Source: Anaerolineae bacterium (GTDB taxonomy: Bacteria; Chloroflexota; Anaerolineae; 4572-78; J111). From it: 64,000 bases of DNA. Positions 1 through 64,000 of this stretch are shown here, one piece after another. Under the pieces are notes generated by a model. It was not told where the DNA came from and made no database searches. It was given only the letters and a program-made list of their open reading frames with translations. The DNA lies in NCBI GenBank assembly GCA_023151115.1, contig JAKLJP010000038.1:11395-75394 (forward strand), read 5' to 3'. Every line of letters begins with the position of its first letter. The first letter of the stretch is position 1. A program made the position numbers and the translations under genes.

Positions 1-78
1 AAATGCCCGATTTTGCAATGCTACGTCAATACGCCCAAAATTTCGCCAGTTCTCCAGTAATATCCTTGAAAATCTCAT
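1..78 (-). CDS. Partial gene: N-terminus of an AAA/RecF-like ATPase
   Basis: Only the first 26 codons are in the window; the gene runs off the left edge on the minus strand. The peptide starts MRFSRILLENWRNFGRID, a beta-strand pattern typical of the N-terminus of RecF/SMC-like AAA ATPases (AAA_21/AAA_15 type), just before the Walker A loop that would lie outside. The ATG at 78 is preceded by a GAGG Shine-Dalgarno about 9 bases upstream and by a good promoter at 106-135, which supports it as a real start. The ATPase assignment rests on this short peptide only. Confidence 0.5.
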   Translation of the reverse strand, partial: MRFSRILLENWRNFGRIDVALQNRAF

Positions 79-105
79 AACTTTAATTCCTCGCTTGCTA
101 AACCT

Positions 106-135
106 AGTATAGCATACATTTTTTTCTGGTGGCAA
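106..135 (-). promoter_or_regulatory. Sigma70-type promoter for the left-edge ATPase gene
   Basis: On the minus strand, -35 TTGCCA (130-135), an 18-base spacer and -10 TATACT (106-111) lie about 30 bases upstream of the start codon at 78. The same two hexamers with the same spacer precede the patatin gene (1416-1445). Confidence 0.6.
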
Positions 136-171
136 TAACTTTGACTGATCCTACACTATAAAAATAATCAA

Positions 172-191
172 AACCCCGCCGAAGCGGGGTT
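172..191 (-). terminator. Intrinsic terminator after the patatin gene
   Basis: An 8-bp stem (AACCCCGC / GCGGGGTT) with a four-base loop. On the minus strand it is followed by TTTTGATTATTTTT. It lies 30 bp past the patatin stop codon, so it most likely ends that transcript. Confidence 0.75.
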
Positions 192-221
192 ATCCAGAAA
201 TCACAGCCTGTCAAAGCCCTA

Positions 222-1373
222 CTAAATATCAAACTCCGGCGGAAAATGGGCTTCCTTCATCTGCACAGCCGCGGCGGTTGTGCCCAGGTTAGCCAGTTGG
301 ACTACATTCTTGGGTTGGTCCATCGCCGTCAAGCCCTTAACCACTTCCTCTTCTAATTCGACGCCGATATGCTCTTTGATCCAGGCCGAGTCAAAGCGCA
401 CGTTGTAGCGCAGGTAAGAGAGGAACTTTTGCCCGCCCAGGAAATCATCGCTCAGGTTGCCGATTTCGCTGTTGATCCGCACTGCTGTGGGGCTGTCGGA
501 CATCCATTGCAGCAGGGTTTGGCCCAGCCAATCGCACTCGCTCATCAACCCCAGCAGCGACTGCCCGGCTAACTGCACTGCCGGCATTCTGATCACCTCC
601 TCAGCGGTCAATTTGGCCCTGACATAGCCGGTACCGACCGAAACCAGCAGCAGCTTGTCCACACCCACCGGCCAATTGAAACCATACCCTTTAATCGTTG
701 CCAGCATAAACAGTTGCAGCGAGGGGTTATTAAAGGCGCTGACCCCGCCATCCACAAACGCACCCTCTACCCCCTGAGCCACCGGGAATCGCTCTGGCTG
801 AAAGTAATGTGGCGCAGCGGTACTGGCTCGCACGACTTGCCGCACCAAAAAGTCTCGATTGGGAATCGCCGTGCTGTCGGGGCCAACCGGGTTAAAATAT
901 TTGCCCTGAGGATTATTGTAGATCACCCAGGGGCTGCCGGTATCAAAGCGTTTGGTCATGATCATCAAACCGGTCTTTAATTCCTCGCTGCCCAGAGTGT
1001 GTTCGCCAAAGTGCTCGGTCAAAGCTTCAATTAAAGGCCCCTCTGGAAATTTAGCCGAAAACAGGCCCAGGCTCAGAAATGGTTTTTTGAAAACTTCGCT
1101 GGCCAGAGTGCGGTAAATATCCTGAAGCTTTTCCACTTTAAAGCCCAGGGCCAGCCCCGCGGCGATAATCGAGCCGGTCGAAGTGCCCCCGATCAGATCA
1201 AAATAGTCACTCAGAACAAAATCGGGATCATTGCCATAGCGGGTGCGTAACATATCCTCCAGGCGTTTGAGGTAGCCCAGGGTCAGGATACCGCGAATAC
1301 CACCGCCATCGAGCGCCAGAATCCGTTTAGGCCCCGGCCCAAAGAGATGTTCATCACGTGTTTTGTGTTCCAC
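222..1373 (-). CDS. Patatin-like phospholipase family protein
   Basis: A 383-residue patatin-fold acyl hydrolase, expected to cleave acyl chains from phospholipids through a Ser-Asp dyad. Visible signatures are the oxyanion motif DGGGIRG near residue 22, the nucleophile elbow GTSTGS (G-x-S-x-G) near residue 64, and a DGG motif (FVDGGV) carrying the catalytic Asp near residue 210. No signal peptide or membrane segment is seen, so it is probably cytosolic. The start is GTG at 1373, set by a strong GGGGAGGT eight bases upstream. The gene is monocistronic, with its own promoter at 1416-1445 and a terminator at 172-191. Patatin-like proteins of this size occur both in lipid turnover and as effectors in CBASS-type defence, but no cyclase or sensor gene lies next to it, so housekeeping lipase is the simpler reading. 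Confidence 0.9.
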   Translation of the reverse strand: MEHKTRDEHLFGPGPKRILALDGGGIRGILTLGYLKRLEDMLRTRYGNDPDFVLSDYFDLIGGTSTGSIIAAGLALGFKVEKLQDIYRTLASEVFKKPFLSLGLFSAKFPEGPLIEALTEHFGEHTLGSEELKTGLMIMTKRFDTGSPWVIYNNPQGKYFNPVGPDSTAIPNRDFLVRQVVRASTAAPHYFQPERFPVAQGVEGAFVDGGVSAFNNPSLQLFMLATIKGYGFNWPVGVDKLLLVSVGTGYVRAKLTAEEVIRMPAVQLAGQSLLGLMSECDWLGQTLLQWMSDSPTAVRINSEIGNLSDDFLGGQKFLSYLRYNVRFDSAWIKEHIGVELEEEVVKGLTAMDQPKNVVQLANLGTTAAAVQMKEAHFPPEFDI

Positions 1374-1415
1374 TATTTTGACCTCCCCTTGAAGTTACTT
1401 ATTGAAAGTAGTTAC

Positions 1416-1445
1416 AGTATAACATACCTTACCTTTTGCTGGCAA
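1416..1445 (-). promoter_or_regulatory. Promoter for the patatin gene
   Basis: Minus-strand -35 TTGCCA (1440-1445), 18-base spacer, -10 TATACT (1416-1421). It ends about 40 bases upstream of the GTG start and matches the promoter at 106-135 in both hexamers and in spacing. Confidence 0.65.
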
Positions 1446-1587
1446 TAGGCTGCGCCTAATGAGTTTTGACTGCAAGCAAAATTCGGTACTGTGTTGGAGG
1501 GCTGGAGGATTGGAAGGTTCGCATCATTCTGTCCAATCTTCCAAACTTCCAGGTCTTACTGAATCTGGTCGTCAAAATTTATTAGAT

Positions 1588-1616
1588 TTGACACCAGGCC
1601 AAAAATCTGTTATTCT
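1588..1616 (+). promoter_or_regulatory. Promoter for the sugar regulator and operon
   Basis: -35 TTGACA (1588-1593), 17-base spacer, -10 TATTCT (1611-1616). Transcription would start near 1623, giving a leader of about 50 nt to the ATG at 1673, or about 10 nt to an in-frame GTG at 1634. Confidence 0.65.
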
Positions 1617-1672
1617 TTTGCCACAAAGTTGCAGTGACGCACAATTGTATCAATTATCCCCTCTTTTATTCC

Positions 1673-2629
1673 ATGAACAGCGAACAGGTTTTGCAAATTG
1701 CCAGGCTTTATTACGAGCAAAACAAAACTCAAGAAGAGATTGCGCAAGGGTTGTTAGTCTCTCGTTCAACGGTCTCACGGGCGTTAAGAGCAGCCAGGGA
1801 ACGAGGCTATATTCGCACTTTTGTAGTGGCTCCTGCCACTTCTGCCCCACGTTTAGAAGCCTGGTTCCGCCAGCGTTTCAATTTGCAGCACGTGGTGATT
1901 GTGCCCGGCCGCGGCAGCACCCCCGACATTTTAGACTCGGTGGGGCAAACGGTGGCGACCTACCTGGATTACATTATCTCTGAACAGGCTGTTTTGACCG
2001 TAGCCGGCGGCAGAACCTTACTGGCCGTCAGCAAACAATTACGCCCGGCCCACCGGCCCCAGGTAACGATTGTGCCGGCCATGGGCGGCTGGGTCGGCGA
2101 CTCGGCCATCAGCGCCAACGAGGTGGTGCGAGAATTTGCTGTACGCTGGAATGCCCAGGCCGAACTGCTTTTTGCGCCGGCCATTGTTTCCGATGAAATT
2201 GCCCGCCAGGCGTTGTGGCGGGAAGAGGGGATTCATCTCACCCTTCAAAAAGCCAGGCAGGCCAACATTGCTTGTATCAGTCTGGCGGGCATTAGACCGG
2301 ACCCAAACGGTTTGCATCATCATTACATCAGAAGCAGCGGCCGGCTGGCCGACGAGGACCAACGGCAATTGTTGGCCCTGGGAGCAGTGGGGGAAACCTG
2401 TGCTCAATTTTTTGATGCCGAGGGCCGGCCGATTGATGTTTGGAATCAAGCCAAAACGATTGCCCTGACCTATCAGGATTTGAGGAATATACCGACGGTG
2501 ATTATGGTGGGAGCCGGTATGGAAAAGGCGCAGGCTTTTCTGGGGGCTTGTCGGGCCGGTTTTATTACCGTGTTGATTATTACGGAAGAGTTAGCCCAGA
2601 AAATCGAACAACTGGATCAAATTGCTTAA
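1673..2629 (+). CDS. SorC/DeoR-type sugar-responsive transcriptional regulator
   Basis: A SorC-family regulator of 318 residues: an N-terminal helix-turn-helix (about residues 15-45, with TQEEIAQGLLVSRSTVSRA) followed by the SorC sugar-phosphate-binding domain. In that domain family a phosphorylated sugar intermediate acts as the effector. It lies 43 bp upstream of, and on the same strand as, a sugar ABC transporter operon, so it is the likely local regulator of that operon, probably relieved by the product of one of the ROK kinases. The ATG at 1673 matches where homologues begin (MNSEQVLQIARLYYE). An in-frame GTG at 1634 would add 13 residues; neither start has a clear Shine-Dalgarno. Confidence 0.88.
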   Translation: MNSEQVLQIARLYYEQNKTQEEIAQGLLVSRSTVSRALRAARERGYIRTFVVAPATSAPRLEAWFRQRFNLQHVVIVPGRGSTPDILDSVGQTVATYLDYIISEQAVLTVAGGRTLLAVSKQLRPAHRPQVTIVPAMGGWVGDSAISANEVVREFAVRWNAQAELLFAPAIVSDEIARQALWREEGIHLTLQKARQANIACISLAGIRPDPNGLHHHYIRSSGRLADEDQRQLLALGAVGETCAQFFDAEGRPIDVWNQAKTIALTYQDLRNIPTVIMVGAGMEKAQAFLGACRAGFITVLIITEELAQKIEQLDQIA

Positions 2630-2672
2630 GATCACGGATTAAATTACCTGAAAAGTAACGTAGAGGTTACAG

Positions 2673-4190
2673 ATGACAGGTCCATTACTCTTAGAAATGC
2701 GCGGCATCACCAAAATTTTCCCCGGCGTCCAGGCGCTCTCCGAGGTAGATTTTGATTTGCAGCCGGGCGAAGTCCACGCTTTGCTGGGCGAAAATGGGGC
2801 CGGCAAATCCACCCTTATGCGCATCCTCTTTGGCGTCCACCAAAAAGACGCCGGCCAAATTCTGGTTAACGGCCAGGAAGTCGCCATCCGCAATCCTCAT
2901 CACGCCCAACAACTTGGCATTTCGATGGTCCACCAGGAGCTCAACCTGGTCGCCTCGATGAATGCGGCGCAGAATATCGCCCTGGGGCGGGAGAAGTATT
3001 CCCTGCCGGGGGTCATCAAGTGGTCTGCGGTTTATAACGAAGCCCAGGAACACCTGGCCCGGCTGGGCGTGGACATCAATATGCGCGTGCCGGTTCGCCA
3101 TTTGAGTGTGGCCCAGCAGCAGATGATTGAAATTGCCAAAGCCCTTTCCTGGAACGCTAAAGTGTTGGTGATGGATGAGCCAACTTCCGCGTTAACCCCG
3201 CATGAGATTGACCAGCTTTTTCAACTGCTCAACCGGCTAACAACTCAAGGCGTCGGCGTCGTTTTTATCAGCCATCGTATGGAAGAAATTTTCTCCCTGG
3301 CCCACCGGGTAACGGTGCTGCGAGATGGGCGTAAAGTTGCCAGTTGGCCGGTCAAAGAAGTGGGCATGAACCAACTGGTCCAGGCGATGGTCGGGCGCAG
3401 CGTCAATCAACTCTTCCCGAAGGTGGCAACGGAACGAGGCGGTGAGGCTGTCCGGGTGGAAGGCTTGCAGCGCCACCATGTGCTGCGGAATATCTCCTTT
3501 ACCGCTTATCAGGGTGAAATCCTGGGGATTGCCGGACTGGTCGGCTCCGGGCGCACTGAGTTGGCCCGCGCTATTTTTGGGGCCGACCCCATTGACGCCG
3601 GAACCATTTATATTAAAGGTAAACCTGCCCCCATTCGCTCCCCCCAACAGGCTATCCGGCGCGGGCTGGGTTTTTTGACCGAAGACCGCAAAACCCAGGG
3701 GCTGGTGTTGGTTATGACGATGGAAAGCAATCTGGCGCTGCCCGTGTACGATTTACTCTCCCGTTTTGGCGTTATCCGCCGTGAGAAACGGCGGCAGTTG
3801 GCCGCCGAAACCATCGAACGCCTGAAAATCCGGCCGCCGCTGCCCGACCGGCAGGCCCGCTACTTTAGCGGCGGCAATCAACAAAAGGTTGTTTTGGGCA
3901 AATGGCTGGCCCGTGAAACCGATATTCTGATTTTTGATGAACCCACCCGCGGCATAGATGTTGGGGCCAAAGCCGAAGTTCACCAATTGATGAACGACTT
4001 GGCCCGCGCCGGCAAATGTGTGATTATGATTTCGTCCGAACTGCCGGAGATATTGAACATGAGCGACCGCATCCTGGTGATGCGCGAAGGCCGGCTGGTG
4101 GCCGAGTTGAGCCGCCAGGAGGCCAGCCAGGAGTTAGTGATGGAATATGCCACCGGCGTGCGAGCGCCCACAGGAGAAATGCAGCCATGA
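2673..4190 (+). CDS. Sugar ABC transporter ATP-binding protein (RbsA/AlsA/MglA type)
   Basis: Energises import of a monosaccharide through the CUT2 family of ABC transporters. The 505-residue protein has two fused nucleotide-binding domains, as usual for this family. The first has Walker A GENGAGKST (about residue 40), the LSVAQQQ signature and Walker B VLVMDEPTSAL. The second has the degenerate Walker A GLVGSGRTE typical of RbsA, signature FSGGNQQK and Walker B LIFDEPTRG. The start ATG at 2673 has GAGG seven bases upstream. Its last codons overlap the permease start (ATGA), which implies translational coupling. The downstream binding protein resembles AlsB, so the transporter may be specific for allose or a related rare hexose. 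Confidence 0.95.
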   Translation: MTGPLLLEMRGITKIFPGVQALSEVDFDLQPGEVHALLGENGAGKSTLMRILFGVHQKDAGQILVNGQEVAIRNPHHAQQLGISMVHQELNLVASMNAAQNIALGREKYSLPGVIKWSAVYNEAQEHLARLGVDINMRVPVRHLSVAQQQMIEIAKALSWNAKVLVMDEPTSALTPHEIDQLFQLLNRLTTQGVGVVFISHRMEEIFSLAHRVTVLRDGRKVASWPVKEVGMNQLVQAMVGRSVNQLFPKVATERGGEAVRVEGLQRHHVLRNISFTAYQGEILGIAGLVGSGRTELARAIFGADPIDAGTIYIKGKPAPIRSPQQAIRRGLGFLTEDRKTQGLVLVMTMESNLALPVYDLLSRFGVIRREKRRQLAAETIERLKIRPPLPDRQARYFSGGNQQKVVLGKWLARETDILIFDEPTRGIDVGAKAEVHQLMNDLARAGKCVIMISSELPEILNMSDRILVMREGRLVAELSRQEASQELVMEYATGVRAPTGEMQP

Positions 4191-5173
4191 CCACCGAAAA
4201 CATTGAAGCCCCCGTCCGCACTGAGACCAGTGGGACAAGCACCCTGAGTTGGTTGGGCCAGCTTTTAGCCCGTTACGGCATCGTACTGGCGTTTCTGGCG
4301 CTGTGTCTGGTGTTGTCGTTTCTATCGCCCTACTTTTTAACTACCAAGAATCTGTTAAATGTGCTGCTGCAAGCCTCCATCAACCTGGTGATTGCCATCG
4401 GCATGACCTTTGTCATTACCTCCGGCGGCATTGATCTCTCGGTCGGCTCGATTGTGGCGGTCGCCGGCATGGTCATGGCCGATGTCGTTTCCCGCGACAT
4501 GGGGTTGGGGTTGGCCGTATTCCTGGCCCTGTTGGTGGGAACCTTATGCGGCTGGCTCAATGGCATGTTGATTACCCGGCTGCGCTTGCCGCCGTTTATT
4601 GTCACCCTGGGCACGATGAGCATGCTGCGCGGCGTGGCTTTGATTTATAACGACGGCAAACCTCTTTACGGGCTACCTCAAAAAGACCTGAAGGTTATCT
4701 CCGGCGATCTGGCCTCGATCCCCATCCCGGTCATCATTGCTCTGGTGGTGGCGCTGTTGGCTCATTTTGTGCTGCGCAACACCGTAATTGGCGAGTACAC
4801 CACCGCCATTGGCGGTAACGAGGAAACGGCCCGCCTGTCCGGGATTGATGTCCGCCGCTTCAAAGTCATCATCTACTCCATCAGCGGCCTGATGTGCGGC
4901 CTGGCCGGCGTTATTTTGACCGCCCGCCTCTCCGCCGCCGAACCCATCGCCGGGGTGATGTATGAATTGGATGCCATCGCCGCCACCGTGATGGGCGGTA
5001 CCAGCCTGACCGGCGGGGAAGGAACCGTCTTCGGGACCATCATCGGTGCACTGCTGATGGGCGTCCTGCGGAACGGTCTAAACCTGCTCAATATCCAATC
5101 CTATTATCAACAGTTGGTGATTGGCGGCGTCATCGTGCTGGCCGTCGCCGTAGATAAGCTGCGGAAACGGTAA
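4187..5173 (+). CDS. Sugar ABC transporter permease (RbsC/AlsC type)
   Basis: Integral membrane subunit of the CUT2 importer, 328 residues, with about eight to ten hydrophobic segments beginning near residue 20 (RYGIVLAFLALCLVL). It carries the family motif TSGGIDLSVGS near residue 80. A single permease gene is present, consistent with a homodimer. The true start is the ATG at 4187, whose TG is shared with the TGA stop of the ATPase gene; the frame extends further upstream inside the ATPase gene but without meaning. It is followed by a 340-bp gap with two repeat elements before the binding-protein gene. Confidence 0.93.
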   Translation: MTTENIEAPVRTETSGTSTLSWLGQLLARYGIVLAFLALCLVLSFLSPYFLTTKNLLNVLLQASINLVIAIGMTFVITSGGIDLSVGSIVAVAGMVMADVVSRDMGLGLAVFLALLVGTLCGWLNGMLITRLRLPPFIVTLGTMSMLRGVALIYNDGKPLYGLPQKDLKVISGDLASIPIPVIIALVVALLAHFVLRNTVIGEYTTAIGGNEETARLSGIDVRRFKVIIYSISGLMCGLAGVILTARLSAAEPIAGVMYELDAIAATVMGGTSLTGGEGTVFGTIIGALLMGVLRNGLNLLNIQSYYQQLVIGGVIVLAVAVDKLRKR

Positions 5174-5190
5174 CGAATGAAAATGTCATG

Positions 5191-5277
5191 GCGAGGCCGG
5201 AGGGCGAAGCAACCCCCATCTCTGAGGTAGGACGCTACGCGGCTTCGCTAACGCTCGCAGTGACATGACAGTTATTT
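5191..5277. repeat. Palindromic repeat of the TCATGGCGAG type
   Basis: Arms TGTCATGGCGAGG and CGCTCGCAGTGACATGACA flank a GAAGCAACCCCC core. The arrangement resembles dispersed GC-rich hairpin repeats common in environmental genomes. It fills part of the gap between permease and binding protein and may attenuate or stabilise the transcript. Confidence 0.55.
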
Positions 5278-5285
5278 TTACAGGA

Positions 5286-5402
5286 GTGTTCACGAGCCTG
5301 ACGGCACACCACCGACGCGAAGCGTGAAAATGGAGTGCAAGGCCTTGCCTTGCGACTTGGCAAAGCAAGCTTTGCACCCCAGCAGCCTATTTTCTAAGGA
5401 GG
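5286..5402 (+). repeat. Dispersed GGAGTGCAAGG palindromic repeat, copy 1
   Basis: First of three long copies (others at 8966-9084 and, inverted, 13977-14085). Common order: CACGAGCCTGACGGCA..ACCACC, GAAAATGGAGTGC, a hairpin of TTGC/GCAA blocks, TTTGCAC(T/C)CC, then TATTTNCGAAGGAGG. It ends with a ribosome-binding-site-like AAGGAGG but lies 110 bp upstream of the binding-protein start. Confidence 0.75.
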
Positions 5403-5512
5403 TGAAACACAAAAACCACACAAGCTCAAGCAGCAAACAAAAGTTGATCACTGCTACCCATTCACTTTTTGTTGAAGCACAACAACTTTTTACTTTCAAT
5501 GCGGAGGATAAG

Positions 5513-6538
5513 ATGAAAACAATTAAATATCACTTGTATCTGACCACGGTTCTGGCTTTGGCTGCTTCGGTTTTGCTGGCGTTGGCTCTGCTGGCCGCCG
5601 CGCCGATCAGCCCGGTTCAAGCCCAGGAAGGCACAGCGGAAGCCACCGAGGAAGCCATGGAAGGTACGGAGGCCCTGACTCCGACCTACAAAATCCTGGC
5701 GGTGGAAAAAACCCTCATCAACGAGCACTGGCAGATTATGCAAAAGGGCTACGAATGGGCCGCCAAGCGCTATAATGTGGCCATAGACGTGGTGTCGGTA
5801 CCGACGGAAGCCGACACGGCGGCACAACTGGATTTGGTTGAGTCCTCGCTGGCCAAAGGTTATGACGCCATCGCCGTCTCGCCCATCTCGCCCAACAACC
5901 TCAATCCGGCTCTGGCCTCGGCCACCGAAATGGGCATTCCCATCGTCAACGTGGATGAACTCATCCCCGAAGATGTGGCTAAAGACGCCGGCATCAACAT
6001 CACCACCCGCATCGCCTCCAACAACTACTATGCCGGGGTGCTGGCGGCTCAGTATATGCTTGACAACCTGCCCGCAGGCTCCCAGGTCGCCGTCATCGAA
6101 GGCATTGCCGGCAACTCCTCCGGCACGGCTCGGCGCGATGGCTTTGTCGAAACCATCGAAGCCAGCGGTGCATTGGAAATCGTGGCCAACCAGGCCGCCG
6201 ATTGGGACCGGGCCAAAGCCAATGCTGTCACCACCAACATCCTGCAAGCCAATCCCGACCTGGCCGGCATCTACTTTGCCAACGACACGATGGCCCTCGG
6301 TGGGGTCGAAGCGGTCGAAGCCGCCGGCTCCGAAGGACTGATCCTCATCGGCACCGACGCCATTCCCGAAGCCACCCAAGCCGTCGCCGATGGCCGCCTC
6401 ACCGGCACCGTCGCCCAGTTCCCACGCGAGATGGCTTTCCTGGCCGTGGAAAACCTGATCAAAATCCTCGAAGGGCGGCCTGTCGCGCCCCGAATTGACG
6501 CGCCGATCAAGTTACTGCTGGCCGCCGACGTTCAATAG
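5513..6538 (+). CDS. Sugar-binding protein of the ABC transporter (AlsB/RbsB-like)
   Basis: Extracytoplasmic periplasmic-binding-protein-like domain (Peripla_BP_4) that captures the sugar. The 341-residue product has a signal segment (about residues 1-36: basic start, long Leu/Ala core, PVQAQ) and then a low-complexity Glu/Ala/Thr linker, as in cell-wall-anchored Chloroflexota binding proteins. The mature part follows E. coli D-allose-binding protein AlsB closely, with shared stretches such as QAADWDRAKA, IYFANDTMA and IGTDAIPEA; this comparison is from memory. The start ATG at 5513 has GGAGG six bases upstream, so a longer upstream frame is rejected. Allose, allulose or another rare hexose is the inferred ligand. 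Confidence 0.92.
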   Translation: MKTIKYHLYLTTVLALAASVLLALALLAAAPISPVQAQEGTAEATEEAMEGTEALTPTYKILAVEKTLINEHWQIMQKGYEWAAKRYNVAIDVVSVPTEADTAAQLDLVESSLAKGYDAIAVSPISPNNLNPALASATEMGIPIVNVDELIPEDVAKDAGINITTRIASNNYYAGVLAAQYMLDNLPAGSQVAVIEGIAGNSSGTARRDGFVETIEASGALEIVANQAADWDRAKANAVTTNILQANPDLAGIYFANDTMALGGVEAVEAAGSEGLILIGTDAIPEATQAVADGRLTGTVAQFPREMAFLAVENLIKILEGRPVAPRIDAPIKLLLAADVQ

Positions 6539-6545
6539 TTCAATA

Positions 6546-6662
6546 TAGTACGTGGTGCGTGGTATTCTAAGCACCACGCGCTATGAGTTCCAGAGTTAAA
6601 TTTGTCAAAACGTGTTGCGTGTTGCGTCTTCCGTTTAGGTTACGCAAGACGCAACACGTATC
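6546..6662. repeat. Two palindromes built from GTGCGTG / GTTGCGT units
   Basis: Two hairpins in the 138-bp gap before the NIPSNAP gene: GTGGTGCGTGG against CCACGCGC (6550-6582) and AACGTGTTGCGTGTTGCGTC against GACGCAACACGT (6609-6655). The arms are made of repeated 7-mers, the architecture seen through the whole window. Confidence 0.6.
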
Positions 6663-6676
6663 TAAACAGGCTAACC

Positions 6677-7003
6677 ATGATTTACGAATTAAGAGTCTAC
6701 GAGGTCTTTCCCGGTAAAATGGAAGCCCTGCACCGCCGCTTTGAGGAAGTCACCGTTCCCTTGTGGCAGCGGCTGGGAGTCACCATCGTGGGCTTTTGGA
6801 ATACGGTGATTGGGCCATCGCACAATCAACTGGTCTACATTCTGGCCTTTGAAAGCCTGGCCCGGCGCGAAGAAATCTGGCAACAATTCAAAAATGATCC
6901 GGCCTGGCTGGCCGCCCTGGCCGAAACGGAAAAAGATGGGCCGCTGGTCAAGCAGATTAGCAATTCATTCATGACGCCCACTACTTATTCACCTCTGCAA
7001 TAA
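6677..7003 (+). CDS. NIPSNAP family protein
   Basis: A 108-residue protein with the ferredoxin-like dimeric alpha/beta barrel fold of the NIPSNAP family; it opens MIYELRVYEVFPGKMEALHRR, the usual family start. Bacterial members are often found in sugar and aromatic catabolic clusters, with no settled reaction. It sits between the sugar-binding protein and the dehydrogenase, 18 bp from the latter, so it is probably co-transcribed and may act on a pathway intermediate. ATG 6677 is chosen because the family starts there; the upstream in-frame extension runs through a palindromic repeat. Confidence 0.85.
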   Translation: MIYELRVYEVFPGKMEALHRRFEEVTVPLWQRLGVTIVGFWNTVIGPSHNQLVYILAFESLARREEIWQQFKNDPAWLAALAETEKDGPLVKQISNSFMTPTTYSPLQ

Positions 7004-7021
7004 AATTTTTAAGGATTTTCA

Positions 7022-7975
7022 ATGGTTCTCTCACGTTATGCGGAATTGGTTGAGCCGGGCAAATTTGTCCTCAAAGAAGAACAGCTTGCCCCTGGCGACG
7101 ACCAGCTTTTGATTCGAATCACCCATTGCGGCATCTGCCAGTACGATGGGGTCTATTACAAGGGTATTATCGGCCAGACGCCCATGAGCCTCGGCCACGA
7201 GCCGGTGGGTGTGGTCGAAGCCGTTGGCCGGAATGTCAAAAACTTCCAGCCCGGCGACCGAGTAACCGGCCTGTTTGCCTATTTGCGCTCCTTTGCCACC
7301 TACGGCCTGGCCGAACCGCACCAATTGATCAAAGTGCCCGACCATGTGCCCTCGGAGCAAGCCCTGGCCGAACCGCTCAAGTGTATTGCCACCATCCTTC
7401 GCGCTGCCCCGCCGGAGTTGGGCGACCACGTGCTGGTGATGGGCAGCGGTTTCATGGGGCTGCTGGTGCTGGCCGGGCTGGTGGGCCGCGCCCCCGCTTC
7501 GCTAATTGCGGTGGATGTGCGCGAAGATCGGCTGGCTTTGGCCAAAGAAATTGGGGCCAGCCACACCCTCAATGCCAAAGACCCGGATTTTCTGGCGAAG
7601 GTCAAAGAAATCACCCAGGGGCACGGCACCGACGTGGTGTTTGAACTGACCAGCAGCGCCGAGCCGGTCGAGCTGGCGGCCAAAACCATGCGCCGTACCC
7701 GCCCGCGCTACGTGCTGGCCGGCTGGCACGGCCAGCCCGGAACCTACACCCTGCGCAACTGGACGACCATGGGCGCGGTCATCCTCTCGGCTCATCCCTC
7801 TTTTTCGCTGGACCAGATGGAAGATGTACGCCGGGCGATGGATGGGTTGGCCCGCGGCGTCTTTCCCATGGATAAGCTCATTACCCATCGTTTTTCGCTG
7901 GACGACATCCAGAAAGGGTTTGAAATTGCCATGAGCGGCGCGGAGGGATACATCAAAGGGGTGATTACCCCCTAA
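7022..7975 (+). CDS. Zinc-dependent MDR alcohol/polyol dehydrogenase
   Basis: A medium-chain dehydrogenase/reductase of 317 residues that would oxidise a sugar alcohol or sugar with NAD(P)+. The GroES-like half has the catalytic zinc site (ITHCGICQYD near residue 35 and LGHEPVG near residue 58). The Rossmann half has a nucleotide-binding loop (VMGSGFMGLLVLA, about residue 140) and an acidic residue after strand two (AVDVRED), favouring NAD+. The four-Cys structural zinc loop is absent and the protein is shorter than the usual 340-350 residues. It lies within the sugar operon, 21 bp before the ROK kinase. Confidence 0.9.
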   Translation: MVLSRYAELVEPGKFVLKEEQLAPGDDQLLIRITHCGICQYDGVYYKGIIGQTPMSLGHEPVGVVEAVGRNVKNFQPGDRVTGLFAYLRSFATYGLAEPHQLIKVPDHVPSEQALAEPLKCIATILRAAPPELGDHVLVMGSGFMGLLVLAGLVGRAPASLIAVDVREDRLALAKEIGASHTLNAKDPDFLAKVKEITQGHGTDVVFELTSSAEPVELAAKTMRRTRPRYVLAGWHGQPGTYTLRNWTTMGAVILSAHPSFSLDQMEDVRRAMDGLARGVFPMDKLITHRFSLDDIQKGFEIAMSGAEGYIKGVITP

Positions 7976-7996
7976 CCGCCTCGACGGAGCAGCACC

Positions 7997-8953
7997 ATGT
8001 CCACATTTGCCGTTGGCATTGATATTGGCGGCACCAAAATTGCCGCCGGGATTATAGACGAGTCAGCCAATATTATTGCTCGTCACGTTTCCAAAACCCA
8101 CGCCGGACGCCCCCCGGCTGAAGTGATTGCTGCCAGCGTTGAAGCCTTTTATACGGTGATGGCTCAAACTGGCTTGCAGCCCGGTGAGGTATCGGGCCTG
8201 GGCGTCGGTTTTGGCGGGCACGTACATGGCGCAGCCGGCCTGATTTTGACCAGCAGCAACCTTCCGGCTTGGGATAATTACCCTCTGCGTGACCACTTGC
8301 AGGAACAGCTTGGGGTTCGGGTTATTCTGGAAAACGACTCCAACTGCGCCGCCTGGGGCGAATATCGTTTCGGCGCAGGCCAGGGGTCGGATAACATGGC
8401 CTATGTCACCTTTAGCACCGGCTATGGCCTGGGAGTAGTCATTGGCGGCAAACTCTACCGGGGCGCAACCGGCACGGCGGGCGAACTGGCTCATACCGTC
8501 GTTCACCTCGACGGCCCTTATTGTACCTGCGGCAAACGCGGCTGCCTGATGGCTTACGCCTCCGGCCTGGGGATTTCGCGCATGGTCCGCGAGCGGCTGG
8601 AAGTCGGCGAGGAAACCCTTTTGCGCCAGCTCTGCGGCCCGCACCCGGAACGGGTGGCCGGCGAAACCGTCGCCGCAGCCGCCCAGCAGGGCGACCGGGT
8701 GGCGCGGGGAGTGCTGGCCCTAGCCGGTCGCTACTTTGGGGTGGGCCTGTCGTCGGTGGTGCAGATGTTCAACCCCGACCGAATTGTGATTGGCGGCGGG
8801 CTGGCCCACATCGAGGAATGGCTGATGAAACCCTGTTTTGCCGCGCTCTACGAAAATATTCATCCCGTGCTGGCTAATTCGGCCCAACTCGTTTACTCCA
8901 CCCTCTGGGAAGACGCCGGGCTGATCGGCGCGGCCTCGCTGGTTTGGGAATGA
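7997..8953 (+). CDS. ROK family sugar kinase
   Basis: A 318-residue ROK protein (ATP-dependent sugar kinase family that includes AlsK, NagK and glucokinase). It shows the phosphate-1 motif GIDIGGTKIAAG at residues 7-18, the catalytic stretch ENDSNCAAWGE (Asp near residue 114), a glycine-rich FSTGYGLGVV loop, and the ROK zinc motif CTCGKRGC with an upstream His. No DNA-binding domain is present, so it is an enzyme rather than an NagC-type repressor. A GGAG lies ten bases upstream of the ATG. In the allose pathway AlsK phosphorylates the hexose; the same job is likely here, though the substrate is not shown by sequence. Confidence 0.9.
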   Translation: MSTFAVGIDIGGTKIAAGIIDESANIIARHVSKTHAGRPPAEVIAASVEAFYTVMAQTGLQPGEVSGLGVGFGGHVHGAAGLILTSSNLPAWDNYPLRDHLQEQLGVRVILENDSNCAAWGEYRFGAGQGSDNMAYVTFSTGYGLGVVIGGKLYRGATGTAGELAHTVVHLDGPYCTCGKRGCLMAYASGLGISRMVRERLEVGEETLLRQLCGPHPERVAGETVAAAAQQGDRVARGVLALAGRYFGVGLSSVVQMFNPDRIVIGGGLAHIEEWLMKPCFAALYENIHPVLANSAQLVYSTLWEDAGLIGAASLVWE

Positions 8954-8965
8954 CCATCTTTTAAG

Positions 8966-9084
8966 GTGTATTCACGGACCTGACGGCACGCCACCAATAA
9001 TGAAAATGAAGTGTAATGAAAATGGAGTGCAAGGCTTGCCTTGCTGACAACAAACCAAGGTTTGCACTCCTATTTACGAAGGAG
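8966..9084 (+). repeat. Dispersed GGAGTGCAAGG palindromic repeat, copy 2 (supplies an RBS)
   Basis: Same element as at 5286-5402. It ends TATTTACGAAGGAG, and that GGAG (9081-9084) is the only Shine-Dalgarno for the epimerase gene at 9092. The repeat therefore appears to provide the ribosome-binding site of a functional gene. Confidence 0.75.
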
Positions 9085-9091
9085 AATTTAC

Positions 9092-9940
9092 ATGGCCAAA
9101 TTTGGCTCCCACTCATTTCTGTGGATTGACGAATGGAACACCGAAAAAGGCAACTACGCCATTGCCGCCACCGGCCAGGCCGGGTTTGACTTGATTGAAA
9201 TCCCCCTGCTCAAGCCGCAGGAATTTGACGCGACCTCGCACAAAAAGGCGCTGGCGGAGGCGGGGATTATCGGCACTACCTCGCTGGCGCTGCCGCTGGA
9301 AATACATCTGCCGTTTCAACCGGAAAAGGCCAAGCAATTTCTTTTGAGCGCCCTGGAGAAGGTGGATGCGTTAGGCAGCGGCATGTTTTTGGGCGGCTGT
9401 ATTGCTTATTCGCTGGGGGCGTTTACCAATGAGCCGCCTAAAGAGTCCGAAAGGCAGGCCGTTGTTGACGTGATTGGCGAGGTGGCTTTGGATGCTAAAA
9501 AACGCGGCATCACCCTGGGCTTTGAAGCGGTCAACCGCTACGAGTCCTACCTTTACAACACCCTGGCCGACAGCCGGGCGACCATCAAAGCTATTGGCGC
9601 GGATAACATCGTCCTGCACCCCGACACCTATCACATGAACATCGAGGAAGAAGGGTTTTACCGGCCTCTGGTCGAGTGCGCCGACGTGCTGGGCTATATC
9701 CACATCAGCGAGAGCCACCGCGGGCTGGTCGGCAGTGGGACCATCAATTGGGATGAGGTCTTTCGCGGTTTGGCCGACGCCAAATACACCGGCCCACTGG
9801 TGCTGGAGTCGTTTGTGGCCATCAACCCCGATTTGATGGCAGCCACCAAGCTGTGGCGGCCGCCGACGCAAAGCTCGGCAGAACTGGCCGGTAAGGGTCT
9901 CGATTTTATGCGCGAGTACGCCCAAAAGTATGGGTTATAA
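9092..9940 (+). CDS. Sugar phosphate isomerase/epimerase, D-tagatose/D-psicose 3-epimerase-like
   Basis: A TIM-barrel AP_endonuc_2 family protein of 282 residues. It resembles ketose 3-epimerases (DTE/DPE), which interconvert ketohexoses at C3 using a divalent metal held by Glu-Asp-His-Glu. All four ligands have candidates in the right order: Glu in GFEAVNRYE, Asp in HPDTYHMNIEE (a hallmark of this family), His in IHISESHRG and Glu in LVLESF. Start ATG 9092 is set by the GGAG at 9081-9084. It is the last gene of the operon before the terminator at 9980-10039. With an AlsB-like binding protein and a ROK kinase it suggests conversion of allulose, allose or tagatose-type sugars; other isomerase or epimerase activities remain possible. 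Confidence 0.87.
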   Translation: MAKFGSHSFLWIDEWNTEKGNYAIAATGQAGFDLIEIPLLKPQEFDATSHKKALAEAGIIGTTSLALPLEIHLPFQPEKAKQFLLSALEKVDALGSGMFLGGCIAYSLGAFTNEPPKESERQAVVDVIGEVALDAKKRGITLGFEAVNRYESYLYNTLADSRATIKAIGADNIVLHPDTYHMNIEEEGFYRPLVECADVLGYIHISESHRGLVGSGTINWDEVFRGLADAKYTGPLVLESFVAINPDLMAATKLWRPPTQSSAELAGKGLDFMREYAQKYGL

Positions 9941-9979
9941 ATAAAAACGTCTCGGCGCAAAGTATTACATGGGCAAATT

Positions 9980-10039
9980 AGAGCAGAATTTACAGAATTG
10001 GCGAATTTTTTCTCACAGTCTGATAATTCTGCTCTTTTT
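9980..10039 (+). terminator. Terminator between the convergent sugar operons
   Basis: Perfect 11-bp arms (AGAGCAGAATT at 9980-9990; AATTCTGCTCT at 10025-10035) around an AT-rich loop, followed by TTTT. It ends the plus-strand operon four bases before the stop of the opposing ROK gene. Confidence 0.65.
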
Positions 10040-10042
10040 GGC

Positions 10043-11023
10043 TCAACAATTCTCCAGCAGACGGAAGGCCGCCAATCCTGCCCCAATCACCCCGGCTTGA
10101 TGGCCCAGCCGCGCCGTCGAAACCTGGATATTTTGGGTGTAATTGGGGATGCCAAAGTGAGTCATAGCTGCAACGGCAGCTTGCTGCCAGACCTCGCCGG
10201 CCTGAGAGACGCCACCCCCCAGAATGATCTGCTCCGGTTGGTAGATAGCAGCCCAACTGGCCATGCCCAGGCCCAGCCAGCGTCCGGCCTCTTCAATAAC
10301 TGTCTTGGCCACAAGGTCTCCTTGCGCCATCGCGGCGGCAACATCGGCGCTGGTGATGATTCCCCGTACTTGCGCCATCTGGCTCAATAGGGTTGACCGG
10401 CCTTCGGCGGCGACTTGCTGCCCTTCCCGCGCGATAGCCCGGCCGGAGGCGACCGTTTCCAGGCAGCCGCAGCAGCCGAGCGGGCAGCGTCGACCATTAT
10501 GAGCTGCCACAATAATATGCCCCGCCTCCCCGGTGACGCCGTGCGCTACCCGCACCACAGCGCCTTGATTGAGCAGCACCACCCCAATCCCAGAACCAAC
10601 CGTGACAAACAACGTTCTCCCCATCTGAGCCGACAGGCTGACTTCGGCCAAAGCTGCCAGACAGGCGTCATTATCCAGGACGGCGGGCAAGTTCACCTGC
10701 TCGATCAACCACGCTCGCAGTGGAAAGCCGTTGAGCGCAGCAACGTTGTTCAGCAGAATGGTCGAGCCGGCGGCATCGAGATTGCCCGAAACGCCACAGC
10801 CCACTGCCGCCAGCGCGATTTGCTTGGCTGCGGCCACATCTTGAAGCCGGTCGAGGGAATGCCGAAGTGTATCGAGGACAGTGGCCGTATTGTCAGCAGC
10901 AGTGAAAGGCATCTGCTCAAAGGCCAACACTTCGCCGCTGTCGGCTACCAGGCCAATCTTGGCGCTGCTGCCGCCCAGGTCGAGGCCCACGGCCGCGTGC
11001 CGGGGCGGGTCGGAAAGAGGCAT
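10043..11023 (-). CDS. ROK family sugar kinase (second copy)
   Basis: A 326-residue ROK protein, clearly diverged from the one at 7997. It has the phosphate motif GLDLGGSSAKIGL, the catalytic stretch VLDNDACLAALAE, a VGSGIGVVLL loop, the EAGH histidine and a zinc-type cluster CPLGCCGCLE. It starts three bases after the stop of the SIS gene, so the two are almost certainly translated from one message. ROK kinase plus SIS domain is a common pairing for amino sugars or glycated compounds (N-acetylglucosamine/N-acetylmannosamine kinases, fructosamine kinases). Substrate unknown. Confidence 0.88.
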   Translation of the reverse strand: MPLSDPPRHAAVGLDLGGSSAKIGLVADSGEVLAFEQMPFTAADNTATVLDTLRHSLDRLQDVAAAKQIALAAVGCGVSGNLDAAGSTILLNNVAALNGFPLRAWLIEQVNLPAVLDNDACLAALAEVSLSAQMGRTLFVTVGSGIGVVLLNQGAVVRVAHGVTGEAGHIIVAAHNGRRCPLGCCGCLETVASGRAIAREGQQVAAEGRSTLLSQMAQVRGIITSADVAAAMAQGDLVAKTVIEEAGRWLGLGMASWAAIYQPEQIILGGGVSQAGEVWQQAAVAAMTHFGIPNYTQNIQVSTARLGHQAGVIGAGLAAFRLLENC

Positions 11024-11026
11024 AGA

Positions 11027-12052
11027 TTACTCAACCGTGGTTATTTTTGAGCCAACATAAAATTTACCGGGTTCGAGCTGTTTGCGCCAGGCCAGGCCCA
11101 GACTGAGCAACTGCATGGGCAAAATTTCCAGGATGGGCAGAGCCACAGCGGGGACAGCCGGCAAACGCAGGCTCTCGTGCGGGCTGGTCACGCCGACGAG
11201 AAAGGCACGCCCGCCCGTCCCACTGAAATCCTCAACCAAGCGGCGATTTAGAACGGCGGTTTCGCCTTGGCCTTCATAAACCAATACCTGAATCGGCGTG
11301 ATGGCCAGTTCCAGCGGGCCATGGCGCACCTGGGGCGCGCTCAAACCCTGGGCGTGGATTTTGGCCGCTTCCTTTAAAATCAAGGCGCTGTAATGCACCG
11401 CCGCCAGCGAGGAACCCCGGCCACAAAGAATGACATCATCGCCGGGCAAGAGCTGGCTCAGTTGGTTGGCTCGCTCCTCCCATTCGGCCAGGTAAGTGTT
11501 CATTACCTCGACTACCCTATGAAGCTGCTCCCACCCGAACGAATCACCAGATTGAGGAGCCAGAGCGTCGCTAATCATCGCCAGGGCAGCCAGGGCTGCC
11601 ACATAGGTTTTGCAAGAGACATTACTCTCTACGCCTGCCGCCGTAACCACAGCTACCGCCGCCGAGTGAGCCAGTGGGCTGCCGGCGCTGTTGGTAACGG
11701 CCAGAACCGTCGCCTCCGGCTGCTGCTCGATCAGGCGCACAATTTCGGCACTGCGCCCCGACTGTGAGACGATCACTGAAAGGGTATCGGCGGTAACGAG
11801 CCGGGCGGCGGCGTACAGCAGTTCGCTGGTTTCGATGAGGTGGGGGGCATAGCCGGCCTGGATTAGGCGGTACCACAGCGGGTAAAGTGCTGCCAGCGAG
11901 CCGCCCATGCCGGTCAGCACAATCCGGCTGAACTTCCCTGCCTCCAACCGGGCGGCTAAAGCACGTACCTCAGCCGCCGCCGGGGGAAGCTGCTGCAAGG
12001 TAGCAGCAAGCGCCTGCGGCTGCGCCAGAATATCTTGGATGTAGGGGTTCAT
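11027..12052 (-). CDS. SIS domain protein (GlmS-isomerase-like / sugar deglycase)
   Basis: A 341-residue protein made of two SIS (sugar isomerase) folds and lacking the GlmS glutaminase domain, as in AgaS and FrlB-type deglycases that act on aminated sugar phosphates. SIS 1 carries GMGGSLAAL and the phosphate loop VSQSGRSAE (about residues 48-110); SIS 2 carries CGRGSSLAAVHY (about residue 200) and a C-terminal EPGKFYVGSKITTVE helix. The ATG at 12052 is chosen because GGAG lies six bases upstream; a longer frame reaches 12082 without an RBS. It is the middle gene of a three-gene minus-strand operon with a PPOX protein and a ROK kinase. Confidence 0.87.
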   Translation of the reverse strand: MNPYIQDILAQPQALAATLQQLPPAAAEVRALAARLEAGKFSRIVLTGMGGSLAALYPLWYRLIQAGYAPHLIETSELLYAAARLVTADTLSVIVSQSGRSAEIVRLIEQQPEATVLAVTNSAGSPLAHSAAVAVVTAAGVESNVSCKTYVAALAALAMISDALAPQSGDSFGWEQLHRVVEVMNTYLAEWEERANQLSQLLPGDDVILCGRGSSLAAVHYSALILKEAAKIHAQGLSAPQVRHGPLELAITPIQVLVYEGQGETAVLNRRLVEDFSGTGGRAFLVGVTSPHESLRLPAVPAVALPILEILPMQLLSLGLAWRKQLEPGKFYVGSKITTVE

Positions 12053-12087
12053 GAGCATCTCCGAAAGACCTGGAAGGTCCACAAAAT

Positions 12088-12639
12088 TTAATCTTCAAAC
12101 AGCCTGGTCGGCAGGCCGTCAATACTTTTTTGGTTGTGCTCGCGCTGATACTTGACCAGGCCGGCCTCACCCTTCTGCTTGGCCCACTCGGCCATGTTGT
12201 TGCGCCGGCTCTTAAACTCATATCTGGGCACACCAAAGCCGCATGAGGTTTGAACCGAATCAATATTGAGGAGGATGATCTGGCGCGCATTCACTTGAGG
12301 TTCAAACAGGCTGTACAGGTCGGCCCAGCCAATATCTCTGGGGTGAATAACCCGGCCGTGACCGTACAAGCGCAGGATCAGAGGTTTTTCGCCAAAGCTG
12401 CAAAACATGAGGGTCATGCGCCCGTTCTCGGTCAGGTGGGCGGCGGTCTCATTGCCACTGCCAATCAAGTCGAGATAAATCACGGTTTTGTTATCAAGGC
12501 AGCGAAATGTATCCATCCCTTTGGGTGAGAGATTGATGCGGCCCTCAGCGGGGGCGGTCGAGACAAAAAAGAGGTGCTGCTCCTTAATAAAGGTTTGCAA
12601 CGTGTCGGTTAATTCGGAGTAGAATTTAGCCATGCTCAT
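12088..12639 (-). CDS. Pyridoxamine 5'-phosphate oxidase family protein
   Basis: A 183-residue split-barrel flavin-binding protein of the PPOX-like family, recognisable from the FFVSTAP..GRINLSPKGMDTF N-terminal strand pattern and the GNETAAHL/GRMTLMFCSF segments. Members bind FMN or F420 and catalyse varied redox reactions; this one is not the biosynthetic PdxH. Start ATG at 12639 follows AGAAGGAAAGG; the frame extends to 12708 but without a better site. It is the first gene of the SIS/ROK operon, 35 bp ahead of the SIS gene, which may be incidental. Confidence 0.85.
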   Translation of the reverse strand: MSMAKFYSELTDTLQTFIKEQHLFFVSTAPAEGRINLSPKGMDTFRCLDNKTVIYLDLIGSGNETAAHLTENGRMTLMFCSFGEKPLILRLYGHGRVIHPRDIGWADLYSLFEPQVNARQIILLNIDSVQTSCGFGVPRYEFKSRRNNMAEWAKQKGEAGLVKYQREHNQKSIDGLPTRLFED

Positions 12640-12778
12640 CAGCCTTTCCTTCTGGCAAAAGTTACCGGAGTTGAGGCCAACTATAGCACAGTTATCCACC
12701 CCTGACAACCGATCACAATGACAAATGGTTCTATACTGAAATCAGAATGAAACCAGCACTTTTGGATAAAATGGTCAA

Positions 12779-12824
12779 CTGTAGCATAACCCCTTGTGGA
12801 CAGGCACAAGGCCCTATGCTACAG
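12779..12824. repeat. CTGTAGCATA palindrome with CTTGTG/CACAAG core
   Basis: Hairpin with outer arms CTGTAGCATA and TATGCTACAG and an inner stem CCTTGTG / CACAAGG around GACAGG. A relative at 51858-51899 keeps the inner core but swaps the outer arms for GTAGTTTAG/CTAAACTAC with base pairing preserved. Confidence 0.65.
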
Positions 12825-12935
12825 CAACGATAGCTGTCAATAGTTATGTTCTTATTCTGTTTTTGGTACAGCTTCAAAAGGGTGAGCCGAAAAAGTTTCC
12901 TCCCTTGTGAATTTTATAATTTTTATAAAAATTAC

Positions 12936-12964
12936 TTTACAAATTACCGCTTCAATGCTATAGT
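12936..12964 (+). promoter_or_regulatory. Promoter for the metal-dependent regulator
   Basis: -35 TTTACA (12936-12941), 17-base spacer, -10 TATAGT (12959-12964). It predicts a start near 12971 and therefore an unusually long 5' leader of about 220 nt. Confidence 0.5.
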
Positions 12965-12970
12965 TAGCTC

Positions 12971-13190
12971 ATACCGGCTGGAGGATAATTCCTCTTTAGC
13001 GGGTAATCAATAACCTCCGGTCAGGCAAAAATTTACCAGGATTGGTAGATTCAATTTTCGGGGAGTGAGGCACACCCACGTGCCGAACGGAGCTGCACGT
13101 GGGCGTGCTGGCTCCCCAAAGTTGGCTCCACTGAGGATACTTGTTTTATTACCCAGGTTGGAAATCTCTGGATGTTAGAGGCGTAAACTA
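12971..13190 (+). promoter_or_regulatory. Long structured 5' leader of the DtxR-family gene (class unknown)
   Basis: The stretch between the predicted start site and the coding region holds a strong nested hairpin at 13061-13119: GGGGAG with CTCCCC at the base and CCCACGTGC with GCACGTGGG above. Upstream of it are paired-looking segments (CCGGCTGGAGG.. and ..CCTCCGGTC). No known riboswitch consensus that I can recall (yybP-ykoY, M-box, NiCo) fits. It may be a metal-responsive RNA or simply another palindromic repeat. Confidence 0.35.
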
Positions 13191-13193
13191 TTA

Positions 13194-13943
13194 ATGGAAA
13201 TCGTAGATAACTTGCCCATCCCCGATGAGGAAATTAGCGCAACCATGCGCGACTACTTATCCGAAATTTATCGCCTCGGGCAAGGGGGAGTTTGGGTGAG
13301 CACCACTGCTCTGGCCGAACGGTTGAACGTTTCCGGTCCGGCGGCGGTACGTATGGTCCGCCGCCTGCATCAGGGCGGCCTGCTAGACCATTTACCCTAT
13401 CGAGGGGTGCGGCTGACCCCTTCTGGCAACAAAGCGGCCCTGCTGGGCATTCGGCGACACCGGCTGGTAGAGCGGTTTTTGGTGGATGTGCTGAAGTTTG
13501 GCTGGCACGAGGTTCATGACGAGGCCGACGAGCTGCAAAAGGGGATTACCCAGGTGTTGGAAGACCGCATTGACGAGCTGATGGGCCACCCGGCTACCTG
13601 TCCGCACGGCGACCCTATCCCCACCCGCGAGGGGGTCATGCCCGACCTCAACGACAAACCCCTGACTGTAGTGCCGCCGGGGGCCAAGGGGCAGATCAGC
13701 CGGGTCAAAACCCGTGAACCGGATAAACTCCATTACCTGGCCGAAATTGGCCTGGTTCCCGGCGCGGCTTTTGAACTGATCAACCGCTCCCCCTTCAATG
13801 GCCCGTTGCGGCTTAAAATCGGCGCAACTGGCCGGGAGCAGGTAATCGGCATGGAATTGGCCGCCGCCCTGTGGGTGACAAGCGAACTGCCGCCCCGCTC
13901 TCGCCCGGATACTCCGCCGGCACCTTCACCCCGGACGCGATAA
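13194..13943 (+). CDS. DtxR/MntR-family metal-dependent repressor with FeoA domain
   Basis: A 249-residue regulator with three parts: winged helix (residues 14-80, VSTTALAERLNVSGPAAVRMV), dimerisation/metal domain (85-150) and C-terminal SH3-like FeoA domain (155-230). His89, Glu93 and His108 reproduce the spacing of DtxR His79/Glu83/His98. Asp20 sits where DtxR has Met10 and MntR has Asp8, which points to Mn2+ or a mixed metal response rather than strict Fe2+ (inference). The CPHGDPIP motif is typical of the family. A proline-rich tail follows. A ferritin gene lies convergently downstream, suggesting a role in iron or manganese homeostasis. The ATG at 13194 has only a distant GAGG. Confidence 0.92.
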   Translation: MEIVDNLPIPDEEISATMRDYLSEIYRLGQGGVWVSTTALAERLNVSGPAAVRMVRRLHQGGLLDHLPYRGVRLTPSGNKAALLGIRRHRLVERFLVDVLKFGWHEVHDEADELQKGITQVLEDRIDELMGHPATCPHGDPIPTREGVMPDLNDKPLTVVPPGAKGQISRVKTREPDKLHYLAEIGLVPGAAFELINRSPFNGPLRLKIGATGREQVIGMELAAALWVTSELPPRSRPDTPPAPSPRTR

Positions 13944-13976
13944 GTTAAAAAGAGCAGGAGGAGCAAAGCCACCTTG

Positions 13977-14085
13977 CTCCTCCTTCGTAAATAGACTGCT
14001 GGAGTGCAAAGCTTGCTTTGCCAAGTCGCAAGGCAAGCCTCGCACTCCATTTTCATTCTTGGTGGTATGCTGCCAGGCTCGTGAT
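13977..14085 (-). repeat. Dispersed GGAGTGCAAGG palindromic repeat, copy 3 (inverted)
   Basis: Reverse-oriented copy of the element at 5286-5402, with the whole consensus present, including the terminal TATTTACGAAGGAGG (minus strand). Next to it a GAGGAGCAA/TTGCTCCTC hairpin (13957-13985) could terminate the regulator transcript. Confidence 0.75.
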
Positions 14086-14090
14086 GGTTC

Positions 14091-14335
14091 CTCTGAAAAT
14101 AATCCACAGATTACACAGATTTCGGCGTTGTTCGAGTTAGATTGACACTTCTGGAAATTCAAATCGGAAATTCACCACAAAGACGCAGAGACACAAAGGA
14201 AAATAATTAAAAAACTCTGTGCCTCTGTGGTAAAAAAGTGTCAATCTAATTTTACAGGTTTTTGAACCACGCCCAGATTTCGCAGATAGATTTAAAAATC
14301 TGTGTAATCTGCGAAATCTGCGGATTTTCATTTTT
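14091..14335. repeat. ATCCACAGATTACACAGAT-type composite palindromes
   Basis: Two nested hairpins: an outer pair of CAGATT..CGCAGATT units and an inner pair of ACCACAAAGACGCAGAG / CTCTGTGCCTCTGTGGT arms (14173-14232). The first 34 bases (14091-14124) are identical to 46461-46494, upstream of gltB. It fills the gap between the convergent regulator and ferritin genes. Confidence 0.65.
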
Positions 14336-14345
14336 AGTGGCGTAC

Positions 14346-14864
14346 TCACGCCTCAGCTTCACCGCCCTCGGCATCGGCGCGGGGGTTGCGGGCCAGAAAA
14401 TCCTCAACCAGCAGCAGGTTGGCTTCGCCGGCCCGTTTGACTACATTCAACAAGTCGGTCATTGAAGAGACTTCTTCTAACTGTTCGGCTACAAACCACT
14501 GCAAGAATTGGCGGGTCAAGTGATCATTTTCCTTGACTGCTAAATCCACCAGCTTATTAATTTGGTCCGTGACCTTCAACTCCTGGTTTAGCGCCAGCTC
14601 GACCGCTTCGGCAGCGGTTTCAAAGTGATTCTTCACCTCTTTGGTAGCCGGCACCAGCGCCTTCGCGCCGGCATCGTTGAGGTAGTGCAGCAGTTTCATG
14701 GCATGCCCGTGTTCCTCCATCCCCTGGGCATAGAAAAACTTGGATAGTTCGGGCAAAGTTTCGCTGTCAAAATGCAGGGCAATGGCAATGTACTGCAATG
14801 AAGCGGTAAACTCTTCGACCACTTGCTTGTTAATGGCATCAACTACATTTTGCTTTAGTAACAT
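14346..14864 (-). CDS. Ferritin
   Basis: A 172-residue four-helix-bundle iron-storage protein (non-haem ferritin) that would oxidise Fe2+ and store it as a mineral core. Ferroxidase residues are in place: Glu18 (VVEEFTAS), Glu/His in YAQGMEEHGHAMKLL (EExxH), and a Glu near residue 94 in the third helix with Gln in VAEQLEE. The C-terminus ends in an acidic tail (DAEGGEAEA). Start ATG 14864 is preceded by AAGGAG six bases upstream; an upstream extension is rejected because it reads through a repeat. A promoter sits at 14940-14967. The metal regulator across the gap is the obvious candidate controller. Confidence 0.95.
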   Translation of the reverse strand: MLLKQNVVDAINKQVVEEFTASLQYIAIALHFDSETLPELSKFFYAQGMEEHGHAMKLLHYLNDAGAKALVPATKEVKNHFETAAEAVELALNQELKVTDQINKLVDLAVKENDHLTRQFLQWFVAEQLEEVSSMTDLLNVVKRAGEANLLLVEDFLARNPRADAEGGEAEA

Positions 14865-14883
14865 CGCTCGCTCCTTATAAAGA

Positions 14884-14942
14884 TAGAGATTGGAGATGAG
14901 AGATTGGGGATTAAATCTAATCTCCAATCTCTCATCTCCATT
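14884..14942. repeat. GAGATTGGAGAT 7-mer palindrome
   Basis: Arms AGAGATTGGAGATGAGAG and CTAATCTCCAATCTCTCATCT pair around GGATTAAAT. It lies in the ferritin leader between promoter and RBS. Confidence 0.6.
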
Positions 14943-14967
14943 ATAATACAGAGCCGGCCTCCTTCAA
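14940..14967 (-). promoter_or_regulatory. Promoter for ferritin
   Basis: Minus strand -35 TTGAAG (14962-14967), 16-base spacer, -10 TATAAT (14940-14945). Transcription would begin at the edge of the 14884-14942 hairpin. Confidence 0.55.
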
Positions 14968-15037
14968 AACGGTCCGGCTTTACGTCATCGAGTTTTTAGG
15001 GTAAAATGGAGCTGGATAGGATGAAGGGAGGACCCAT

Positions 15038-15691
15038 TTGACCCGCTCACAGGCGCTAATTCTCGGCATATTGGCCGGATTTGTGGTTCTTGTCTTTGGA
15101 GCCATGATTGTGGTGCTGCTGATTGACCCATTCACCCTGGCCGTTCCCCCCACACCCACGCCGCTCCCCCCGCCTCCACCGCCTACCCCAACGCCCACCT
15201 TTCCCAATTTTATGCCCACCGCCGGACCTACGGCCACGCCGGCTCCGCCCACGCCAACCAATACTCGCCTGCCGACCATGACCCCCCAACCCACCCGCGA
15301 ACCAACCGCGACCGTTCTTTTCAGCTTTCCAACCCGCCGCCCGACCGCTACCCCTACAGTTGTGACAGCCACCCCCATCCCGGCCACCGACACCCCTATC
15401 CCCCCCAGTCCCACCTACCCGCCTCGCCGCTACAAAGTGTCGTTTGAAGCCGACCAGACAACCCTGACCGAAGGGGAATGTACCGATTTAAAATGGGAAG
15501 TGGTGGGGGCTATCGCCGTGACTCTGGATGGCCGGAGCGTGGAACCGGCAGGCGAAAAAGAGGTTTGCCCGGACCAGGATACCGAATATAAATTAACCGT
15601 ACAGTTTCCCGATCAGGCCCGCCTTGAAAACGAAACCGTCAAGATCAATGTTGAACCAAACGATAATACGTCCAACGACAATGGGGAATAA
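15038..15691 (+). CDS. Membrane-anchored Pro/Thr-rich protein with C-terminal beta domain
   Basis: A 217-residue protein with a single N-terminal membrane helix (about residues 7-30), a 100-residue extracellular Pro/Thr linker full of PTPT and PPTPT repeats, and a C-terminal beta-sandwich-like domain (about 135-205) with two cysteines (GECTD and KEVCPD) that could form a disulphide. Such architecture is common in Chloroflexota surface proteins, where the linker crosses the cell envelope. The start is TTG at 15038, supported by AGGGAGG six bases upstream. No enzymatic motif is visible and the function is unknown. Confidence 0.75.
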   Translation: MTRSQALILGILAGFVVLVFGAMIVVLLIDPFTLAVPPTPTPLPPPPPPTPTPTFPNFMPTAGPTATPAPPTPTNTRLPTMTPQPTREPTATVLFSFPTRRPTATPTVVTATPIPATDTPIPPSPTYPPRRYKVSFEADQTTLTEGECTDLKWEVVGAIAVTLDGRSVEPAGEKEVCPDQDTEYKLTVQFPDQARLENETVKINVEPNDNTSNDNGE

Positions 15692-15704
15692 GGGAGATGT
15701 ACGC

Positions 15705-15733
15705 TTGACATACTCTTATAGTTGTGATAGTCT
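15705..15733 (+). promoter_or_regulatory. Promoter for the single-domain response regulator
   Basis: -35 TTGACA (15705-15710), 17-base spacer, -10 TAGTCT (15728-15733), about 57 bp upstream of the GTG start. Confidence 0.45.
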
Positions 15734-15789
15734 TTCCTGAGAAGTTCATTTTTTCTCATAAAATCTAACCTTTTTAGTGGAGCAGATGC

Positions 15790-16155
15790 GTGTCGAAGGT
15801 ACTGTATATAGAAGATCATCCCGCTCAAAGAGATATTCTGGCGCAGATGCTTGAACTTAACGGCTTTGAAGTCGCCACGGCCAGTGATGGCCAGGAAGGG
15901 GTTGAAAAGACCCGCGCCTGGCTGCCCGATTTAATTTTGATGGATTTGCGCATGCCCCGTATGGATGGCTTTGAGGCCATCAAAATCATCAGATCCGAAG
16001 ATAAAACGGCGGCTATCCCCATTATTGCCATCTCGGCCTGGGCCAGCGCCAAACATAAAGAACGCGCCCTGGCCGCCGGGGCCAATGAGCATTTCACCAA
16101 ACCCGTTGACTTGAACCGCCTGCTGACCACCATTAACCGTTACTTGAAAGGGTAA
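15790..16155 (+). CDS. Single-domain response regulator (CheY-like receiver)
   Basis: A 121-residue stand-alone receiver. The phosphoacceptor Asp lies in LILMDLRMPRMDG near residue 51; the acidic pair ED is at residues 8-9; the switch residue is Ser in AISAWAS near residue 82 and the conserved Lys is in FTKPVD near residue 102. With no output domain it acts by protein contact, probably with a hybrid kinase encoded elsewhere. GTG start at 15790 with GGAG eight bases upstream. It has its own promoter and is ended by a strong bidirectional terminator (16171-16200). Confidence 0.92.
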   Translation: MSKVLYIEDHPAQRDILAQMLELNGFEVATASDGQEGVEKTRAWLPDLILMDLRMPRMDGFEAIKIIRSEDKTAAIPIIAISAWASAKHKERALAAGANEHFTKPVDLNRLLTTINRYLKG

Positions 16156-16170
16156 CAATCTGCCGGAATT

Positions 16171-16200
16171 AAAAAGCGACCTGCGCAAGGTCGCTTTTTT
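16171..16200. terminator. Bidirectional intrinsic terminator
   Basis: Eleven-base arms AAAAAGCGACC and GGTCGCTTTTT with a seven-base loop, flanked by A and T runs on both sides. It serves the receiver gene (plus) and the convergent membrane-protein gene (minus). Confidence 0.88.
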
Positions 16201-16219
16201 GTTTTTGCGCTATTACCTT

Positions 16220-16792
16220 CTAAACCTGGGGCGAGCGGAGATAATTAACCAAACCAAAGATAAGCAGCAGCAGCACTCCCACTCCCGCCCATACCAGGAA
16301 ACCCTTACCCTCCGGCAAAACCCCACCCCCCTGCGGAATCTGGGCCGGCGGCGCTACAGCAGCCAGCGTCCCTGCCGGCGTGGGGCTTTGAATGACCAGG
16401 GTATTGGTGGGGCTGGCTTGAACGGCGGGCGCTTCGCCGGATACGGCCTCAGAGGTTTCAACCGGCGCAGCCTCCTCTCCAGGGGCAGGCGTGCTCTCCT
16501 CGTCATCGCCAAAGATGCTGGGCAGAGGCACTTCGGTGGGCCGGGCATCGTCGGCCACTTCCTGGGCGTTAGGGTTGACTACCAGGGTTGGCGTTGCAGT
16601 AGGCTCCGGGGTATTGGTTGGGGTAGGAGGAATGGGGGTAATGGTTGGGCTGGGGGTGAAGGTAGGCTGCAAGGCCACCGGCGACGCCACCACCACTGCC
16701 TCTTCGGCCGGGCTGGTGAGAGGCCGCAGCGATAACACCGTGCCCAAGCCCACCAGACCGATGCAGATCAGGCCGACAATAGCCAACGCCAA
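16220..16792 (-). CDS. Pro/Thr-rich protein with N- and C-terminal membrane segments
   Basis: About 190 residues: a hydrophobic N-terminal segment (ALAIVGLICIGLVGLG), a long Pro/Thr/Glu-rich linker (TPSPTITPIPPTPTNTPEPT), a short GGGVLPEGKG stretch and a C-terminal helix (FLVWAGVGVLLLLIFGLV) followed by a short basic tail. The end resembles a cell-surface sorting or anchor region. The boundary given uses a TTG at 16792. The frame stays open to 16843, and a start at ATT (16838-16840) would give ISEEVNQGQSSRIFILLALA, a far more natural pre-helix sequence, with GAGGG eight bases upstream. Function unknown. Confidence 0.65.
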   Translation of the reverse strand: MALAIVGLICIGLVGLGTVLSLRPLTSPAEEAVVVASPVALQPTFTPSPTITPIPPTPTNTPEPTATPTLVVNPNAQEVADDARPTEVPLPSIFGDDEESTPAPGEEAAPVETSEAVSGEAPAVQASPTNTLVIQSPTPAGTLAAVAPPAQIPQGGGVLPEGKGFLVWAGVGVLLLLIFGLVNYLRSPQV

Positions 16793-16917
16793 AAGAATAA
16801 ATATTCTGCTTGATTGTCCTTGATTGACTTCTTCGCTAATGGGTTAGCCCTCACTTATCTGGCCACATAGCGCCAAAGCTGGATAGGTATAGAGTCCTTC
16901 AGAAAAGTTTTCGCCAG

Positions 16918-16975
16918 AGGCAAAGTAGCAAGGTAGCATGTAGCAGCCTGCTACCTGCTACTTTGCTACCTGATG
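16918..16975. repeat. GTAGCAAG 7-mer palindrome
   Basis: Arms AAAGTAGCAAGGTAGCA and TGCTACTTTGCTACC built from repeated GTAGCA/TGCTAC units, in the divergent gap between membrane protein and FHA gene. Confidence 0.6.
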
Positions 16976-17054
16976 ACAGGAAAAAACTTTTATAGACATA
17001 TATATCATAACTCTTTTTTTGGTTATGGTCAAGTAGAAATTTCAACATAAAGAG

Positions 17055-17128
17055 ACGCGATGAGGCGTGAGGTGAGGAGGCGACCAAACGCTTCCCCTCC
17101 TCGCCTCATTCTCATCGTCGGTCGTCGG
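17055..17128. repeat. GAGGCGAGG palindrome and GTCGTCGG run
   Basis: Arms GAGGCGTGAGGTGAGGAGGCG and CCCTCCTCGCCTCATTC, followed by a GTCGGTCGTCGG direct run. The same GAGGCGAGG/CCTCGCCTC units recur inside gltD (40575-40690) and the NACHT gene. Confidence 0.55.
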
Positions 17129-17159
17129 CGGTCGTCCTATAGATTTCCCCCGCCACTTG

Positions 17160-17168
17160 TGCTATAAT
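17160..17168 (+). promoter_or_regulatory. Extended -10 promoter for the FHA gene
   Basis: TGCTATAAT: a perfect -10 TATAAT (17163-17168) with the extended TGn element and no recognisable -35, 35 bp upstream of the TTG start. Confidence 0.6.
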
Positions 17169-17202
17169 AGCCCTATCTCACTGATAAAAGGATGGGCTGC
17201 CT

Positions 17203-17775
17203 TTGGTACGCTATATCGCCGAAAGCGAAGAAGACTTTAAAACAATGCGCGAAGCGCCCGCTTCGGCTTATCTGGTGCTGCTGGTGGGCGGACGGCCCAG
17301 CCACGCCTTCCCCCTGCGCGGCGAGGTCCACCTGGGCCGGGATAAAGAAAACGGCATTGTGGTGGCCGACCAGAAAGTATCGCGCCGCCACGCTACCATG
17401 ACCCCCATTGACAACACCTTTATCCTGACCGACCAGGGCAGCGCCAACGGCACCTATCTGAACGGCGTCCAAATCGGCCAGCCAACCCGCCTCAAACACC
17501 ACGACCGGCTGACCGTCGGCGACACCACCTTTCTCTTTACCCTGGGCCAGCCCGACCTGACCGCCCCACCCGACCGCCCCGCCGCCGTCGTGCCCCTGCC
17601 CGCAGCCGCTGTCGCTTCCCAACCGATCATGCCATCCATGACCAGCCTCCTGCCCGAAAACAGCACCCCGCTGTGGGTGCTGCTCGGCTGCATGGCCGTG
17701 GTCATTATTGCCCTGCTGTTCATCCTGGCCCTGGTGCTGGGGTTGTATATGGGCAGCAGTCAGGTGGTGGGATAA
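17203..17775 (+). CDS. FHA domain protein with C-terminal membrane anchor
   Basis: A 190-residue protein. The FHA domain (about residues 25-110) binds phosphothreonine peptides and has its motifs intact: GRDKENGIVV (Gly-Arg), SRRHA (Ser-x-x-His) and GSANGTYLNG (Asn-Gly). A proline-rich spacer then leads to a single transmembrane helix near the C-terminus (PLWVLLGCMAVVIIALLF). The FHA domain is therefore cytoplasmic and tethered, as a docking point for Ser/Thr-kinase signalling at the membrane. TTG start at 17203 with AAAGGA upstream. No kinase gene lies in the window. Confidence 0.85.
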   Translation: MVRYIAESEEDFKTMREAPASAYLVLLVGGRPSHAFPLRGEVHLGRDKENGIVVADQKVSRRHATMTPIDNTFILTDQGSANGTYLNGVQIGQPTRLKHHDRLTVGDTTFLFTLGQPDLTAPPDRPAAVVPLPAAAVASQPIMPSMTSLLPENSTPLWVLLGCMAVVIIALLFILALVLGLYMGSSQVVG

Positions 17776-17860
17776 GCGTAATTGTAAAAAATTGCGAAAA
17801 CAATAAAATGAACAATATGTACCCTTGATTTTTCGACGTACTATATGAGCTACAATTGAA

Positions 17861-18142
17861 GTGTCACCAAGCAAACTTACCTCTAAACATCGTAATACCC
17901 TCCAAGCTATTTTTGAAAATCCAGTCCGAGCTAATATCCTGTGGTCAGACATTGAAAAATTATTGGCGGCTTGTGGAGCACAGGTTAGTGAAGGGAGAGG
18001 GTCAAGGGTACGTCTTGAGTTAAATGATGTGCGAGCCGTTTTTCATCGCCCGCATCCGCGCAAAGAAACGGATCGAGGGGCAGTCATGTCAATGCGTCGT
18101 TTTCTGATAGAAGCAGGAGTAACACCTCATGATGGAATATAA
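17861..18142 (+). CDS. hicA: HicA-family toxin
   Basis: A 93-residue protein of the HicA type: a small dsRBD-like fold mRNA interferase (GRGSRVRLELNDVRAVFHRPHP, then RRFLIEAGV at the C-terminus). The catalytic His usually found at the second strand (GSHH) is replaced by Arg in the GRGSR motif; this variant subfamily instead keeps HRPHP, so catalysis is unproven. GTG start at 17861 with a poor Shine-Dalgarno, consistent with low expression. The end overlaps the start of the HicB-like gene by 14 bases, the normal toxin-first order of hicAB modules. Confidence 0.82.
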   Translation: MSPSKLTSKHRNTLQAIFENPVRANILWSDIEKLLAACGAQVSEGRGSRVRLELNDVRAVFHRPHPRKETDRGAVMSMRRFLIEAGVTPHDGI

Positions 18143-18449
18143 AGGATATCTAGGGCGTGTGGAATTTGATGATGAAGCCAACCTATTTCACGGTGAAGTC
18201 ATTAATATTCGTGATGTTATTACTTTTCAAGGCAAATCAGTTGACGAATTGCACCAGGCATTAAAGGACTCAATTGAAGATTATTTGGAATTTTGTGCAG
18301 AACGAGGGGAACAGCCGGAAAAGCCGTTTTCGGGGCGATTTACGGTACAGCTATCACCGGAAGAGCATCGCCGGGTTATTTTTGCCGCTGAAAGAGCGGG
18401 CAAAAGGTTAGATCATTGGGTGGCTGATGTACTTGGACACGCTGCGTAA
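18129..18449 (+). CDS. hicB: HicB-family antitoxin
   Basis: A 106-residue HicB-like protein: a partially degraded RNase H fold at the N-terminus (MEYKGYLGRVEFDDEANLFHGEV..) and a C-terminal ribbon-helix-helix/HicB DNA-binding segment (GRFTVQLSPEEHRRVIFAAERAG). It would neutralise the HicA partner and autoregulate the pair. ATG at 18129, with a second ATG directly after it, overlaps the toxin stop. A strong terminator follows at 18496-18522. Confidence 0.88.
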   Translation: MMEYKGYLGRVEFDDEANLFHGEVINIRDVITFQGKSVDELHQALKDSIEDYLEFCAERGEQPEKPFSGRFTVQLSPEEHRRVIFAAERAGKRLDHWVADVLGHAA

Positions 18450-18495
18450 GGTTAGCAATGTCTTTTTCTTCTATTCTATAGATTTAAGCCAAAAC

Positions 18496-18522
18496 AAAAG
18501 GCCGGAGTGTTCCGGCCTTTTT
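18496..18522. terminator. Intrinsic terminator after hicAB
   Basis: Stem AAAAGGCCGGA / TCCGGCCTTTT with a three- to four-base loop and a T-run; also symmetric enough to work from the other side. Confidence 0.88.
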
Positions 18523-18524
18523 AT

Positions 18525-18552
18525 TTGACAGGGGAAGAATTATAGATAACAT
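18525..18552 (+). promoter_or_regulatory. Promoter for the small hypothetical gene
   Basis: -35 TTGACA (18525-18530), 16-base spacer, -10 TAACAT (18547-18552), 31 bp upstream of the ATG. Confidence 0.55.
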
Positions 18553-18583
18553 TACACGACTTGGTGTATTACGAGGTAAACTG

Positions 18584-18865
18584 ATGAACATTCCTTTCAG
18601 TTCCGACAGTGTTAAAACAGAGGCGGATATTAAAGCCTTTTTTGTGTGGCTCGTGACTGACCAATATCTCAATTTTCATCCTGATACACCCTTCGAGGAT
18701 TACGTGTATTACGGCACTAATGACCACGTATATTCAAATGAGACAGCAGCTTTGTTAAATGCTATTATGGACAGGTGTTTTGAAATCAAAGAGGATATAT
18801 ATGAGATTGGGCTGGAGGTATTTAAGGAGTATGTATATCCCGAAATGGGAACATATTATGACTAA
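18584..18865 (+). CDS. Conserved hypothetical protein
   Basis: A 93-residue acidic, aromatic-rich protein with no signal peptide or membrane segment. Its layout (FFVWLVTDQYLNFHPDTPF.EDYV at residues 19-43, then a helix ending CFEIKEDIYEIGLEVF) resembles small conserved hypotheticals often found next to mobile or defence genes, but I cannot assign a function. ATG at 18584 has GAGG nine bases upstream and a good promoter. It ends 23 bp from the stop of the opposing receiver gene. Confidence 0.7.
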   Translation: MNIPFSSDSVKTEADIKAFFVWLVTDQYLNFHPDTPFEDYVYYGTNDHVYSNETAALLNAIMDRCFEIKEDIYEIGLEVFKEYVYPEMGTYYD

Positions 18866-18888
18866 GATTGAAGGCAGTTACTACACCC

Positions 18889-20043
18889 TTATGTCGCCGC
18901 TTCAAAGTCTGGCATCCCTATTCGCCCTGCGTGACTTACAAAATGATGCAATAAATCAGCCCTGTAAGGTTCATCCAAACGTTGTTCACGCTCTAGAACG
19001 ACCTGTGTTCCATTCAAAGTTTGATAAGAGTGTTTATAGATCATTGTCAGTTTCTTGGGAGCGGCCTCAATTAAGCTCAAATTTTTTACAACCAGAATCT
19101 CATGAAAACAAACTTCTAGCCCTACCTTTTGATCATCATCCCATTCTAAAGTCCATCTGTCATCTTTACGAGTTTTATCTGTCTTTTGATGAATCAGGGC
19201 CAATCGTAAGAAAGTTGTCTTGCTAGGTTGAGCCAGATCACAGGCTGGAGTGATAACTACGGCTTGAATTTGTTCTGTTTGGGCCTCAGTCCCTAAAGTT
19301 ATCTTGACTATATCACCTGTCCGCACAAAGTTGTCCTTTGGCCTGTAGTACATATGTAGCCTTTTTATGCGAGATTCAATTTTTTTGGCTTTATCCGGCG
19401 CACGTTCCAATTTTTGAACAGTCTGTCGCACCTCAGCAATAAATGTTTCATCCTCATTGATTGCCCTTCCTACCAAACGTAGTAACACATCAACAGCATG
19501 TTCCATATCAACTTCACTGCTATCGCCCGCAGCAATAAGTGTTTTCAACCCCCTGGCCAGGTCGTCCTCTGAATGTTCAGCCAATCTGTAAAGCGCTTTC
19601 TCGGCTGAAACAGCAAGGCTCTGACGGAACTGATTACTCAGTTTAGCCGGGGTAGTTTCATACCACTTATTGAGGAAGTCAAGTAAATCTTTGCCCGTAA
19701 CCTTTGCTTTACTTCTTGCTGTCAAACAGGCGGAAGGGAAAAATTGTTTCACCTCATCTGCTTCATCTTCATATCTCTCCAACTGTTCAGTCCAGATTAC
19801 TACGGGCACAAAATATTTTGCCCGAATGGTATGCAAACATAATTTAGCCAAAATAGAATTCTGTCCATCCAATAACCAATCAAGAACAATCATCTGAAAA
19901 TCAAATGGGTGTTCAAGATATTTTTCTAAGTCAGCCTGTCCACTCGCTTCTATAACGTTAACCCCTTGCGCCTTAAATTCTTCTACCACCTGACTACGAA
20001 CACTGGCGACATCTTCAATAAACAAAACGCTGGAGAGTTTCAT
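18889..20043 (-). CDS. Receiver-domain protein with unknown C-terminal domain (last gene of the five-gene operon)
   Basis: A 384-residue protein. Residues 4-125 form a receiver domain: acidic pair E10-D11, phosphoacceptor Asp55 in MIVLDWLLDG, and a WTEQ switch region. A helical stretch (130-240) follows, then a C-terminal beta-rich domain (about 255-380) with the segment AVVITPACDLAQ, which I do not recognise as a DNA-binding output domain. ATG 20043 is preceded by GAGG seven bases upstream; a longer frame to 20103 overlaps the upstream gene and is rejected. It follows the GHKL kinase gene by 25 bp and is its likely phosphotransfer partner. It lacks a canonical HTH, so it probably acts on a protein, perhaps the nuclease or translocase of the same operon (inference). 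Confidence 0.8.
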   Translation of the reverse strand: MKLSSVLFIEDVASVRSQVVEEFKAQGVNVIEASGQADLEKYLEHPFDFQMIVLDWLLDGQNSILAKLCLHTIRAKYFVPVVIWTEQLERYEDEADEVKQFFPSACLTARSKAKVTGKDLLDFLNKWYETTPAKLSNQFRQSLAVSAEKALYRLAEHSEDDLARGLKTLIAAGDSSEVDMEHAVDVLLRLVGRAINEDETFIAEVRQTVQKLERAPDKAKKIESRIKRLHMYYRPKDNFVRTGDIVKITLGTEAQTEQIQAVVITPACDLAQPSKTTFLRLALIHQKTDKTRKDDRWTLEWDDDQKVGLEVCFHEILVVKNLSLIEAAPKKLTMIYKHSYQTLNGTQVVLEREQRLDEPYRADLLHHFVSHAGRIGMPDFEAAT

Positions 20044-20068
20044 GTGCTTACCTCTGAGAAAGTGATGT

Positions 20069-22279
20069 TCAATTTGAGAACTGAATTTTGAAAGCAGCGC
20101 CAATTCTGAATGTGGCCGGATGACTGCCCGGCTCTAATAACTCAATTGTGGCTTTGGCCTCGGAAAGGGTTTCCCGACTGATAAACAGACCGAGTCCACG
20201 GCCATCGGTTTTGGTTGAAAAAAATATATCAAAAATGCGATGACGGATGTTGGGTTGTACTCCCGGCCCATTATCAGCTACAATTACACTTCGCTCGCTG
20301 GCTAAAATAGTAACCCTTAAACGGCGATCATTTTCCTGTGATTTGCGACTGAGCCAATAGCAGGCATTATCAATCAGGTTATTAAAAACCTGAGTCAATG
20401 CTCCCTCACGCATAATCACAATTAGTTCGCCCTGTTCGTCAATCTCCGTCTGAATTTTGTTATCCTTAATTTGTCCCTGGTTAAGCAGCAAGGCATGGCT
20501 TATAATAGTTTTGACGTTCAACTCTTTTTCACGAGTTTTATGACGTACATAAAACATTGGCCCCAGAGCTAATACCAAATCCTGTAAAGCTTCTAAAGTT
20601 ACTCGCAGCGTATTGATCCGATTAGTAGCCTCCGATGAGGCTTGAATTTGAGGGAGGCGTTTTACTTCTCGAAGCAAATCTGATGCCTCCCTAGTGAGGC
20701 GAGCGAATTCATGGGTAAAGCGTTCAGCCGCCAGCCCCAAGCCCGCCAAAGCCAATAACATTTCACGTTCTTCATTAAAGGTGGTCAAAGTGTCAGTTGT
20801 GGCCTCTTTAGTTTCAATCACTGCCGTTTCAAGAATCTGGCTGGTTTGATTGAAAGTAGCCAGCATTTGAGAGGCTACTTCGGGAGTGATTTTCCCCTGT
20901 TCCACAAAATCCCTGGTTATTTTCCGTGTCTCATCCAATGCCTGGGTTACTGAATTGACACTGGTTTCCAGATGGGTTACAGTAGGGGTTAGCTCTTTTT
21001 TGGCTGCTTTTTCCCCTTCTCTAATCTTTTTGCGATCTTCAGAAAATTCATTAAAGGCAATATTCATCACCGCTCGCATCAATTCATATAGGTCGGTGAA
21101 AGCTTGGTTTTCAATGAATCCCTCCCGGTTACTTTTGTCGCGCAAATCCTTATTGCTAATCTGATCGATTTCAACAGCCCCAATCACATTCTTACGTTCA
21201 AATGCCTCCGAAGTACGCATATATCGTGCCTGATCGGTGTGGAGCCAATCATCATCCAACTCACCATAGGGCATTACCCGAATTCCATCCCGAAATACTG
21301 AAACACCATACACCTGATTCAAGTCAGCCAGATTTGTGCCAGATAATTTGATACTATCAGGACTTCTATCCCAAATATAAAGTGTAACAAAAAACTCACC
21401 GCAGGCAGACTTTCGCTCAACAGGTCGCCAATTTTTTATCTTTCTTCGCAAATCCACTCCCTGTAACCCTACTTGGCGAGAGGGGTAGGGTGGCAAGGTA
21501 AATTTATAATCATAATCAGCCACACCGTTTTCATCAACTGCCACAGTCATTTGAGCATGGGCACTTTGGAGCAATTCACCCGGATTTAGATCTTCATATT
21601 TTTCATAATCGGGACATTTTAAGATAACTGTAAATGATGCAGGGGTGCGAATCGGACTCATTAGCCGCCGTAATGCCCGAGAAACACGTGCTATATCCAT
21701 TTCCTTCCAAGAAGTTCGGGCATGACGCATTTCCATCAGTGTACCACTACCTTTGATAAAGTGTTGGGGTTCACGTTCTTCGTAATCTACACCCACTTCA
21801 CTCAGGTAAGTATCCGCCTCAAACTTATCCCAATCAACCCTGACCACGACCTCTCTATCACTCAGATTACCCTTCTCGTCTCGCGCCCGACTGATCAGGG
21901 TTAAATGACGACCTAATTTATGCGCAGCAAAACGCCCCACGCCCTTTTCTCCCAACGGTAAACGTCCTTTAGAGGAACGTTGCGCTTTCTCTTTAGCTGC
22001 TTCTTTGTGTCCGGTAGCGGGTTCTAACCATTTATAAAGTATGGTATCCAAATCCATCCCATTACCATCATCCTCAACAATGATCATCGTCTCAACAGGA
22101 TTAGCCAGATTAAGTAATTTTACTGTTACTGTATTAGCATCAGCATCGTAACCATTTTTAACCAACTCAAGCAAGCCAACTGTAGCATCTCGAATTAACT
22201 GTTCACCCAAGACACTAACCAAGCGGGCACGAGGACGAAAAGTTTCAGTACCTTTGCGGAATATAGTAGAATTTGCCAT
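20069..22279 (-). CDS. Histidine kinase with an additional N-terminal GHKL (Hsp90/MORC-like) ATPase domain
   Basis: A 736-residue protein with two separate GHKL ATPase modules. The N-terminal one (about 10-230) has the N-box ELVKNGYDADA (E38, N42), the EDDGNGM loop (69-75) and the ATP lid GEKGVGRFAAH (110-120). The segment around 320-395 (GVSVFRDGIRVMPYGE..DKSNREGF) resembles the transducer region of MORC/paraMORC ATPases. A coiled coil (420-560) carries a dimerisation helix with His523 (RFTHEF), a plausible phosphoacceptor. The C-terminal catalytic domain (610-736) has NLIDNACYW, DNGPGV and GRGLGL. Start ATG 22279 has AAGGA upstream; 22 bp follow the HerA stop. Related GHKL proteins are reported from restriction-modification neighbourhoods. 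Here the N-terminal ATPase probably senses DNA or protein state and the C-terminal kinase signals to the receiver. Confidence 0.85.
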   Translation of the reverse strand: MANSTIFRKGTETFRPRARLVSVLGEQLIRDATVGLLELVKNGYDADANTVTVKLLNLANPVETMIIVEDDGNGMDLDTILYKWLEPATGHKEAAKEKAQRSSKGRLPLGEKGVGRFAAHKLGRHLTLISRARDEKGNLSDREVVVRVDWDKFEADTYLSEVGVDYEEREPQHFIKGSGTLMEMRHARTSWKEMDIARVSRALRRLMSPIRTPASFTVILKCPDYEKYEDLNPGELLQSAHAQMTVAVDENGVADYDYKFTLPPYPSRQVGLQGVDLRRKIKNWRPVERKSACGEFFVTLYIWDRSPDSIKLSGTNLADLNQVYGVSVFRDGIRVMPYGELDDDWLHTDQARYMRTSEAFERKNVIGAVEIDQISNKDLRDKSNREGFIENQAFTDLYELMRAVMNIAFNEFSEDRKKIREGEKAAKKELTPTVTHLETSVNSVTQALDETRKITRDFVEQGKITPEVASQMLATFNQTSQILETAVIETKEATTDTLTTFNEEREMLLALAGLGLAAERFTHEFARLTREASDLLREVKRLPQIQASSEATNRINTLRVTLEALQDLVLALGPMFYVRHKTREKELNVKTIISHALLLNQGQIKDNKIQTEIDEQGELIVIMREGALTQVFNNLIDNACYWLSRKSQENDRRLRVTILASERSVIVADNGPGVQPNIRHRIFDIFFSTKTDGRGLGLFISRETLSEAKATIELLEPGSHPATFRIGAAFKIQFSN

Positions 22280-22301
22280 CAGTTTTCCTTAACTCAAAGG
22301 T

Positions 22302-23936
22302 CTAATCGGTGTATTCACGATTGGTGCTACACGGACGCATATCACATAGAACCGGATGGGCAAATTGAGGGCTAATGATAAGGGCCTGACCTTGCCCTAA
22401 GAGTGGCACTTCACCCCAAACGGCCTCATTGATGTTACCTGCTGAAACCTGTAAAGCATCCAAATTCCGTTTCCCTGTTGTCTGGTGTATGACTTTGGTG
22501 TTGCACAATTCAAATATTTCATTAGGCAAGTGGGCAGGCTGTTGAGAAATAAAGCAAAGACCAAGCCAACGCTTACGTCCCCGTCGGCTGATGGCACGCA
22601 GCATATCCACGATATTTTCCATTGCTTTTACATTTTCTCGGCTTACAAAAGTGTGGGCTTCTTCAATTACTACCAGAGTTGGAGGCGCATTAAGTTCATC
22701 AATCTTTTTTTGAAAGATTTCTCGGAGTATTTGAGCAATAATAATATTGTTTACCCGCACATTGTTTGCATCACTCAAGTCAAATATGGAAAGCTGTCCT
22801 GGTTTAAGCAAATCATCAGCATTAAAAATATAATCAACAGAATCGAAGACCTGATATCGTTTTAGCTTGACGAGTAATTGAAGCACTTTGTTCCAAGAAG
22901 CTTTATTACCAAAACCAGCCTCTTGCTTTCCAATATCTATCCGGTCTATTAAATACTGTAAGGTAAGGTTAGGTAAACTATTTAATCCAATAGGGCTGTC
23001 AGAACTGGCAAAGCGATCCCATTTGCTCTGTCTCTGCTGAGGATTCTGTCTGGTTGTAAGTTCTGTGACAGCATCTTCATATAATTCTAGAAAACGGATC
23101 TCTTGAGGTTCACTCATGCCCATAATTTCAATTAAATCATAAGGAGATAGATTTCCAAAGCGTAAACAAAATTCACGAGCATCAAGACACCTGGACTCTG
23201 TACCCGGGCAATGAAAAACCTGTACATTTTCAATACCTCTTGGAGAAACGCCAAACTTCTGCATAGCGGCTGCAAGCGGCTTTTTCTTGGCTTCGCCATT
23301 GGGTTTATCCATTGAGATATATTCACCTTCAACATCTAGCACCACTACTGCCCAACCACTAGCTATAGCTTCCTCAATAAGGACCTGGGCGGTGTTGGTT
23401 TTACCCGAACCAACCGTACCAAAAACACCCACATTACGAGGTAAAACCTTTTTAACGTGAGCGTTAAAGTAAACCCTAATTTGCTCATAGCCGGTCAGAT
23501 GTCCCAGATACATATTTCCCTCAAGTCCAAGTAATTGGGCAATCTGATCAGGCGGCATGGGTAGGACAGGTGTTTTTGGGAAAGGGCGACTGGCGAAACC
23601 AAAAAGATGGTAGTCATCTAAACTGACACGCCCTAACAGTTCTACTCGACAAACTCCATGAAAATCAGGGAGAAATGGGACTTCATTGGCTAACAAAATT
23701 GAAGTGCGAGCAAAAGCAGAGTCTTTACTAACTGCGTCAGGGGTATAGAATGGTCCTGAAATGACCCGCCCTAAATAAGGTCGCTCCACACCTATACTAC
23801 CAATTAATACATATTGACCTCGTTGTATTCGCTTAATTTCATCAAAAGGAATACGCAGTTCGATTTCGTTGTTCTGCCCTCGAATATCATCAAAATTTAC
23901 AAAGCCAAGTGGAGACAAAGGGTTTTGGTCAGTCAT
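22302..23936 (-). CDS. herA: HerA-like ATP-dependent DNA translocase
   Basis: A 544-residue FtsK/HerA-superfamily ATPase (DUF87 type), expected to form a hexamer that pumps double-stranded DNA. An N-terminal HAS-barrel-like segment (about 15-130) precedes the motor: Walker A GTVGSGKTN (173-181), Walker B LVVIEEAH (421-428), the arginine-rich SRRGRKRW stretch (450-457) and sensor SQQP (464-467). The ATG at 23936 is chosen because AGGAG lies eight bases upstream; a TTG two codons earlier is too close. It follows the NurA gene by 15 bp. HerA-NurA pairs resect DNA ends in archaea, and bacterial HerA proteins team with nucleases or NADases in several antiphage systems. Confidence 0.92.
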   Translation of the reverse strand: MTDQNPLSPLGFVNFDDIRGQNNEIELRIPFDEIKRIQRGQYVLIGSIGVERPYLGRVISGPFYTPDAVSKDSAFARTSILLANEVPFLPDFHGVCRVELLGRVSLDDYHLFGFASRPFPKTPVLPMPPDQIAQLLGLEGNMYLGHLTGYEQIRVYFNAHVKKVLPRNVGVFGTVGSGKTNTAQVLIEEAIASGWAVVVLDVEGEYISMDKPNGEAKKKPLAAAMQKFGVSPRGIENVQVFHCPGTESRCLDAREFCLRFGNLSPYDLIEIMGMSEPQEIRFLELYEDAVTELTTRQNPQQRQSKWDRFASSDSPIGLNSLPNLTLQYLIDRIDIGKQEAGFGNKASWNKVLQLLVKLKRYQVFDSVDYIFNADDLLKPGQLSIFDLSDANNVRVNNIIIAQILREIFQKKIDELNAPPTLVVIEEAHTFVSRENVKAMENIVDMLRAISRRGRKRWLGLCFISQQPAHLPNEIFELCNTKVIHQTTGKRNLDALQVSAGNINEAVWGEVPLLGQGQALIISPQFAHPVLCDMRPCSTNREYTD

Positions 23937-23951
23937 TTTCAAATCTCCTGA

Positions 23952-25058
23952 TTATTTCAGCCGCATCTCACGTTCATCGGTTTCAGTTAGAAACTGGCCT
24001 TCCCGTGCTAATTGATAATTCATTAGACGGATAAAATCACCAGCGGGAAAGTGTTCGGTGCAAAGTGTATCGGCATAATCAATAAGCAAAGGAAATCCCT
24101 TTTCCCGTTGTAACAAAGAGTCACGGGCAATAATGGCAGCGGCAAGATCAAATGTATCACGATGAGCATGAAACATGTAAGGCCGTTGACCAATTTTGAT
24201 AACACCTGTAAGAATACGCGACGCTTTCTTACGCAAAAATTCTTCCATATGTTCAAATTCACGAGGTCGCCACTTACCTGGAGCCATAAAATTCTCATCT
24301 TCAGCCAATTCATCTCCCAGAGAAAATTTTTCATCCACCATATATTCACCAGACTTTAAAGCTGTTCCAAGAGTTATATAATCATTGTAACGCGAGGTAG
24401 AAATGATGCTAAATATTTTGGGGTCGGCAATTAGTTTTTTTAAAATATCCAGAGTGGTATAAAGCGCCCTCAACCTACCCAGTCCCGTCATCAGTTCAAA
24501 GGGTAGTAATGGCCCGTGTAACAATTTGTAATTGCTCTTATATTCAGAGCGTATAGCCACTTCACGTTCCCGATATAGCATTAAAGCCCGAATGACAAGC
24601 GCCGAGACAGGCTGATTTTTTGGTTCACGCCGTTTTAATACTTCGAGAACATCCTCGGTGTCATTCCGCAAATTTGCCTCAGAAATGTAGTATGAGTGAC
24701 GTATTTTCTCATTAAGGTAATTAACGGCTACTACACCAATTTGACAGCGAATACCCGAAAGCATTTGATGTCTAGCAACTGTCCCATCAATACCAATAAC
24801 TTGTCCATTAAATAATAGCTTTTCAGCAGTTGCCAGATTTGAGTCATAATTTCTTAATGTATAACCACGCTCTAAAACTTCTGTGCGCAATGCTTCACGA
24901 ATACGCTTTTCACGGGTAATATCCTCCCGCATTTCTTTTTCATAATGGGCCGGAGCTTCAGTAATGAATTGGCTGTAGTTGTGCCACTGTTTTTGGGCTA
25001 ATAAATCTTTAAACGTAACACTATTCTCATCAGAAGATTTACTCATTGTCAATTTCAT
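23952..25058 (-). CDS. nurA: NurA-domain nuclease
   Basis: A 368-residue NurA-family protein. NurA nucleases cut single-stranded DNA and degrade DNA 5'-3' with Mn2+, usually bound to HerA. Visible hallmarks are the first metal Asp in VIGIDGT (Asp91), the HGPLLPFE segment (about residue 180) and a C-terminal block ARDSLLQREKGFPLLIDYAD containing the conserved acidic and basic residues. The N-terminus is a charged helix. The start used overlaps the 3' end of the methylase fusion by 20 bases; an in-frame ATG at 25046 leaves an eight-base overlap and is equally possible. Either way translation is coupled. It is larger than some archaeal NurA proteins. Confidence 0.8.
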   Translation of the reverse strand: MKLTMSKSSDENSVTFKDLLAQKQWHNYSQFITEAPAHYEKEMREDITREKRIREALRTEVLERGYTLRNYDSNLATAEKLLFNGQVIGIDGTVARHQMLSGIRCQIGVVAVNYLNEKIRHSYYISEANLRNDTEDVLEVLKRREPKNQPVSALVIRALMLYREREVAIRSEYKSNYKLLHGPLLPFELMTGLGRLRALYTTLDILKKLIADPKIFSIISTSRYNDYITLGTALKSGEYMVDEKFSLGDELAEDENFMAPGKWRPREFEHMEEFLRKKASRILTGVIKIGQRPYMFHAHRDTFDLAAAIIARDSLLQREKGFPLLIDYADTLCTEHFPAGDFIRLMNYQLAREGQFLTETDEREMRLK

Positions 25059-27267
25059 TTTCTTGCGCTTTTATGGCTTCCACCAGTACCTCGCCTATTG
25101 CTTGCGCCATTATAGGGGGTACAGCATTACCAATTTGAATAAACTGCGCCCCACGGCTTCCACAAAAAATATAGTCATCCGGGAAAGACTGAATCCGGGC
25201 CGCTTCACGAACAGAGAGTGACCGAATCTGGCGGTCTGGATCAGGATGAACAAAGCTATTGCCATCTTTGTGCAAATGGGAAACTATCGTTTTAGATTGA
25301 CCTTCCCACTGCAAACGGTAATATTTATCGTGAAAGTTTTTGACTTCATAGTTCTTAAAAAATTGCTTTGTCATCCCTATCCGACTAACTAAGTCCTGGT
25401 AAGTTTCCCCTTCTTTTAATTCAGAATAGAGCCTAACATCATCCTCATTGTTAAAACGACTAACATGATTGAACAATATATGGGTATTTCCTCTGATTTG
25501 AAACCGCTCAAGATATCGTTGATCCCATTCAATATTTCTCCCAATACCATTCGAGTGAGCTGCTACCCATTGACCATCAGATACAGACAATCGGGGCAGA
25601 TCATATAGGGCATGCTTTAAAGTCGTCATTTGCCCTTCTTGAATATTTTGCTTAAATTTCTCTAAATTTGGTATTGGTTCTCCCTGTCGAGTGCCAAAAA
25701 TGAAGAAACGGTGACGATTTTGGGGGATATAAAAATTAACCGCCTCTAACAGGCATACTTTAACCTGATACCCTAACCTCTCAAGACTTTCAGCAATATG
25801 GTCGGCATAAGTTTTTTCTTTTTTAATACTGGCGCTACCTAAACCCGGCACATTTTCAATAACTACATACCGGGGCTTTAACTCTCTGGCAACTCTAAGC
25901 ATTGCTTTGAAAAGGTGATTTCGTTTATCCTCAGTAAACCTGTAATCAGACCCAAAACTTTTATCACCATTCTCATACTTGTGGGGTACACGATTGCCCA
26001 TCATGGAGTAGCCTTGACACGGCGGGCCACCCACTAGCAAATCTAATTCCTGACCCTTGAGTAAATTGCGTAATTGCTTTAACTTGACCCGACGCGCATC
26101 ACTCTGAATTTCATCTTCAATAATGGCTTCATCGGGTATCTCTGGATGATTTAACCGATAAGTACGAATAGCATCAGGATTGTTATCAATGGCGGCAACT
26201 ATTTTGAAACCAGCCCGACTCAAACCAAGAGAAAAACCACCCGCCCCACAAAACATATCAATGGCCAGGCTTTTTTTTTCCTCCGTATGGGCTGCTTGAG
26301 CTTTTGTTCGATAATAAGCACAAAATTTTTTGAGTTCGCACCGATCACATTCGGGAGTTTGTTTGCATATTTCTTTTCCTAAAACAACCAGATTACGATG
26401 CAAATCATTGCGTATATGAGGAGGCATCAGCAAAAGGGGTAATTCTTCTTGTGCCTTTTTGTGATCTTCTTGCCGCCAAGCAAATCCGAAATTTTTAAAG
26501 ATACCCAAGCGATCCAGCACACGGAGACAATGTGTATCGGCTGGAAAAATATCCATACCGCGAACATACATTAAAATACATGCAGCCGTTTTCTTGCCTA
26601 CACCTGGCAGTTTTTGTAGAAATTGATCCAATTGCCAGTCCGACATATTGGCAAAATCAGCCTCATCAATGCGACCAAACTCTTGACAGATGAGTCGAAG
26701 AGACCCCTGAATAAACTGCACCTTGTGGTCTTCCAGCCCACCCCCCATAATTATTGATTTCAATTCATCAGGAGGAGTCAAAGCAACCTCTTCCCAGGTG
26801 GCGTACTTTTTCTTGATGGCCCGTAATTGTTTTTCAGCGTCTTCAATTTTGGAACGACGAGTCAACAGAATATAAACCAATTCATCAATAAGGTTTTGTT
26901 GATTGCCTAACTCAGGCGAACCAAATTGTACCTTTAAAATCTCGTTGATAATACGAAGGGGGACCAGTATTTCTTTAATCAATCGTTCCCGCAATACTTC
27001 GGTTTTAATTGGTTGAGAATCAGCCGCCTGGGAAGAAGCTTCATTTCCTACTTTGTAAGTAGCTGGACGCTCCTTGATGACTGCGAGGCTAGAAGGCGAA
27101 GATAACTCAGGGGAAATATCGGATTGGCATTTTTGTAAAAAAGCTACAACTTCCTCGCGCCACTGCATCTCGGCTGAGGTCAAAACAGGAGGACGGCGGG
27201 GAAAAATCTCTGGGCCGTGGCTGGTTGGGTGATACTTCTTGGGTTCAGTGTCTTTGACTTTAGGCAT
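25039..27267 (-). CDS. Fusion of HhH-GPD DNA glycosylase/endonuclease III domain and C5-cytosine DNA methyltransferase
   Basis: A 742-residue two-enzyme protein and first gene of the operon. Residues 95-320 are endonuclease III-like: hairpin LPGVGKKTA (220-228) with the catalytic Lys, PADTH (242-246) with catalytic Asp244, and an iron-sulphur cluster C301-x5-C307-x2-C310-x5-C316. Residues 334-742 form a complete Dcm-type methylase: motif I MFCGAGGFSLG, motif IV GGPPCQGYS with nucleophile Cys417, motif VI ENVPG, motif VIII QNRHR and motif X GNAVPP. Residues 1-90 are polar and probably disordered. The MTase makes 5-methylcytosine; the glycosylase may repair T:G or excise a modified base. Free-standing glycosylases next to C5-MTases are known (MIG with M.MthTI). 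ATG 27267 has GAGG 11 bases upstream and a promoter at 27305-27333. Confidence 0.93.
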   Translation of the reverse strand: MPKVKDTEPKKYHPTSHGPEIFPRRPPVLTSAEMQWREEVVAFLQKCQSDISPELSSPSSLAVIKERPATYKVGNEASSQAADSQPIKTEVLRERLIKEILVPLRIINEILKVQFGSPELGNQQNLIDELVYILLTRRSKIEDAEKQLRAIKKKYATWEEVALTPPDELKSIIMGGGLEDHKVQFIQGSLRLICQEFGRIDEADFANMSDWQLDQFLQKLPGVGKKTAACILMYVRGMDIFPADTHCLRVLDRLGIFKNFGFAWRQEDHKKAQEELPLLLMPPHIRNDLHRNLVVLGKEICKQTPECDRCELKKFCAYYRTKAQAAHTEEKKSLAIDMFCGAGGFSLGLSRAGFKIVAAIDNNPDAIRTYRLNHPEIPDEAIIEDEIQSDARRVKLKQLRNLLKGQELDLLVGGPPCQGYSMMGNRVPHKYENGDKSFGSDYRFTEDKRNHLFKAMLRVARELKPRYVVIENVPGLGSASIKKEKTYADHIAESLERLGYQVKVCLLEAVNFYIPQNRHRFFIFGTRQGEPIPNLEKFKQNIQEGQMTTLKHALYDLPRLSVSDGQWVAAHSNGIGRNIEWDQRYLERFQIRGNTHILFNHVSRFNNEDDVRLYSELKEGETYQDLVSRIGMTKQFFKNYEVKNFHDKYYRLQWEGQSKTIVSHLHKDGNSFVHPDPDRQIRSLSVREAARIQSFPDDYIFCGSRGAQFIQIGNAVPPIMAQAIGEVLVEAIKAQENEIDNE

Positions 27268-27304
27268 TGAGCAGTACACCTCAAGGTTTATCGAAGTGTC
27301 TTAT

Positions 27305-27333
27305 ATTCTATCACACTTGTTCGGATGGCTCAA
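27305..27333 (-). promoter_or_regulatory. Promoter of the methylase-NurA-HerA-GHKL-receiver operon
   Basis: Minus strand -35 TTGAGC (27328-27333), 17-base spacer, -10 TAGAAT (27305-27310); predicted start about 30 bases before the ATG. It is the only good promoter seen for the five genes. Confidence 0.6.
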
Positions 27334-27400
27334 GCAATCTAAACAAACGCTGCCGAAACCATTCGGCGTAGTTTATAAAAACTTTGCCCAAAGTTCGAGT

Positions 27401-27507
27401 CAACATTCGGGCAATGTCGAATCAACATTCGGGGCATGTGGAAGCGATTTGCCTGCAAAAAGGAAGCAACATGCGACGCATGTTGATGGAACATGCGTCG
27501 CATGTTG
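27401..27507. repeat. Array of four related 19-bp palindromes upstream of the defence operon
   Basis: Copies at 27401-27419, 27423-27441, 27467-27485 and 27489-27507. The last two are near-perfect palindromes (CAACATGCG-A-CGCATGTTG and GAACATGCG-T-CGCATGTTG); the first two are degenerate (CAACATTCG...). They lie 68-174 bp upstream of the operon's -35 and could be regulator binding sites, recognition sites of the encoded methylase, or another repeat family. Confidence 0.55.
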
Positions 27508-27611
27508 ACTCCAGCCTGTTGAAAAAGTCGGAAGCAGGTAAATGCCTCTAACCGCCTGTAGTGGCTTGAGCTGCGAACGCAGGATAGTTCGGCAATTAGG
27601 TTATGCCCATT

Positions 27612-27640
27612 TTGCCACAATAGAATATATGTTCTATAAT
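27612..27640 (+). promoter_or_regulatory. Promoter for the SRPBCC gene
   Basis: -35 TTGCCA (27612-27617), 17-base spacer, consensus -10 TATAAT (27635-27640), 56 bp upstream of the ATG. Confidence 0.7.
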
Positions 27641-27695
27641 CTTGTTAGGCTTTCAGTTCGATTTTCTTACAGAAAGGAATGGTAAGGAGACTATT

Positions 27696-28148
27696 ATGCA
27701 AAAACTACATTATTCAATTCTAATCAACGCGCCAAAAGATAAAGTCTGGCATGCGATGCTGGACGATCAGCCCTATCGAGAGTGGACGAAGACATTTAGT
27801 GAGGGTTCGTATTACCAAGGGAGCTGGGAGAAAGGGTCAAAAATACTTTTTCTTGGCCCTGATCCAACCACAGGTGGGGAAGCCGGCATGGTCGGTCGAA
27901 TCGCCGCAAACAAACCGTATGAGTTTATTTCCATAGAGCATCTTGGTATCGTGCAAAACGGGGTTGAGGATACCACGAGTGAAGCGGCCAGAAAGTGGGC
28001 GCCGGCATTTGAAAATTACACGTTTAAAGACAAGGGTGGGGCCACCGAGGTCTTGGTGGATATAGACGTAGAAGATGAGCATGCCCAAATGTTCAACGAA
28101 ATGTGGCCGGAGGCTTTGCGGAAACTCAAGGACCTGGCAGAGAAATAG
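27696..28148 (+). CDS. SRPBCC/AHSA1-type START-fold protein
   Basis: A 150-residue protein of the SRPBCC superfamily (Bet v1/START fold with a hydrophobic cavity), opening with the typical LHYSILINAPKDKVWHAMLDD. Bacterial members of the AHSA1/polyketide-cyclase-like branch bind lipophilic ligands and mostly lack known functions. ATG 27696 is set by AAGGAGA six bases upstream. It has its own consensus promoter and is transcribed away from the methylase operon. A GTTGAAAAA/TTTTTCAAC inverted repeat (28178-28228) follows it and may terminate transcription. Confidence 0.85.
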   Translation: MQKLHYSILINAPKDKVWHAMLDDQPYREWTKTFSEGSYYQGSWEKGSKILFLGPDPTTGGEAGMVGRIAANKPYEFISIEHLGIVQNGVEDTTSEAARKWAPAFENYTFKDKGGATEVLVDIDVEDEHAQMFNEMWPEALRKLKDLAEK

Positions 28149-28177
28149 AAAGCATTTGTCGCACAAGGTTTCAGTTT

Positions 28178-28228
28178 GTTGAAAAACTACTTTTTGGTCT
28201 GATGTGGCTTGCTTTCCACTTTTTCAAC
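28178..28228. terminator. Inverted repeat after the SRPBCC gene
   Basis: Arms GTTGAAAAA (28178-28186) and TTTTTCAAC (28220-28228) in the 139-bp gap between convergent genes. A terminator is likely; a related GTTGAAAAAGT stands at 27517, so a decayed insertion-sequence end is an alternative. Confidence 0.4.
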
Positions 28229-28287
28229 GAGTTGGACAATTTAAATCTTGGAACTGCCTTAGACGTTTACTTACGATGAGGGTGCTT

Positions 28288-29754
28288 TCAGCCTGCCGCT
28301 TGCTCCTCCGGCCAGACCAGGGGCACGGTTAGCTCGACCACCACGCCCGGCCCGTCGTCGCGGTTGTAGAGGTTGGCCGTCCCCCCGGCCTCGGTCACCA
28401 GGGAGATGACCAGGGGCAGGCCGAGGCCCATACCGGGCGCTTCGCCGGTGAAATCCTTTTCGCCCTGATAATAGGGCATCCAGACCTGGGCCAACTGCTC
28501 CGGGGAGAGGGTCATGCCGTTGTCGGCAAAGCGCAGGCGGGCCTCGTTGGAGAGAAGACAGACGGCGGAAATCTCGACGCTGGGCGCGTGGTCGGGATGA
28601 AACTTTTGGGCGTTTTCCAAAATTTCGCGCACCATCAACTCGACGGCCTGGCGCGAGAGGGCGATGTGCGCTTCGTCCAACTCCTGCTGCCCGGAGACCC
28701 GCACGTTCTGTAACCCCAAATCGGCCCCAATCTCGACGGCCAGGGTGGGCAGCAAGGCCAGGTTAAAGCTGGCTTCGGGGCGGACCAGGCTGGGCGCGGT
28801 GAGATACTGCACAATATCGTCAATTTGCCCTTGCAGGCGTTGGACGCTGCGCAGCGCTCGGTTGGCCATGTCGGCCACTTCCTCGCTGGTTAACTTAGCC
28901 GCGTGCCGGGCCAGGATTTCCAGGCTGCTTTGCATGCCGATGAGCGGCGTGCGCAGCTTATGCCTGACCATCTCGTGAAAGCCGCGCATATCGCGCTGCG
29001 AGGCCACCTCGCGGGTTACGTCGCGCAGCCGCACTACCCAGCTTCGCTCCGCTTCGGCCGGGAAAACATCTACTTGCAGCCAAAAGGCGTGGGCCGAAGC
29101 CGTTTCCGGCTGCATCAGGTAGCGGGGGGCAGCCTGCCCCATCTGGGCGGGCCAGGTCTGCCAGGCTGCTTCGGGCCGGCGCTGATACTTTTTGGCCGCC
29201 AGTTCCAGAAAAGGCAGGGCAATCAGCTCATTTTGGTCCGCCGGCAGGCCCAGGTAGAGCCGGGCCTGGGGGTTGGCGTAAAGCACATCGTCGCCGGCAT
29301 TGATGATGAGATAGCCGTCGTCGGTATTTTCAACCACCCACTCAAACTTGGCCCGCTCCAAAAGAAGCTGGCGGTAGCGGTTGATCTGGGTAATGCTGCG
29401 GACGCGGGTCAGCAGTTCGGTTTGGTCAAACGGCTTGGTTACAAAGTCATCGGCCCCCAACTCCAGGCCGTGCAAGCGCGAAGCCCGGTCGTCGAGGGCG
29501 GTAATCAAAATCACCGGCACTTTGGCCAGCAGCGGGTCGGCCCGCATGCGCTGGCAGACCTCAAAGCCGTTCATGTGGGGCATCATCACGTCCATCAGGA
29601 TCAAATCCGGGGTCAGGGCCGCTGCTTTGGCCAGGGCTTCGATACCGTCGCCGGCAAAGGCCAGGTCGTACCCTTCGGCGGTCAAAAGCCTTTCCAACAG
29701 GACACGCCCTTCCGGGGCATCGTCTACAATTAATATGGTGCTGGTATTTTTCAA
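28288..29754 (-). CDS. Receiver-PAS histidine kinase
   Basis: A 488-residue kinase with reversed hybrid order: N-terminal receiver (residues 5-125, acidic pair D11-D12, phosphoacceptor Asp55 in LILMDVMMP, Lys in VTKPFD), a PAS domain (about 135-260, WVVENTDDGYLIIN), a HisKA dimerisation helix (MVRHKLRTPL, phosphoacceptor His near 273) and an HATPase domain (EILENAQKFHP, FADNGMTL, GMGLGLPL). No membrane segment, so it is cytosolic. TTG at 29754 is preferred over a GTG at 29811 because GGGAGGAG lies six bases upstream and the receiver begins directly after it. It stands alone on the minus strand and is not the partner of the island's receiver, being separated by a convergent gene and of different base composition. 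Confidence 0.9.
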   Translation of the reverse strand: MKNTSTILIVDDAPEGRVLLERLLTAEGYDLAFAGDGIEALAKAAALTPDLILMDVMMPHMNGFEVCQRMRADPLLAKVPVILITALDDRASRLHGLELGADDFVTKPFDQTELLTRVRSITQINRYRQLLLERAKFEWVVENTDDGYLIINAGDDVLYANPQARLYLGLPADQNELIALPFLELAAKKYQRRPEAAWQTWPAQMGQAAPRYLMQPETASAHAFWLQVDVFPAEAERSWVVRLRDVTREVASQRDMRGFHEMVRHKLRTPLIGMQSSLEILARHAAKLTSEEVADMANRALRSVQRLQGQIDDIVQYLTAPSLVRPEASFNLALLPTLAVEIGADLGLQNVRVSGQQELDEAHIALSRQAVELMVREILENAQKFHPDHAPSVEISAVCLLSNEARLRFADNGMTLSPEQLAQVWMPYYQGEKDFTGEAPGMGLGLPLVISLVTEAGGTANLYNRDDGPGVVVELTVPLVWPEEQAAG

Positions 29755-30359
29755 ACCGAACTCCTCCCGAAGCTGTTTCCGCTTGTCTGAGAATAGACCG
29801 GCGACCCCCACCCTAACCCTCCCTCTAATAGGGGGAGGGAAGGGAGGGGGTGCGGTCTTCGGTCAGATTTTCATGCTTCGTATGGGTGATGTGCTGCCGG
29901 CCCTTGATGACTTCTATTTTAACATGACCCTCCGGCTGCCCCAATGTGCCGATTCTCCCATTCAAGAGCATCAGAAACCCCAGAGGCAACCTTGCCAACG
30001 GCCCTCGTCCGGCGATGAAGTCGCCGGACTATCCAACAGCGCCCGATCAATTGGGCTAAAGCCGGGTTGACCCGGCGCGGTTCTCTAGCCCTGGCATGCA
30101 TGCCGGGGCGGGCCAGTCAGACGAAATATTTTCCGAACGCTTTCATTCTCCTTAAAAGACAAACCTCATAGCCTTTGAAAACCTCTGAGGTTTACTTAAC
30201 TTTCCCCCTGCTACAAAATATGGTACTATTCTATTCACTATTTGTAACTGCTCACTCATTTCAAGGCTAAGGCTGAGGCTAAGCTTGATCTCAACCCTTA
30301 GCCTCAGACTCAGCCTTAGCCTTTAATATAGCTACCCTTGAGTAGTTACGACTATTTTT
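29755..30359. other. 605-bp gene-free divergent region with hairpin repeats
   Basis: Contains a C-run/G-run palindrome (29804-29852, CCCCCACCCTAACCCTCC.. with GGGAGGG..), a group of short GC hairpins at 29995-30105 (for example CCGGCGATGAAGTCGCCGG and GCCGGGTTGACCCGGC) and a palindrome of GGCTAAGGCTGAGGCTAAG with CTTAGCCTCAGACTCAGCC (30263-30323). Open frames here have no coding character. Promoters for the kinase and the CAAX protease must lie inside but none is convincing. Confidence 0.5.
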
Positions 30360-31070
30360 ATGACTAATCTACCTTCACCCCATCCTTCTCCCCCGCCTGT
30401 GCCCTGGACGCCGCGCGATGTGGCCTGGGGTTTGCTGGTGTTTGTGCTGTGGATTGTCTTTTTTCTGGCGGTCGGCCTGGCCGGGGCGCAGTTGGAACTG
30501 CCGCTCGATACCGGGGCGGTGATTGTGTTTGGCGAGGCCATTTTGCTACTGCCGGCCTGGTACTTTGCCATCCACAAATACGGCGCAAGCTGGGCCGATT
30601 TGGGTCTGCGGCCTTTCCCGCCAGGGGCGGTGGGGCTGGGCTGCGGCTTGATGACCGCTTCGCTGCTGGTCAACCTGGTGTATGGCCTGCTGCTGGCCCA
30701 GTTTGACCTGCAAATTCAGCCGGAGATTCAGCAGATCTTTCAGGGCACCGATTTTCCCCTGGTGCTATTTTTTGGCGGAGCTATTGTCGCGCCCTTTGTC
30801 GAAGAGGTTTTCTTTCGTGGCTTTGTCTTTGCCGGCTGGCGCGGTCAGTGGGGCTGGCCGCGGGCGGCGCTGGCCAGCGCCTTTCTGTTTGCCCTGGTCC
30901 ACGTCATGCCGACCTCCCTCTTACCCATCTTTATCCTGGGGCTAATTTTTGCCTTTTTGTATCAAAGCTCCGGCTCTATCTGGCCGGCCATCTTAATGCA
31001 CATGCTCACCAACAGCGTGGCCCTCTTTTCCGCGTATGCCATCTCGCAGGGGTGGGTGTCGGTACCGTAG
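30360..31070 (+). CDS. CPBP-family intramembrane metalloprotease (CAAX protease-like)
   Basis: A 236-residue integral membrane protein with about six hydrophobic helices. The glutamic-type intramembrane protease motifs are complete: EEVFFRG (Glu148, Glu149, Arg153), His181 in FALVH, and HMLTN (His214, Asn218) in a later helix. Bacterial members process or protect small peptides, bacteriocins and prenylated-like substrates; the substrate here is unknown. The N-terminal 20 residues are proline-rich and cytosolic. ATG at 30360 begins directly after a spacer without an obvious Shine-Dalgarno. Confidence 0.9.
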   Translation: MTNLPSPHPSPPPVPWTPRDVAWGLLVFVLWIVFFLAVGLAGAQLELPLDTGAVIVFGEAILLLPAWYFAIHKYGASWADLGLRPFPPGAVGLGCGLMTASLLVNLVYGLLLAQFDLQIQPEIQQIFQGTDFPLVLFFGGAIVAPFVEEVFFRGFVFAGWRGQWGWPRAALASAFLFALVHVMPTSLLPIFILGLIFAFLYQSSGSIWPAILMHMLTNSVALFSAYAISQGWVSVP

Positions 31071-31079
31071 TGGGTCTAT

Positions 31080-31128
31080 ATTCGTCTTGCGGCTTGCGTG
31101 TCCCGTTTGTAAGACGTAACACGTTTTA
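31080..31128. repeat. GCTTGCGTGTC / AAGACGTAACACG degenerate palindrome
   Basis: Imperfect relative of the GTTGCGT palindrome at 6609-6655, with CTTGCGTGTC facing GTAAGACGTAACACG. Confidence 0.4.
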
Positions 31129-31214
31129 ACAAATCTTGAACTCACCCTAAGATAGCTCATTTTCAAATTTTATATTATAATGCATCTGACTTGAGGGGGG
31201 TAAATGAACTTGCC

Positions 31215-31775
31215 ATGTATACCATTGTTGCACCCGTACCCGAAAATTTAGCTGTCGCCGTTGAACCTTACCGTCAAAAATATGACCCGCTGGCCGGGTT
31301 AGCCCCACCCCACATTACCTTGCTCGATCCTTTTCAGTTTAGCCTGCCGCCGGAGCAGCTCTATGCCCATCTGAGTGAGATTGGCGAGGTTCACGCCCCG
31401 ATCAAGGTTTTTCTGGTCGGTTGGCATGTTCACGAAGGCAAAGAGTACCAGCTTCAACTACCCATGACCGCTGGCCAGCCGGAACTGATCGCACTGCGGC
31501 GAGAGTTGGCGACCGGTCCGCTTGGCTCTTTAGCCGGCAGCGAGAAGTCATACCAGCCGCATGTAGTGTTTGGCCGCTTTGCCGACTCGACGGCTTTGGA
31601 GCAGGCCAAAGCAGCGTTGAAAGGATTTGAGCCGCAGTTTGTTTTTAGGGTCAGCCGGCTGGAGTTGTGGCAACGAGCAGAAAGCGGCCAGCCCTGGCGC
31701 GTCGAAATGAAGTTCAGCCTAAAAGCCACCGTCGCCGGCCGCGCGCGGCGGGAAAGGGTGGAGGGGAATGTTTGA
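31215..31775 (+). CDS. 2'-5' RNA ligase family (2H phosphoesterase) protein
   Basis: A 186-residue 2H-superfamily protein (LigT/ThpR fold). The first catalytic motif is intact (PPHITLLDPF, H-x-T near residue 34). The second is PHVVFGRF near residue 117, with Val in place of the usual Thr/Ser, so cyclic-phosphodiesterase activity may be weak or altered. The ATG at 31215 matches the family start (MYTIVAPVP); a run of G residues about 14 bases upstream may act as Shine-Dalgarno. Its stop is immediately followed by the start of the pentapeptide-repeat gene, so the two are co-translated. Confidence 0.85.
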   Translation: MYTIVAPVPENLAVAVEPYRQKYDPLAGLAPPHITLLDPFQFSLPPEQLYAHLSEIGEVHAPIKVFLVGWHVHEGKEYQLQLPMTAGQPELIALRRELATGPLGSLAGSEKSYQPHVVFGRFADSTALEQAKAALKGFEPQFVFRVSRLELWQRAESGQPWRVEMKFSLKATVAGRARRERVEGNV

Positions 31776-32087
31776 ATGGAATTTACGCAAAAAGAATTAT
31801 ATCAACTGATAAACCTGGCCCGCAGCCCGCTCTGGCTGGTCGGCGCTGATTTGAGCCGGGCCAACCTGAGCCGGGCCGGCTTACGAGATGCCGATTTGGC
31901 CTGGAGCAACTTGAGCGGGGCCGACCTGCGCGGCGCTGATTTAGAAGGAGCCAGTTTAACCGGGGCTAACCTCTCCGGGGCCGATTTGCGCAACGCCAAC
32001 CTCCGCGGCGCCGATCTGGACGGAACCAACCTCGAAGGCGTTAGATTCCGCGGGGCCATCATGCCCGACGGCTCGACGCATTATTGA
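31776..32087 (+). CDS. Pentapeptide-repeat protein
   Basis: A 103-residue protein made almost entirely of A(D/N)LxG/R pentapeptide repeats from residue 24 to 95 ([20 protein letters not shown] .. [10 protein letters not shown]), which fold into a right-handed quadrilateral beta-helix. About 14 coils; no other domain. It follows the 2H protein with no gap between stop and start codon. Small proteins of this kind have no defined activity; gyrase-protecting Qnr/MfpA proteins are about twice as long. Confidence 0.88.
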
Positions 32088-32089
32088 AA

Positions 32090-32166
32090 ATAGAAGATAG
32101 AGGATAGAAGATAGAGAATGGAGGATGGAGGATAGTTTTTCTCTTCCATCCACTATCTACTATCTT
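32090..32166. repeat. ATAGAGGATAGAAG 7-mer palindrome
   Basis: Direct 7-mers (ATAGAGG, ATAGAAG, ATGGAGG) on the left face CCATCCACTATCTACTATCTTCC on the right. It separates the convergent pentapeptide and hydrolase genes and could form a terminator-like hairpin. Confidence 0.6.
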
Positions 32167-33356
32167 CCTTCCTCCAGCTTTTCCCGCAGCCAGCGGGCCA
32201 CCTGCCGGTTAACTTGAGGCATTAGGGTTAAGGTAACGTGGCTGGCCCCCCTTACCTTCCACAACTCGGCCTGGGGCGCAGCCTGTCGCAGAGCTTCGCC
32301 CGCTGCCGGGGGCGCGATGGCGTCTCGTCCGCCGTGGACCAGCAGGATGGGCGTCTCCGGCAGGCAGGCAATATTGGCCAGCGGATTTAACAGGTCTATC
32401 ACTTCGGCGGTGTTTTTGTGCCGGCTGACATAGCCGCCGGTAAACCAGCTCTGCCGCAACTGCTTGACCGACACCTCGCTAAACAGCGACAACACCGGCG
32501 CACGGTAGGCGTGCCACATTTCCCCATAATACATACTCCGGCTGTAACGCAGTTCAATCGGCGTTTCCAACGCAGCGAAGGCGTCAACATGTTCAAGGCT
32601 AGACCCTAAAGGTTTTTCAAAACCTTTAGGATCCATAATAGTAGATTGGGCCAAACTGGCTATCGCCATTGCGCTGCCCAGGCTAATGCCGACCAGTCCC
32701 ACCCGTTCCACCCCCGGCTGCGCTCGCAGAAAACGCAGCGCCGCCGGAACTGCCGAAAGGCAGTCGGGGTAGGCCAGAGGCCGCTGGCGGTAATCGCCGT
32801 GGCCGGGCAGGTCAATGGTCAGCACGGTCAACCCTTCGGCCAACAAAGCTTTTACCAGCCGCCACTTGTAGGAGGTTTTGGTATCGCCGGCGCCGTGGAC
32901 GACCAAGACGGCTGCCGTCGGGAGGGGTGGAGGGTTGGAAGGTTGGAAGGTTGGAAGGTTGGAAGGCTGGAAGGTTGGTTCTCGGTTGACTTCCCCTTCT
33001 TGCAAGGGAGGGCTGAGTAAGTAGCCCGGTATCAGGGAGTTGCCGTCGGGGATTTGCACCCGGCGGCAGCTTCCGTGAGCGGGGTGGGTGGCCTCAAAGA
33101 GACAGTCGGGGTGAGGCGGCGGATCAATAAAGGAGCCGGCCAGCAGCAGCAGCCCCAGGGTCAAGAGTCCGGCCAGGGGCGTCCACAGCAACACCCACCA
33201 CGACTGGGGTAATAATGCCGCACCGGTTGCCAGCAGCAGCAGCCCCAAACCGTAACCCAGACCCCGCCTCGGCCCCACCAACGAAGCCGCTCGCCAGCCG
33301 AGATGGGTTGAAATAAGCTGGCCCAGACCCAGGGTAATTAACAAGACTGCAAACAT
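32160..33356 (-). CDS. Membrane-anchored alpha/beta hydrolase with in-frame repeat insertions
   Basis: A 398-residue protein. Two to three hydrophobic helices fill residues 1-75; an alpha/beta hydrolase domain follows from about 95. It has the nucleophile elbow GISLGS (Ser near 226), an acid Asp in GGRDAIAPP and the final His in GASHVTL. The oxyanion/first-strand motif is VLVVHGAGD. Two repeat-derived inserts interrupt the domain: residues about 117-141 (EPTFQPSNLPTFQPSNPPP, from GGTTGGAA repeats at 32932-33005) and about 242-252 (DPKGFEKPLG, from a perfect CCTAAAGG palindrome at 32605-32630). Both lie between core elements, so the enzyme may still fold. The substrate is unknown. Confidence 0.85.
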   Translation of the reverse strand: MFAVLLITLGLGQLISTHLGWRAASLVGPRRGLGYGLGLLLLATGAALLPQSWWVLLWTPLAGLLTLGLLLLAGSFIDPPPHPDCLFEATHPAHGSCRRVQIPDGNSLIPGYLLSPPLQEGEVNREPTFQPSNLPTFQPSNPPPLPTAAVLVVHGAGDTKTSYKWRLVKALLAEGLTVLTIDLPGHGDYRQRPLAYPDCLSAVPAALRFLRAQPGVERVGLVGISLGSAMAIASLAQSTIMDPKGFEKPLGSSLEHVDAFAALETPIELRYSRSMYYGEMWHAYRAPVLSLFSEVSVKQLRQSWFTGGYVSRHKNTAEVIDLLNPLANIACLPETPILLVHGGRDAIAPPAAGEALRQAAPQAELWKVRGASHVTLTLMPQVNRQVARWLREKLEEGR

Positions 33357-33377
33357 AACAAGAATTTAGCCAAGTTC

Positions 33378-33452
33378 GTGATGCGTGATACGTGATGCGT
33401 AAGAAATCTTGCCTGGAAATCATCACGCATTACGCATTACGTATCACGGGTT
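33378..33452. repeat. GTGATGCGTGATACGTGATGCGT palindrome
   Basis: Direct GTGATGC/GTGATAC 7-mers on the left and ATCACGCATTACGCATTACG on the right. Same family as 39868-39918, 52383-52438 and 60138-60188. Confidence 0.65.
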
Positions 33453-33619
33453 TTGGATAATTATTTCTTGGAGTTACCTAAGTGATGTAAATCTCTGAAC
33501 TCCCTATAATCTTGCCCCAATTTCGGCAAGTTACAACTTTTGGTAGTCAGCTTACAACAATTAAGTACCATTGCCTGCTATCCTGTTTGTGGTTAGACTG
33601 TTATCTGAGGAAGCTAAAA

Positions 33620-34663
33620 ATGGAAGATCTATTTTGTGCCGCGCCGTTCTTCTGGATTCTTACTATTGGGGCCATAGTGGTCTTCGCGGTCATCTCACAA
33701 CAAAACCGGGAAAAGCAAAAAGCGGCCTGGCGGCGATTGGCGGCCGCTCATAAACTGGAGTTCGTTCCCAATGATAATTTTTTTAGCCGCGGCGGTTACG
33801 TCACCGGCAGCTACCGGGGCTACCCGCTCAAGCTGGAAACCATTGAGAAAAGCCATGGCAAAAGCAGCGTCACCTACACTCGGCTGGAGATATTTGCCCA
33901 TCGCCGGCCGGCTGAACAACACACCATTTCCTTTGAAGAAGCGCTTGATCGTTTTGGCTTTCTCAGTTTGCCTTATGAGTTGCCTGGAAAGATCAAAGCT
34001 GAACCGGGCTGCGAACCGATTTATTACGAACAACAAGGCGTGATCCAAGATGTAAAATTTTTAGAGTCGCTTATCAACCTGTTATCCTCGCTGGCGGAAG
34101 CGTATCCGGTTGTTGTCGCCGGGGGCACGGAAGCATTACCAAAGCTGCATCCGGCCCTGGGGAGCGAGGTCTTAGGGGAAGTGGCCTCACGCCTTCTCCG
34201 TGATATAATCGAAGAAAGCGCCCGGCGGCTGGCGCACCGCGCACCCTGGCTGTTATGCCCCACCTGTTTGACCCGTTTCGGCCCGCATACCTGGGAATTT
34301 TCCTGGTGGAGCAGCAGCACCTACTACGGCTGCCGCACCTGCCGCCAGAACCGGAAATATTTAGAGGGCAAAGTTATGGCCGTATTGGACAGTCAGATGG
34401 GGGCTGAACCCATTCAACGAGATCAGGAAATCCGGGTGAGTTGGTCGGCCCGGCGAGAGTTGTTTGATTTTGATGCGGTTGAGATCATTGAAGCAACCGA
34501 CGAAGATGTAGAACGCTTTGCCGTGCAGGTCGGCAATGATACCGACCCCACCCGTAAACCGCGTTACAAGGCGATGCAATGTGTGGTTTCGCCGGGCTGC
34601 GGGTTATCGGAGAATACAATACGGATTTTAGAGCATACGTTTGGGCAGATAGAGGTTAACTAA
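33620..34663 (+). CDS. Hypothetical membrane protein with zinc-ribbon-like motif
   Basis: A 347-residue protein of unknown function. One N-terminal membrane helix (about residues 8-26) is followed by a basic segment and a soluble domain. Two CxxC pairs (CPTCLTRF near residue 217 and CRTCRQNR near residue 236) could bind zinc. The region 60-200 is beta-rich (LEFVPNDNFFSRGGYVTGSYRGYPLKL), reminiscent of DUF3137-like membrane-linked domains. ATG 33620 has GAGG nine bases upstream; the longer frame from 33512 reads through non-coding sequence. Confidence 0.7.
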   Translation: MEDLFCAAPFFWILTIGAIVVFAVISQQNREKQKAAWRRLAAAHKLEFVPNDNFFSRGGYVTGSYRGYPLKLETIEKSHGKSSVTYTRLEIFAHRRPAEQHTISFEEALDRFGFLSLPYELPGKIKAEPGCEPIYYEQQGVIQDVKFLESLINLLSSLAEAYPVVVAGGTEALPKLHPALGSEVLGEVASRLLRDIIEESARRLAHRAPWLLCPTCLTRFGPHTWEFSWWSSSTYYGCRTCRQNRKYLEGKVMAVLDSQMGAEPIQRDQEIRVSWSARRELFDFDAVEIIEATDEDVERFAVQVGNDTDPTRKPRYKAMQCVVSPGCGLSENTIRILEHTFGQIEVN

Positions 34664-34673
34664 AAAGGGAGTT

Positions 34674-34745
34674 ATGTAGTAACGACTTTAGTCGTTCTAC
34701 ATCACATTCCCCCCAAAAAGCAACGACTGAAGTCGTTACTACGAG
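34674..34745. repeat. TAGTAACGACT palindrome
   Basis: Arms GTAGTAACGACTTTAGTCGTT and CAACGACTGAAGTCGTTACTAC; each arm is itself palindromic (ACGACTnnAGTCGT). Confidence 0.6.
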
Positions 34746-34757
34746 CTATTTTATATG

Positions 34758-34792
34758 AGGAGTGCAAAGGCTTAAGCCTTTGCACTCCTTTT
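34758..34792. terminator. Perfect 30-bp palindrome (short GGAGTGC copy) acting as terminator
   Basis: GGAGTGCAAAGGCTT directly abuts its reverse complement (34759-34788) and is followed by TTTT. It lies between convergent genes and carries the same GGAGTGCAA / TTGCACTCC arms as the long repeat family. Confidence 0.7.
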
Positions 34793-34803
34793 AGAAATCT
34801 TCT

Positions 34804-37800
34804 TTACCCCGCCACGTGCCGGCTTAGCTCCTCCATCATCGGCAGATGGGTGAGCAGTTTCCCGGTGGCGCCGATGGTGCCTTTGGGCGCAACCTTCCAA
34901 AAGAGGGCCAGCCGGGTGGCCCAATTGTCCAAAACAGCCTGGCCGCGGGCGCTGCCGGTCAGGCGAACGTGGCGGGTAATCAAAAGTTTGAGCAGCGCCG
35001 CGTCCTGGTCGTTGGTAATGCGCACCAACTGCACCATATCCGGGTTGAGCCGCTGGCTCAGGTGATGCCCTTCGTCGAGCACAAAAGCCAATCCCCCGCT
35101 CATACCGGCCCCGAAGTTGTAGCCGGTGCGACCCAGCACCACCACCACCCCGCCGGTCATATATTCGCAGCCGTGGTCGCCCACGCCTTCAACCACGGCC
35201 ACCGCGCCGCTGTTGCGCACGGCAAAGCGCTCGCCGGCCTGGCCGGCCACATACATGCTGCCGCCGGTCGCCCCATAAAGGACCGTATTGCCCATAATCA
35301 CGTGGTCGGCAGCCACCAACTGCGACTTGAGCGAAGGCCGAACTACAAGCTGGCCACCGGCCATGCCCTTGCCCACATAATCATTGGCCTCGCCAATCAG
35401 GGTCAGGTGGACGCCCGGCGCATTAAACGCGCCAAAACTCTGGCCGGCGCTGCCCAAAAACGTGACTTGCACCGTCCCTTCCGGCAGCCCTCGCTCGCCG
35501 CAGCGCTGAGCAATCGCCCCAGCCAACGTAGCTCCTACGGCCCGATCGGTGCTATCAATGGGCAGGTTCAACTGCACCGGCTCGCCGGTTTCCAGGGCGG
35601 GTTGGGCCTGGCGGAGCAAGAGTTGGTTGAGGTCGCCCAGGGCTGTGATGGAGGGTTGGAAGGTTGGAGGGCTGGAGGTTGGAAGGTTGGGAAGTTCGTT
35701 CAGTTCTTCCATCCTTCCATTCTTCCATCCTTCCATTCTTACCAGCAGCGGCGACAAGTCCAGCGTATCGGCCATGGCGTTGCCGGTGGAGACTTGCCGC
35801 AGCAGTTCGGTTCGCCCAATCACCTCGTCCAGGCAGTGAAAGCCCAATTCGGCCAGAATCTCGCGGACTTCCTGGGCCACGTAGTGCAGATAGGCCATCA
35901 CGTGTTCCGGCGTGCCGGCAAACTTGGCCCGCAGTTTGGGGTCTTGTGTGGCTACGCCCACAGGACAGGTGTTGCTGTGGCAGGCGCGGGCCAACAAACA
36001 GCCCTCGGCCACCAGAGCGACTGTGCCAAAGCTAAACTCATCCGCGCCCAAAATCGCGGCGATAACCACATCACGGCCCGTCTGCAAACCGCCGTCGGTA
36101 CGCAGGCGGACTCGCTCGCGCAGGTTGTTCAAGACCAGGGTTTGGTGGGTTTCGGCCAGGCCCACTTCCCAGGGTAAGCCGACATTTTTGATACTGCTCC
36201 AGGCCGCCGCGCCCGTACCGCCGGCGTGCCCGGCGATATGCACCACGTCCGCGCCGCCTTTGACCACACCCGCCGCCACCGTACCCACCCCGGCTTCCGC
36301 CACCAGTTTCACCGAGACCTTTGCCGCCGGATTGATCTGTTTCAAATCATAGATAAGCTGGGCCAGGTCTTCAATACTGTAAATATCGTGATGCGGCGGC
36401 GGGGAAATCAGCGTCGTGCCCGCAGTGGTATGGCGGATAGCAGCAATCTCGGCGGTTACTTTGCTGCCGGGCAGTTGGCCACCCTCGCCGGGCTTGGCCC
36501 CTTGCGCCATCTTAATTTGCAGCTCGTCCGACGACATCAAATAAGCCGGGCTAACCCCAAACCGGCCCGAAGCGACCTGCTTGATCCGGTCATTCTTTTC
36601 GGTGCCAAAACGCTCCTGGGCCGAGCCACCCTCGCCGCTGTTGCTCATCGCCCCCAGCCGGTTGAGAGCTACAGCCAGAGTTTCGTGGGCTTCGCTGCTC
36701 AACGCCCCGTGCGACATCGCTCCGGTGGAAAAACGAGCAAAAAGCGCCTCTAACGGCTCTACCTCGGCCAGATCGAGCCGGGGCCGGCCGGTCGAAACAA
36801 AATCGAACATGTGGCGCGGGTCAATCGTCGGACGCTGGTGAACCAGTTCCACAAATTCTTTGTAGGCCCGGTAACCGGCGGCAAAGTTAGGACCAAGAAA
36901 TGACCGGGGACCGGAGACCAGAGACCGGGCATGTCCATTCTCAGTAATCATATATCCAGTGGCGCTTCCATTGGCATAATGACAACCATTGACACCTGAC
37001 ACTTGATACCTGACCCCTGACACCCTATCGTCTAACATCTGGCTACTGACTACTGATCTCTGATTACTGGCTCCTGACCCCTGGCTCCTGACCCCTGACC
37101 CCTGCTCACTGGCTTCTTTACCCAGCACCCCCTCCATCCGCACCGCCGTTTGCAAGGCTTTGACGATGGCCGGGTCGTAGGCGTGGATTTCGCCTTCGCG
37201 CTTGTATTTGTAAAAGCCGGGACTTTGGATTTCGGGCCGCTGCGGGTCGGCAAAGCCGGCGCGATGCCAGCGCTGGACCTCGGCGGCAATCTCCGCCAGG
37301 CCAATCCCACCCAGGCGAGAGACCGTGCCGGTGAAAAATTCGTCAATCAGCGGCTGGCCCAGGCCGACTGCCTCAAAAATCTGCGCCCCGCAGTAGCTGT
37401 CTACAGTCGAGATGCCCATTTTGGACATAATTTTGAGCAGCCCGGCTTCCAGCGCCCGCACAAAATTGAGTTTAGCCTCGGCCACCTCCAGCTTGACTTT
37501 GCCCGCCGTCACCAAATCTTCCACCGAAGCCAGGGCCAGGTAAGGATTGACGGCGTTGGCCCCATAACCAATCAGGCAAGCGAGGTGATGGACTTCGCGC
37601 ACCTCGCCGCTCTCGACCACCAAACTGACCTGCATGCGCTTGCCGCACCGCACCAGATGATGATGGACCGCCCCGACGGCTAACAGGCTGGGAATCGGCG
37701 CATACTGCTCGTTGATGCCTAAATCGCTCAGGATCAGGATGGTTTTGCCCGCGTCAATGGCGTCCTCGGCCATTTTGCCCAGCCGGTCGAGCGCCCGGCG

Positions 37801-39675
37801 CAGGCCGTCGGCGCGCTGAGCTACCGGATAGCGCATGGCGATAGTGTGGTGGGCAAAACGCGGGTCGCCCAGGCTCTTCAAAGCTACCAAATCGGCGTCG
37901 CTCAACACCGGGCTGGCCAGTTCGACCAGGTGAGCGTGTTTGGGGGTCTCCTCCAACAGATTGGGATGCGCCCCCAGGCGAATGGTCAGCGACATGACAA
38001 AGGTTTCGCGCAGCGGGTCAATCGGCGGATTGGTCACTTGAGCAAAACGCTGCTTGAAATAATGAAACAGCGGCCTGGCCCGCGGCGACATCACCGCCAG
38101 AGGTGTGTCATCGCCCATCGAGCCGGTCGGCTCTTTGCCCTCGTCGGCCATGGGCCGCACCAGTACAATCAGCTCTTCGTGGGTATAGCCAAAAGCGGCC
38201 TGCAACCGCGCCAGCCATTGGTGAGTCGTATTGACTTTGGGCGGCAATGGTCGAGAGACCGCCGGCTCCAGCGAGAAGTAGGCCGGGCGGGTTTCGGTGG
38301 GCACGGGTTTGAGACCTTCGACCCACTCTCCGTAGGGCAGGCGGCGGGCCAACTCATTCTTAACTTGGTCGTTGGTCAAAAAAAGCTGCCGCTCCAAATC
38401 TACCAAAATCATGTGGCCGGGGCCGAGTTTGCCTTTGGTCACAATTGTCCCCTCGTCTACGGTCACAACGCCCGCTTCGGAGGTGGCAATGACCAGATCG
38501 GTGTTGGTGGTCAGATAACGCATGGGCCGCAGGCCGTTGCGGTCAAGGGTAGCGCCCACTCGCCGGCCATCACTAAAGACAACCGCCGCCGGCCCGTCCC
38601 ACGGCTCCATCAGCGCGGCGTGGTAGCGATAGAAAGCCTGCCGGTCGGGGTCAAGGTCAACCAGGTTTTCCCAGGCTTCGGGGGCCAGCATGGCCATGCT
38701 GTGGTGGATGTCGCGCCCGGCGTGGACCAACAACTCCAGCACGTTATCCAGCATGGCCGAATCGCTGCCGGCGGGATCAATGACCGGCCGCAAATCGTCC
38801 AGGTGACCGGCCCAAAACGGCGAGACCAGCATGGACTCTCTGGCCCGCATCCAGTTGACGTTGCCTTGAATGGTATTGATTTCGCCGTTGTGGGCGATCA
38901 AGCGGAAGGGCTGCGCCCGCTGCCAGTTGGAAGTGGTGTTGGTGCTGTAGCGAGTGTGCAGGGTCGCCAAAGCGGTTTCGTAAAGGGGATTGGCTAAATC
39001 CAGGTAAAAATCGGCCAGATAGGGCGAGAGCATCAAGCCTTTGTAAACCACCGCGCTGGCCGAAAGTGAAACCACGTAAAAATCAGCCAGGCCCGCCTGG
39101 CGCGCGGCGGCTTCGAGACGCTTGCGGGCCGTATACAAAAAACGCTCAAAAGCCGCGCCCCGCTCAATTTCCATCGGGCGAGGGATGATAATTTGTTTAA
39201 TCTGGGGACAGGTTCGCTGTGCCGTCGGGCCGAGGGCGGCCGGGTTGACCGGCACAGAACGCCAGAGGATTTTCGATTTCCGATTTTCGATTTCCGATTT
39301 CCGATTTTCAGTTTCGAGTAGTTGGTTGAAAGTTGTTTCTACCAACTCTACAGCTTTTTCTGTCTCCAGTCCCCGGTCTCCAGTCTCCGGTCGTGGTAAG
39401 AAGAGCATGCCCAGCGCATAATCGCCCGGTTGGAGCAGGTCGGCTATTTCAGCGGTCAGGAGGCGGTGCGGGATTTGGGTCATCACCCCTGCGCCGTCGC
39501 CGGAGAGACCGTCGGCGTCAATGCCGCTGCGATGTTTCATCGCGCCGACGGCTTGCAGGGCCATTTGCACAATATCATGACCGGCCCGGCCTGTGGTCCT
39601 AGCGATAAAGCCTACCCCACAGGCGTCATGTTCAAATTCGGGGCGATATAAGGTTTGCGGGTGTGGGTTGGGCAT
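34804..39675 (-). CDS. gltB: Glutamate synthase large subunit (paralogue 1) with three repeat-derived insertions
   Basis: Makes glutamate from glutamine and 2-oxoglutarate. The 1623-residue protein has the class II glutaminase with nucleophile Cys19 ([10 protein letters not shown]), the central and FMN-binding synthase domains ([43 protein letters not shown]), the 3Fe-4S motif C-x5-C-x4-C (ARACHSNTCPVG) and the C-terminal GXGXG beta-helix domain ([15 protein letters not shown]). It is about 100 residues longer than usual; the excess sits at residues about 91-137, 852-926 and 1310-1342, all encoded by short tandem repeats. ATG 39675 follows AAGGGGGAAG. It is third in the gltB-gltD-gltB set and has its own promoter (39772-39800) and leader. 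Confidence 0.96.
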   Translation of the reverse strand: MPNPHPQTLYRPEFEHDACGVGFIARTTGRAGHDIVQMALQAVGAMKHRSGIDADGLSGDGAGVMTQIPHRLLTAEIADLLQPGDYALGMLFLPRPETGDRGLETEKAVELVETTFNQLLETENRKSEIENRKSKILWRSVPVNPAALGPTAQRTCPQIKQIIIPRPMEIERGAAFERFLYTARKRLEAAARQAGLADFYVVSLSASAVVYKGLMLSPYLADFYLDLANPLYETALATLHTRYSTNTTSNWQRAQPFRLIAHNGEINTIQGNVNWMRARESMLVSPFWAGHLDDLRPVIDPAGSDSAMLDNVLELLVHAGRDIHHSMAMLAPEAWENLVDLDPDRQAFYRYHAALMEPWDGPAAVVFSDGRRVGATLDRNGLRPMRYLTTNTDLVIATSEAGVVTVDEGTIVTKGKLGPGHMILVDLERQLFLTNDQVKNELARRLPYGEWVEGLKPVPTETRPAYFSLEPAVSRPLPPKVNTTHQWLARLQAAFGYTHEELIVLVRPMADEGKEPTGSMGDDTPLAVMSPRARPLFHYFKQRFAQVTNPPIDPLRETFVMSLTIRLGAHPNLLEETPKHAHLVELASPVLSDADLVALKSLGDPRFAHHTIAMRYPVAQRADGLRRALDRLGKMAEDAIDAGKTILILSDLGINEQYAPIPSLLAVGAVHHHLVRCGKRMQVSLVVESGEVREVHHLACLIGYGANAVNPYLALASVEDLVTAGKVKLEVAEAKLNFVRALEAGLLKIMSKMGISTVDSYCGAQIFEAVGLGQPLIDEFFTGTVSRLGGIGLAEIAAEVQRWHRAGFADPQRPEIQSPGFYKYKREGEIHAYDPAIVKALQTAVRMEGVLGKEASEQGSGVRSQGSGASNQRSVVSSQMLDDRVSGVRYQVSGVNGCHYANGSATGYMITENGHARSLVSGPRSFLGPNFAAGYRAYKEFVELVHQRPTIDPRHMFDFVSTGRPRLDLAEVEPLEALFARFSTGAMSHGALSSEAHETLAVALNRLGAMSNSGEGGSAQERFGTEKNDRIKQVASGRFGVSPAYLMSSDELQIKMAQGAKPGEGGQLPGSKVTAEIAAIRHTTAGTTLISPPPHHDIYSIEDLAQLIYDLKQINPAAKVSVKLVAEAGVGTVAAGVVKGGADVVHIAGHAGGTGAAAWSSIKNVGLPWEVGLAETHQTLVLNNLRERVRLRTDGGLQTGRDVVIAAILGADEFSFGTVALVAEGCLLARACHSNTCPVGVATQDPKLRAKFAGTPEHVMAYLHYVAQEVREILAELGFHCLDEVIGRTELLRQVSTGNAMADTLDLSPLLVRMEGWKNGRMEELNELPNLPTSSPPTFQPSITALGDLNQLLLRQAQPALETGEPVQLNLPIDSTDRAVGATLAGAIAQRCGERGLPEGTVQVTFLGSAGQSFGAFNAPGVHLTLIGEANDYVGKGMAGGQLVVRPSLKSQLVAADHVIMGNTVLYGATGGSMYVAGQAGERFAVRNSGAVAVVEGVGDHGCEYMTGGVVVVLGRTGYNFGAGMSGGLAFVLDEGHHLSQRLNPDMVQLVRITNDQDAALLKLLITRHVRLTGSARGQAVLDNWATRLALFWKVAPKGTIGATGKLLTHLPMMEELSRHVAG

Positions 39676-39696
39676 CGCTTCCCCCTTTTTAGATAG

Positions 39697-39745
39697 CAAA
39701 ACACCCCGCGCCGGGCCACGTCGCGGCAGCACGGTTTGGGGTTTA
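39697..39745 (-). promoter_or_regulatory. Conserved gltB leader hairpin, copy 1
   Basis: On the minus strand AAACCCC pairs with GGGGTGTTTT around a GC-rich core containing GTGGCCCGGCG. A closely similar 48-nt element lies at 46725-46772, also ahead of a gltB gene. It sits about 25-30 nt after the predicted start site; its right arm ends in TTTTG, so it could be an attenuator, and its CCCC could pair with the AAGGGGG ribosome-binding site. Confidence 0.5.
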
Positions 39746-39771
39746 ATGGATAGTAAGCATGAAGTTGTGAG

Positions 39772-39800
39772 ATTCTAATTGATTTTGGGGTTTATGTCAT
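39772..39800 (-). promoter_or_regulatory. gltB: Promoter for gltB paralogue 1
   Basis: Minus strand -35 ATGACA (39795-39800), 17-base spacer, -10 TAGAAT (39772-39777). Confidence 0.5.
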
Positions 39801-39867
39801 CACCCAAACGGGCCATTTTGGGGTAAACAGAGATTTTGTTTCGACATAGAGGTACTGTTTGGTAGGT

Positions 39868-39918
39868 GATGCGTGATGCGTGATACGTGAGAATTTTTCA
39901 CGCATCACGCATCAGGTT
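39868..39918. repeat. GATGCGTGATGCGTGA palindrome between gltD and gltB
   Basis: GTGATGCGTGATGCGTGATACGTGA on the left and TCACGCATCACGCATCA on the right around GAATTTT. It lies 32 bp past the gltD stop and may terminate or process the transcript. Confidence 0.65.
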
Positions 39919-39949
39919 TTATCAATTGGCTGAAATAAAAATCTTGGCA

Positions 39950-41521
39950 TTAAGGTAAGTGGGTCTGCCCCATCAAATACCGGTCACACTCGCGGGCCGC
40001 GCCCCGTCCCTCGTTGATGGCCCAGACCACCAAGCTCTGGCCGCGGCGCATATCGCCGGCGGCAAAAACGCCGGGGATGTTGGTGGCGAACCGGCCGTAT
40101 TCGGCTTTGGCGTTGCCGCGCTGGTCGCGCTCCACGCCCAGGGGGGCGAGGAGGGTATCTTCCGGCCCCAAAAAGCCCATCGCCAGCAGTACCAGTTGGG
40201 CCGGCCACACTCTTTCGGCGCCGGCAATTTTTTGGGGCGAGGGCGGGCTGCCGTTATTGCCTTTAACCCACTCCACCTGCATGGCATGCACCTCTTTGAC
40301 GCAGCCGTTCTCATCGCCCACAAAATGGGTGGGCGTGTAGAGATAGCGGCGCGGGTCAGCCCCGTACAAGGCTTTGGCCTCTTCCTGGCCGTAATCCAAT
40401 TTGTAAACTTTGGGCCACTCCGGCCAGGGGTTATCGGGCTGGCGCGCCAGCGGCGGCTGAGGCAAAATTTCGATTTGGGTGACGCTCCGGCAGCCCTGCC
40501 GCAGCGCTGTGCCCACACAGTCCGTGCCGGTATCCCCCCCGCCGATGACGATGACATCTTTGCCGGCAGCGGAAATGGGAGGCGAGGAAAGATGAGGCGA
40601 GGACTCGTGAGGCGAGGACGCGATGAATTTTTCTTCTCCTCGCCTCCTCGCCTCCTCGCCTCCTCGCGTCCCCTCCTCGCGCCCATCCAACAGACTCTTC
40701 GTGTTCCCGTGCAAAAACTCCATCGCAAAGTGAATCCCTTTGAGGTTGCGGCCCTCGATGGGCAGGTCACGAGGTTTGGTGGCCCCCCCGCACAGCACAA
40801 CGGCGTCGAACTCTTGCAATAGTTTTTCGGCGGGGTAATCTTTGCCGACCTCGGTGTTGGTAATAAAGGTGATGCCTTCGGCGGCCATCAGGTCAACCCG
40901 GCGCTGGACAATCTGCTTATCCAGCTTCATATTGGGGATACCGTACATCAGCAAACCGCCGATGCGGTCGGCCCGCTCGAAGACCGTCACCCAATGGCCG
41001 GCGGTGTTGAGTTGGGCCGCGCAGGCCAGCCCCGATGGGCCGGAGCCGACCACGGCCACCTTTTTGCCGGTCCGTTTGGCCGGCGGGGCGGGGACCAGCC
41101 AGCCTTCTGCAAAGCCTTTGTCAATGATGGTACACTCGATGTTTTTGATCGTGACCGGCGGCTCGTGGATGCCCAAGGTGCAGGAGCCTTCACACGGCGC
41201 GGGGCAGACCCGCCCGGTAAATTCGGGGAAGTTGTTGGTTTTGAGCAAGCGGTCCAACGCCGGCCGCCACAGCCCGCGATAGACCAAATCGTTCCATTCC
41301 GGGATCAGGTTATTGATCGGGCAGCCGGAGGCCATGCCGCTCAACAGGGTACCGGTGTGGCAAAAGGGAATGCCGCAGTCCATGCAGCGCGCCCCCTGCT
41401 GCTGAAGTTTGCTCTCGGCCATGGGTAAGTGAAACTCCTGCCAATCCTTAATCCGCTCCAGCGGCGCGCGATCAGGCGGTAGTTCACGTTGATATTCCAT
41501 AAATCCGGTAGGTTTAGCCAT
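39950..41521 (-). CDS. gltD: Glutamate synthase small subunit (NADPH) with an in-frame repeat insertion
   Basis: The 523-residue beta subunit passes electrons from NADPH through FAD to the large subunit. Four-cysteine clusters lie near the N-terminus (Cys46, Cys49, Cys54 in [10 protein letters not shown]; then CPAPCEGSC). The FAD fold is [10 protein letters not shown]; the NADPH fold is [11 protein letters not shown]; the C-terminal ATG-type FAD motif is [17 protein letters not shown]. Between [11 protein letters not shown] and [11 protein letters not shown] a repeat-encoded stretch of Arg/Glu then Ser/Pro (about residues 280-313) replaces the usual short loop. ATG 41521 with GAGG seven bases upstream. 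It lies 210 bp after one gltB and 275 bp before the other. Confidence 0.96.
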
Positions 41522-41557
41522 GTTTCCTCATTTCGGTAGACGGGAGATTGAGCAGAG

Positions 41558-41730
41558 GAGCAGGGGGGCGGGGGTGCAGGGGAGAAAATTCACCCCTGCG
41601 CCCCTGCTCCTCCGTACCCCTGCTCAGGTCTGTCTATTTAGTACCTATCCAAAAACCTCCGTAGAGGAGGCATCCCTATGCATCCTCGGCTTGCATAGGG
41701 ATGCAAGCCTACGGGTTTTCGGATAGGCTC
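41558..41730. repeat. Two palindromes between gltB paralogue 2 and gltD
   Basis: One of GCAGGGGGGCGGGGGTGCAGG facing CCCCTGCGCCCCTGCTCC (41560-41630), and one of CCTATCCAAAAACC with GGTTTTCGGATAGG and an inner GCATCCCTATGCA / TGCATAGGGATGC (41644-41730). The second reaches the gltB stop codon. Confidence 0.6.
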
Positions 41731-44700
41731 TTAGTTGCCGCTCACGCGGGCCTGGTCATTTTTGTTTTGCTCAAAGGCGGCCATAACCGCTTCTTCACCG
41801 CTCAAACCGGCGGCTTCGACTTCGCGGAAGGCGGCCAGCACGCGCTTGTAATCCTTGGGCATGACCTTGACGAACTTGGGAATTAACTTGTCCCAGCGGG
41901 CCAGAACCCGTTCGGCCAGGGCGCTGTTGGTATAGTCAAGATGGCGCTGGATCATCGCTTTGACCTCGACGATTTCAGCCGCGTCTTCCAGCCGTTCCAG
42001 GTCAATCATCTCCTGGTTGCAGCGGCGCGGAAAATCGCCGGCCTCGTCCAGCACGTAAGCAATGCCACCCGACATGCCGGCGGCAAAGTTGCGCCCGGTG
42101 CGGCCCAACACCACTACCCGCCCGCCGGTCATATATTCGCAGCCGTGATCGCCCACGCCTTCCACCACCGCATGCACGCCGCTGTTCCTGACGCAGAAAC
42201 GCTCCCCGGCTACCCCACGAATGTACGCCTCGCCGCTGGTGGCTCCGTAAAAAGCCACATTGCCGATAATGATATTTTCTTCGGCCACAAAAGTTGAGCC
42301 TTCGGGCGGGTAGACAATAAGTTTGCCGCCGGACAGGCCCTTGCCAAAATAATCATTGGCGTCGCCTTCCAGGGCCAGGGTCAGGCCGCGGGGAATAAAC
42401 GCCCCAAAACTCTGCCCGGCCGAGCCGATAAAACGCAGCCGGATGGTATCTTCGGGCAGGCCGTCCGGGCCGTAGCGCCGGGTCACTTCGCTGCCCAGGA
42501 TAGTGCCCACCACCCGGTTGAGATTACGAATCGGCAGGGTTGCCGCCACCGGCTCGCCGTTTTCCAGAGCCGGACGGCACAAATCCAGCAGCACTTGATT
42601 GTCAAGGGCCTTATCCAGGCCGTGATCCTGGGCCATCTGGCAGGTGCGGCCCACTTCGGGCGGCGCCTCGGGCTGGTAGAGAATGTTGGAAAAATCAAGC
42701 CCTTTGGCCTTCCAATGCGCCACCGCCTCATTCACTACCAGCCGGTCGGTCCGGCCCACCATCTCGTCAACGGTGCGGAAGCCGAGTTTGGCCATCCATT
42801 CACGCATTTCCTGGGCGATAAAACGCATAAAGTTGACCACGTGGGCCGGGTCGCCCGTAAATTTTTTGCGCAGTTCCGGGTTTTGGGTGGCTACGCCAAC
42901 CGGACAGGTATCCAAATGGCAGACCCGCATCATCACGCAGCCCAGGGCCACCAGCGGGGCGGTGGCAAAACCGAACTCTTCGGCCCCCAGCAGCGCTGCA
43001 ATGACCACATCGCGGCCCGTTTTGAGCTGGCCGTCGGTTTCAACCACAATCCGGCTGCGCAGGTTATTCAACACCAGAGTTTGGTGCGTTTCGGCCAGGC
43101 CCAGTTCCCAGGGCAGCCCGGCATGCTTGATGCTGGTCTGGGGCGACGCGCCGGTGCCGCCGTCGTGGCCGCTGATCAGCACCACATCGGCGTGACCTTT
43201 GGCCACCCCGGCGGCAATCGTGCCCACCCCCACCTCCGAAACCAGCTTGACATTGATCCGCGCCCGCGAGTTGGCATTTTTGAGGTCGTGGATCAGTTCG
43301 GCCAGGTCTTCGATGGAGTAAATATCGTGGTGCGGCGGCGGCGAAATCAAACCCACGCCGGGCGTCGAGTGGCGCACTTTGGCAATCCAGGGGTAAACCT
43401 TGCGGCCGGGCAACTGGCCGCCCTCGCCGGGCTTGGCCCCCTGGGCCATCTTGATTTGCAGCTCCTGGGCATTGACCAGGTAGTTACTGGTCACGCCAAA
43501 ACGGCCCGAAGCGACCTGTTTGATGGCGCTGTTGCGCGAGTCGCCGTTTTCGTCCAGTTCGTAGCGGGCCGGGTCTTCGCCGCCTTCGCCGGTATTGCTC
43601 TTGCCGCCGATGCGGTTCATGGCAATGGCCAGGCTTTCGTGGGCCTCCTGGCTGATCGAACCGTAGGACATGGCCCCGGTTTTGAAGCGGCGGCAGATAG
43701 ATTCGACCGATTCGACCTCTTCCAGGGGAATCGGTTCGGCGGCAAACTTAAAGTCCAGCAGGCCGCGCAGGGTGGCCAACTGCTTCGATTGGTCGTTAAT
43801 CAGTTCGGCGTACTTCTGGAAAATCTTGTAATTGTTGGTGCGGCAGGCCTGCTGGAGCAGGTGAATGGTCTGCGGGTTGAACAGGTGATGCTCGCCGTCT
43901 TGCCGCCACTGGTAATGGCCGCCGACGGCCAGGGTGCGGCCATTGACCTGTCGCTCCGGGAAGGCGTGGCTGTGGCGGGCCTGAGCTTCGGCGGCAATCA
44001 CGTCGAGGCCGACGCCGCCAATCCGCGAGGGCGTCCAGGTGAAATAACGATCCACAAACTCCTGGCTCAAGCCCAACGCCTCAAAAATCTGCGCCCCGCA
44101 GTAGCTCTGGATGGTCGAGATGCCCATTTTGGACATGACCTTGACCACCCCTTTGACCACCGCCTTGACGTAATTCTTGACCGCCTGAGCGTGGCTCACC
44201 CCCACCAGCAGCCCTTCTTCAATCATCTGGCCGAGCGTCTCGTAGACCAGATAGGGATTGATAGCGGTGACGCCGTAACCGAGCAGCGTGGCAAAGTGGT
44301 GAACCTCTCGCGGCTCGCCCGACTCCAGCACCAGGCCGGCATGGGTGCGCGTCCCCTCGCGGATGAGGTGATGGTGCAGCCCCGACACGGCCAGCAGCGC
44401 CGGAATGGGCGCATTTTCCCGGTCAACACCCCGGTCCGACAGGATCAGGATATTGGCCTCGTTGTTGGCAATGATCCGGCTGGCTTCCTGGTACAACTCC
44501 TCCAGCGCCCGCTCCAGTCCTGCCGGCCCATCGGCAGCTTTGAACAAAATCGGCAGGGTGACGGCTTTGAAATCGGGCAGGCTGATGTAGCGCAGTTTAG
44601 CCAACTCTTCGTTGGTCAGAATGGGGTGCTTGAGCTTGATCTGGCGGCAGTTTTCCGGGCGCGGCTCCAACAGGTTTTGCTCCGAGCCGATCATGACCTC

Positions 44701-46449
44701 GGTGGCGGTAATCAACTCTTCGCGGATGGCGTCAATCGGCGGGTTTGTGACCTGGGCAAAAAGCTGCTTGAAATAGTTGTAGAGCAGTTGCGGCCGCTCC
44801 GACAGCACCGCCAGCGCAGCGTCGTTGCCCATCGAACCCAACGCCTCGACCCCATCCTTACCCATCGGGACCAGCAGCATCCGCAAATCTTCAAAGGTAT
44901 AGCCAAAAGCCTGCTGCAACTGGGTCAGGTTTTCATGGCCTGCGAGACTCGCGTGTGCCCCATTCCCATTGACCGGGGAAGGAAGACCAGGGACCGGGGT
45001 TGAGTGACCATTCTCACCCCTAACCCCTGACCCCTGACCCCTGACCCCCGGACTCGGCAGGTCTTCCAGCTTGACCAGAAACTTGTTCAGCCATTCCCGG
45101 TAGGGCTGGGCGGTAGCCATCTGCTGTTTTAGCTCTTCGTCGCTGATGATGCGGCCCTGTTCGGTATCCACCAGGAACATGCGGCCCGGTTCGAGCCGGC
45201 CTTTGTAAAGCACCCGCTCCGGCGGCACGTCGAGCACACCCACTTCGGAAGCCATAATCACCAGGTCATCTTTGGTCACGTAATAGCGCGAGGGGCGCAG
45301 GCCGTTGCGGTCCAGCACCGCGCCGACGCGGATGCCGTCGGTGAAGCCGATGGAGGCGGGGCCGTCCCACGGCTCCATCAGGGTGCTGTGATACTCGTAA
45401 AAGGCCCGCTTTTCGTCGCTCATGCTTTCGTGCTTGGACCAGGGTTCGGGGATCATCAGCATGACCGCGTGGGGCAAAGAGCGGCCGGCCAGCACCAGGA
45501 ACTCCAGGCAGTTGTCGAACATGGCCGAGTCGCTGCCATCGGGGTTGATGACCGGCAGGATTTTGGGCAGGTCGTCGCCAAACAGTTTGGATTGGAAGCG
45601 GGTCTGCTGGGCGTAGAGCCAGTTGACATTGCCGCGCAGGGTGTTGATTTCGCCGTTGTGGATCAGGTAGCGGTAGGGGTGGGCGCGCTCCCAACTGGGG
45701 AAGGTGTTGGTGCTGAAGCGGGAGTGAACCACCGCCAGGGCGGTCTCCATGGCCGGGTTGGACAGGTCGGGGTAATAGGCCTCGACCTGCTCCGACATGA
45801 GCATACCTTTGTAGATCAGGGTTTTATAGGACAGGCTGGAGATATAAAACGACGCGCCGCCCGGAAAGCCGCTGTAGCGAATTTCTTGCTCGGCCCGTTT
45901 GCGGATGACATACAGCTTGCGCTCAAAGGCCATCTCGTCCGCCAGGCCTTCCCCCCGCCCGATAAAGACCTGGCGCATGACCGGTTCGGCCAGCAGCGCG
46001 GTTTGGCCCAGCGAACTGTTGTCGGTGGGGATGGTGCGCCAGCCGAGCACCTGCTGCCCTTCTGCGGCCACAATCTGGTCAAAACGCGCTTCGCAGGCGC
46101 GGCGGGCGGCCTCGTCCACCGGGGCGAAGACCATGCCCACGCCGTACCAACCGGGCGCGGGCAGGCTGATGTTCAGCTCGGCGCAGACCTGGCGCAAAAA
46201 CGCATCGGGCATTTGCAGCAAAATACCGGCCCCATCGCCGGTATTGGGTTCGGCGCCGCACGCGCCGCGGTGAGTTAAGTTGCGCAGAATGGTCAAGCCC
46301 TGCTGGACAAGCTGGTGTGATTTGTGGCCTTTGATGTTAACCACAAAGCCGACGCCGCAGGCGTCGTGTTCAAATTGGGGGTCATACAACCCCTGCTTGG
46401 GCGGCAAGCCGGCAGGTTTGGTGCTTTTGGAGCAGTCGTCGGTAGGCAT
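41731..46449 (-). CDS. gltB: Glutamate synthase large subunit (paralogue 2)
   Basis: A second, diverged large subunit of 1572 residues and first gene of the glutamate synthase cluster. All functional landmarks are present: nucleophile Cys31 after a 30-residue pro-segment ([10 protein letters not shown]), glutaminase loop [18 protein letters not shown]/synthase motifs ([30 protein letters not shown]), 3Fe-4S motif [12 protein letters not shown] and the C-terminal beta-helix ([12 protein letters not shown]). Residues about 463-496 ([18 protein letters not shown]..) derive from TGACCCC and related 7-mers and interrupt the region ahead of [14 protein letters not shown] 46449 has AGGAG six bases upstream. 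The long leader carries a promoter and a hairpin shared with the other copy. Confidence 0.96.
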
Positions 46450-46460
46450 GGAATACTCCT

Positions 46461-46556
46461 CTCTGAAAATAATCCACAGATTACACAGATTTCGCAGATA
46501 AAAATTATAAATCTGTGCGCTTCGCGTCTGCGAAATCTACGGATTTTCATTGATAG
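46461..46556. repeat. ATCCACAGATTACACAGAT palindrome in the gltB leader
   Basis: AATCCACAGATTACACAG..TTTCGCAGAT faces ATCTGTG..TCTGCGAAATCTACGG. The first 34 bases are identical to 14091-14124. Confidence 0.65.
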
Positions 46557-46611
46557 CCCGGTCTGAGCTACCTCTTTGTAGCAGGCTGGGAATAAGTAAG
46601 TGATTGTCCAA

Positions 46612-46676
46612 AAATAAGTTCCCTCAAGTTCCTATGAGTTCCCAGGGAACTAAAGGAACTCATAGGAACTCAAAAC
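46612..46676. repeat. GAGTTCCTATGAGTTCC palindrome
   Basis: AAGTTCCTATGAGTTCCC abuts GGGAACTAAAGGAACTCATAG; the units are GAGTTCC / GGAACTC. Lies in the gltB leader. Confidence 0.6.
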
Positions 46677-46724
46677 GGAAAACAAATTTTAGACGTTTAG
46701 TAAGGGTGGGCTGAAACCTGTGAC

Positions 46725-46772
46725 ACAAAACACCCCGCCGGGCCACATCCAGGTGGCGCGGTTGGGGGTTTG
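46725..46772 (-). promoter_or_regulatory. Conserved gltB leader hairpin, copy 2
   Basis: Minus strand AAACCCCCAACCG..GTGGCCCGGCGGGGTGTTTTG, matching copy 1 at 39697-39745 in both arms and in the core while the inner stem differs in sequence. It lies about 27 nt after a predicted start and about 280 nt ahead of the gltB ATG. Confidence 0.5.
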
Positions 46773-46798
46773 GTTCACAAGTATGGCATTGGGGGTGT

Positions 46799-46826
46799 AT
46801 TGTAGAATAATTTGGGGGGATTGTAA
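46799..46826 (-). promoter_or_regulatory. gltB: Promoter for gltB paralogue 2
   Basis: Minus strand -35 TTACAA (46821-46826), 16-base spacer, -10 TACAAT (46799-46804), with a 5' leader of about 345 nt. Confidence 0.45.
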
Positions 46827-46852
46827 CTACCCAAATGGGTAGTTTTAAAAAG

Positions 46853-46899
46853 GCCACGTCCCAACCTTTGCTCTAAAGAGCTACCAGAGGGGACGTGGC
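46853..46899 (-). terminator. Terminator of the DGR operon / template RNA
   Basis: Ten-base perfect arms GCCACGTCCC and GGGACGTGGC with a 27-base loop. On the minus strand it is followed by CTTTTTAAAA. It lies about 190 bp past the template repeat, the first clear stop for the retroelement transcript. Confidence 0.65.
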
Positions 46900-47085
46900 T
46901 ATTTTATATTTGCCCAATTCCGGTAGCAAAGCCAGCCGAAATTGGCCAGGCGTCCCACCGAAGTTTCCTCCGCGGGAACTGTTCCCTCGCCGGGAACAGA
47001 CAGGCCGCGCCATTTTTTATGCCTCGGCTGCGCACCCGCCCTTAAAGGGCAGACCCGCAGCATTGCCGGCGGGGTGAAAAAATGT

Positions 47086-47204
47086 GGGAGACCACCCGCA
47101 ACCCAATGTTGTTGTTACTATTGTTAGGGTTGTTCCTGTTGCGAATCGCGCAGCGGGCGTTGTTTTGATTGTTGTTCCACGAGCCGCCCCGCAGCACCCG
47201 ATCT
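47086..47204 (-). repeat. DGR template repeat (TR)
   Basis: 119 bp that align without gaps to 48864-48982 (offset 1778). There are 16 mismatches, and every one is an A in the template read on the minus strand (nine A to G, seven A to T in the variable copy). Mismatches lie between 47107 and 47175; the two ends are identical. Translated, the template reads [19 protein letters not shown], the AAC-rich pattern of C-type-lectin/FGE templates. It is copied as RNA downstream of avd and is not itself a protein gene. Confidence 0.96.
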
Positions 47205-47311
47205 CCTCGGCCTGCGCCTATGTCTTCATGTCACTCTGAGGCAAAGCTGAAAAATCCCTATAGCGCATTGCTTAAGGGGCATTCAGAGTGATATGTAAAA
47301 CATCTCCTAAA
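47205..47311 (-). other. Spacer between avd and template repeat with an inverted repeat
   Basis: Holds ATCACTCTGA and TCAGAGTGA arms (47228-47292) around an AT-rich middle. In phage BPP-1 the RNA flanking the TR is bound by Avd and RT, so a structured element here is expected; that role is inferred. Confidence 0.4.
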
Positions 47312-47698
47312 TTATTGAGGTAAATCTGATATTGCCTGCTTCTGAGACATGCTGCCCAATGCTTTGAACCAACCGCCCAGCAACCGGCCAATCTCATCGA
47401 GCATCTGGTTGACGTGACGGTGCTGGCCGGGTTCAAGCAGTTCCAGATCGCGGCACAGACGCAGATGAAAGCGCAGTTTGGTCAATTCCACATCCGCTTT
47501 ATTGAGACAAGCCAGCTTGGCTTGCCGGTTGCTTTGGGGCAGCGTCCCTGCTTCGATCAAATATTCCTGAAAACGCAGGGCAATATCTTGCGTATGACGA
47601 GCCAGCACAAATCGCTGCTCTCGAGGAAAGGTGGTGGTGCGAGGAATCAGCCACAACAACAAATCATAGGTTTTAACAAAAATGGGGGATTGGCTCAC
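47312..47698 (-). CDS. avd: DGR accessory variability determinant (Avd)
   Basis: A 128-residue all-helical protein with the Avd pattern: FVKTYDLLLWLIPRTTTFPREQRF at the start and a basic helix ADVELTKLRFHLRLCRDLELL near the middle. Avd forms a pentameric barrel of four-helix bundles that binds the reverse transcriptase and template RNA, and is needed for mutagenic cDNA synthesis. GTG start at 47698 with AAGGAG nine bases upstream, 11 bp after the RT stop. The template repeat lies just downstream. Confidence 0.92.
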   Translation of the reverse strand: MSQSPIFVKTYDLLLWLIPRTTTFPREQRFVLARHTQDIALRFQEYLIEAGTLPQSNRQAKLACLNKADVELTKLRFHLRLCRDLELLEPGQHRHVNQMLDEIGRLLGGWFKALGSMSQKQAISDLPQ

Positions 47699-47709
47699 CC
47701 TGCTGCTCC

Positions 47710-48765
47710 TTAAAATATGATGGGGCGCAGCGTTTGTTCGGCTAGCGCCCAGCTATCGCCGTGGCCGATATGAGCCAGCCAGCCGCGCAGCGAGGCCACC
47801 ACCTCTGCCTGCCCAATTTCGGCCTGCTGATAGGCTTGCCAGACCTGTTTCAAGCGGCGGCGATAAGCCACCACCTTCCGTCCCTTCACCCGGCGATAAG
47901 CGGGATAAACCACAAATCCCAAAAAAGGAAGCCCTTCCCCAACCGGGCGCGGCTGCGCTCGATCCTGGTGCAGCGTCAGGCGCAAACCGGCTAAATAGTC
48001 AATAACAGCGGCCCGCCAGCGTTGCAGCGTCAGCTTATCGTTGGCAAAAAGGAGAAAATCATCTACATAACGCAGATAAGCCTGACATTTCAACTCACGC
48101 TTGACGAAATGATCGAAGGGATTCAGGTAGCAATTTGACCAAAATTGCGAAGTTAGGTTGCCAATAGGCAGCCCGCGCGGCCGCGTGGCCGCCAGCAAAT
48201 CGTCCCCCGGAAAGTAGACCATTTCGTATTCGTCACTCAAAACGCCGACGCCGCTGGCTAAAATCTGCTCAATGAGGCCCATCGTCTGCGGACAAGCAAT
48301 ATATTTGGCCAGGATATTACGCAAAATAGCATGGTCAATCGAGGGAAAATGCTGTTTGATGTCGCATGGTAACACGTAGCGATAACGCCGCGCAAATTGA
48401 GTGCAGCGATCCAAAGCGCGGTGCGTTCCCTTGCCCACCCGATTGGCATAGCTGTCGTGGATGAAACGGGCCTCAAAAATTGGCTCGATCACCGCGCACA
48501 AAGCGTGATGAACCACCCGGTCCCGAAAGGGGGCCGCCGAAATTAATCGCTTTTTGGGTTCGTGAATAAAAAAACTATGGTAAGGACCGGGCCGGTAGGT
48601 GTGGGCCGCCAATTCCTCCTGCAAACGCAGCAGTTCCTTTTCCCAATTATATTCAAAATCAGCCACCAGCAGCGTCCCGCGCTTGCCTTTACGGGCCTTG
48701 CGGTAAGCCTTTTCCAGGTTTTCCCAGGTGTAAATGTGCGGATACAGATTTTTGTATGTTTTCAC
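47710..48765 (-). CDS. DGR reverse transcriptase
   Basis: A 351-residue RT that copies the template RNA with adenine-specific errors. RT motifs in order: FRDRVVHHAL (about 80-89), DIKQHFPSID (135-144), the DGR-diagnostic LPIGNLTSQ (199-207; group II intron RTs have a different SQ motif) and catalytic YVDD (233-236). The thumb ends FLGFVVYP. It lacks the X/maturase and HNH domains of group II introns and the RNA partner of retrons. GTG start at 48765 with AAGGA six bases upstream. Confidence 0.97.
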   Translation of the reverse strand: MKTYKNLYPHIYTWENLEKAYRKARKGKRGTLLVADFEYNWEKELLRLQEELAAHTYRPGPYHSFFIHEPKKRLISAAPFRDRVVHHALCAVIEPIFEARFIHDSYANRVGKGTHRALDRCTQFARRYRYVLPCDIKQHFPSIDHAILRNILAKYIACPQTMGLIEQILASGVGVLSDEYEMVYFPGDDLLAATRPRGLPIGNLTSQFWSNCYLNPFDHFVKRELKCQAYLRYVDDFLLFANDKLTLQRWRAAVIDYLAGLRLTLHQDRAQPRPVGEGLPFLGFVVYPAYRRVKGRKVVAYRRRLKQVWQAYQQAEIGQAEVVASLRGWLAHIGHGDSWALAEQTLRPIIF

Positions 48766-48795
48766 GAACTATCCTTTTTGGGAAATTTTTAGAGC

Positions 48796-48819
48796 GACCC
48801 CTTACGGGGGAAAGGGGTC
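48796..48819 (-). other. Hairpin downstream of the variable repeat
   Basis: Eight-base perfect arms GACCCCTT / AAGGGGTC with an eight-base loop, 33 bp after the stop codon of the target gene. DGRs such as BPP-1 need a DNA hairpin just past the variable region for efficient target recognition; position and size fit. Confidence 0.6.
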
Positions 48820-48852
48820 AGAAACTCAGAAATTCAGCATCCAGAAATCCAA

Positions 48853-51381
48853 CTACGAGGTGGGGGAGACCACCCGCAACCCAAAGTCGTTGTCACAACT
48901 GTAAGGGTCGTACCAGTTGCGAATCGCGCAGCGGGCGATGATCCGATTGCCGCTCCACGAGCCGCCCCGCAGCACCCGATCTGTCTCACTTTTATCATAC
49001 CAATCGGCGCACCATTCCCAGACATTGCCACTGCAATCATACGCCCTGGCTGGGCTGACTCCGCCTGGAAAAAGACCTACAGCGCTGGTCTGATTGATCC
49101 GGCTCTCACTGGTGTTGGCCCGGTCCTCCTGCCAGTCATCACCCCAGGGATAAACCCGCCCCTCCTGCCCCCGCGCCAGCCGTTCCCACTCCGTTTCCGT
49201 CGGCAGGCGATAAAGACGGTCATAAACTGCGCTCAACCAGTTACAAAACGCCTCGGCCTCGTACCAGGTTATGCCCACCACCGGCTGATTGGCCCGGTTC
49301 CAGCGATTATCCTCCCAAAAATCAGGCCGGTCAAGCTTCTGCCACGAATAAGCAGGTTCGCCCTGCCGCCACTGCCAGCCGGCCTTGCTCCACCATTCCT
49401 GCCGTTCATAACCGCCCGCAGCTATAAATTGAGCATATTGGGCGTTGGTAATGGGGTAAACCCCGGCCTGAAAAGGGGCCACGCTGCGGCGCTCGTTGGC
49501 CTCACCGTACAGAAATTCACCAACCAGAACAGCGGTGAGCAAGGGCGGCAACTCCGTTACGCCAGGCCGGGGATCCCCCAATACCGCCAACGCCTGCCCG
49601 GCTTCGGCTCGCTCCGGCGGGGTCAGTTCGCCGTTGGTTAGAAGAGTCGCCATCAATTCGCGGGCGCGGGGCCACAGTTCGCGGCCTACTTCGTCGGCTT
49701 CGGCAGCGGTGGGGCCGGCTACCGCCAGCATCTCGGCGGCTCGCCAGGCTTGCTGCCAGCCGGGGGTATCTCCAGGCGCGGGCGGCTGTTCGGGCAGCAG
49801 ATCTTCCAAAGCGTCAAACAGGTTGCGGGCCACCTTCTGGTTAAACACCAGCGTCCCGGCGGCTAATAACAGGGCTTCGCGCCAGGGCGGGCCGGCCTGG
49901 GCCAGGGGAATGGCCCGGCGGCCAAAGCGCCGGTCGTTGGCCAGGTGGCAGCCGGCCAGATATTCCTGAAAGGTGCGATGGGGGAAGCTAAAGCGGCGGT
50001 CGTCGCGCCCACCCAGGCCCACCAGCAGGTGCGCCCGCCGCTCGGTGTATTCGACAAAGGCTTCGGCTTTGGCCCAATCGCCCAAGTGTTTTTTGGCCAG
50101 CTCCATCACCTGGGTTTCGGGGATGTCGGCCGCGCCCTGGCGCTCGGCCTGCCCGGCGTGGGCGGTGTAGCCAATCTCCCACAGCAGCGGCTCGATGGCC
50201 TCCTGTTTGATCCCCAGTTGAGCCAGCGAGGGGGGCAGGCTGCCCGCGCCGGGCACCGTCTCTTTGTTCTGCTGCCAGCGTAAGAGCAGCGTTTCAACGC
50301 AGGCTTGATAGAGCTTGGCCCGCTCGTCGGGCAGGGTGCCGTAATAGCTCTGCACCAGGGCCATAATCGTCAGCAGCATCGGGTTGGGGGCCAGCTCGAC
50401 CAGCGTTCCGGCGGCGGCGGTACGGAGTTGGGCGGCCAGGGCCTCGCTCTGGGCCGGGGTTTTCTCGCCCAATTCGGTCAGGGCGTGGTACCAGGCGGCA
50501 ATAAAGGTTTCGATTTGGGCCGGGGTCAGCGGGGCCAGGGTCAGGCGGGCGCGGGCTGCGGCCGCCGCGGCTTCTTCCTCCACGTAAGAGAGAACGCGGC
50601 AGGTAGCCAGCCAGCGGCAGCGGTTGAACGCCCCCTGACCCAACGCGCCAATGGCCTGCCAGACCTGGGCACGGCGGCCCGCCGGCACTTCGTCCACGCC
50701 GTCGAGCAGCAGCAGCGCTTCGCCCCGAACCAGGGCGGCCCGGACGGCCTCGACCGCCTCGGCCAGGCCGCGCCGGGTCAAATCGGCGGCCACAAAATCC
50801 CACACCGCCAGCGGCGAAGCCGGGTCAAAAGCGGTGGCGGCAAAATCGCGCAGCGTGACCAGCACCGGCACAAACGGCGGGTGCGGCCAGGGCATCTGGC
50901 CCAGCGGCTTGTCCTCTTCGCCTCGCAGCCTCGCCTCCTCGTCTCTTTTTTCCCCATAGACCGGCCAGCCCAACTGGGCCAGCCAGTCAACCTGCGGTTC
51001 CAGGCGGGCCTGGGCCAGGCGCAGGGCCAAAAAGCGCAAAAAGGTGGATTTGCCGGAGCCGGGGTCGCCCAGGATAACCAGGCGGGGATAAGCGGCCACA
51101 TAAGCCAGGGCGGAGCGGGCCGCGGCTTTTTGTTTTTCAAAGGCGACGGCCAGGGGCGGCTGGCTATCCAGCCCCACGTAGACCTGCTCCAGGGTGACGC
51201 GGGCGCTTTCCCGGCCGCCGGGGTCAAGCGGGCCGAGGGGTAAACTGCGGCACAGGTCGTTGACGGTTTGCAGATAAAAGGCCAACTGCTCGGCCGGGTC
51301 GGGCGAGGTGGGGGGCAGATTGACAGTTTGTTGAGTTAAATGGATGTTGCCGTATTCGGTCTGCAAGTGGTGAGCTTGCAT
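48853..51381 (-). CDS. DGR target: NACHT-type NTPase with C-terminal FGE/C-type-lectin variable domain
   Basis: An 842-residue protein. A NACHT/STAND NTPase occupies about 95-400: Walker A LGDPGSGKST (104-113), Walker B LLLLDGVDEV (223-232), sensor CRVLSY. A helical region with FSFPHRTFQEYLAG follows, as in other NACHT proteins. Residues about 610-842 are a formylglycine-generating-enzyme-like domain (GVYPITNAQYAQF, WYEAEAFCNWLS, RLPTETEWERLARG, NVWEWCADW), the fold DGRs use to display variable residues. The last 40 residues are the variable repeat. A low-complexity insert (EKRDEEARLRGEED, about 144-158) comes from CTCGCCTC repeats. It is probably a ligand-sensing immune-type ATPase with a diversified receptor; the effector may be the small protein upstream. 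Confidence 0.94.
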   Translation of the reverse strand: MQAHHLQTEYGNIHLTQQTVNLPPTSPDPAEQLAFYLQTVNDLCRSLPLGPLDPGGRESARVTLEQVYVGLDSQPPLAVAFEKQKAAARSALAYVAAYPRLVILGDPGSGKSTFLRFLALRLAQARLEPQVDWLAQLGWPVYGEKRDEEARLRGEEDKPLGQMPWPHPPFVPVLVTLRDFAATAFDPASPLAVWDFVAADLTRRGLAEAVEAVRAALVRGEALLLLDGVDEVPAGRRAQVWQAIGALGQGAFNRCRWLATCRVLSYVEEEAAAAAARARLTLAPLTPAQIETFIAAWYHALTELGEKTPAQSEALAAQLRTAAAGTLVELAPNPMLLTIMALVQSYYGTLPDERAKLYQACVETLLLRWQQNKETVPGAGSLPPSLAQLGIKQEAIEPLLWEIGYTAHAGQAERQGAADIPETQVMELAKKHLGDWAKAEAFVEYTERRAHLLVGLGGRDDRRFSFPHRTFQEYLAGCHLANDRRFGRRAIPLAQAGPPWREALLLAAGTLVFNQKVARNLFDALEDLLPEQPPAPGDTPGWQQAWRAAEMLAVAGPTAAEADEVGRELWPRARELMATLLTNGELTPPERAEAGQALAVLGDPRPGVTELPPLLTAVLVGEFLYGEANERRSVAPFQAGVYPITNAQYAQFIAAGGYERQEWWSKAGWQWRQGEPAYSWQKLDRPDFWEDNRWNRANQPVVGITWYEAEAFCNWLSAVYDRLYRLPTETEWERLARGQEGRVYPWGDDWQEDRANTSESRINQTSAVGLFPGGVSPARAYDCSGNVWEWCADWYDKSETDRVLRGGSWSGNRIIARCAIRNWYDPYSCDNDFGLRVVSPTS
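48864..48982 (-). repeat. DGR variable repeat (VR)
   Basis: The 3' end of the target gene, matching the template over 119 bp. The varied codons change AAC/AAT/CAA/AGG-type template codons to Ser, Gly, Arg, Ile, Trp, Tyr, Asp and Cys. The invariant 21 bases at the 3' side (48864-48884, GC-rich) fit an initiation-of-mutagenic-homology element. Confidence 0.96.
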
Positions 51382-51401
51382 AGACAGGCCGCCCCCCGAA
51401 C

Positions 51402-51749
51402 CTACGCCGGGGGCGGGGCTTTTGGGTCGCCGCTTTCGCCTTTGCCGATGAGGATATCTTTTTTGGCTTTCAGGTCTCTGGCGTCAATCCCAATGCCGGA
51501 AGGATTATGCGCTGTACCTTCCTCGATGACAATATCGCCGGCGGTTGACTCCAGCTTTTCGGCCCTGACGCCGGCCGGGGGTGGCGCAGCCGGTCGAGCG
51601 GGCGGGCGGGGGGCGGCGTTTTCGCCCGACAGACCCAGGTCAAACCCCAGACCTTTCAGGGTCAGGCTAACCTTTTGCCGAAAGGCGATGATCACCGCCA
51701 GGATCACCAGGGCGATGATAATCAGAGCGATAACGGATAAGGTGTCCAT
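51402..51749 (-). CDS. Small membrane-anchored protein upstream of the DGR target
   Basis: A 115-residue protein: one N-terminal transmembrane helix (residues 4-24, VIALIIIALVILAVIIAF), a Pro/Ala linker (about 48-60) and a C-terminal segment with short strand-turn repeats (GDIVIEEGTAHNPSGIGIDA..KKDILIGKG) that resembles a small beta-solenoid. No known domain is recognised. ATG 51749 has GGAGGG five bases upstream. It ends 20 bp before the NACHT gene, so it is co-transcribed and may be the membrane partner or effector of the sensor (inference). Confidence 0.7.
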   Translation of the reverse strand: MDTLSVIALIIIALVILAVIIAFRQKVSLTLKGLGFDLGLSGENAAPRPPARPAAPPPAGVRAEKLESTAGDIVIEEGTAHNPSGIGIDARDLKAKKDILIGKGESGDPKAPPPA

Positions 51750-51857
51750 AGAATCCCTCCTAAAAAAATAGCAGACGGTAGACAGGGAAATGCGATAACT
51801 CTGCAACCTTGCTACCCTCCCAAAAAAATTGATGATATAGGAGTTACGCGGTTCAAG

Positions 51858-51899
51858 GTAGTTTAGCCCCTCGTGGGCGGGCACAAGGCCCTAAACTAC
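51858..51899. repeat. GTAGTTTAG palindrome, relative of 12779-12824
   Basis: Outer arms GTAGTTTAG / CTAAACTAC and inner CCCTCGTG / CACAAGGCC. Against 12779-12824 the CACAAGGCCCT core is conserved while both outer arms changed together, preserving pairing. Confidence 0.65.
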
Positions 51900-52324
51900 A
51901 GCCCAATTGCGTAACTCATATTATTTTTTGGCTCATGTTAAGTACTAGTGCAAAGCAGGCCGGGCTCCCACGCCCGGCCCTCGGCGGCGTGGGAGCCGCC
52001 TCCGCTAAATTGCACTTGTTCTATACATGAGCCTATTTTTTTTGGTGATAATTGTGCCGGTCAAGAGCAAGATTTTCAGAATAAAAGGACAAAAATCCTT
52101 CAATTCTACTGATCCTGCTCTGACTTTCAGCTACAACCTTAAATTTGTCAGCCAATCAGTGATGAATATAGTAAAATTTTGATCTAATGTCAATAACTTT
52201 GCCATCTTGGGTGCGTTCGGATTTGGGGGCAGATTTTGTAGGTCACGTTGCTAACTTGACCGTTGCGTGGGCAATTTGCTAAATTGCCCTACAGTTGCCC
52301 TAAAAAGTGAGCACGCCTACCATC

Positions 52325-52353
52325 TTGGTAAATAGGTTGAACCGTGTTATGAT
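52325..52353 (+). promoter_or_regulatory. Promoter for the acyl-CoA dehydrogenase-like gene
   Basis: -35 TTGGTA (52325-52330), 17-base spacer, -10 TATGAT (52348-52353). A palindrome lies between it and the coding start. Confidence 0.5.
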
Positions 52354-52446
52354 TATTGGCGTTAAATTTCATGAGGAGAAACGTGAAACGTGATGCGTAA
52401 TGCGTGAGAAAATTTCACGCATCACGCATCACGCATCAAAAAACTT

Positions 52447-53598
52447 ATGCCTCCTAATCCATCCTCCACCCTCGAACTCGCCCAAACTCTGGCCCGCGAC
52501 TTTGCCGCCCGCGCCGACGAGGCCGACCGGCTGGCCCGGCTGCCGGGGGAAGATGTCCAGGCGTTGAAAGATTCCGGCTACCTGAGCCTGAGCATTCCCC
52601 AGGAGTACGGCGGGGCGGGGTTATCGCTGCGGGATTGTCTGGCCGCGCAGTTGGAGCTGGCCCAGGGCAGCGGTTCGACGGCGCTGGTGGCCGGGATGCA
52701 GTTGCACCTGTTCGGCCACGCCCGCGAAATCCGGCCCTGGCCGGAGGCCACCTTTGCCTGGCTGTGCCAAGAGGCAGCCAACGGTGGGTTGTTCAACAAT
52801 GTTGCCAGCGAACCGCTGCTGGGCAGCCCGTCGCGGGGCGGTTTGCCCGCTACCACTGCCGAACCCACTTCTGATGGCGCAGGTTGGGTCATCAACGGCC
52901 ACAAAACCTGGACGACCGGCGGCAAACATCTGACCCACATGATCGTCAGCACCCGGCTTGAGAACGATCCGGCCTGGTTGTTGGTCCGGCAAGACAGTCC
53001 TGGCGTCGAGTGGGTTGAAACCTGGGGCGACTCGCTCAGCCTGCGGGCCAGCGACAGCCACGACGTTTACTTTAAAGATGTAGTCGTGCCGGGCCATCAC
53101 TTGCTCCAGCGAGGAGTGACGCCCGCTCAGGCGGCGCCCAGCGCCTGGTTTCCCATGATCATGTCCGCCGTTTATTTGGGGACAGCCCTGGCGGCGCGGA
53201 ATACGGTCATCCAATTCGCCCTGGAACGAGTGCCGACGGCCCTGGGCAAGCCGATTGCCACCCTGCCCAAAATTCAGCGCCAGATTGGCGAAATTGACCT
53301 GGCTTTGCAGGCGGCCCAGGCCCTCATGTTCGAGGTGGCCGGGCAGTGGACCGGCGAGGCCGAGAACCGGCGCGCCCTTTACCCGCGTATTGTGGCGGTC
53401 AAGCACCTCATCACCGAAACGGCCAACACCGTCACCGATCAAGCCCTGCGGATTGCCGGCGGCCTGAGCCTGACCAAATCGCTGCCGCTGGAGCGCTACT
53501 TCCGCGATGTTCGGGCCGGGCTGATGCAGCCGCCTTCGGGCGACACGGCCCTGGAAATTATCGGGCAGCAGGCGATTGAGCATATAAAGCACCTCTAA
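52447..53598 (+). CDS. Acyl-CoA dehydrogenase family protein
   Basis: A 383-residue flavoprotein of the acyl-CoA dehydrogenase fold: N-terminal helical domain (YLSLSIPQEYGGAGL), middle beta domain (GWVINGHKTWTTGG, about residues 142-155) and C-terminal helical domain ending RYFRDVRAGLMQPPSGDTALEI. I do not see the usual catalytic Glu in its expected context, and the shape is closer to the DszC/hydroxylase-like branch, which uses reduced flavin and O2, so dehydrogenase activity should not be assumed. The ATG at 52447 lies next to a repeat and lacks a Shine-Dalgarno. It stands alone, with no beta-oxidation neighbours. Confidence 0.85.
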   Translation: MPPNPSSTLELAQTLARDFAARADEADRLARLPGEDVQALKDSGYLSLSIPQEYGGAGLSLRDCLAAQLELAQGSGSTALVAGMQLHLFGHAREIRPWPEATFAWLCQEAANGGLFNNVASEPLLGSPSRGGLPATTAEPTSDGAGWVINGHKTWTTGGKHLTHMIVSTRLENDPAWLLVRQDSPGVEWVETWGDSLSLRASDSHDVYFKDVVVPGHHLLQRGVTPAQAAPSAWFPMIMSAVYLGTALAARNTVIQFALERVPTALGKPIATLPKIQRQIGEIDLALQAAQALMFEVAGQWTGEAENRRALYPRIVAVKHLITETANTVTDQALRIAGGLSLTKSLPLERYFRDVRAGLMQPPSGDTALEIIGQQAIEHIKHL

Positions 53599-53754
53599 CC
53601 GGTTACGAGTGATTGGGCGCTCGTCTACTGATAAATTGATGCAAAAACTACTCGGATTTAGAATTTGTTTTCTAGAACTCATTCAGATAAGATTTCATCC
53701 AAATACCCAATCTTGAACATCTCTCTAAAGTGAAGCCAGGCAAAGAGAAAAATT

Positions 53755-54138
53755 ATGGCTAAAACAGCGGCTCAAGTAACAGATGAAGAAATGGCTGTAT
53801 ATCGAACCACAGCCCAACGGCGAGAAGAGCAGGAACGCCAGGAACAGATACAACGAAGGCAACGGGCATTGTCTTTGGCTCAACAGGCAGCCAGGCTTCT
53901 CCGAACAGACTTTCAGGCCAAGCAGGTGATCCTTTTTGGATCATTAGCGCGCGGCGATTTTTTCCATCGGCGTTCAGATATTGATTTGGTTGTAACAGGC
54001 GTAAAGAGCCAGGACTTTTGGCGAGCCTGGAGTGCTCTGGACAAACTGGGGGGTGAATTTGAAATAGATTTGGTAGATATCGAAACGGCTTCACCAAGCT
54101 TACATTTAGTTCTTGAACAGGAAGGAATTGAGCTATGA
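53755..54138 (+). CDS. MNT-type nucleotidyltransferase (antitoxin)
   Basis: A 127-residue protein with a charged N-terminal helix (QRREEQERQEQIQRRQRAL, about 21-40) and a minimal nucleotidyltransferase core: GSLARGDFFHRRSDIDLVV (about residues 62-80), with the GSxxxG motif and the D-x-D metal pair, plus a third acidic strand EIDLVD. Such MNT proteins AMPylate and neutralise HEPN toxins. Its stop overlaps the next gene by four bases (ATGA), the standard arrangement. Confidence 0.88.
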   Translation: MAKTAAQVTDEEMAVYRTTAQRREEQERQEQIQRRQRALSLAQQAARLLRTDFQAKQVILFGSLARGDFFHRRSDIDLVVTGVKSQDFWRAWSALDKLGGEFEIDLVDIETASPSLHLVLEQEGIEL

Positions 54139-54623
54139 CGCTCCGCCAGAAAGCGCTTGCCCAACGGATTCGCCTGGAAATAGATGCTTTAGAGCAAACT
54201 ACTGCGGCCATTGACCGGCATTGGCAACGAGCCAAAACGTCGGGTGCGGACCAAGACGCTTTTCTTAATTCGGTTGCTCTCAATTTGCATAGTTTCTATA
54301 ACGGCCTGGAACGAACCATGGAATTGATTGCCCTGGAAATGGATGGCGGAACTCTTGGTGGAGAAACCTGGCATACTGAATTGTTACGCCAGATGACGAT
54401 GGAATTACCTGCGGTGCGGCCAGCAGTTTTAAGCACAGAGGCCAGTCAAAATTTAGATGAGTATCGCAAGTTTCGGCATAGAGTGCGCAATATCTATGCT
54501 ATCCAGCTAAATCCTGCCCGCATGGAATACCTGGTTGTAAATTTACCCTCAATATGGTTGCAGACTCGTACAGAATTATTGGCTTTTGCTAATTTCCTCG
54601 AGGGTCTGGAGAACCACGAGTGA
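54135..54623 (+). CDS. HepT-like HEPN-domain protein (toxin)
   Basis: A 162-residue all-helical protein with the HEPN-like active segment FRHRVRNIY near residue 118. Catalysis in HEPN RNases uses R-x4-6-H; this HepT-like subfamily has RHxxRNxY instead, as also seen in MNT partners of this type. Residues 43-65 (NSVALNLHSFYNGLERTMELI) match the conserved helix of HepT-like proteins. It is translationally coupled to the MNT gene, and its stop overlaps the GTG of the following lipoprotein gene. Confidence 0.85.
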   Translation: MTLRQKALAQRIRLEIDALEQTTAAIDRHWQRAKTSGADQDAFLNSVALNLHSFYNGLERTMELIALEMDGGTLGGETWHTELLRQMTMELPAVRPAVLSTEASQNLDEYRKFRHRVRNIYAIQLNPARMEYLVVNLPSIWLQTRTELLAFANFLEGLENHE

Positions 54624-57292
54624 TTTTGCGCTCTTTATTACTCATCCTCCTCTCTGTCCATTTAACTACCTGCCAAACCACACCCCTCCCCGCTACGGCC
54701 ACGCCGGTGGCAGCTATCCAAACCCCTCTCCTTTCACCCACTTCAACCCCCTCCCCTGCTGTCACCTTGTCACCCCTTCCCCTTGTCACCCCCTCGCCTC
54801 CCGTGTCCTCGCCTCTTCGCCTCACGCCCACCGCCCCCCTGCCCTTGAGCGCCTTTCCCCGCCCCAAAGACGACAACGGCCTGGGCATCCATTGGAGCAC
54901 TCACCTCTACGCCCAATCCGACGAGGCCACCGGCTATTTTGTTTCAGAATTAGCCCGGATGAACATCAAATGGGTCAAACTGCTGGTGGACGGCCTGAAT
55001 AACCGCGACTACGATGAAACCATTGATGAATTGGTCAAACGCGACATCATGCCGGTCATCCGCATTTACCGGCAGTGCAACACCCCTTATGATGCTGAGG
55101 ATTTAACCGCCCTGGTGCGCCATTATGTGGCCAAGGGCGTCTACTATTACGACCTGTACAATGAACCCAACCAGCCCGGCGAAAGCGGCGGCTGGTGCGA
55201 GGGCGACGGCGAACCGCAGCCGGAATATCTGGCCGAAATCTGGGCCGATGCGGCCCGGACCATCTATTTGGCCGGCGGCTACCCCGGCCTGCCCTCCTTT
55301 TTTGCCCCCGGCCAGAAGCAGCCGGAGTGGCGCGATGATTTCTTTTATCGCTTTTTCGACGCTTTGCGGGAGCAGGGCAACGAAGAGGTGCTCTATTTTT
55401 CTTGGGCCTCGATTCATAACTACACCATCAATCACCCGCCGACCTACCCCTATGATGAAGTCAACCAAACCGGCCGCCTGCTGACCGAAGCCGAAATCGA
55501 ACGATACGGCTTGACCCAGGCCCAGGCCGCGGAAATCAATTTGAACCGCCGCGTGGCCGGGATTTTGCGAAAGCGGCTGTTGACCCCGGAGGATGGGCGT
55601 GAATTGGGGTTGGATAAAGCCACCCTTGATGAAATCAACCGCCGCTTTAGCGCCGGCGAGTTGATGGGCTTTAACATTTACGACGACAACACCTGCTTTT
55701 TCCAATTTATCGCCTTTCGCAACCAGTTTTACGATTTGTTTGGCTTTGAAATTCCCATAATTTCAACCGAAGGCGGAGCGACTAGAGGGTCGGGCGAAGA
55801 CCCGCGCTACCCGGTGGTGGATGGTCAAACCGTAGCCGAATGGACGCTCTGGACGGCCGATTATATGCTCGACGATGCGCCGGATTACTACTTTGCCAGT
55901 ATGACCTGGCTGTTAGCCCAACGCGCTTTGGATTACGAGGAGCCGGTCTGGGAGAAAAACGCCTGGTATCACAACCGCGAGGGCGACCAGGAGCCGGTGG
56001 TGGAGGCGTTGAAGCAGCGGCCTCGGCTGGAGGAAGCCCGGCGATTGTGTTTTGAGGCTGAGGCTAAGGCTGAGGCAGGTTATCGAGAGTTGGTTAAGGC
56101 GCAAGTGGAGGTTGAAAAATGTCTGGAAGCGGGGGTGACGCCGCAGCCGGGGCGCAATCCGCTGGCTCAGTACCCTCGCCCGGAAGGGGATAACGGGCGC
56201 GGGCTGCACGGCTCGCCGACCAACCAGGCTTTGCCTAAAGACGTGGTGGATTATTTTACGCCGGAACTGCGGGCTATGAACATCAAATGGTTCAAATTTT
56301 TGCAAGACGACGCGCCGGAAGTGACCGATCCCTATTTGATCGAACAGTTGACCGCCAACGGCATCGAGCCGGTAATGCGGGTCTATAAGCCGTTTAACGA
56401 GCCATATCAGCATTTGCCGGAGCTAGTTCCCCAGGCCGTCGAGTTGGGCGTTCATTATTTTGAGCTTTACAACGAACCCAACGTGGCCGGTCCTGCCGGC
56501 GGCTGGCCGGAGGGGGAGCCGATCAACGTCGAGCGCATGGTTGATTTGTGGCTGGCGGCGGCGCAGGAGGTGCATGCCGCCGGGGGGCATCCCAGCCTGC
56601 CGCCTTTGGCCGGCGGCGGAACCATGGATGACTTGCTTTTTCTGCGCCAATTTCTGGCCGGGGTGCGGGCTAGGGGGCAAGCCGAGGTTTTGCCCGGCGC
56701 GTGGCTGGCCCTGCACAATTACTTCCTCAACCACCCCCTCGATTACCCAACCGACCCGGTCAATGTCAACGATGTTCCCTTGACCGAGGCCGAAATTGCC
56801 GAGCGTGGGTTGACGCCGGAGCAGGTCGAAGCCATCAACCACGCCCGCCGCATCGCCAAGCGGCCGCGCGACCAGGGCGGTTTTTGGGTTGGCAATACCC
56901 TGGATGAAGATTCTAACGCTTTTCGTAAATTCGATGCTTACGCAAAGGTGTTTTACCGGCGTTTTGGCTATTACCTGCCGGTGATTGGCACCGAGGGGGG
57001 GGCCATCATCGGTGCGGCGGAGGATCCGCGCTATCCGCCGGTGCGGGAGGAAGATTTGACTACATTGACTCTGGACGCCTATCACGCCGTGCTGGACGAC
57101 GCCCCGCCCTACTTCTTTGCCCAAACCCCTTGGCTCATGGCCAATAAGGCCGGGGAGCACGAGGATGAACGGTTTGAGCAAGCGGCCTGGTATAAAGATC
57201 GAGCAGGGACAGTGTTGCCGGTGGTCGAGGCGCTAAAAAAAGACCCGCGCAAAGAGGAGGTGCGGGTTTGGAAAGAACCGGAATTTCAGTAG
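54620..57292 (+). CDS. Lipoprotein with two tandem GH-A-type glycosidase-like domains
   Basis: An 890-residue secreted protein. A lipoprotein signal peptide ends in LTTC (Cys near 18) and a Pro/Ser/Thr linker made of CTTGTCACCCC/CTCGCCTC repeats follows (to about 75). Two homologous domains come next, about 78-460 and 515-875. Each has a strand ending in YNEPN (near 180 and 617; candidate acid/base Glu) and a later TEGG (near 383 and 791; candidate nucleophile), the layout of clan GH-A (TIM-barrel) enzymes such as GH5/GH39. A Glu/Ala coiled spacer (EAEAKAEAGYREL) from GAGGCTAAGGCT repeats joins them. Start GTG 54620 overlaps the HEPN stop. No substrate can be inferred. Confidence 0.78.
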   Translation: MILRSLLLILLSVHLTTCQTTPLPATATPVAAIQTPLLSPTSTPSPAVTLSPLPLVTPSPPVSSPLRLTPTAPLPLSAFPRPKDDNGLGIHWSTHLYAQSDEATGYFVSELARMNIKWVKLLVDGLNNRDYDETIDELVKRDIMPVIRIYRQCNTPYDAEDLTALVRHYVAKGVYYYDLYNEPNQPGESGGWCEGDGEPQPEYLAEIWADAARTIYLAGGYPGLPSFFAPGQKQPEWRDDFFYRFFDALREQGNEEVLYFSWASIHNYTINHPPTYPYDEVNQTGRLLTEAEIERYGLTQAQAAEINLNRRVAGILRKRLLTPEDGRELGLDKATLDEINRRFSAGELMGFNIYDDNTCFFQFIAFRNQFYDLFGFEIPIISTEGGATRGSGEDPRYPVVDGQTVAEWTLWTADYMLDDAPDYYFASMTWLLAQRALDYEEPVWEKNAWYHNREGDQEPVVEALKQRPRLEEARRLCFEAEAKAEAGYRELVKAQVEVEKCLEAGVTPQPGRNPLAQYPRPEGDNGRGLHGSPTNQALPKDVVDYFTPELRAMNIKWFKFLQDDAPEVTDPYLIEQLTANGIEPVMRVYKPFNEPYQHLPELVPQAVELGVHYFELYNEPNVAGPAGGWPEGEPINVERMVDLWLAAAQEVHAAGGHPSLPPLAGGGTMDDLLFLRQFLAGVRARGQAEVLPGAWLALHNYFLNHPLDYPTDPVNVNDVPLTEAEIAERGLTPEQVEAINHARRIAKRPRDQGGFWVGNTLDEDSNAFRKFDAYAKVFYRRFGYYLPVIGTEGGAIIGAAEDPRYPPVREEDLTTLTLDAYHAVLDDAPPYFFAQTPWLMANKAGEHEDERFEQAAWYKDRAGTVLPVVEALKKDPRKEEVRVWKEPEFQ

Positions 57293-57513
57293 CATCGTCA
57301 GAATAAATTACAGCTTTTCGGGAGGTAACCGGGACGATATTGACTACAGGCAACAACTCATTCACCCGTTCTCGGCTGATTATAAGAACGATTGCCTAAA
57401 CTATCAGTGATAAATTGGCGTTTGAGAACTGTTGTCGTCATTTTTTGCTCCAACTGAAAGTTTCTCAAAGTATTATAGCATGAAAAGCAAATGATTGTCT
57501 TCAGTATCAGGCT
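57293..57513. other. 221-bp convergent gap
   Basis: Between the glycosidase-like lipoprotein and the STAND gene. I see no hairpin repeat, terminator or open frame with coding character. Confidence 0.5.
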
Positions 57514-60096
57514 TCATGAATTCAACTGCTGTAGCAGGCTGTCCGCTTCCTCCACCCGATCCAGCCGGCCAAGCTGCTCATAGATGGCGCGGGCCTGTTC
57601 AGCGTAAGTTTGGGCCAGGGGGATATTGTGACGGGCCTGGTGCAGACTGGCCAGGCGCAAAAAGGCTTTGGCAATTTGGCGAAGCCAGTTATGCTCGGTG
57701 GCTATGGCCTGGGCGCGCAGAATCACTTTTTCGGCCAAATCCAACTGGCCTGTTTGCAAATAATTTTCCCCCAGCCGCAGCAGGGCCTGGGTTTCATCAA
57801 AGTGAAAGTCTTCGGCTGAAGCCATCTCAACCACCAATTCCAGAGCGTCGTTGGCCTGGTCCCATTCCTGGCGCTGCGAATAATAGTAAGCCCTGATCCG
57901 GTGGGCGCGAATTTTGGTCCGGGGTGTGACTGCCTGGGCCAGAGCTTTTTCAAAGTGCTGCTGGGCCGCCGGGTGGTCCTGACGTTCCAGCGCCCAGCGC
58001 GCTAACAGGGTTTCCGCCGCCGCCAGGCAGTCGGATAAATCAGCCTCCTGGGCGATGAGTTGTCCGGTTCTCAAATGATTCAGCGCCGCTTCCTGGTCGC
58101 CGACGGCGCTCAGGGCGTAGCCCAGCGCGTCAATATGCAGCCAGGCCCGCATTTCCTGATCGCCCAATTTTTCGGCGGCCACCAACGCTTTTTCGGCCAG
58201 TTCAATCCGTTTGGATAAAGTGACCGGCGACAGGGCCAGGGGATGCACAATGCCCACAAAAATAGTTTGCACCGCCGGCCAGTTCGACTCGGCATAAGCC
58301 TGTTCCAGGGCTAGATACAAATTTTCAAGCTCCGGCCCAATCAGTTGGTTATCATAGTTTGAACCGGCCCAGTAGTGCGAGCCAATTTGTTCCTGGCAAA
58401 AGTTGGCAAAGTACTCGATGTAACGCTGCCATAACTCCGGGTTTTCAGCCCCGGCGGCAAAGGTTTTGGTTAGTGGTAACAACCAGAAGCGGTTGCCCTG
58501 CTTGTTGACCAGCGACAGCTTCTCCAGCGCCACCAGCCCTTCATCCCGGTCCAACTCCGGCGTGTTCGCCACAAACCCCAAAGCCTCGCGGCTGCCATCC
58601 TTGGCAAAAAGAGAGAGCGCCAGCAGCAGAGTGTGAGCCGGTTTGCCCCGGATGCGCTCGACCGCGCCCTCAAAGCAAAAGCGGGCGATGTCGCTGGTGG
58701 GCTGGCTCAAACGGGCCAGCACCGCCTCGACCTGATACCCCAACCCCATCTGGGCAATACTCCAGGCCAGGGCCAGGGGCACGCCGCCGGTGCGGTCGTA
58801 CAGGCGGCGGGCTTCCTCGGCGGTCAGGGTGACGCCCTTCTTTTCACATTCGTGGGCAATTAACTTTTCGGCGTCGGCCCAAATCATGCCGACCAGCCGC
58901 ACCGGGTAAGCCACGTCCAGGCGGTGGCGGGTGGTAATAATGGCTTTGGCCGGCGCGGGCAGCTCGCGCAAAAAAGCCAGCACCGCTTCGTCGTCCACGG
59001 TTTCCAGGTTGTCCACCAGCAGCAGGGTACGCTGGCGGGTCAGGGCGCGGCGGACAATTTCGGCTTGCTCTTCGGGGCGAGCCTCGGTAATCTCCTCATG
59101 CTGCAAGGCAATGGCAATGGCGGTATAAATGTCATCCAGGGTACGCAGGGCCTGGGGGCGGGTGGCAATACCCTCGGCGGTCAGCACGGTTTGCTTGGCG
59201 CTGGCCCAGACGATGGCTTCAAAACGTTCTTCTGGGGGAATCCGGTCGAAGTTGCGCAGGTAACGATGGGCGACTTCCAGGGCCAGCGCGCTTTTGCCAA
59301 TGCCGCCGATACCGTCAATCGTTACCAGGGCATGCTGCGAGTGGGGATAAGGCCGCAAGATGCGGACCACCTGGGACATCTCGGCCTCGCGGCCCACAAA
59401 GCGGCCATAATCGGGCTGGGGTAAATTGTGGAACACTTTGGGCGGGGCCGGCAGGGCCAGAGCTGCCCCGCCAGGGAGTAATTTCTGCTCGGCCACAGCC
59501 TCGGTCAGTTGCAGTAGCGCCTCGCGCAGACCGGAGTTTAGCCCGGCCAAGGCTTGTAGTTGAGCTTTTTGAATGGCGACCTGTTCACGGGCGGCTTCGG
59601 CGGTGAGGCGCTGGAAAAGCAGGCTGTAAATGGGCTGAAGTTCAGGCAGGCTCATCAACTCTTCAGCCAGACATTTCAGCAGATAGGTAACAGCCTGATC
59701 CACCCGCTCGCGGTTGCGGCGTTGGGGCAGCACGGTGGCAAAAGAGTGGGCAATCACTTCCCGGTCGTCGCTTTCAAAGACGCCGGGCCGCCTGACGACC
59801 GCCAGCAAAGCCGCCTGAATCTCCTGATTGTTGAAAAACTCTTTATCGGCGGCAATGGCCGCGACCAGGTCTTCATCCTGGGCTTCGTACTCGACTACAA
59901 AGCGCCGGGCGGCGCGCTTTAGACTGTCCTCAAAAGCCTGGTTGAAGGCGGCGTTGGAGCGCAGCTTCTTGATCCTGGCCGCTGCCTCATCACTCAGGAA
60001 TTTTTTGGCCTGGTCGGAGACAAAATCAACCAGCGCGTCGCCAACCGCCTGTTTGAGGTTAGCCGGGATCAGTTGCAGCAGGTCAAGTTGGAGCAT
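57514..60096 (-). CDS. STAND NTPase (NB-ARC-like) with C-terminal TPR repeats
   Basis: An 860-residue signal-transduction ATPase. The N-terminal 220 residues are helical with no recognised effector. The NTPase starts with FVGREAEM (233-240), then Walker A GIGGIGKSA (262-270), Walker B LLLVDNLE (358-365), an arginine sensor TTRHRLD and the GGVPLAL motif (GxP). A winged-helix-like region and at least five TPR-type helical pairs (about 600-860, e.g. GDQEAALNHLRTGQLIA) complete it. Such proteins are inactive until a ligand binds the repeats, and many act as antiphage sensors. ATG 60096 is chosen by homology-like start; the Shine-Dalgarno is weak. No partner gene is adjacent. Confidence 0.85.
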   Translation of the reverse strand: MLQLDLLQLIPANLKQAVGDALVDFVSDQAKKFLSDEAAARIKKLRSNAAFNQAFEDSLKRAARRFVVEYEAQDEDLVAAIAADKEFFNNQEIQAALLAVVRRPGVFESDDREVIAHSFATVLPQRRNRERVDQAVTYLLKCLAEELMSLPELQPIYSLLFQRLTAEAAREQVAIQKAQLQALAGLNSGLREALLQLTEAVAEQKLLPGGAALALPAPPKVFHNLPQPDYGRFVGREAEMSQVVRILRPYPHSQHALVTIDGIGGIGKSALALEVAHRYLRNFDRIPPEERFEAIVWASAKQTVLTAEGIATRPQALRTLDDIYTAIAIALQHEEITEARPEEQAEIVRRALTRQRTLLLVDNLETVDDEAVLAFLRELPAPAKAIITTRHRLDVAYPVRLVGMIWADAEKLIAHECEKKGVTLTAEEARRLYDRTGGVPLALAWSIAQMGLGYQVEAVLARLSQPTSDIARFCFEGAVERIRGKPAHTLLLALSLFAKDGSREALGFVANTPELDRDEGLVALEKLSLVNKQGNRFWLLPLTKTFAAGAENPELWQRYIEYFANFCQEQIGSHYWAGSNYDNQLIGPELENLYLALEQAYAESNWPAVQTIFVGIVHPLALSPVTLSKRIELAEKALVAAEKLGDQEMRAWLHIDALGYALSAVGDQEAALNHLRTGQLIAQEADLSDCLAAAETLLARWALERQDHPAAQQHFEKALAQAVTPRTKIRAHRIRAYYYSQRQEWDQANDALELVVEMASAEDFHFDETQALLRLGENYLQTGQLDLAEKVILRAQAIATEHNWLRQIAKAFLRLASLHQARHNIPLAQTYAEQARAIYEQLGRLDRVEEADSLLQQLNS

Positions 60097-60137
60097 GGGT
60101 TTATGGCAACTCCAAGAGGCAATGAGCAAAAGTTCGC

Positions 60138-60188
60138 GAAATGTGATGCGTGATGCCTCTAGGCAAAATCTCTCACGCATCACATTTC
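60138..60188. repeat. GTGATGCGTGATGC palindrome
   Basis: AAATGTGATGCGTGATGCC faces TCTCACGCATCACATTTC. It lies directly after the ABC ATPase stop and may end that transcript. Confidence 0.65.
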
Positions 60189-60191
60189 AGT

Positions 60192-60959
60192 TTATCGTTC
60201 CGCCCTGGAAATCACCCGTTGCAGGAACATTCTGGTTTGGGGGTTTTTGGGATTTTCAAAAAGCTGCTGCGGCGGTCCCTCCTCGGCAATCACGCCGCCT
60301 TCCATAAAAACCATGCGGTGGGCCACATCGTGGGCAAACGACATCTCGTGGGTGACACAGAGCATGGTCATGCCCTCGTCGGCCAGTTGGCGCATCACCT
60401 CCAGCACCTCGCCGATCAGTTCCGGGTCAAGGGCGCTGGTCGGCTCGTCAAAAAGCATGACTTTGGGCTGCATGGTCAAAGCGCGAGCAATGGCGACCCG
60501 CTGCTTTTGCCCGCCGGAGAGCCGGTTGGGGTACTCGTCGCGCTTGGCGCTGAGGCCCACTTTGGCTAAAAACGTCTCGCCGATAGCAATGGCCTCATCC
60601 TTTTTCATCTTTTTGACCGTGACCGGCGCTTCAATCAAGTTTTCCATTACCGACAGATGGGGGAAAAGGTTAAACTCCTGAAAAACCATGCCGGTGCGCA
60701 GGCGAATATCGTGAATAGTTTGCTTTTGTTCGTTGGTAAGTTTGTGCTGCTCCACATTAACCGACAGGCCATCCACCTCGATCCGGCCGTGGGTGGGCTG
60801 CTCCAGAAAATTGACACAGCGCAGCAAGGTTGATTTACCGGAGCCAGAACGGCCGATGATGGTCACAACCTCACCCTGCTGGACCTGCAAGGAGACGCCT
60901 TTGAGCACTTCCAACGGGCCAAAATTTTTGTGCAAATCCTGAATTTCGACGATAGCCAT
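60192..60959 (-). CDS. Polar amino acid ABC transporter ATP-binding protein (GlnQ/HisP type)
   Basis: A 255-residue ATPase with Walker [12 protein letters not shown] (about 35-45), Q-loop in [11 protein letters not shown], signature [15 protein letters not shown] and Walker [15 protein letters not shown], all closely matching the polar amino acid uptake (PAAT) family. It starts one base after the permease stop. No substrate-binding protein gene is in the window, so the pair must use one encoded elsewhere. Confidence 0.95.
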
Positions 60960-60960
60960 C

Positions 60961-61791
60961 TTAACGATCCCCCCGCGACATATTTTTCTCGATGTTGGCC
61001 TGGATGAAAGAGAAAATAATGGTCATCAGCCAGTACCACAGCGCGGCCACCAGCAAAGCTTCCAGACCCTTGAAGTTAGCCCGCCCGACCTTGTTGGCCC
61101 GCCACATAATTTCCTGGACAAAGCCGGTGGCCGATACCAGGGCCGAATCTTTGAGCATGGCGATAAACTCGTTACCGGTGGGCGGCACCACCAGGCGCAG
61201 CGCCTGGGGCAGCACCACCCGGCGCATCATCTGGCCCGACGTCATGCCCAGAGCAATCGCCGCTTCACGCTGGCCCCGGCTCACACTCGAAATACCGGCC
61301 CGGAAAATCTCGCTCATATACGCGCCATAGTTGAGCGACAGAGCCAGCACACCGGCCATGGCCGGCGGCAGTTTGATCCCAATTTGAGGTAAAGCCAGGA
61401 AAAAGAAGAAGATTTGGAGATAAAGCGGGGTGCCGCGAATGAGGGAGACATAAAAGCTGGACAAGGCCACCAGCGGCGGCACCCCGGAGAGCCGGCCCAG
61501 CGCTGACAACAGAGCCAAAATACTGGCGCAAACGATAGACACCGCCGAAATCCACAGCGTTTGGACCACCCCGCCGCTAATAAAGCCGAACCAAGTGGCA
61601 ATAAACTCGGTATCCAGCTTGATCGCTTTGAGTGAAATGGGGCCAAAATTAAGGCTAAGCCCGCTGAACATCAAGATCAGCAGCCCCAAAATAATCACCC
61701 ACCAGATGACCACCTGAATACTGGACCAATATCTGGCCCGCTGCTGCTGCTGCAAAACAAGTTGCGTCTGGGATAATGCTCTTTCAGCCAC
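60961..61791 (-). CDS. Polar amino acid ABC transporter permease (HisM/GlnP type)
   Basis: A 276-residue inner membrane protein. An N-terminal amphipathic and hydrophobic stretch ([19 protein letters not shown]) precedes the conserved core of about five helices. The EAA loop, which contacts the ATPase, is at [20 protein letters not shown] (about residue 180). It carries the family's [11 protein letters not shown] motif. Genes with a single permease form homodimers. The ATPase follows with one base between. The start at 61791 has GGAGG nine bases upstream. Confidence 0.94.
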
Positions 61792-61835
61792 GATGCCTCC
61801 TCCTTAGTTATTTATGATGGCTATTATTAAAGTGA

Positions 61836-61896
61836 CCACCGCACCCCCACCCTTTTCTCCCCCTCGTAGGGGGGGGTAGGGAGGGGGTAAGGACAA
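61836..61896. repeat. C-run/G-run palindrome (CCCCCACCC / GGGAGGGGG)
   Basis: CACCCCCACCCTTTTCTCCCCC faces GGGGGGGGTAGGGAGGGGG. Related hairpins are at 29804-29852 and 63948-63987. Confidence 0.6.
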
Positions 61897-61926
61897 AATC
61901 GGCGGTCGGTGGTCAGGGGTCGTGTA

Positions 61927-62478
61927 CTACACTCCCTCAAGCGTCACCGGAACGCGCACCAGTTCCCCTTTTTCATCTTCGCGCACCCGGTACAGGTCGT
62001 TGATACTGGCAACCCGGTCAATAAACAAAACGCCGTCCAGGTGATCAATTTCGTGATGAACCAGCACGGCGTCGAAGCCTTCAAAAACGCGGGTAAAGGG
62101 TTTGCCCCATTCATCCAGGCCCTTTACTTTGAGATAATGGGGACGCACGGTTTCGGCGTAGAGGCCGGGGAAACTGAGGCAGCCGTCAAAATCTTTTTCG
62201 GGCCGTCGCTCCTCAACAATTTCGGGGTTAATCAAAGCGATGGGCGGGCTTGGTTCATCCGCACTGCTTCCTCTGCCGCCCAGGCGGACCACAATCACTC
62301 GGCTGTGGACGTTGATCTGCGGCGCAGCCAGTCCAATCCCCTCCGGCCGGTCGAGCAGGGTATCCTTTAAATCCTTGATCAACAGTTTAATCCGCCGGTT
62401 GATAAAGCGAACCGGCTCGCTTTTTTTACGCAGTGCGGCTTCATTATCCGCGTATTGAACAATATCTCTAATCGCCAT
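61927..62478 (-). CDS. def: Peptide deformylase
   Basis: Removes the N-formyl group from nascent proteins, using Fe2+ or Zn2+. The 183-residue protein has the three PDF motifs: GIGLAAPQ (47-54), DGCLSFPG with the metal Cys near residue 100 (usual EGCLS, here Asp for Glu), and HHEIDHLDG with the metal His pair and catalytic Glu (usual QHExDHL, here His for Gln). The substitutions are conservative and occur in type III-like PDFs, so activity is plausible. ATG 62478 lies 32 bp after the metallo-hydrolase stop, suggesting an operon. A likely housekeeping gene. Confidence 0.93.
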   Translation of the reverse strand: MAIRDIVQYADNEAALRKKSEPVRFINRRIKLLIKDLKDTLLDRPEGIGLAAPQINVHSRVIVVRLGGRGSSADEPSPPIALINPEIVEERRPEKDFDGCLSFPGLYAETVRPHYLKVKGLDEWGKPFTRVFEGFDAVLVHHEIDHLDGVLFIDRVASINDLYRVREDEKGELVRVPVTLEGV

Positions 62479-62510
62479 AATGTTTCCGTTAAAGGTTGAA
62501 CGTTTGAACG

Positions 62511-63914
62511 TTATAAGGTAAAGGCTTGCCCTCGCGCCGGGATGTGGACTTCGGGGATGCCCTGCTGGCGGGCTGCTTCGGCCAGGGTGGTGGCCGGCTC
62601 GATTTCGCCATGCACCAAAAAGAGCTGGCGCGGATTGCCTCGCTCCTGGGCCAGCTTGAGCCAGGCCAGCAGGCCGTTGTGGTCGGCGTGGGCCGAATAA
62701 CCGTTGAGTTTGAACACTTTGGCCTGCACCCGATACTCTTCGCCAAAAATAGAAACCACCGGCTGACCGTCTAAAATTTTGCGGCCCAGGGTATTTTCAG
62801 CCTGGTAGCCGACAAACAGGATCATGTTGCGCGGGTCGCTGATATTGTGCTTGAGATGGTGCAGCACCCGGCCCGATTCAGCCATACCGGAGGCGCTAAT
62901 AATGATGGCCGGCTGGCTCAACTCATTGAGAGCTTTCGACTCCTCCACATCCCGAACGTAGGTAATCCCTTCAAAGCCAAAGGGATTGTGATTGTTGGTC
63001 GCCTTGATAAAGGCTTGCATCTCCTGGTCGTAGGCTTCGGGGTGCAGCCGAAAAATCTCGGTGGCGCTAACGGCCAACGGGCTGTCCACATAAATCCGGA
63101 TGTCGGGCAGTTCCCCGGCATCCTTCATCACATGCAAGGCATAAACCAACTCCTGCGTGCGCCCCAGCGCAAAAGCTGGAATAATAATTTTACCATTATT
63201 TTGATAAGCATCAAGCACCATGTGTTTGAGTTCAGCCCGCGCCTCTTCCGGCGGCTCGTGATAACGACCGCCGTAGGTGCTTTCCATGATAATAAAATCG
63301 GCCCCGTCTACCGGTTGCGGGTCGCGCAGAATGGGCAGGTTGGTCCGGCCCACATCGCCGCTGAAAACCAGGCGTTTCTGCTTACCGTGATCATCCAAAT
63401 CCAGCGTCACCGAAGCGGAACCGAGCAGATGCCCGGCATCGCGGTAATGCACCTGAACGCCGGGGAGCGGGCTAAAGGTGCGATCATATTCGATGGATTG
63501 GAACAGAGCCAAAGCTGCAATGGCGTCGGCCTGGGTATAAAGCGGCTCAAACGGTTTTTGTCCCTGCTTGACCCGGCGCTTGTTGACGTATTCCACGTCG
63601 CTTTCCTGGATGTGAGCCGAGTCGCGCAGCATAATCGCGGCCAGGTCGCGGGTGGCCGAGGTAGCCCAAATGGGGCCGCGATAGCCTTTTTTGACCAGGG
63701 TCGGAATATTGCCGATATGGTCAATATGGGCGTGGGAGACAATCAGGGCGTCAATATCGCTGGGGGCAAAGGGAAATTTGTTGTTGCGTTCAAAAGCCTC
63801 TTTGCGGCGGCCTTGATACATGCCGCAATCCAGCAGAATTTGATGGCCGTTCACCTTTAACAGGTGCATCGAGCCGGTGACCGTCTGCGCCGCGCCCCAA
63901 AATTGCAGTTCCAT
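62511..63914 (-). CDS. MBL-fold beta-CASP metallo-hydrolase (RNase-type)
   Basis: A 467-residue metallo-beta-lactamase-fold enzyme with beta-CASP insert, of the CPSF/YsxB-type RNA-processing branch. The zinc motif HAHIDHIG (near residue 60), DCGMYQG (residue 30), the third His in HYRDAGHLLGSASV (near 158), Asp in VFSGDVGRT and the C-terminal motifs ISASGMAESGR (motif A-like) and SAHADHNGLLAW (motif C) are all present. It is expected to cut RNA in a metal-dependent way; DNA or other esters are possible. Also near the C-terminus is LVHGE, as in this family. ATG 63914 begins just after a hairpin at the right edge. Confidence 0.93.
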   Translation of the reverse strand: MELQFWGAAQTVTGSMHLLKVNGHQILLDCGMYQGRRKEAFERNNKFPFAPSDIDALIVSHAHIDHIGNIPTLVKKGYRGPIWATSATRDLAAIMLRDSAHIQESDVEYVNKRRVKQGQKPFEPLYTQADAIAALALFQSIEYDRTFSPLPGVQVHYRDAGHLLGSASVTLDLDDHGKQKRLVFSGDVGRTNLPILRDPQPVDGADFIIMESTYGGRYHEPPEEARAELKHMVLDAYQNNGKIIIPAFALGRTQELVYALHVMKDAGELPDIRIYVDSPLAVSATEIFRLHPEAYDQEMQAFIKATNNHNPFGFEGITYVRDVEESKALNELSQPAIIISASGMAESGRVLHHLKHNISDPRNMILFVGYQAENTLGRKILDGQPVVSIFGEEYRVQAKVFKLNGYSAHADHNGLLAWLKLAQERGNPRQLFLVHGEIEPATTLAEAARQQGIPEVHIPARGQAFTL

Positions 63915-63947
63915 CGTTTTTCCGGGTGTGTTCGCTTTTGGGGGCAG

Positions 63948-63987
63948 ACCTCACCCCCCAACCCCCTCTCCGAAGCGGAGAGGGGGA
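63948..63987. repeat. CCCCCTCTCC / GGAGAGGGGG hairpin at the right edge
   Basis: Perfect arms CCCCTCTCCG and CGGAGAGGGG with an AAG loop, with outer CACCCCCCAACC. Same family as 61836-61896. Confidence 0.6.
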
Positions 63988-64000
63988 GAAGAGCGCCCTC

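Follow-up and report, generated by a model that had tools for sequence, protein, structure and literature searches.

HerA and NurA are known as a DNA end-processing pair, and Sir2-HerA is a further defence system built on HerA. The glycosylase Mig.Mth is encoded beside a methylase. MORC-type GHKL proteins have been described in restriction-modification operons since 2008 (Iyer 2008, PMC2292703), and an association of kinase, receiver, C5-cytosine methyltransferase and Vsr was reported in 2021 from computational work on 644 regions (Bellieny-Rabelo 2021, PMC8011034). A figure legend in PMC13092281 names HATPase and REC among the domains of predicted defence systems, and a relative of the operon described here may be among those predictions.

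The operon lies in a 64,000-nucleotide stretch of an Anaerolineae genome (contig JAKLJP010000038.1, positions 11,395 to 75,394; hereafter the window, whose numbering is used throughout). The preliminary description had reported five genes on the minus strand, and re-examination of genes and motifs confirmed this. At the upstream end is a glycosylase–methyltransferase fusion of 746 aa (25039–27279; 742 aa from the second start; PPCQ, ENV and QxRxR motifs), in which an N-terminal endonuclease III (EndoIII)-like HhH glycosylase domain (residues ~113–325, 26305–26943), with the catalytic Lys and Asp and four Cys of the 4Fe-4S type, precedes a C-terminal C5-cytosine DNA methyltransferase (MTase) domain (residues ~338–742, 25054–26268). 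Next come a NurA-like nuclease of 368 aa (23952–25058), with D91 in a GIDGT motif and H299, and a HerA-like ATPase of 546 aa (22302–23942) with both Walker motifs intact (A, GTVGSGKTNT; B, VVIEEAH). They are followed by a histidine kinase of 736 aa (20069–22279), which carries a MORC-like GHKL ATPase domain with its motifs at the N-terminus (residues 36–137, 21869–22174), an HEF-type H box (RFTHEF, His523, at about 20711–20713) and, downstream of this box, a C-terminal kinase ATPase domain (residues 626–718, 20126–20404). The last gene encodes a receiver protein (18889–20103) with an N-terminal REC domain (D31, D75, T105, K132) and a C-terminal domain marked by the motifs TPACDL and PYRADLL...SHAGRIG. 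The promoter that had been placed upstream, at 27305–27333 of the minus strand, does match the sigma-70 consensus at 9 of 12 positions, a weak match of a kind about as frequent as chance expects. GC content is 0.38–0.47 in the operon against 0.53–0.63 outside, a HicAB toxin–antitoxin pair adjoins it, and the five-gene operon is likely mobile.

Whether the five genes occur together elsewhere had been left to comparison with other genomes, and the core order proved to be kept in unrelated bacteria and archaea. Scanning a species-genome collection with a NurA alignment gave 23 pattern matches, from which 14 loci were confirmed: nine uncut from MTase to kinase, three cut by contig ends (L006, L011, L014) and two from Thermoprotei (L012, L013), in whose stretches no methylase was found. 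The order MTase–NurA–HerA–kinase is kept in 9/9 uncut MTase-type loci, and in seven of these the receiver follows directly after the kinase; the other two, L002 and L003, both archaeal, gave no match to three receiver profiles even at an E-value of 10. The genomes belong to Bacteroidota, Ignavibacteria, Woesearchaeota and Thaumarchaeota and are mostly metagenome-assembled, Hydrotalea flava being a strain; relatives at the protein level also occur in Thermincola, Nitrosotenuis and others. Whole-genome draws of 149, 345, 398, 371, 294 and 294 genomes contained 1, 1, 3, 1, 2 and 3 genomes matching the NurA family, respectively. Ten distinct genomes matched, seven of them already known from the alignment scan; the three added (G885, G1273, G1555) hold loci L036–L038, in which the full operon was not found, L036 and L038 being short contigs. 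No NurA relative was found on viral contigs, plasmids yielded neither a NurA relative nor a relative of the L005 receiver, and phages gave a single HerA match, weak and partial. The distribution of the NurA family is rare, patchy and cross-domain. Conservation across six loci is highest in HerA and NurA, with mean distances of 18.7 and 21.1, and lowest in MTase and receiver (42.5 and 55.2); the methylase of L001 reads SPEC where PPCQ is expected.

Both D91 and H299 of NurA are invariant in 34 aligned sequences, and structural alignment gives the window protein a NurA fold at 10–15% identity to solved NurAs, with the HerA gene adjacent. The same NurA–HerA family has other company too: in the Thermoprotei loci its neighbours are CRISPR genes and a PIWI protein (with HerA on the opposite strand in L013), and in L037 a nearby gene partially matches an N4/N6-MTase (28.6 bits vs 26.7). 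HNH_2 nucleases come after the receiver in L007, L009 and L010.

A more varied element is the enzyme that accompanies the methylase. Companions were surveyed at nine loci and in the window by Pfam scans of neighbours and by small profiles run on six-frame translations. A Vsr gene is present at L002, L004, L005, L007 and L009 and a decayed one at L010, a stand-alone Mig-like glycosylase at L001, L003 and L008, and the window has its fused EndoIII-like domain, which makes a single companion type per locus in 10/10, two types occurring together in none of the stretches examined. Among the contig-cut loci, L014 has Vsr, and no companion was seen in the sequence available for L006 and L011. The separate glycosylase gene of L001 sits between MTase and NurA, and that of L003 in the same place but in opposite orientation. 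In the PDB, all three stand-alone glycosylases match the G-T mismatch enzyme 1kea most strongly (1.4e-33 for L001, 3e-37 for L003, 5.4e-33 for L008), MutY structures coming second (1.6e-30, 1.1e-33 and 2.8e-24), close behind in the case of L001 and L003. In Mig-type G:T glycosylases a Tyr replaces the EndoIII Lys of the HhH motif, and all three stand-alone enzymes have Tyr there. The window domain is not of the Mig type, since it keeps the Lys and matches Deinococcus radiodurans EndoIII at 8.3e-21 against 6.2e-11 for Mig; it also weakly matches ROS1, named in the PDB as a DNA glycosylase/AP lyase (2.5e-6). ROS1 is a 5mC glycosylase. In an alignment of 52 proteins that includes the window, the EndoIII catalytic Lys and Asp are each found in 50 and the four Cys in all 52. 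Many homologues of similar length to the window protein are also fusions. Similar fusions were seen on haloarchaeal plasmids, whose incomplete annotation names no HerA–NurA nearby.

Over nine relative genomes, five of the six Vsr genes above cut-off lie at the operon locus (0.03 expected by length), and so do three of 28 HhH-GPD genes (0.16 expected). The role described for Vsr is repair of the mispairs that arise from deaminated 5mC (PMC8011034). The fusion that had been reported is present, and a part for its glycosylase in attack gives way to one as a mutation-avoidance companion, which is likelier since relatives swap in Vsr or a Mig-like enzyme. Because the relatives have one or the other of these instead and never both, the fused domain of the window probably repairs T:G mispairs from deaminated 5mC and is not a weapon; as it keeps the EndoIII Lys and is closer to EndoIII than to Mig, this T:G activity is one that we infer from genomic context.

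The kinase of the window has the architecture HATPase_c_3, HEF H box and HATPase_c, both ATPase domains scoring over cut-off, while its score with HEF_HK (PF19191) is 15.5 bits, below the Pfam cut-off of 24.1. When 11 relative genomes were searched with HEF_HK, the operon kinase was the best match in nine and exceeded the cut-off in three (G004, G006, G007); as judged from sequence, the operon kinase belongs with the HEF_HK kinases. Response_reg_2 (PF19192) gave no match in the window and a match over cut-off in 0/7 relative genomes, the operon receiver being the best sub-cut-off match in four of the seven. The window receiver lies adjacent to the kinase, has a D-D-T-K active site and is linked to a C5-MTase. 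In a solved-structure search with a receiver profile, it was the N-terminal REC part that aligned, among the 60 matches listed of 65, and domain scans recognised no DNA-binding domain in the C-terminal part. For the dual-GHKL kinases found on plasmids (L022–L024), the partner proteins were unmatched by the receiver profiles and resemble receivers only in short motifs compared by eye.

An alignment of ten kinases suggests how these parts relate to each other. The N-terminal GHKL motifs are intact and the HEF His is present in all ten. The Asp of the G1 box, which contacts adenine in this ATPase superfamily, is kept in the C-terminal kinase ATPase of 8/8 receiver-bearing loci and is Asn in the receiver-less L002 and L003, and in L003 the kinase has further lost the N-box Asp as well as the second glycine of the G1 box. 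Since kinase chemistry and receiver went missing together, kinase and receiver would work on each other, a coupling that this G1-box decay supports from two loci that are related. L002 and L003 have NurAs that are 62% identical, and given their relatedness the absence of the receiver from both may represent one event. Because it is intact where the C-terminal kinase has decayed, the N-terminal GHKL domain would have a job of its own as part of the core, in agreement with L036, where a 431-aa protein with only an N-terminal-type GHKL follows NurA–HerA. Co-evolution of receiver and MTase was also considered. Distances of MTase and receiver correlate over six Bacteroidota and Ignavibacteria loci (r 0.70, exact Mantel p 0.04; HerA–receiver r -0.01), but two relatives of the window, whose gene pairings were inferred, run the other way, one with 97% identity in the methylase part and 57% in the receiver and the other with 68% and 82%, so that we make no such claim.

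The best reading of these data, to which we give a probability of about 0.6, is a horizontally acquired defence system resembling restriction-modification, with HerA–NurA as its effector; both the role in defence and the mechanism are what we infer. The C5-MTase would mark self DNA with 5mC, and the fused EndoIII-like domain would mend T:G mispairs left by 5mC deamination, as Vsr and Mig-like enzymes would in the relatives. HerA as a translocating ring and NurA as a nuclease would together restrict unmarked DNA. In the kinase, the N-terminal GHKL ATPase may be a MORC/MutL-like clamp and a core component, and the C-terminal kinase and the receiver may form a phospho-switch that times effector activity, with a putative signal and a presumed direction of control; phosphotransfer would then license HerA–NurA.

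Other explanations can be set against this one. The glycosylase might itself be a weapon or an eraser, the EndoIII-like domain excising bases at the methylase site and HerA–NurA finishing from the abasic site. Its catalytic Lys and Asp are kept, its weak ROS1 match (2.5e-6) would fit and restriction glycosylases do exist (PMC10273834), yet relatives with the same core have either Vsr, assigned to 5mC-deamination repair (PMC8011034), or Mig-like enzymes in its stead; this is the account we find most improbable. Hardly more probable is an operon for DNA-end repair or stress, in which HerA–NurA would resect breaks, the kinase would sense damage and the methylase would set an epigenetic tag. Although HerA–NurA is an end-processing pair with solved complexes, and a two-component system suits stress sensing, the rare, patchy, low-GC and cross-domain distribution argues otherwise, as do the constant cytosine methylase with its T:G companion, which suits restriction-modification, and the PIWI and CRISPR genes beside relatives.

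The patchiness and low GC content, reminiscent of mobile elements, and the adjoining HicAB pair would also fit a selfish addiction module with no role in defence, kept in the population by self-restriction upon loss of the methylase; such a module is however compatible with defence, and the size of the operon and its phospho-switch exceed what addiction needs, leaving this explanation improbable as well, if slightly less so. The rival we take most seriously, while still finding it doubtful, is that the kinase–receiver pair controls expression of the operon, with a timing like that of C proteins, and does not act directly on HerA–NurA. Timing control is common in restriction-modification systems, and in L010 a reading frame just before the MTase resembles an XRE regulator on visual inspection. 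The lack of a recognised DNA-binding domain in the C-terminal part of the receiver speaks against it, as does the nature of the N-terminal part of the kinase, a GHKL ATPase and as such an unusual sensor, neither point being decisive.

Within the preferred reading of defence by HerA–NurA, we tentatively propose a more specific and less probable form: restriction by HerA–NurA would be checked by the GHKL clamp and switched by the phosphorelay, the bacterial operons retaining kinase and receiver, and the archaeal ones having lost the function of both and relying on the clamp alone. One cassette would serve varied markers and guides: methylases that make 5mC, with a Vsr, Mig-like or EndoIII companion, possibly a methylase of the N4/N6 type, and a PIWI protein; and because the same NurA–HerA cassette is plugged into such different markers and guides, specificity would sit in the partner. 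If this is true, the operon is a restriction system containing a two-component phospho-switch, HerA–NurA is a modular restriction effector, and Vsr, Mig-like and EndoIII-type enzymes are interchangeable guards of the methylated sites of one system. There would also be an experimental route to the function of HEF_HK/Response_reg_2-type pairs.

Residence in defence islands, raised in the preliminary description, is suggested by a few neighbours, namely the HicAB pair, an AbiV near the L003 operon and PADLOC matches in three of seven flanking proteins scanned (the clearest being PDC-M62A in L007), and with no PADLOC match for the other four it is not established. In substance the heading of the preliminary description is right, the main corrections being the probable repair role of the glycosylase and the earlier publication of the sensor module. 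The view that the set matches no named system held in part. Compared as single-protein profiles and not as system rules, PADLOC-DB 2.0 matches HerA (also as mad8 and DndH), the methylase (MTase_II/DrmMII/DruM) and the GHKL part (REase_II), with none matching NurA and none below 0.01 for the receiver, and these matches to single proteins point to no one system; on the other hand, kinase, receiver and C5-MTase, with Vsr, are together already in print (PMC8011034).

Compared with the HerA–NurA complex of archaea and Deinococcus, the window shares the NurA fold and an adjacent HerA with intact Walker motifs, as far as genes alone can tell, and differs in placing the pair in an operon with a methylase and a kinase. 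TdpAB (PDB 8wfd) goes with phosphorothioate modification rather than 5mC and is without kinase or receiver, and in these respects it differs from the window operon. Mig.Mth (PDB 1kea), the best PDB match for the glycosylases of L001, L003 and L008, stands apart from the window domain, which is of EndoIII type, has the Lys and is fused. DUF4297-HerA likewise sets a HerA ring and a nuclease against phages, but its effector is not NurA, and the abstract of PMC11291478 mentions no methylase or two-component part. MORC/paraMORC operons (PMC2292703) and mza-like systems (PMC9523054) likewise combine a GHKL/MORC ATPase with a cytosine methylase, often with Vsr or other repair endonucleases, in restriction-modification operons; as presented there they mostly employ SF2 helicases and RE-fold nucleases, in contrast to the HerA–NurA and the kinase half with receiver of the window. 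With the HEF_HK/Response_reg_2 module (PMC8011034) the operons have in common the kinase architecture, the adjacent receiver, the C5-MTase, Vsr and sometimes HNH_2. They differ from it in their effector, HerA–NurA, which is absent from the main text of PMC8011034, in occurring also in archaea, in a Mig-like or fused EndoIII companion and, for the window, in scores below the Pfam cut-offs. None of the open-licence matches listed, as represented by titles and the beginnings of abstracts, joins HerA–NurA to this kinase and methylase, which does not prove that no such report exists. The sensor module has already been described computationally, and the operon, whose HerA–NurA effector was not met with this module in PADLOC profiles or the open-licence literature, is probably a novel form of an already known restriction-modification-like kind.

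Upstream of the five genes, at 27467-27507, lies an inverted repeat of 18 bp that encloses a loop of 5 bases and carries a T-rich tail; it is terminator-like on the minus strand. At the opposite end, the operon is adjoined by a plus-strand HicA/HicB toxin-antitoxin pair (17861-18449; HicA PF07927, HicB PF05534), located at the border of the low-GC stretch, and an unassigned 93-aa ORF (18584-18865) occupies the interval between this pair and the operon. In L010, a locus recovered by the NurA-alignment scan, a decayed vsr remnant and the start of what appeared by eye to be an XRE-like regulator directly precede the MTase gene (L010:7901-8720), and in the Thaumarchaeota genome (L003) a second, distant HerA-like ATPase is encoded upstream of the operon (L003:5572-7374; PADLOC mad8/HerA profiles).

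Dual-GHKL kinases were also found in other gene contexts. The plasmid loci L022 and L023 encode such a kinase together with a partner protein, Vsr and a C5-MTase, and no HerA-NurA was named within their annotated stretches. An ACD motif could be discerned by eye in both partner proteins, neither of which was matched by receiver profiles. In Devosia, the protein adjoining the dual-GHKL kinase (L024:10281-12188) carries receiver-like and NPQCDL motifs that, by eye, resemble the window's receiver protein; receiver profiles gave no match to the Devosia protein.

Fusions of the EndoIII-C5-MTase-like type are encoded on haloarchaeal plasmids (L025, L026 and L027), and large helicase genes lie near those of L026 and L027. 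NurA-HerA pairs likewise occur in other settings. In a genome from the family of Hydrotalea (L037:7016-13198), two genes lie upstream of the pair, one with an M78-peptidase domain and the other partially matching an N4/N6-MTase; a Pycsar effector gene is also present nearby. In two Thermoprotei MAGs (L012 and L013), a distant NurA-HerA pair sits beside a PIWI-domain protein of about 400 aa and beside CRISPR genes (Cas1; Cmr/Cas10).
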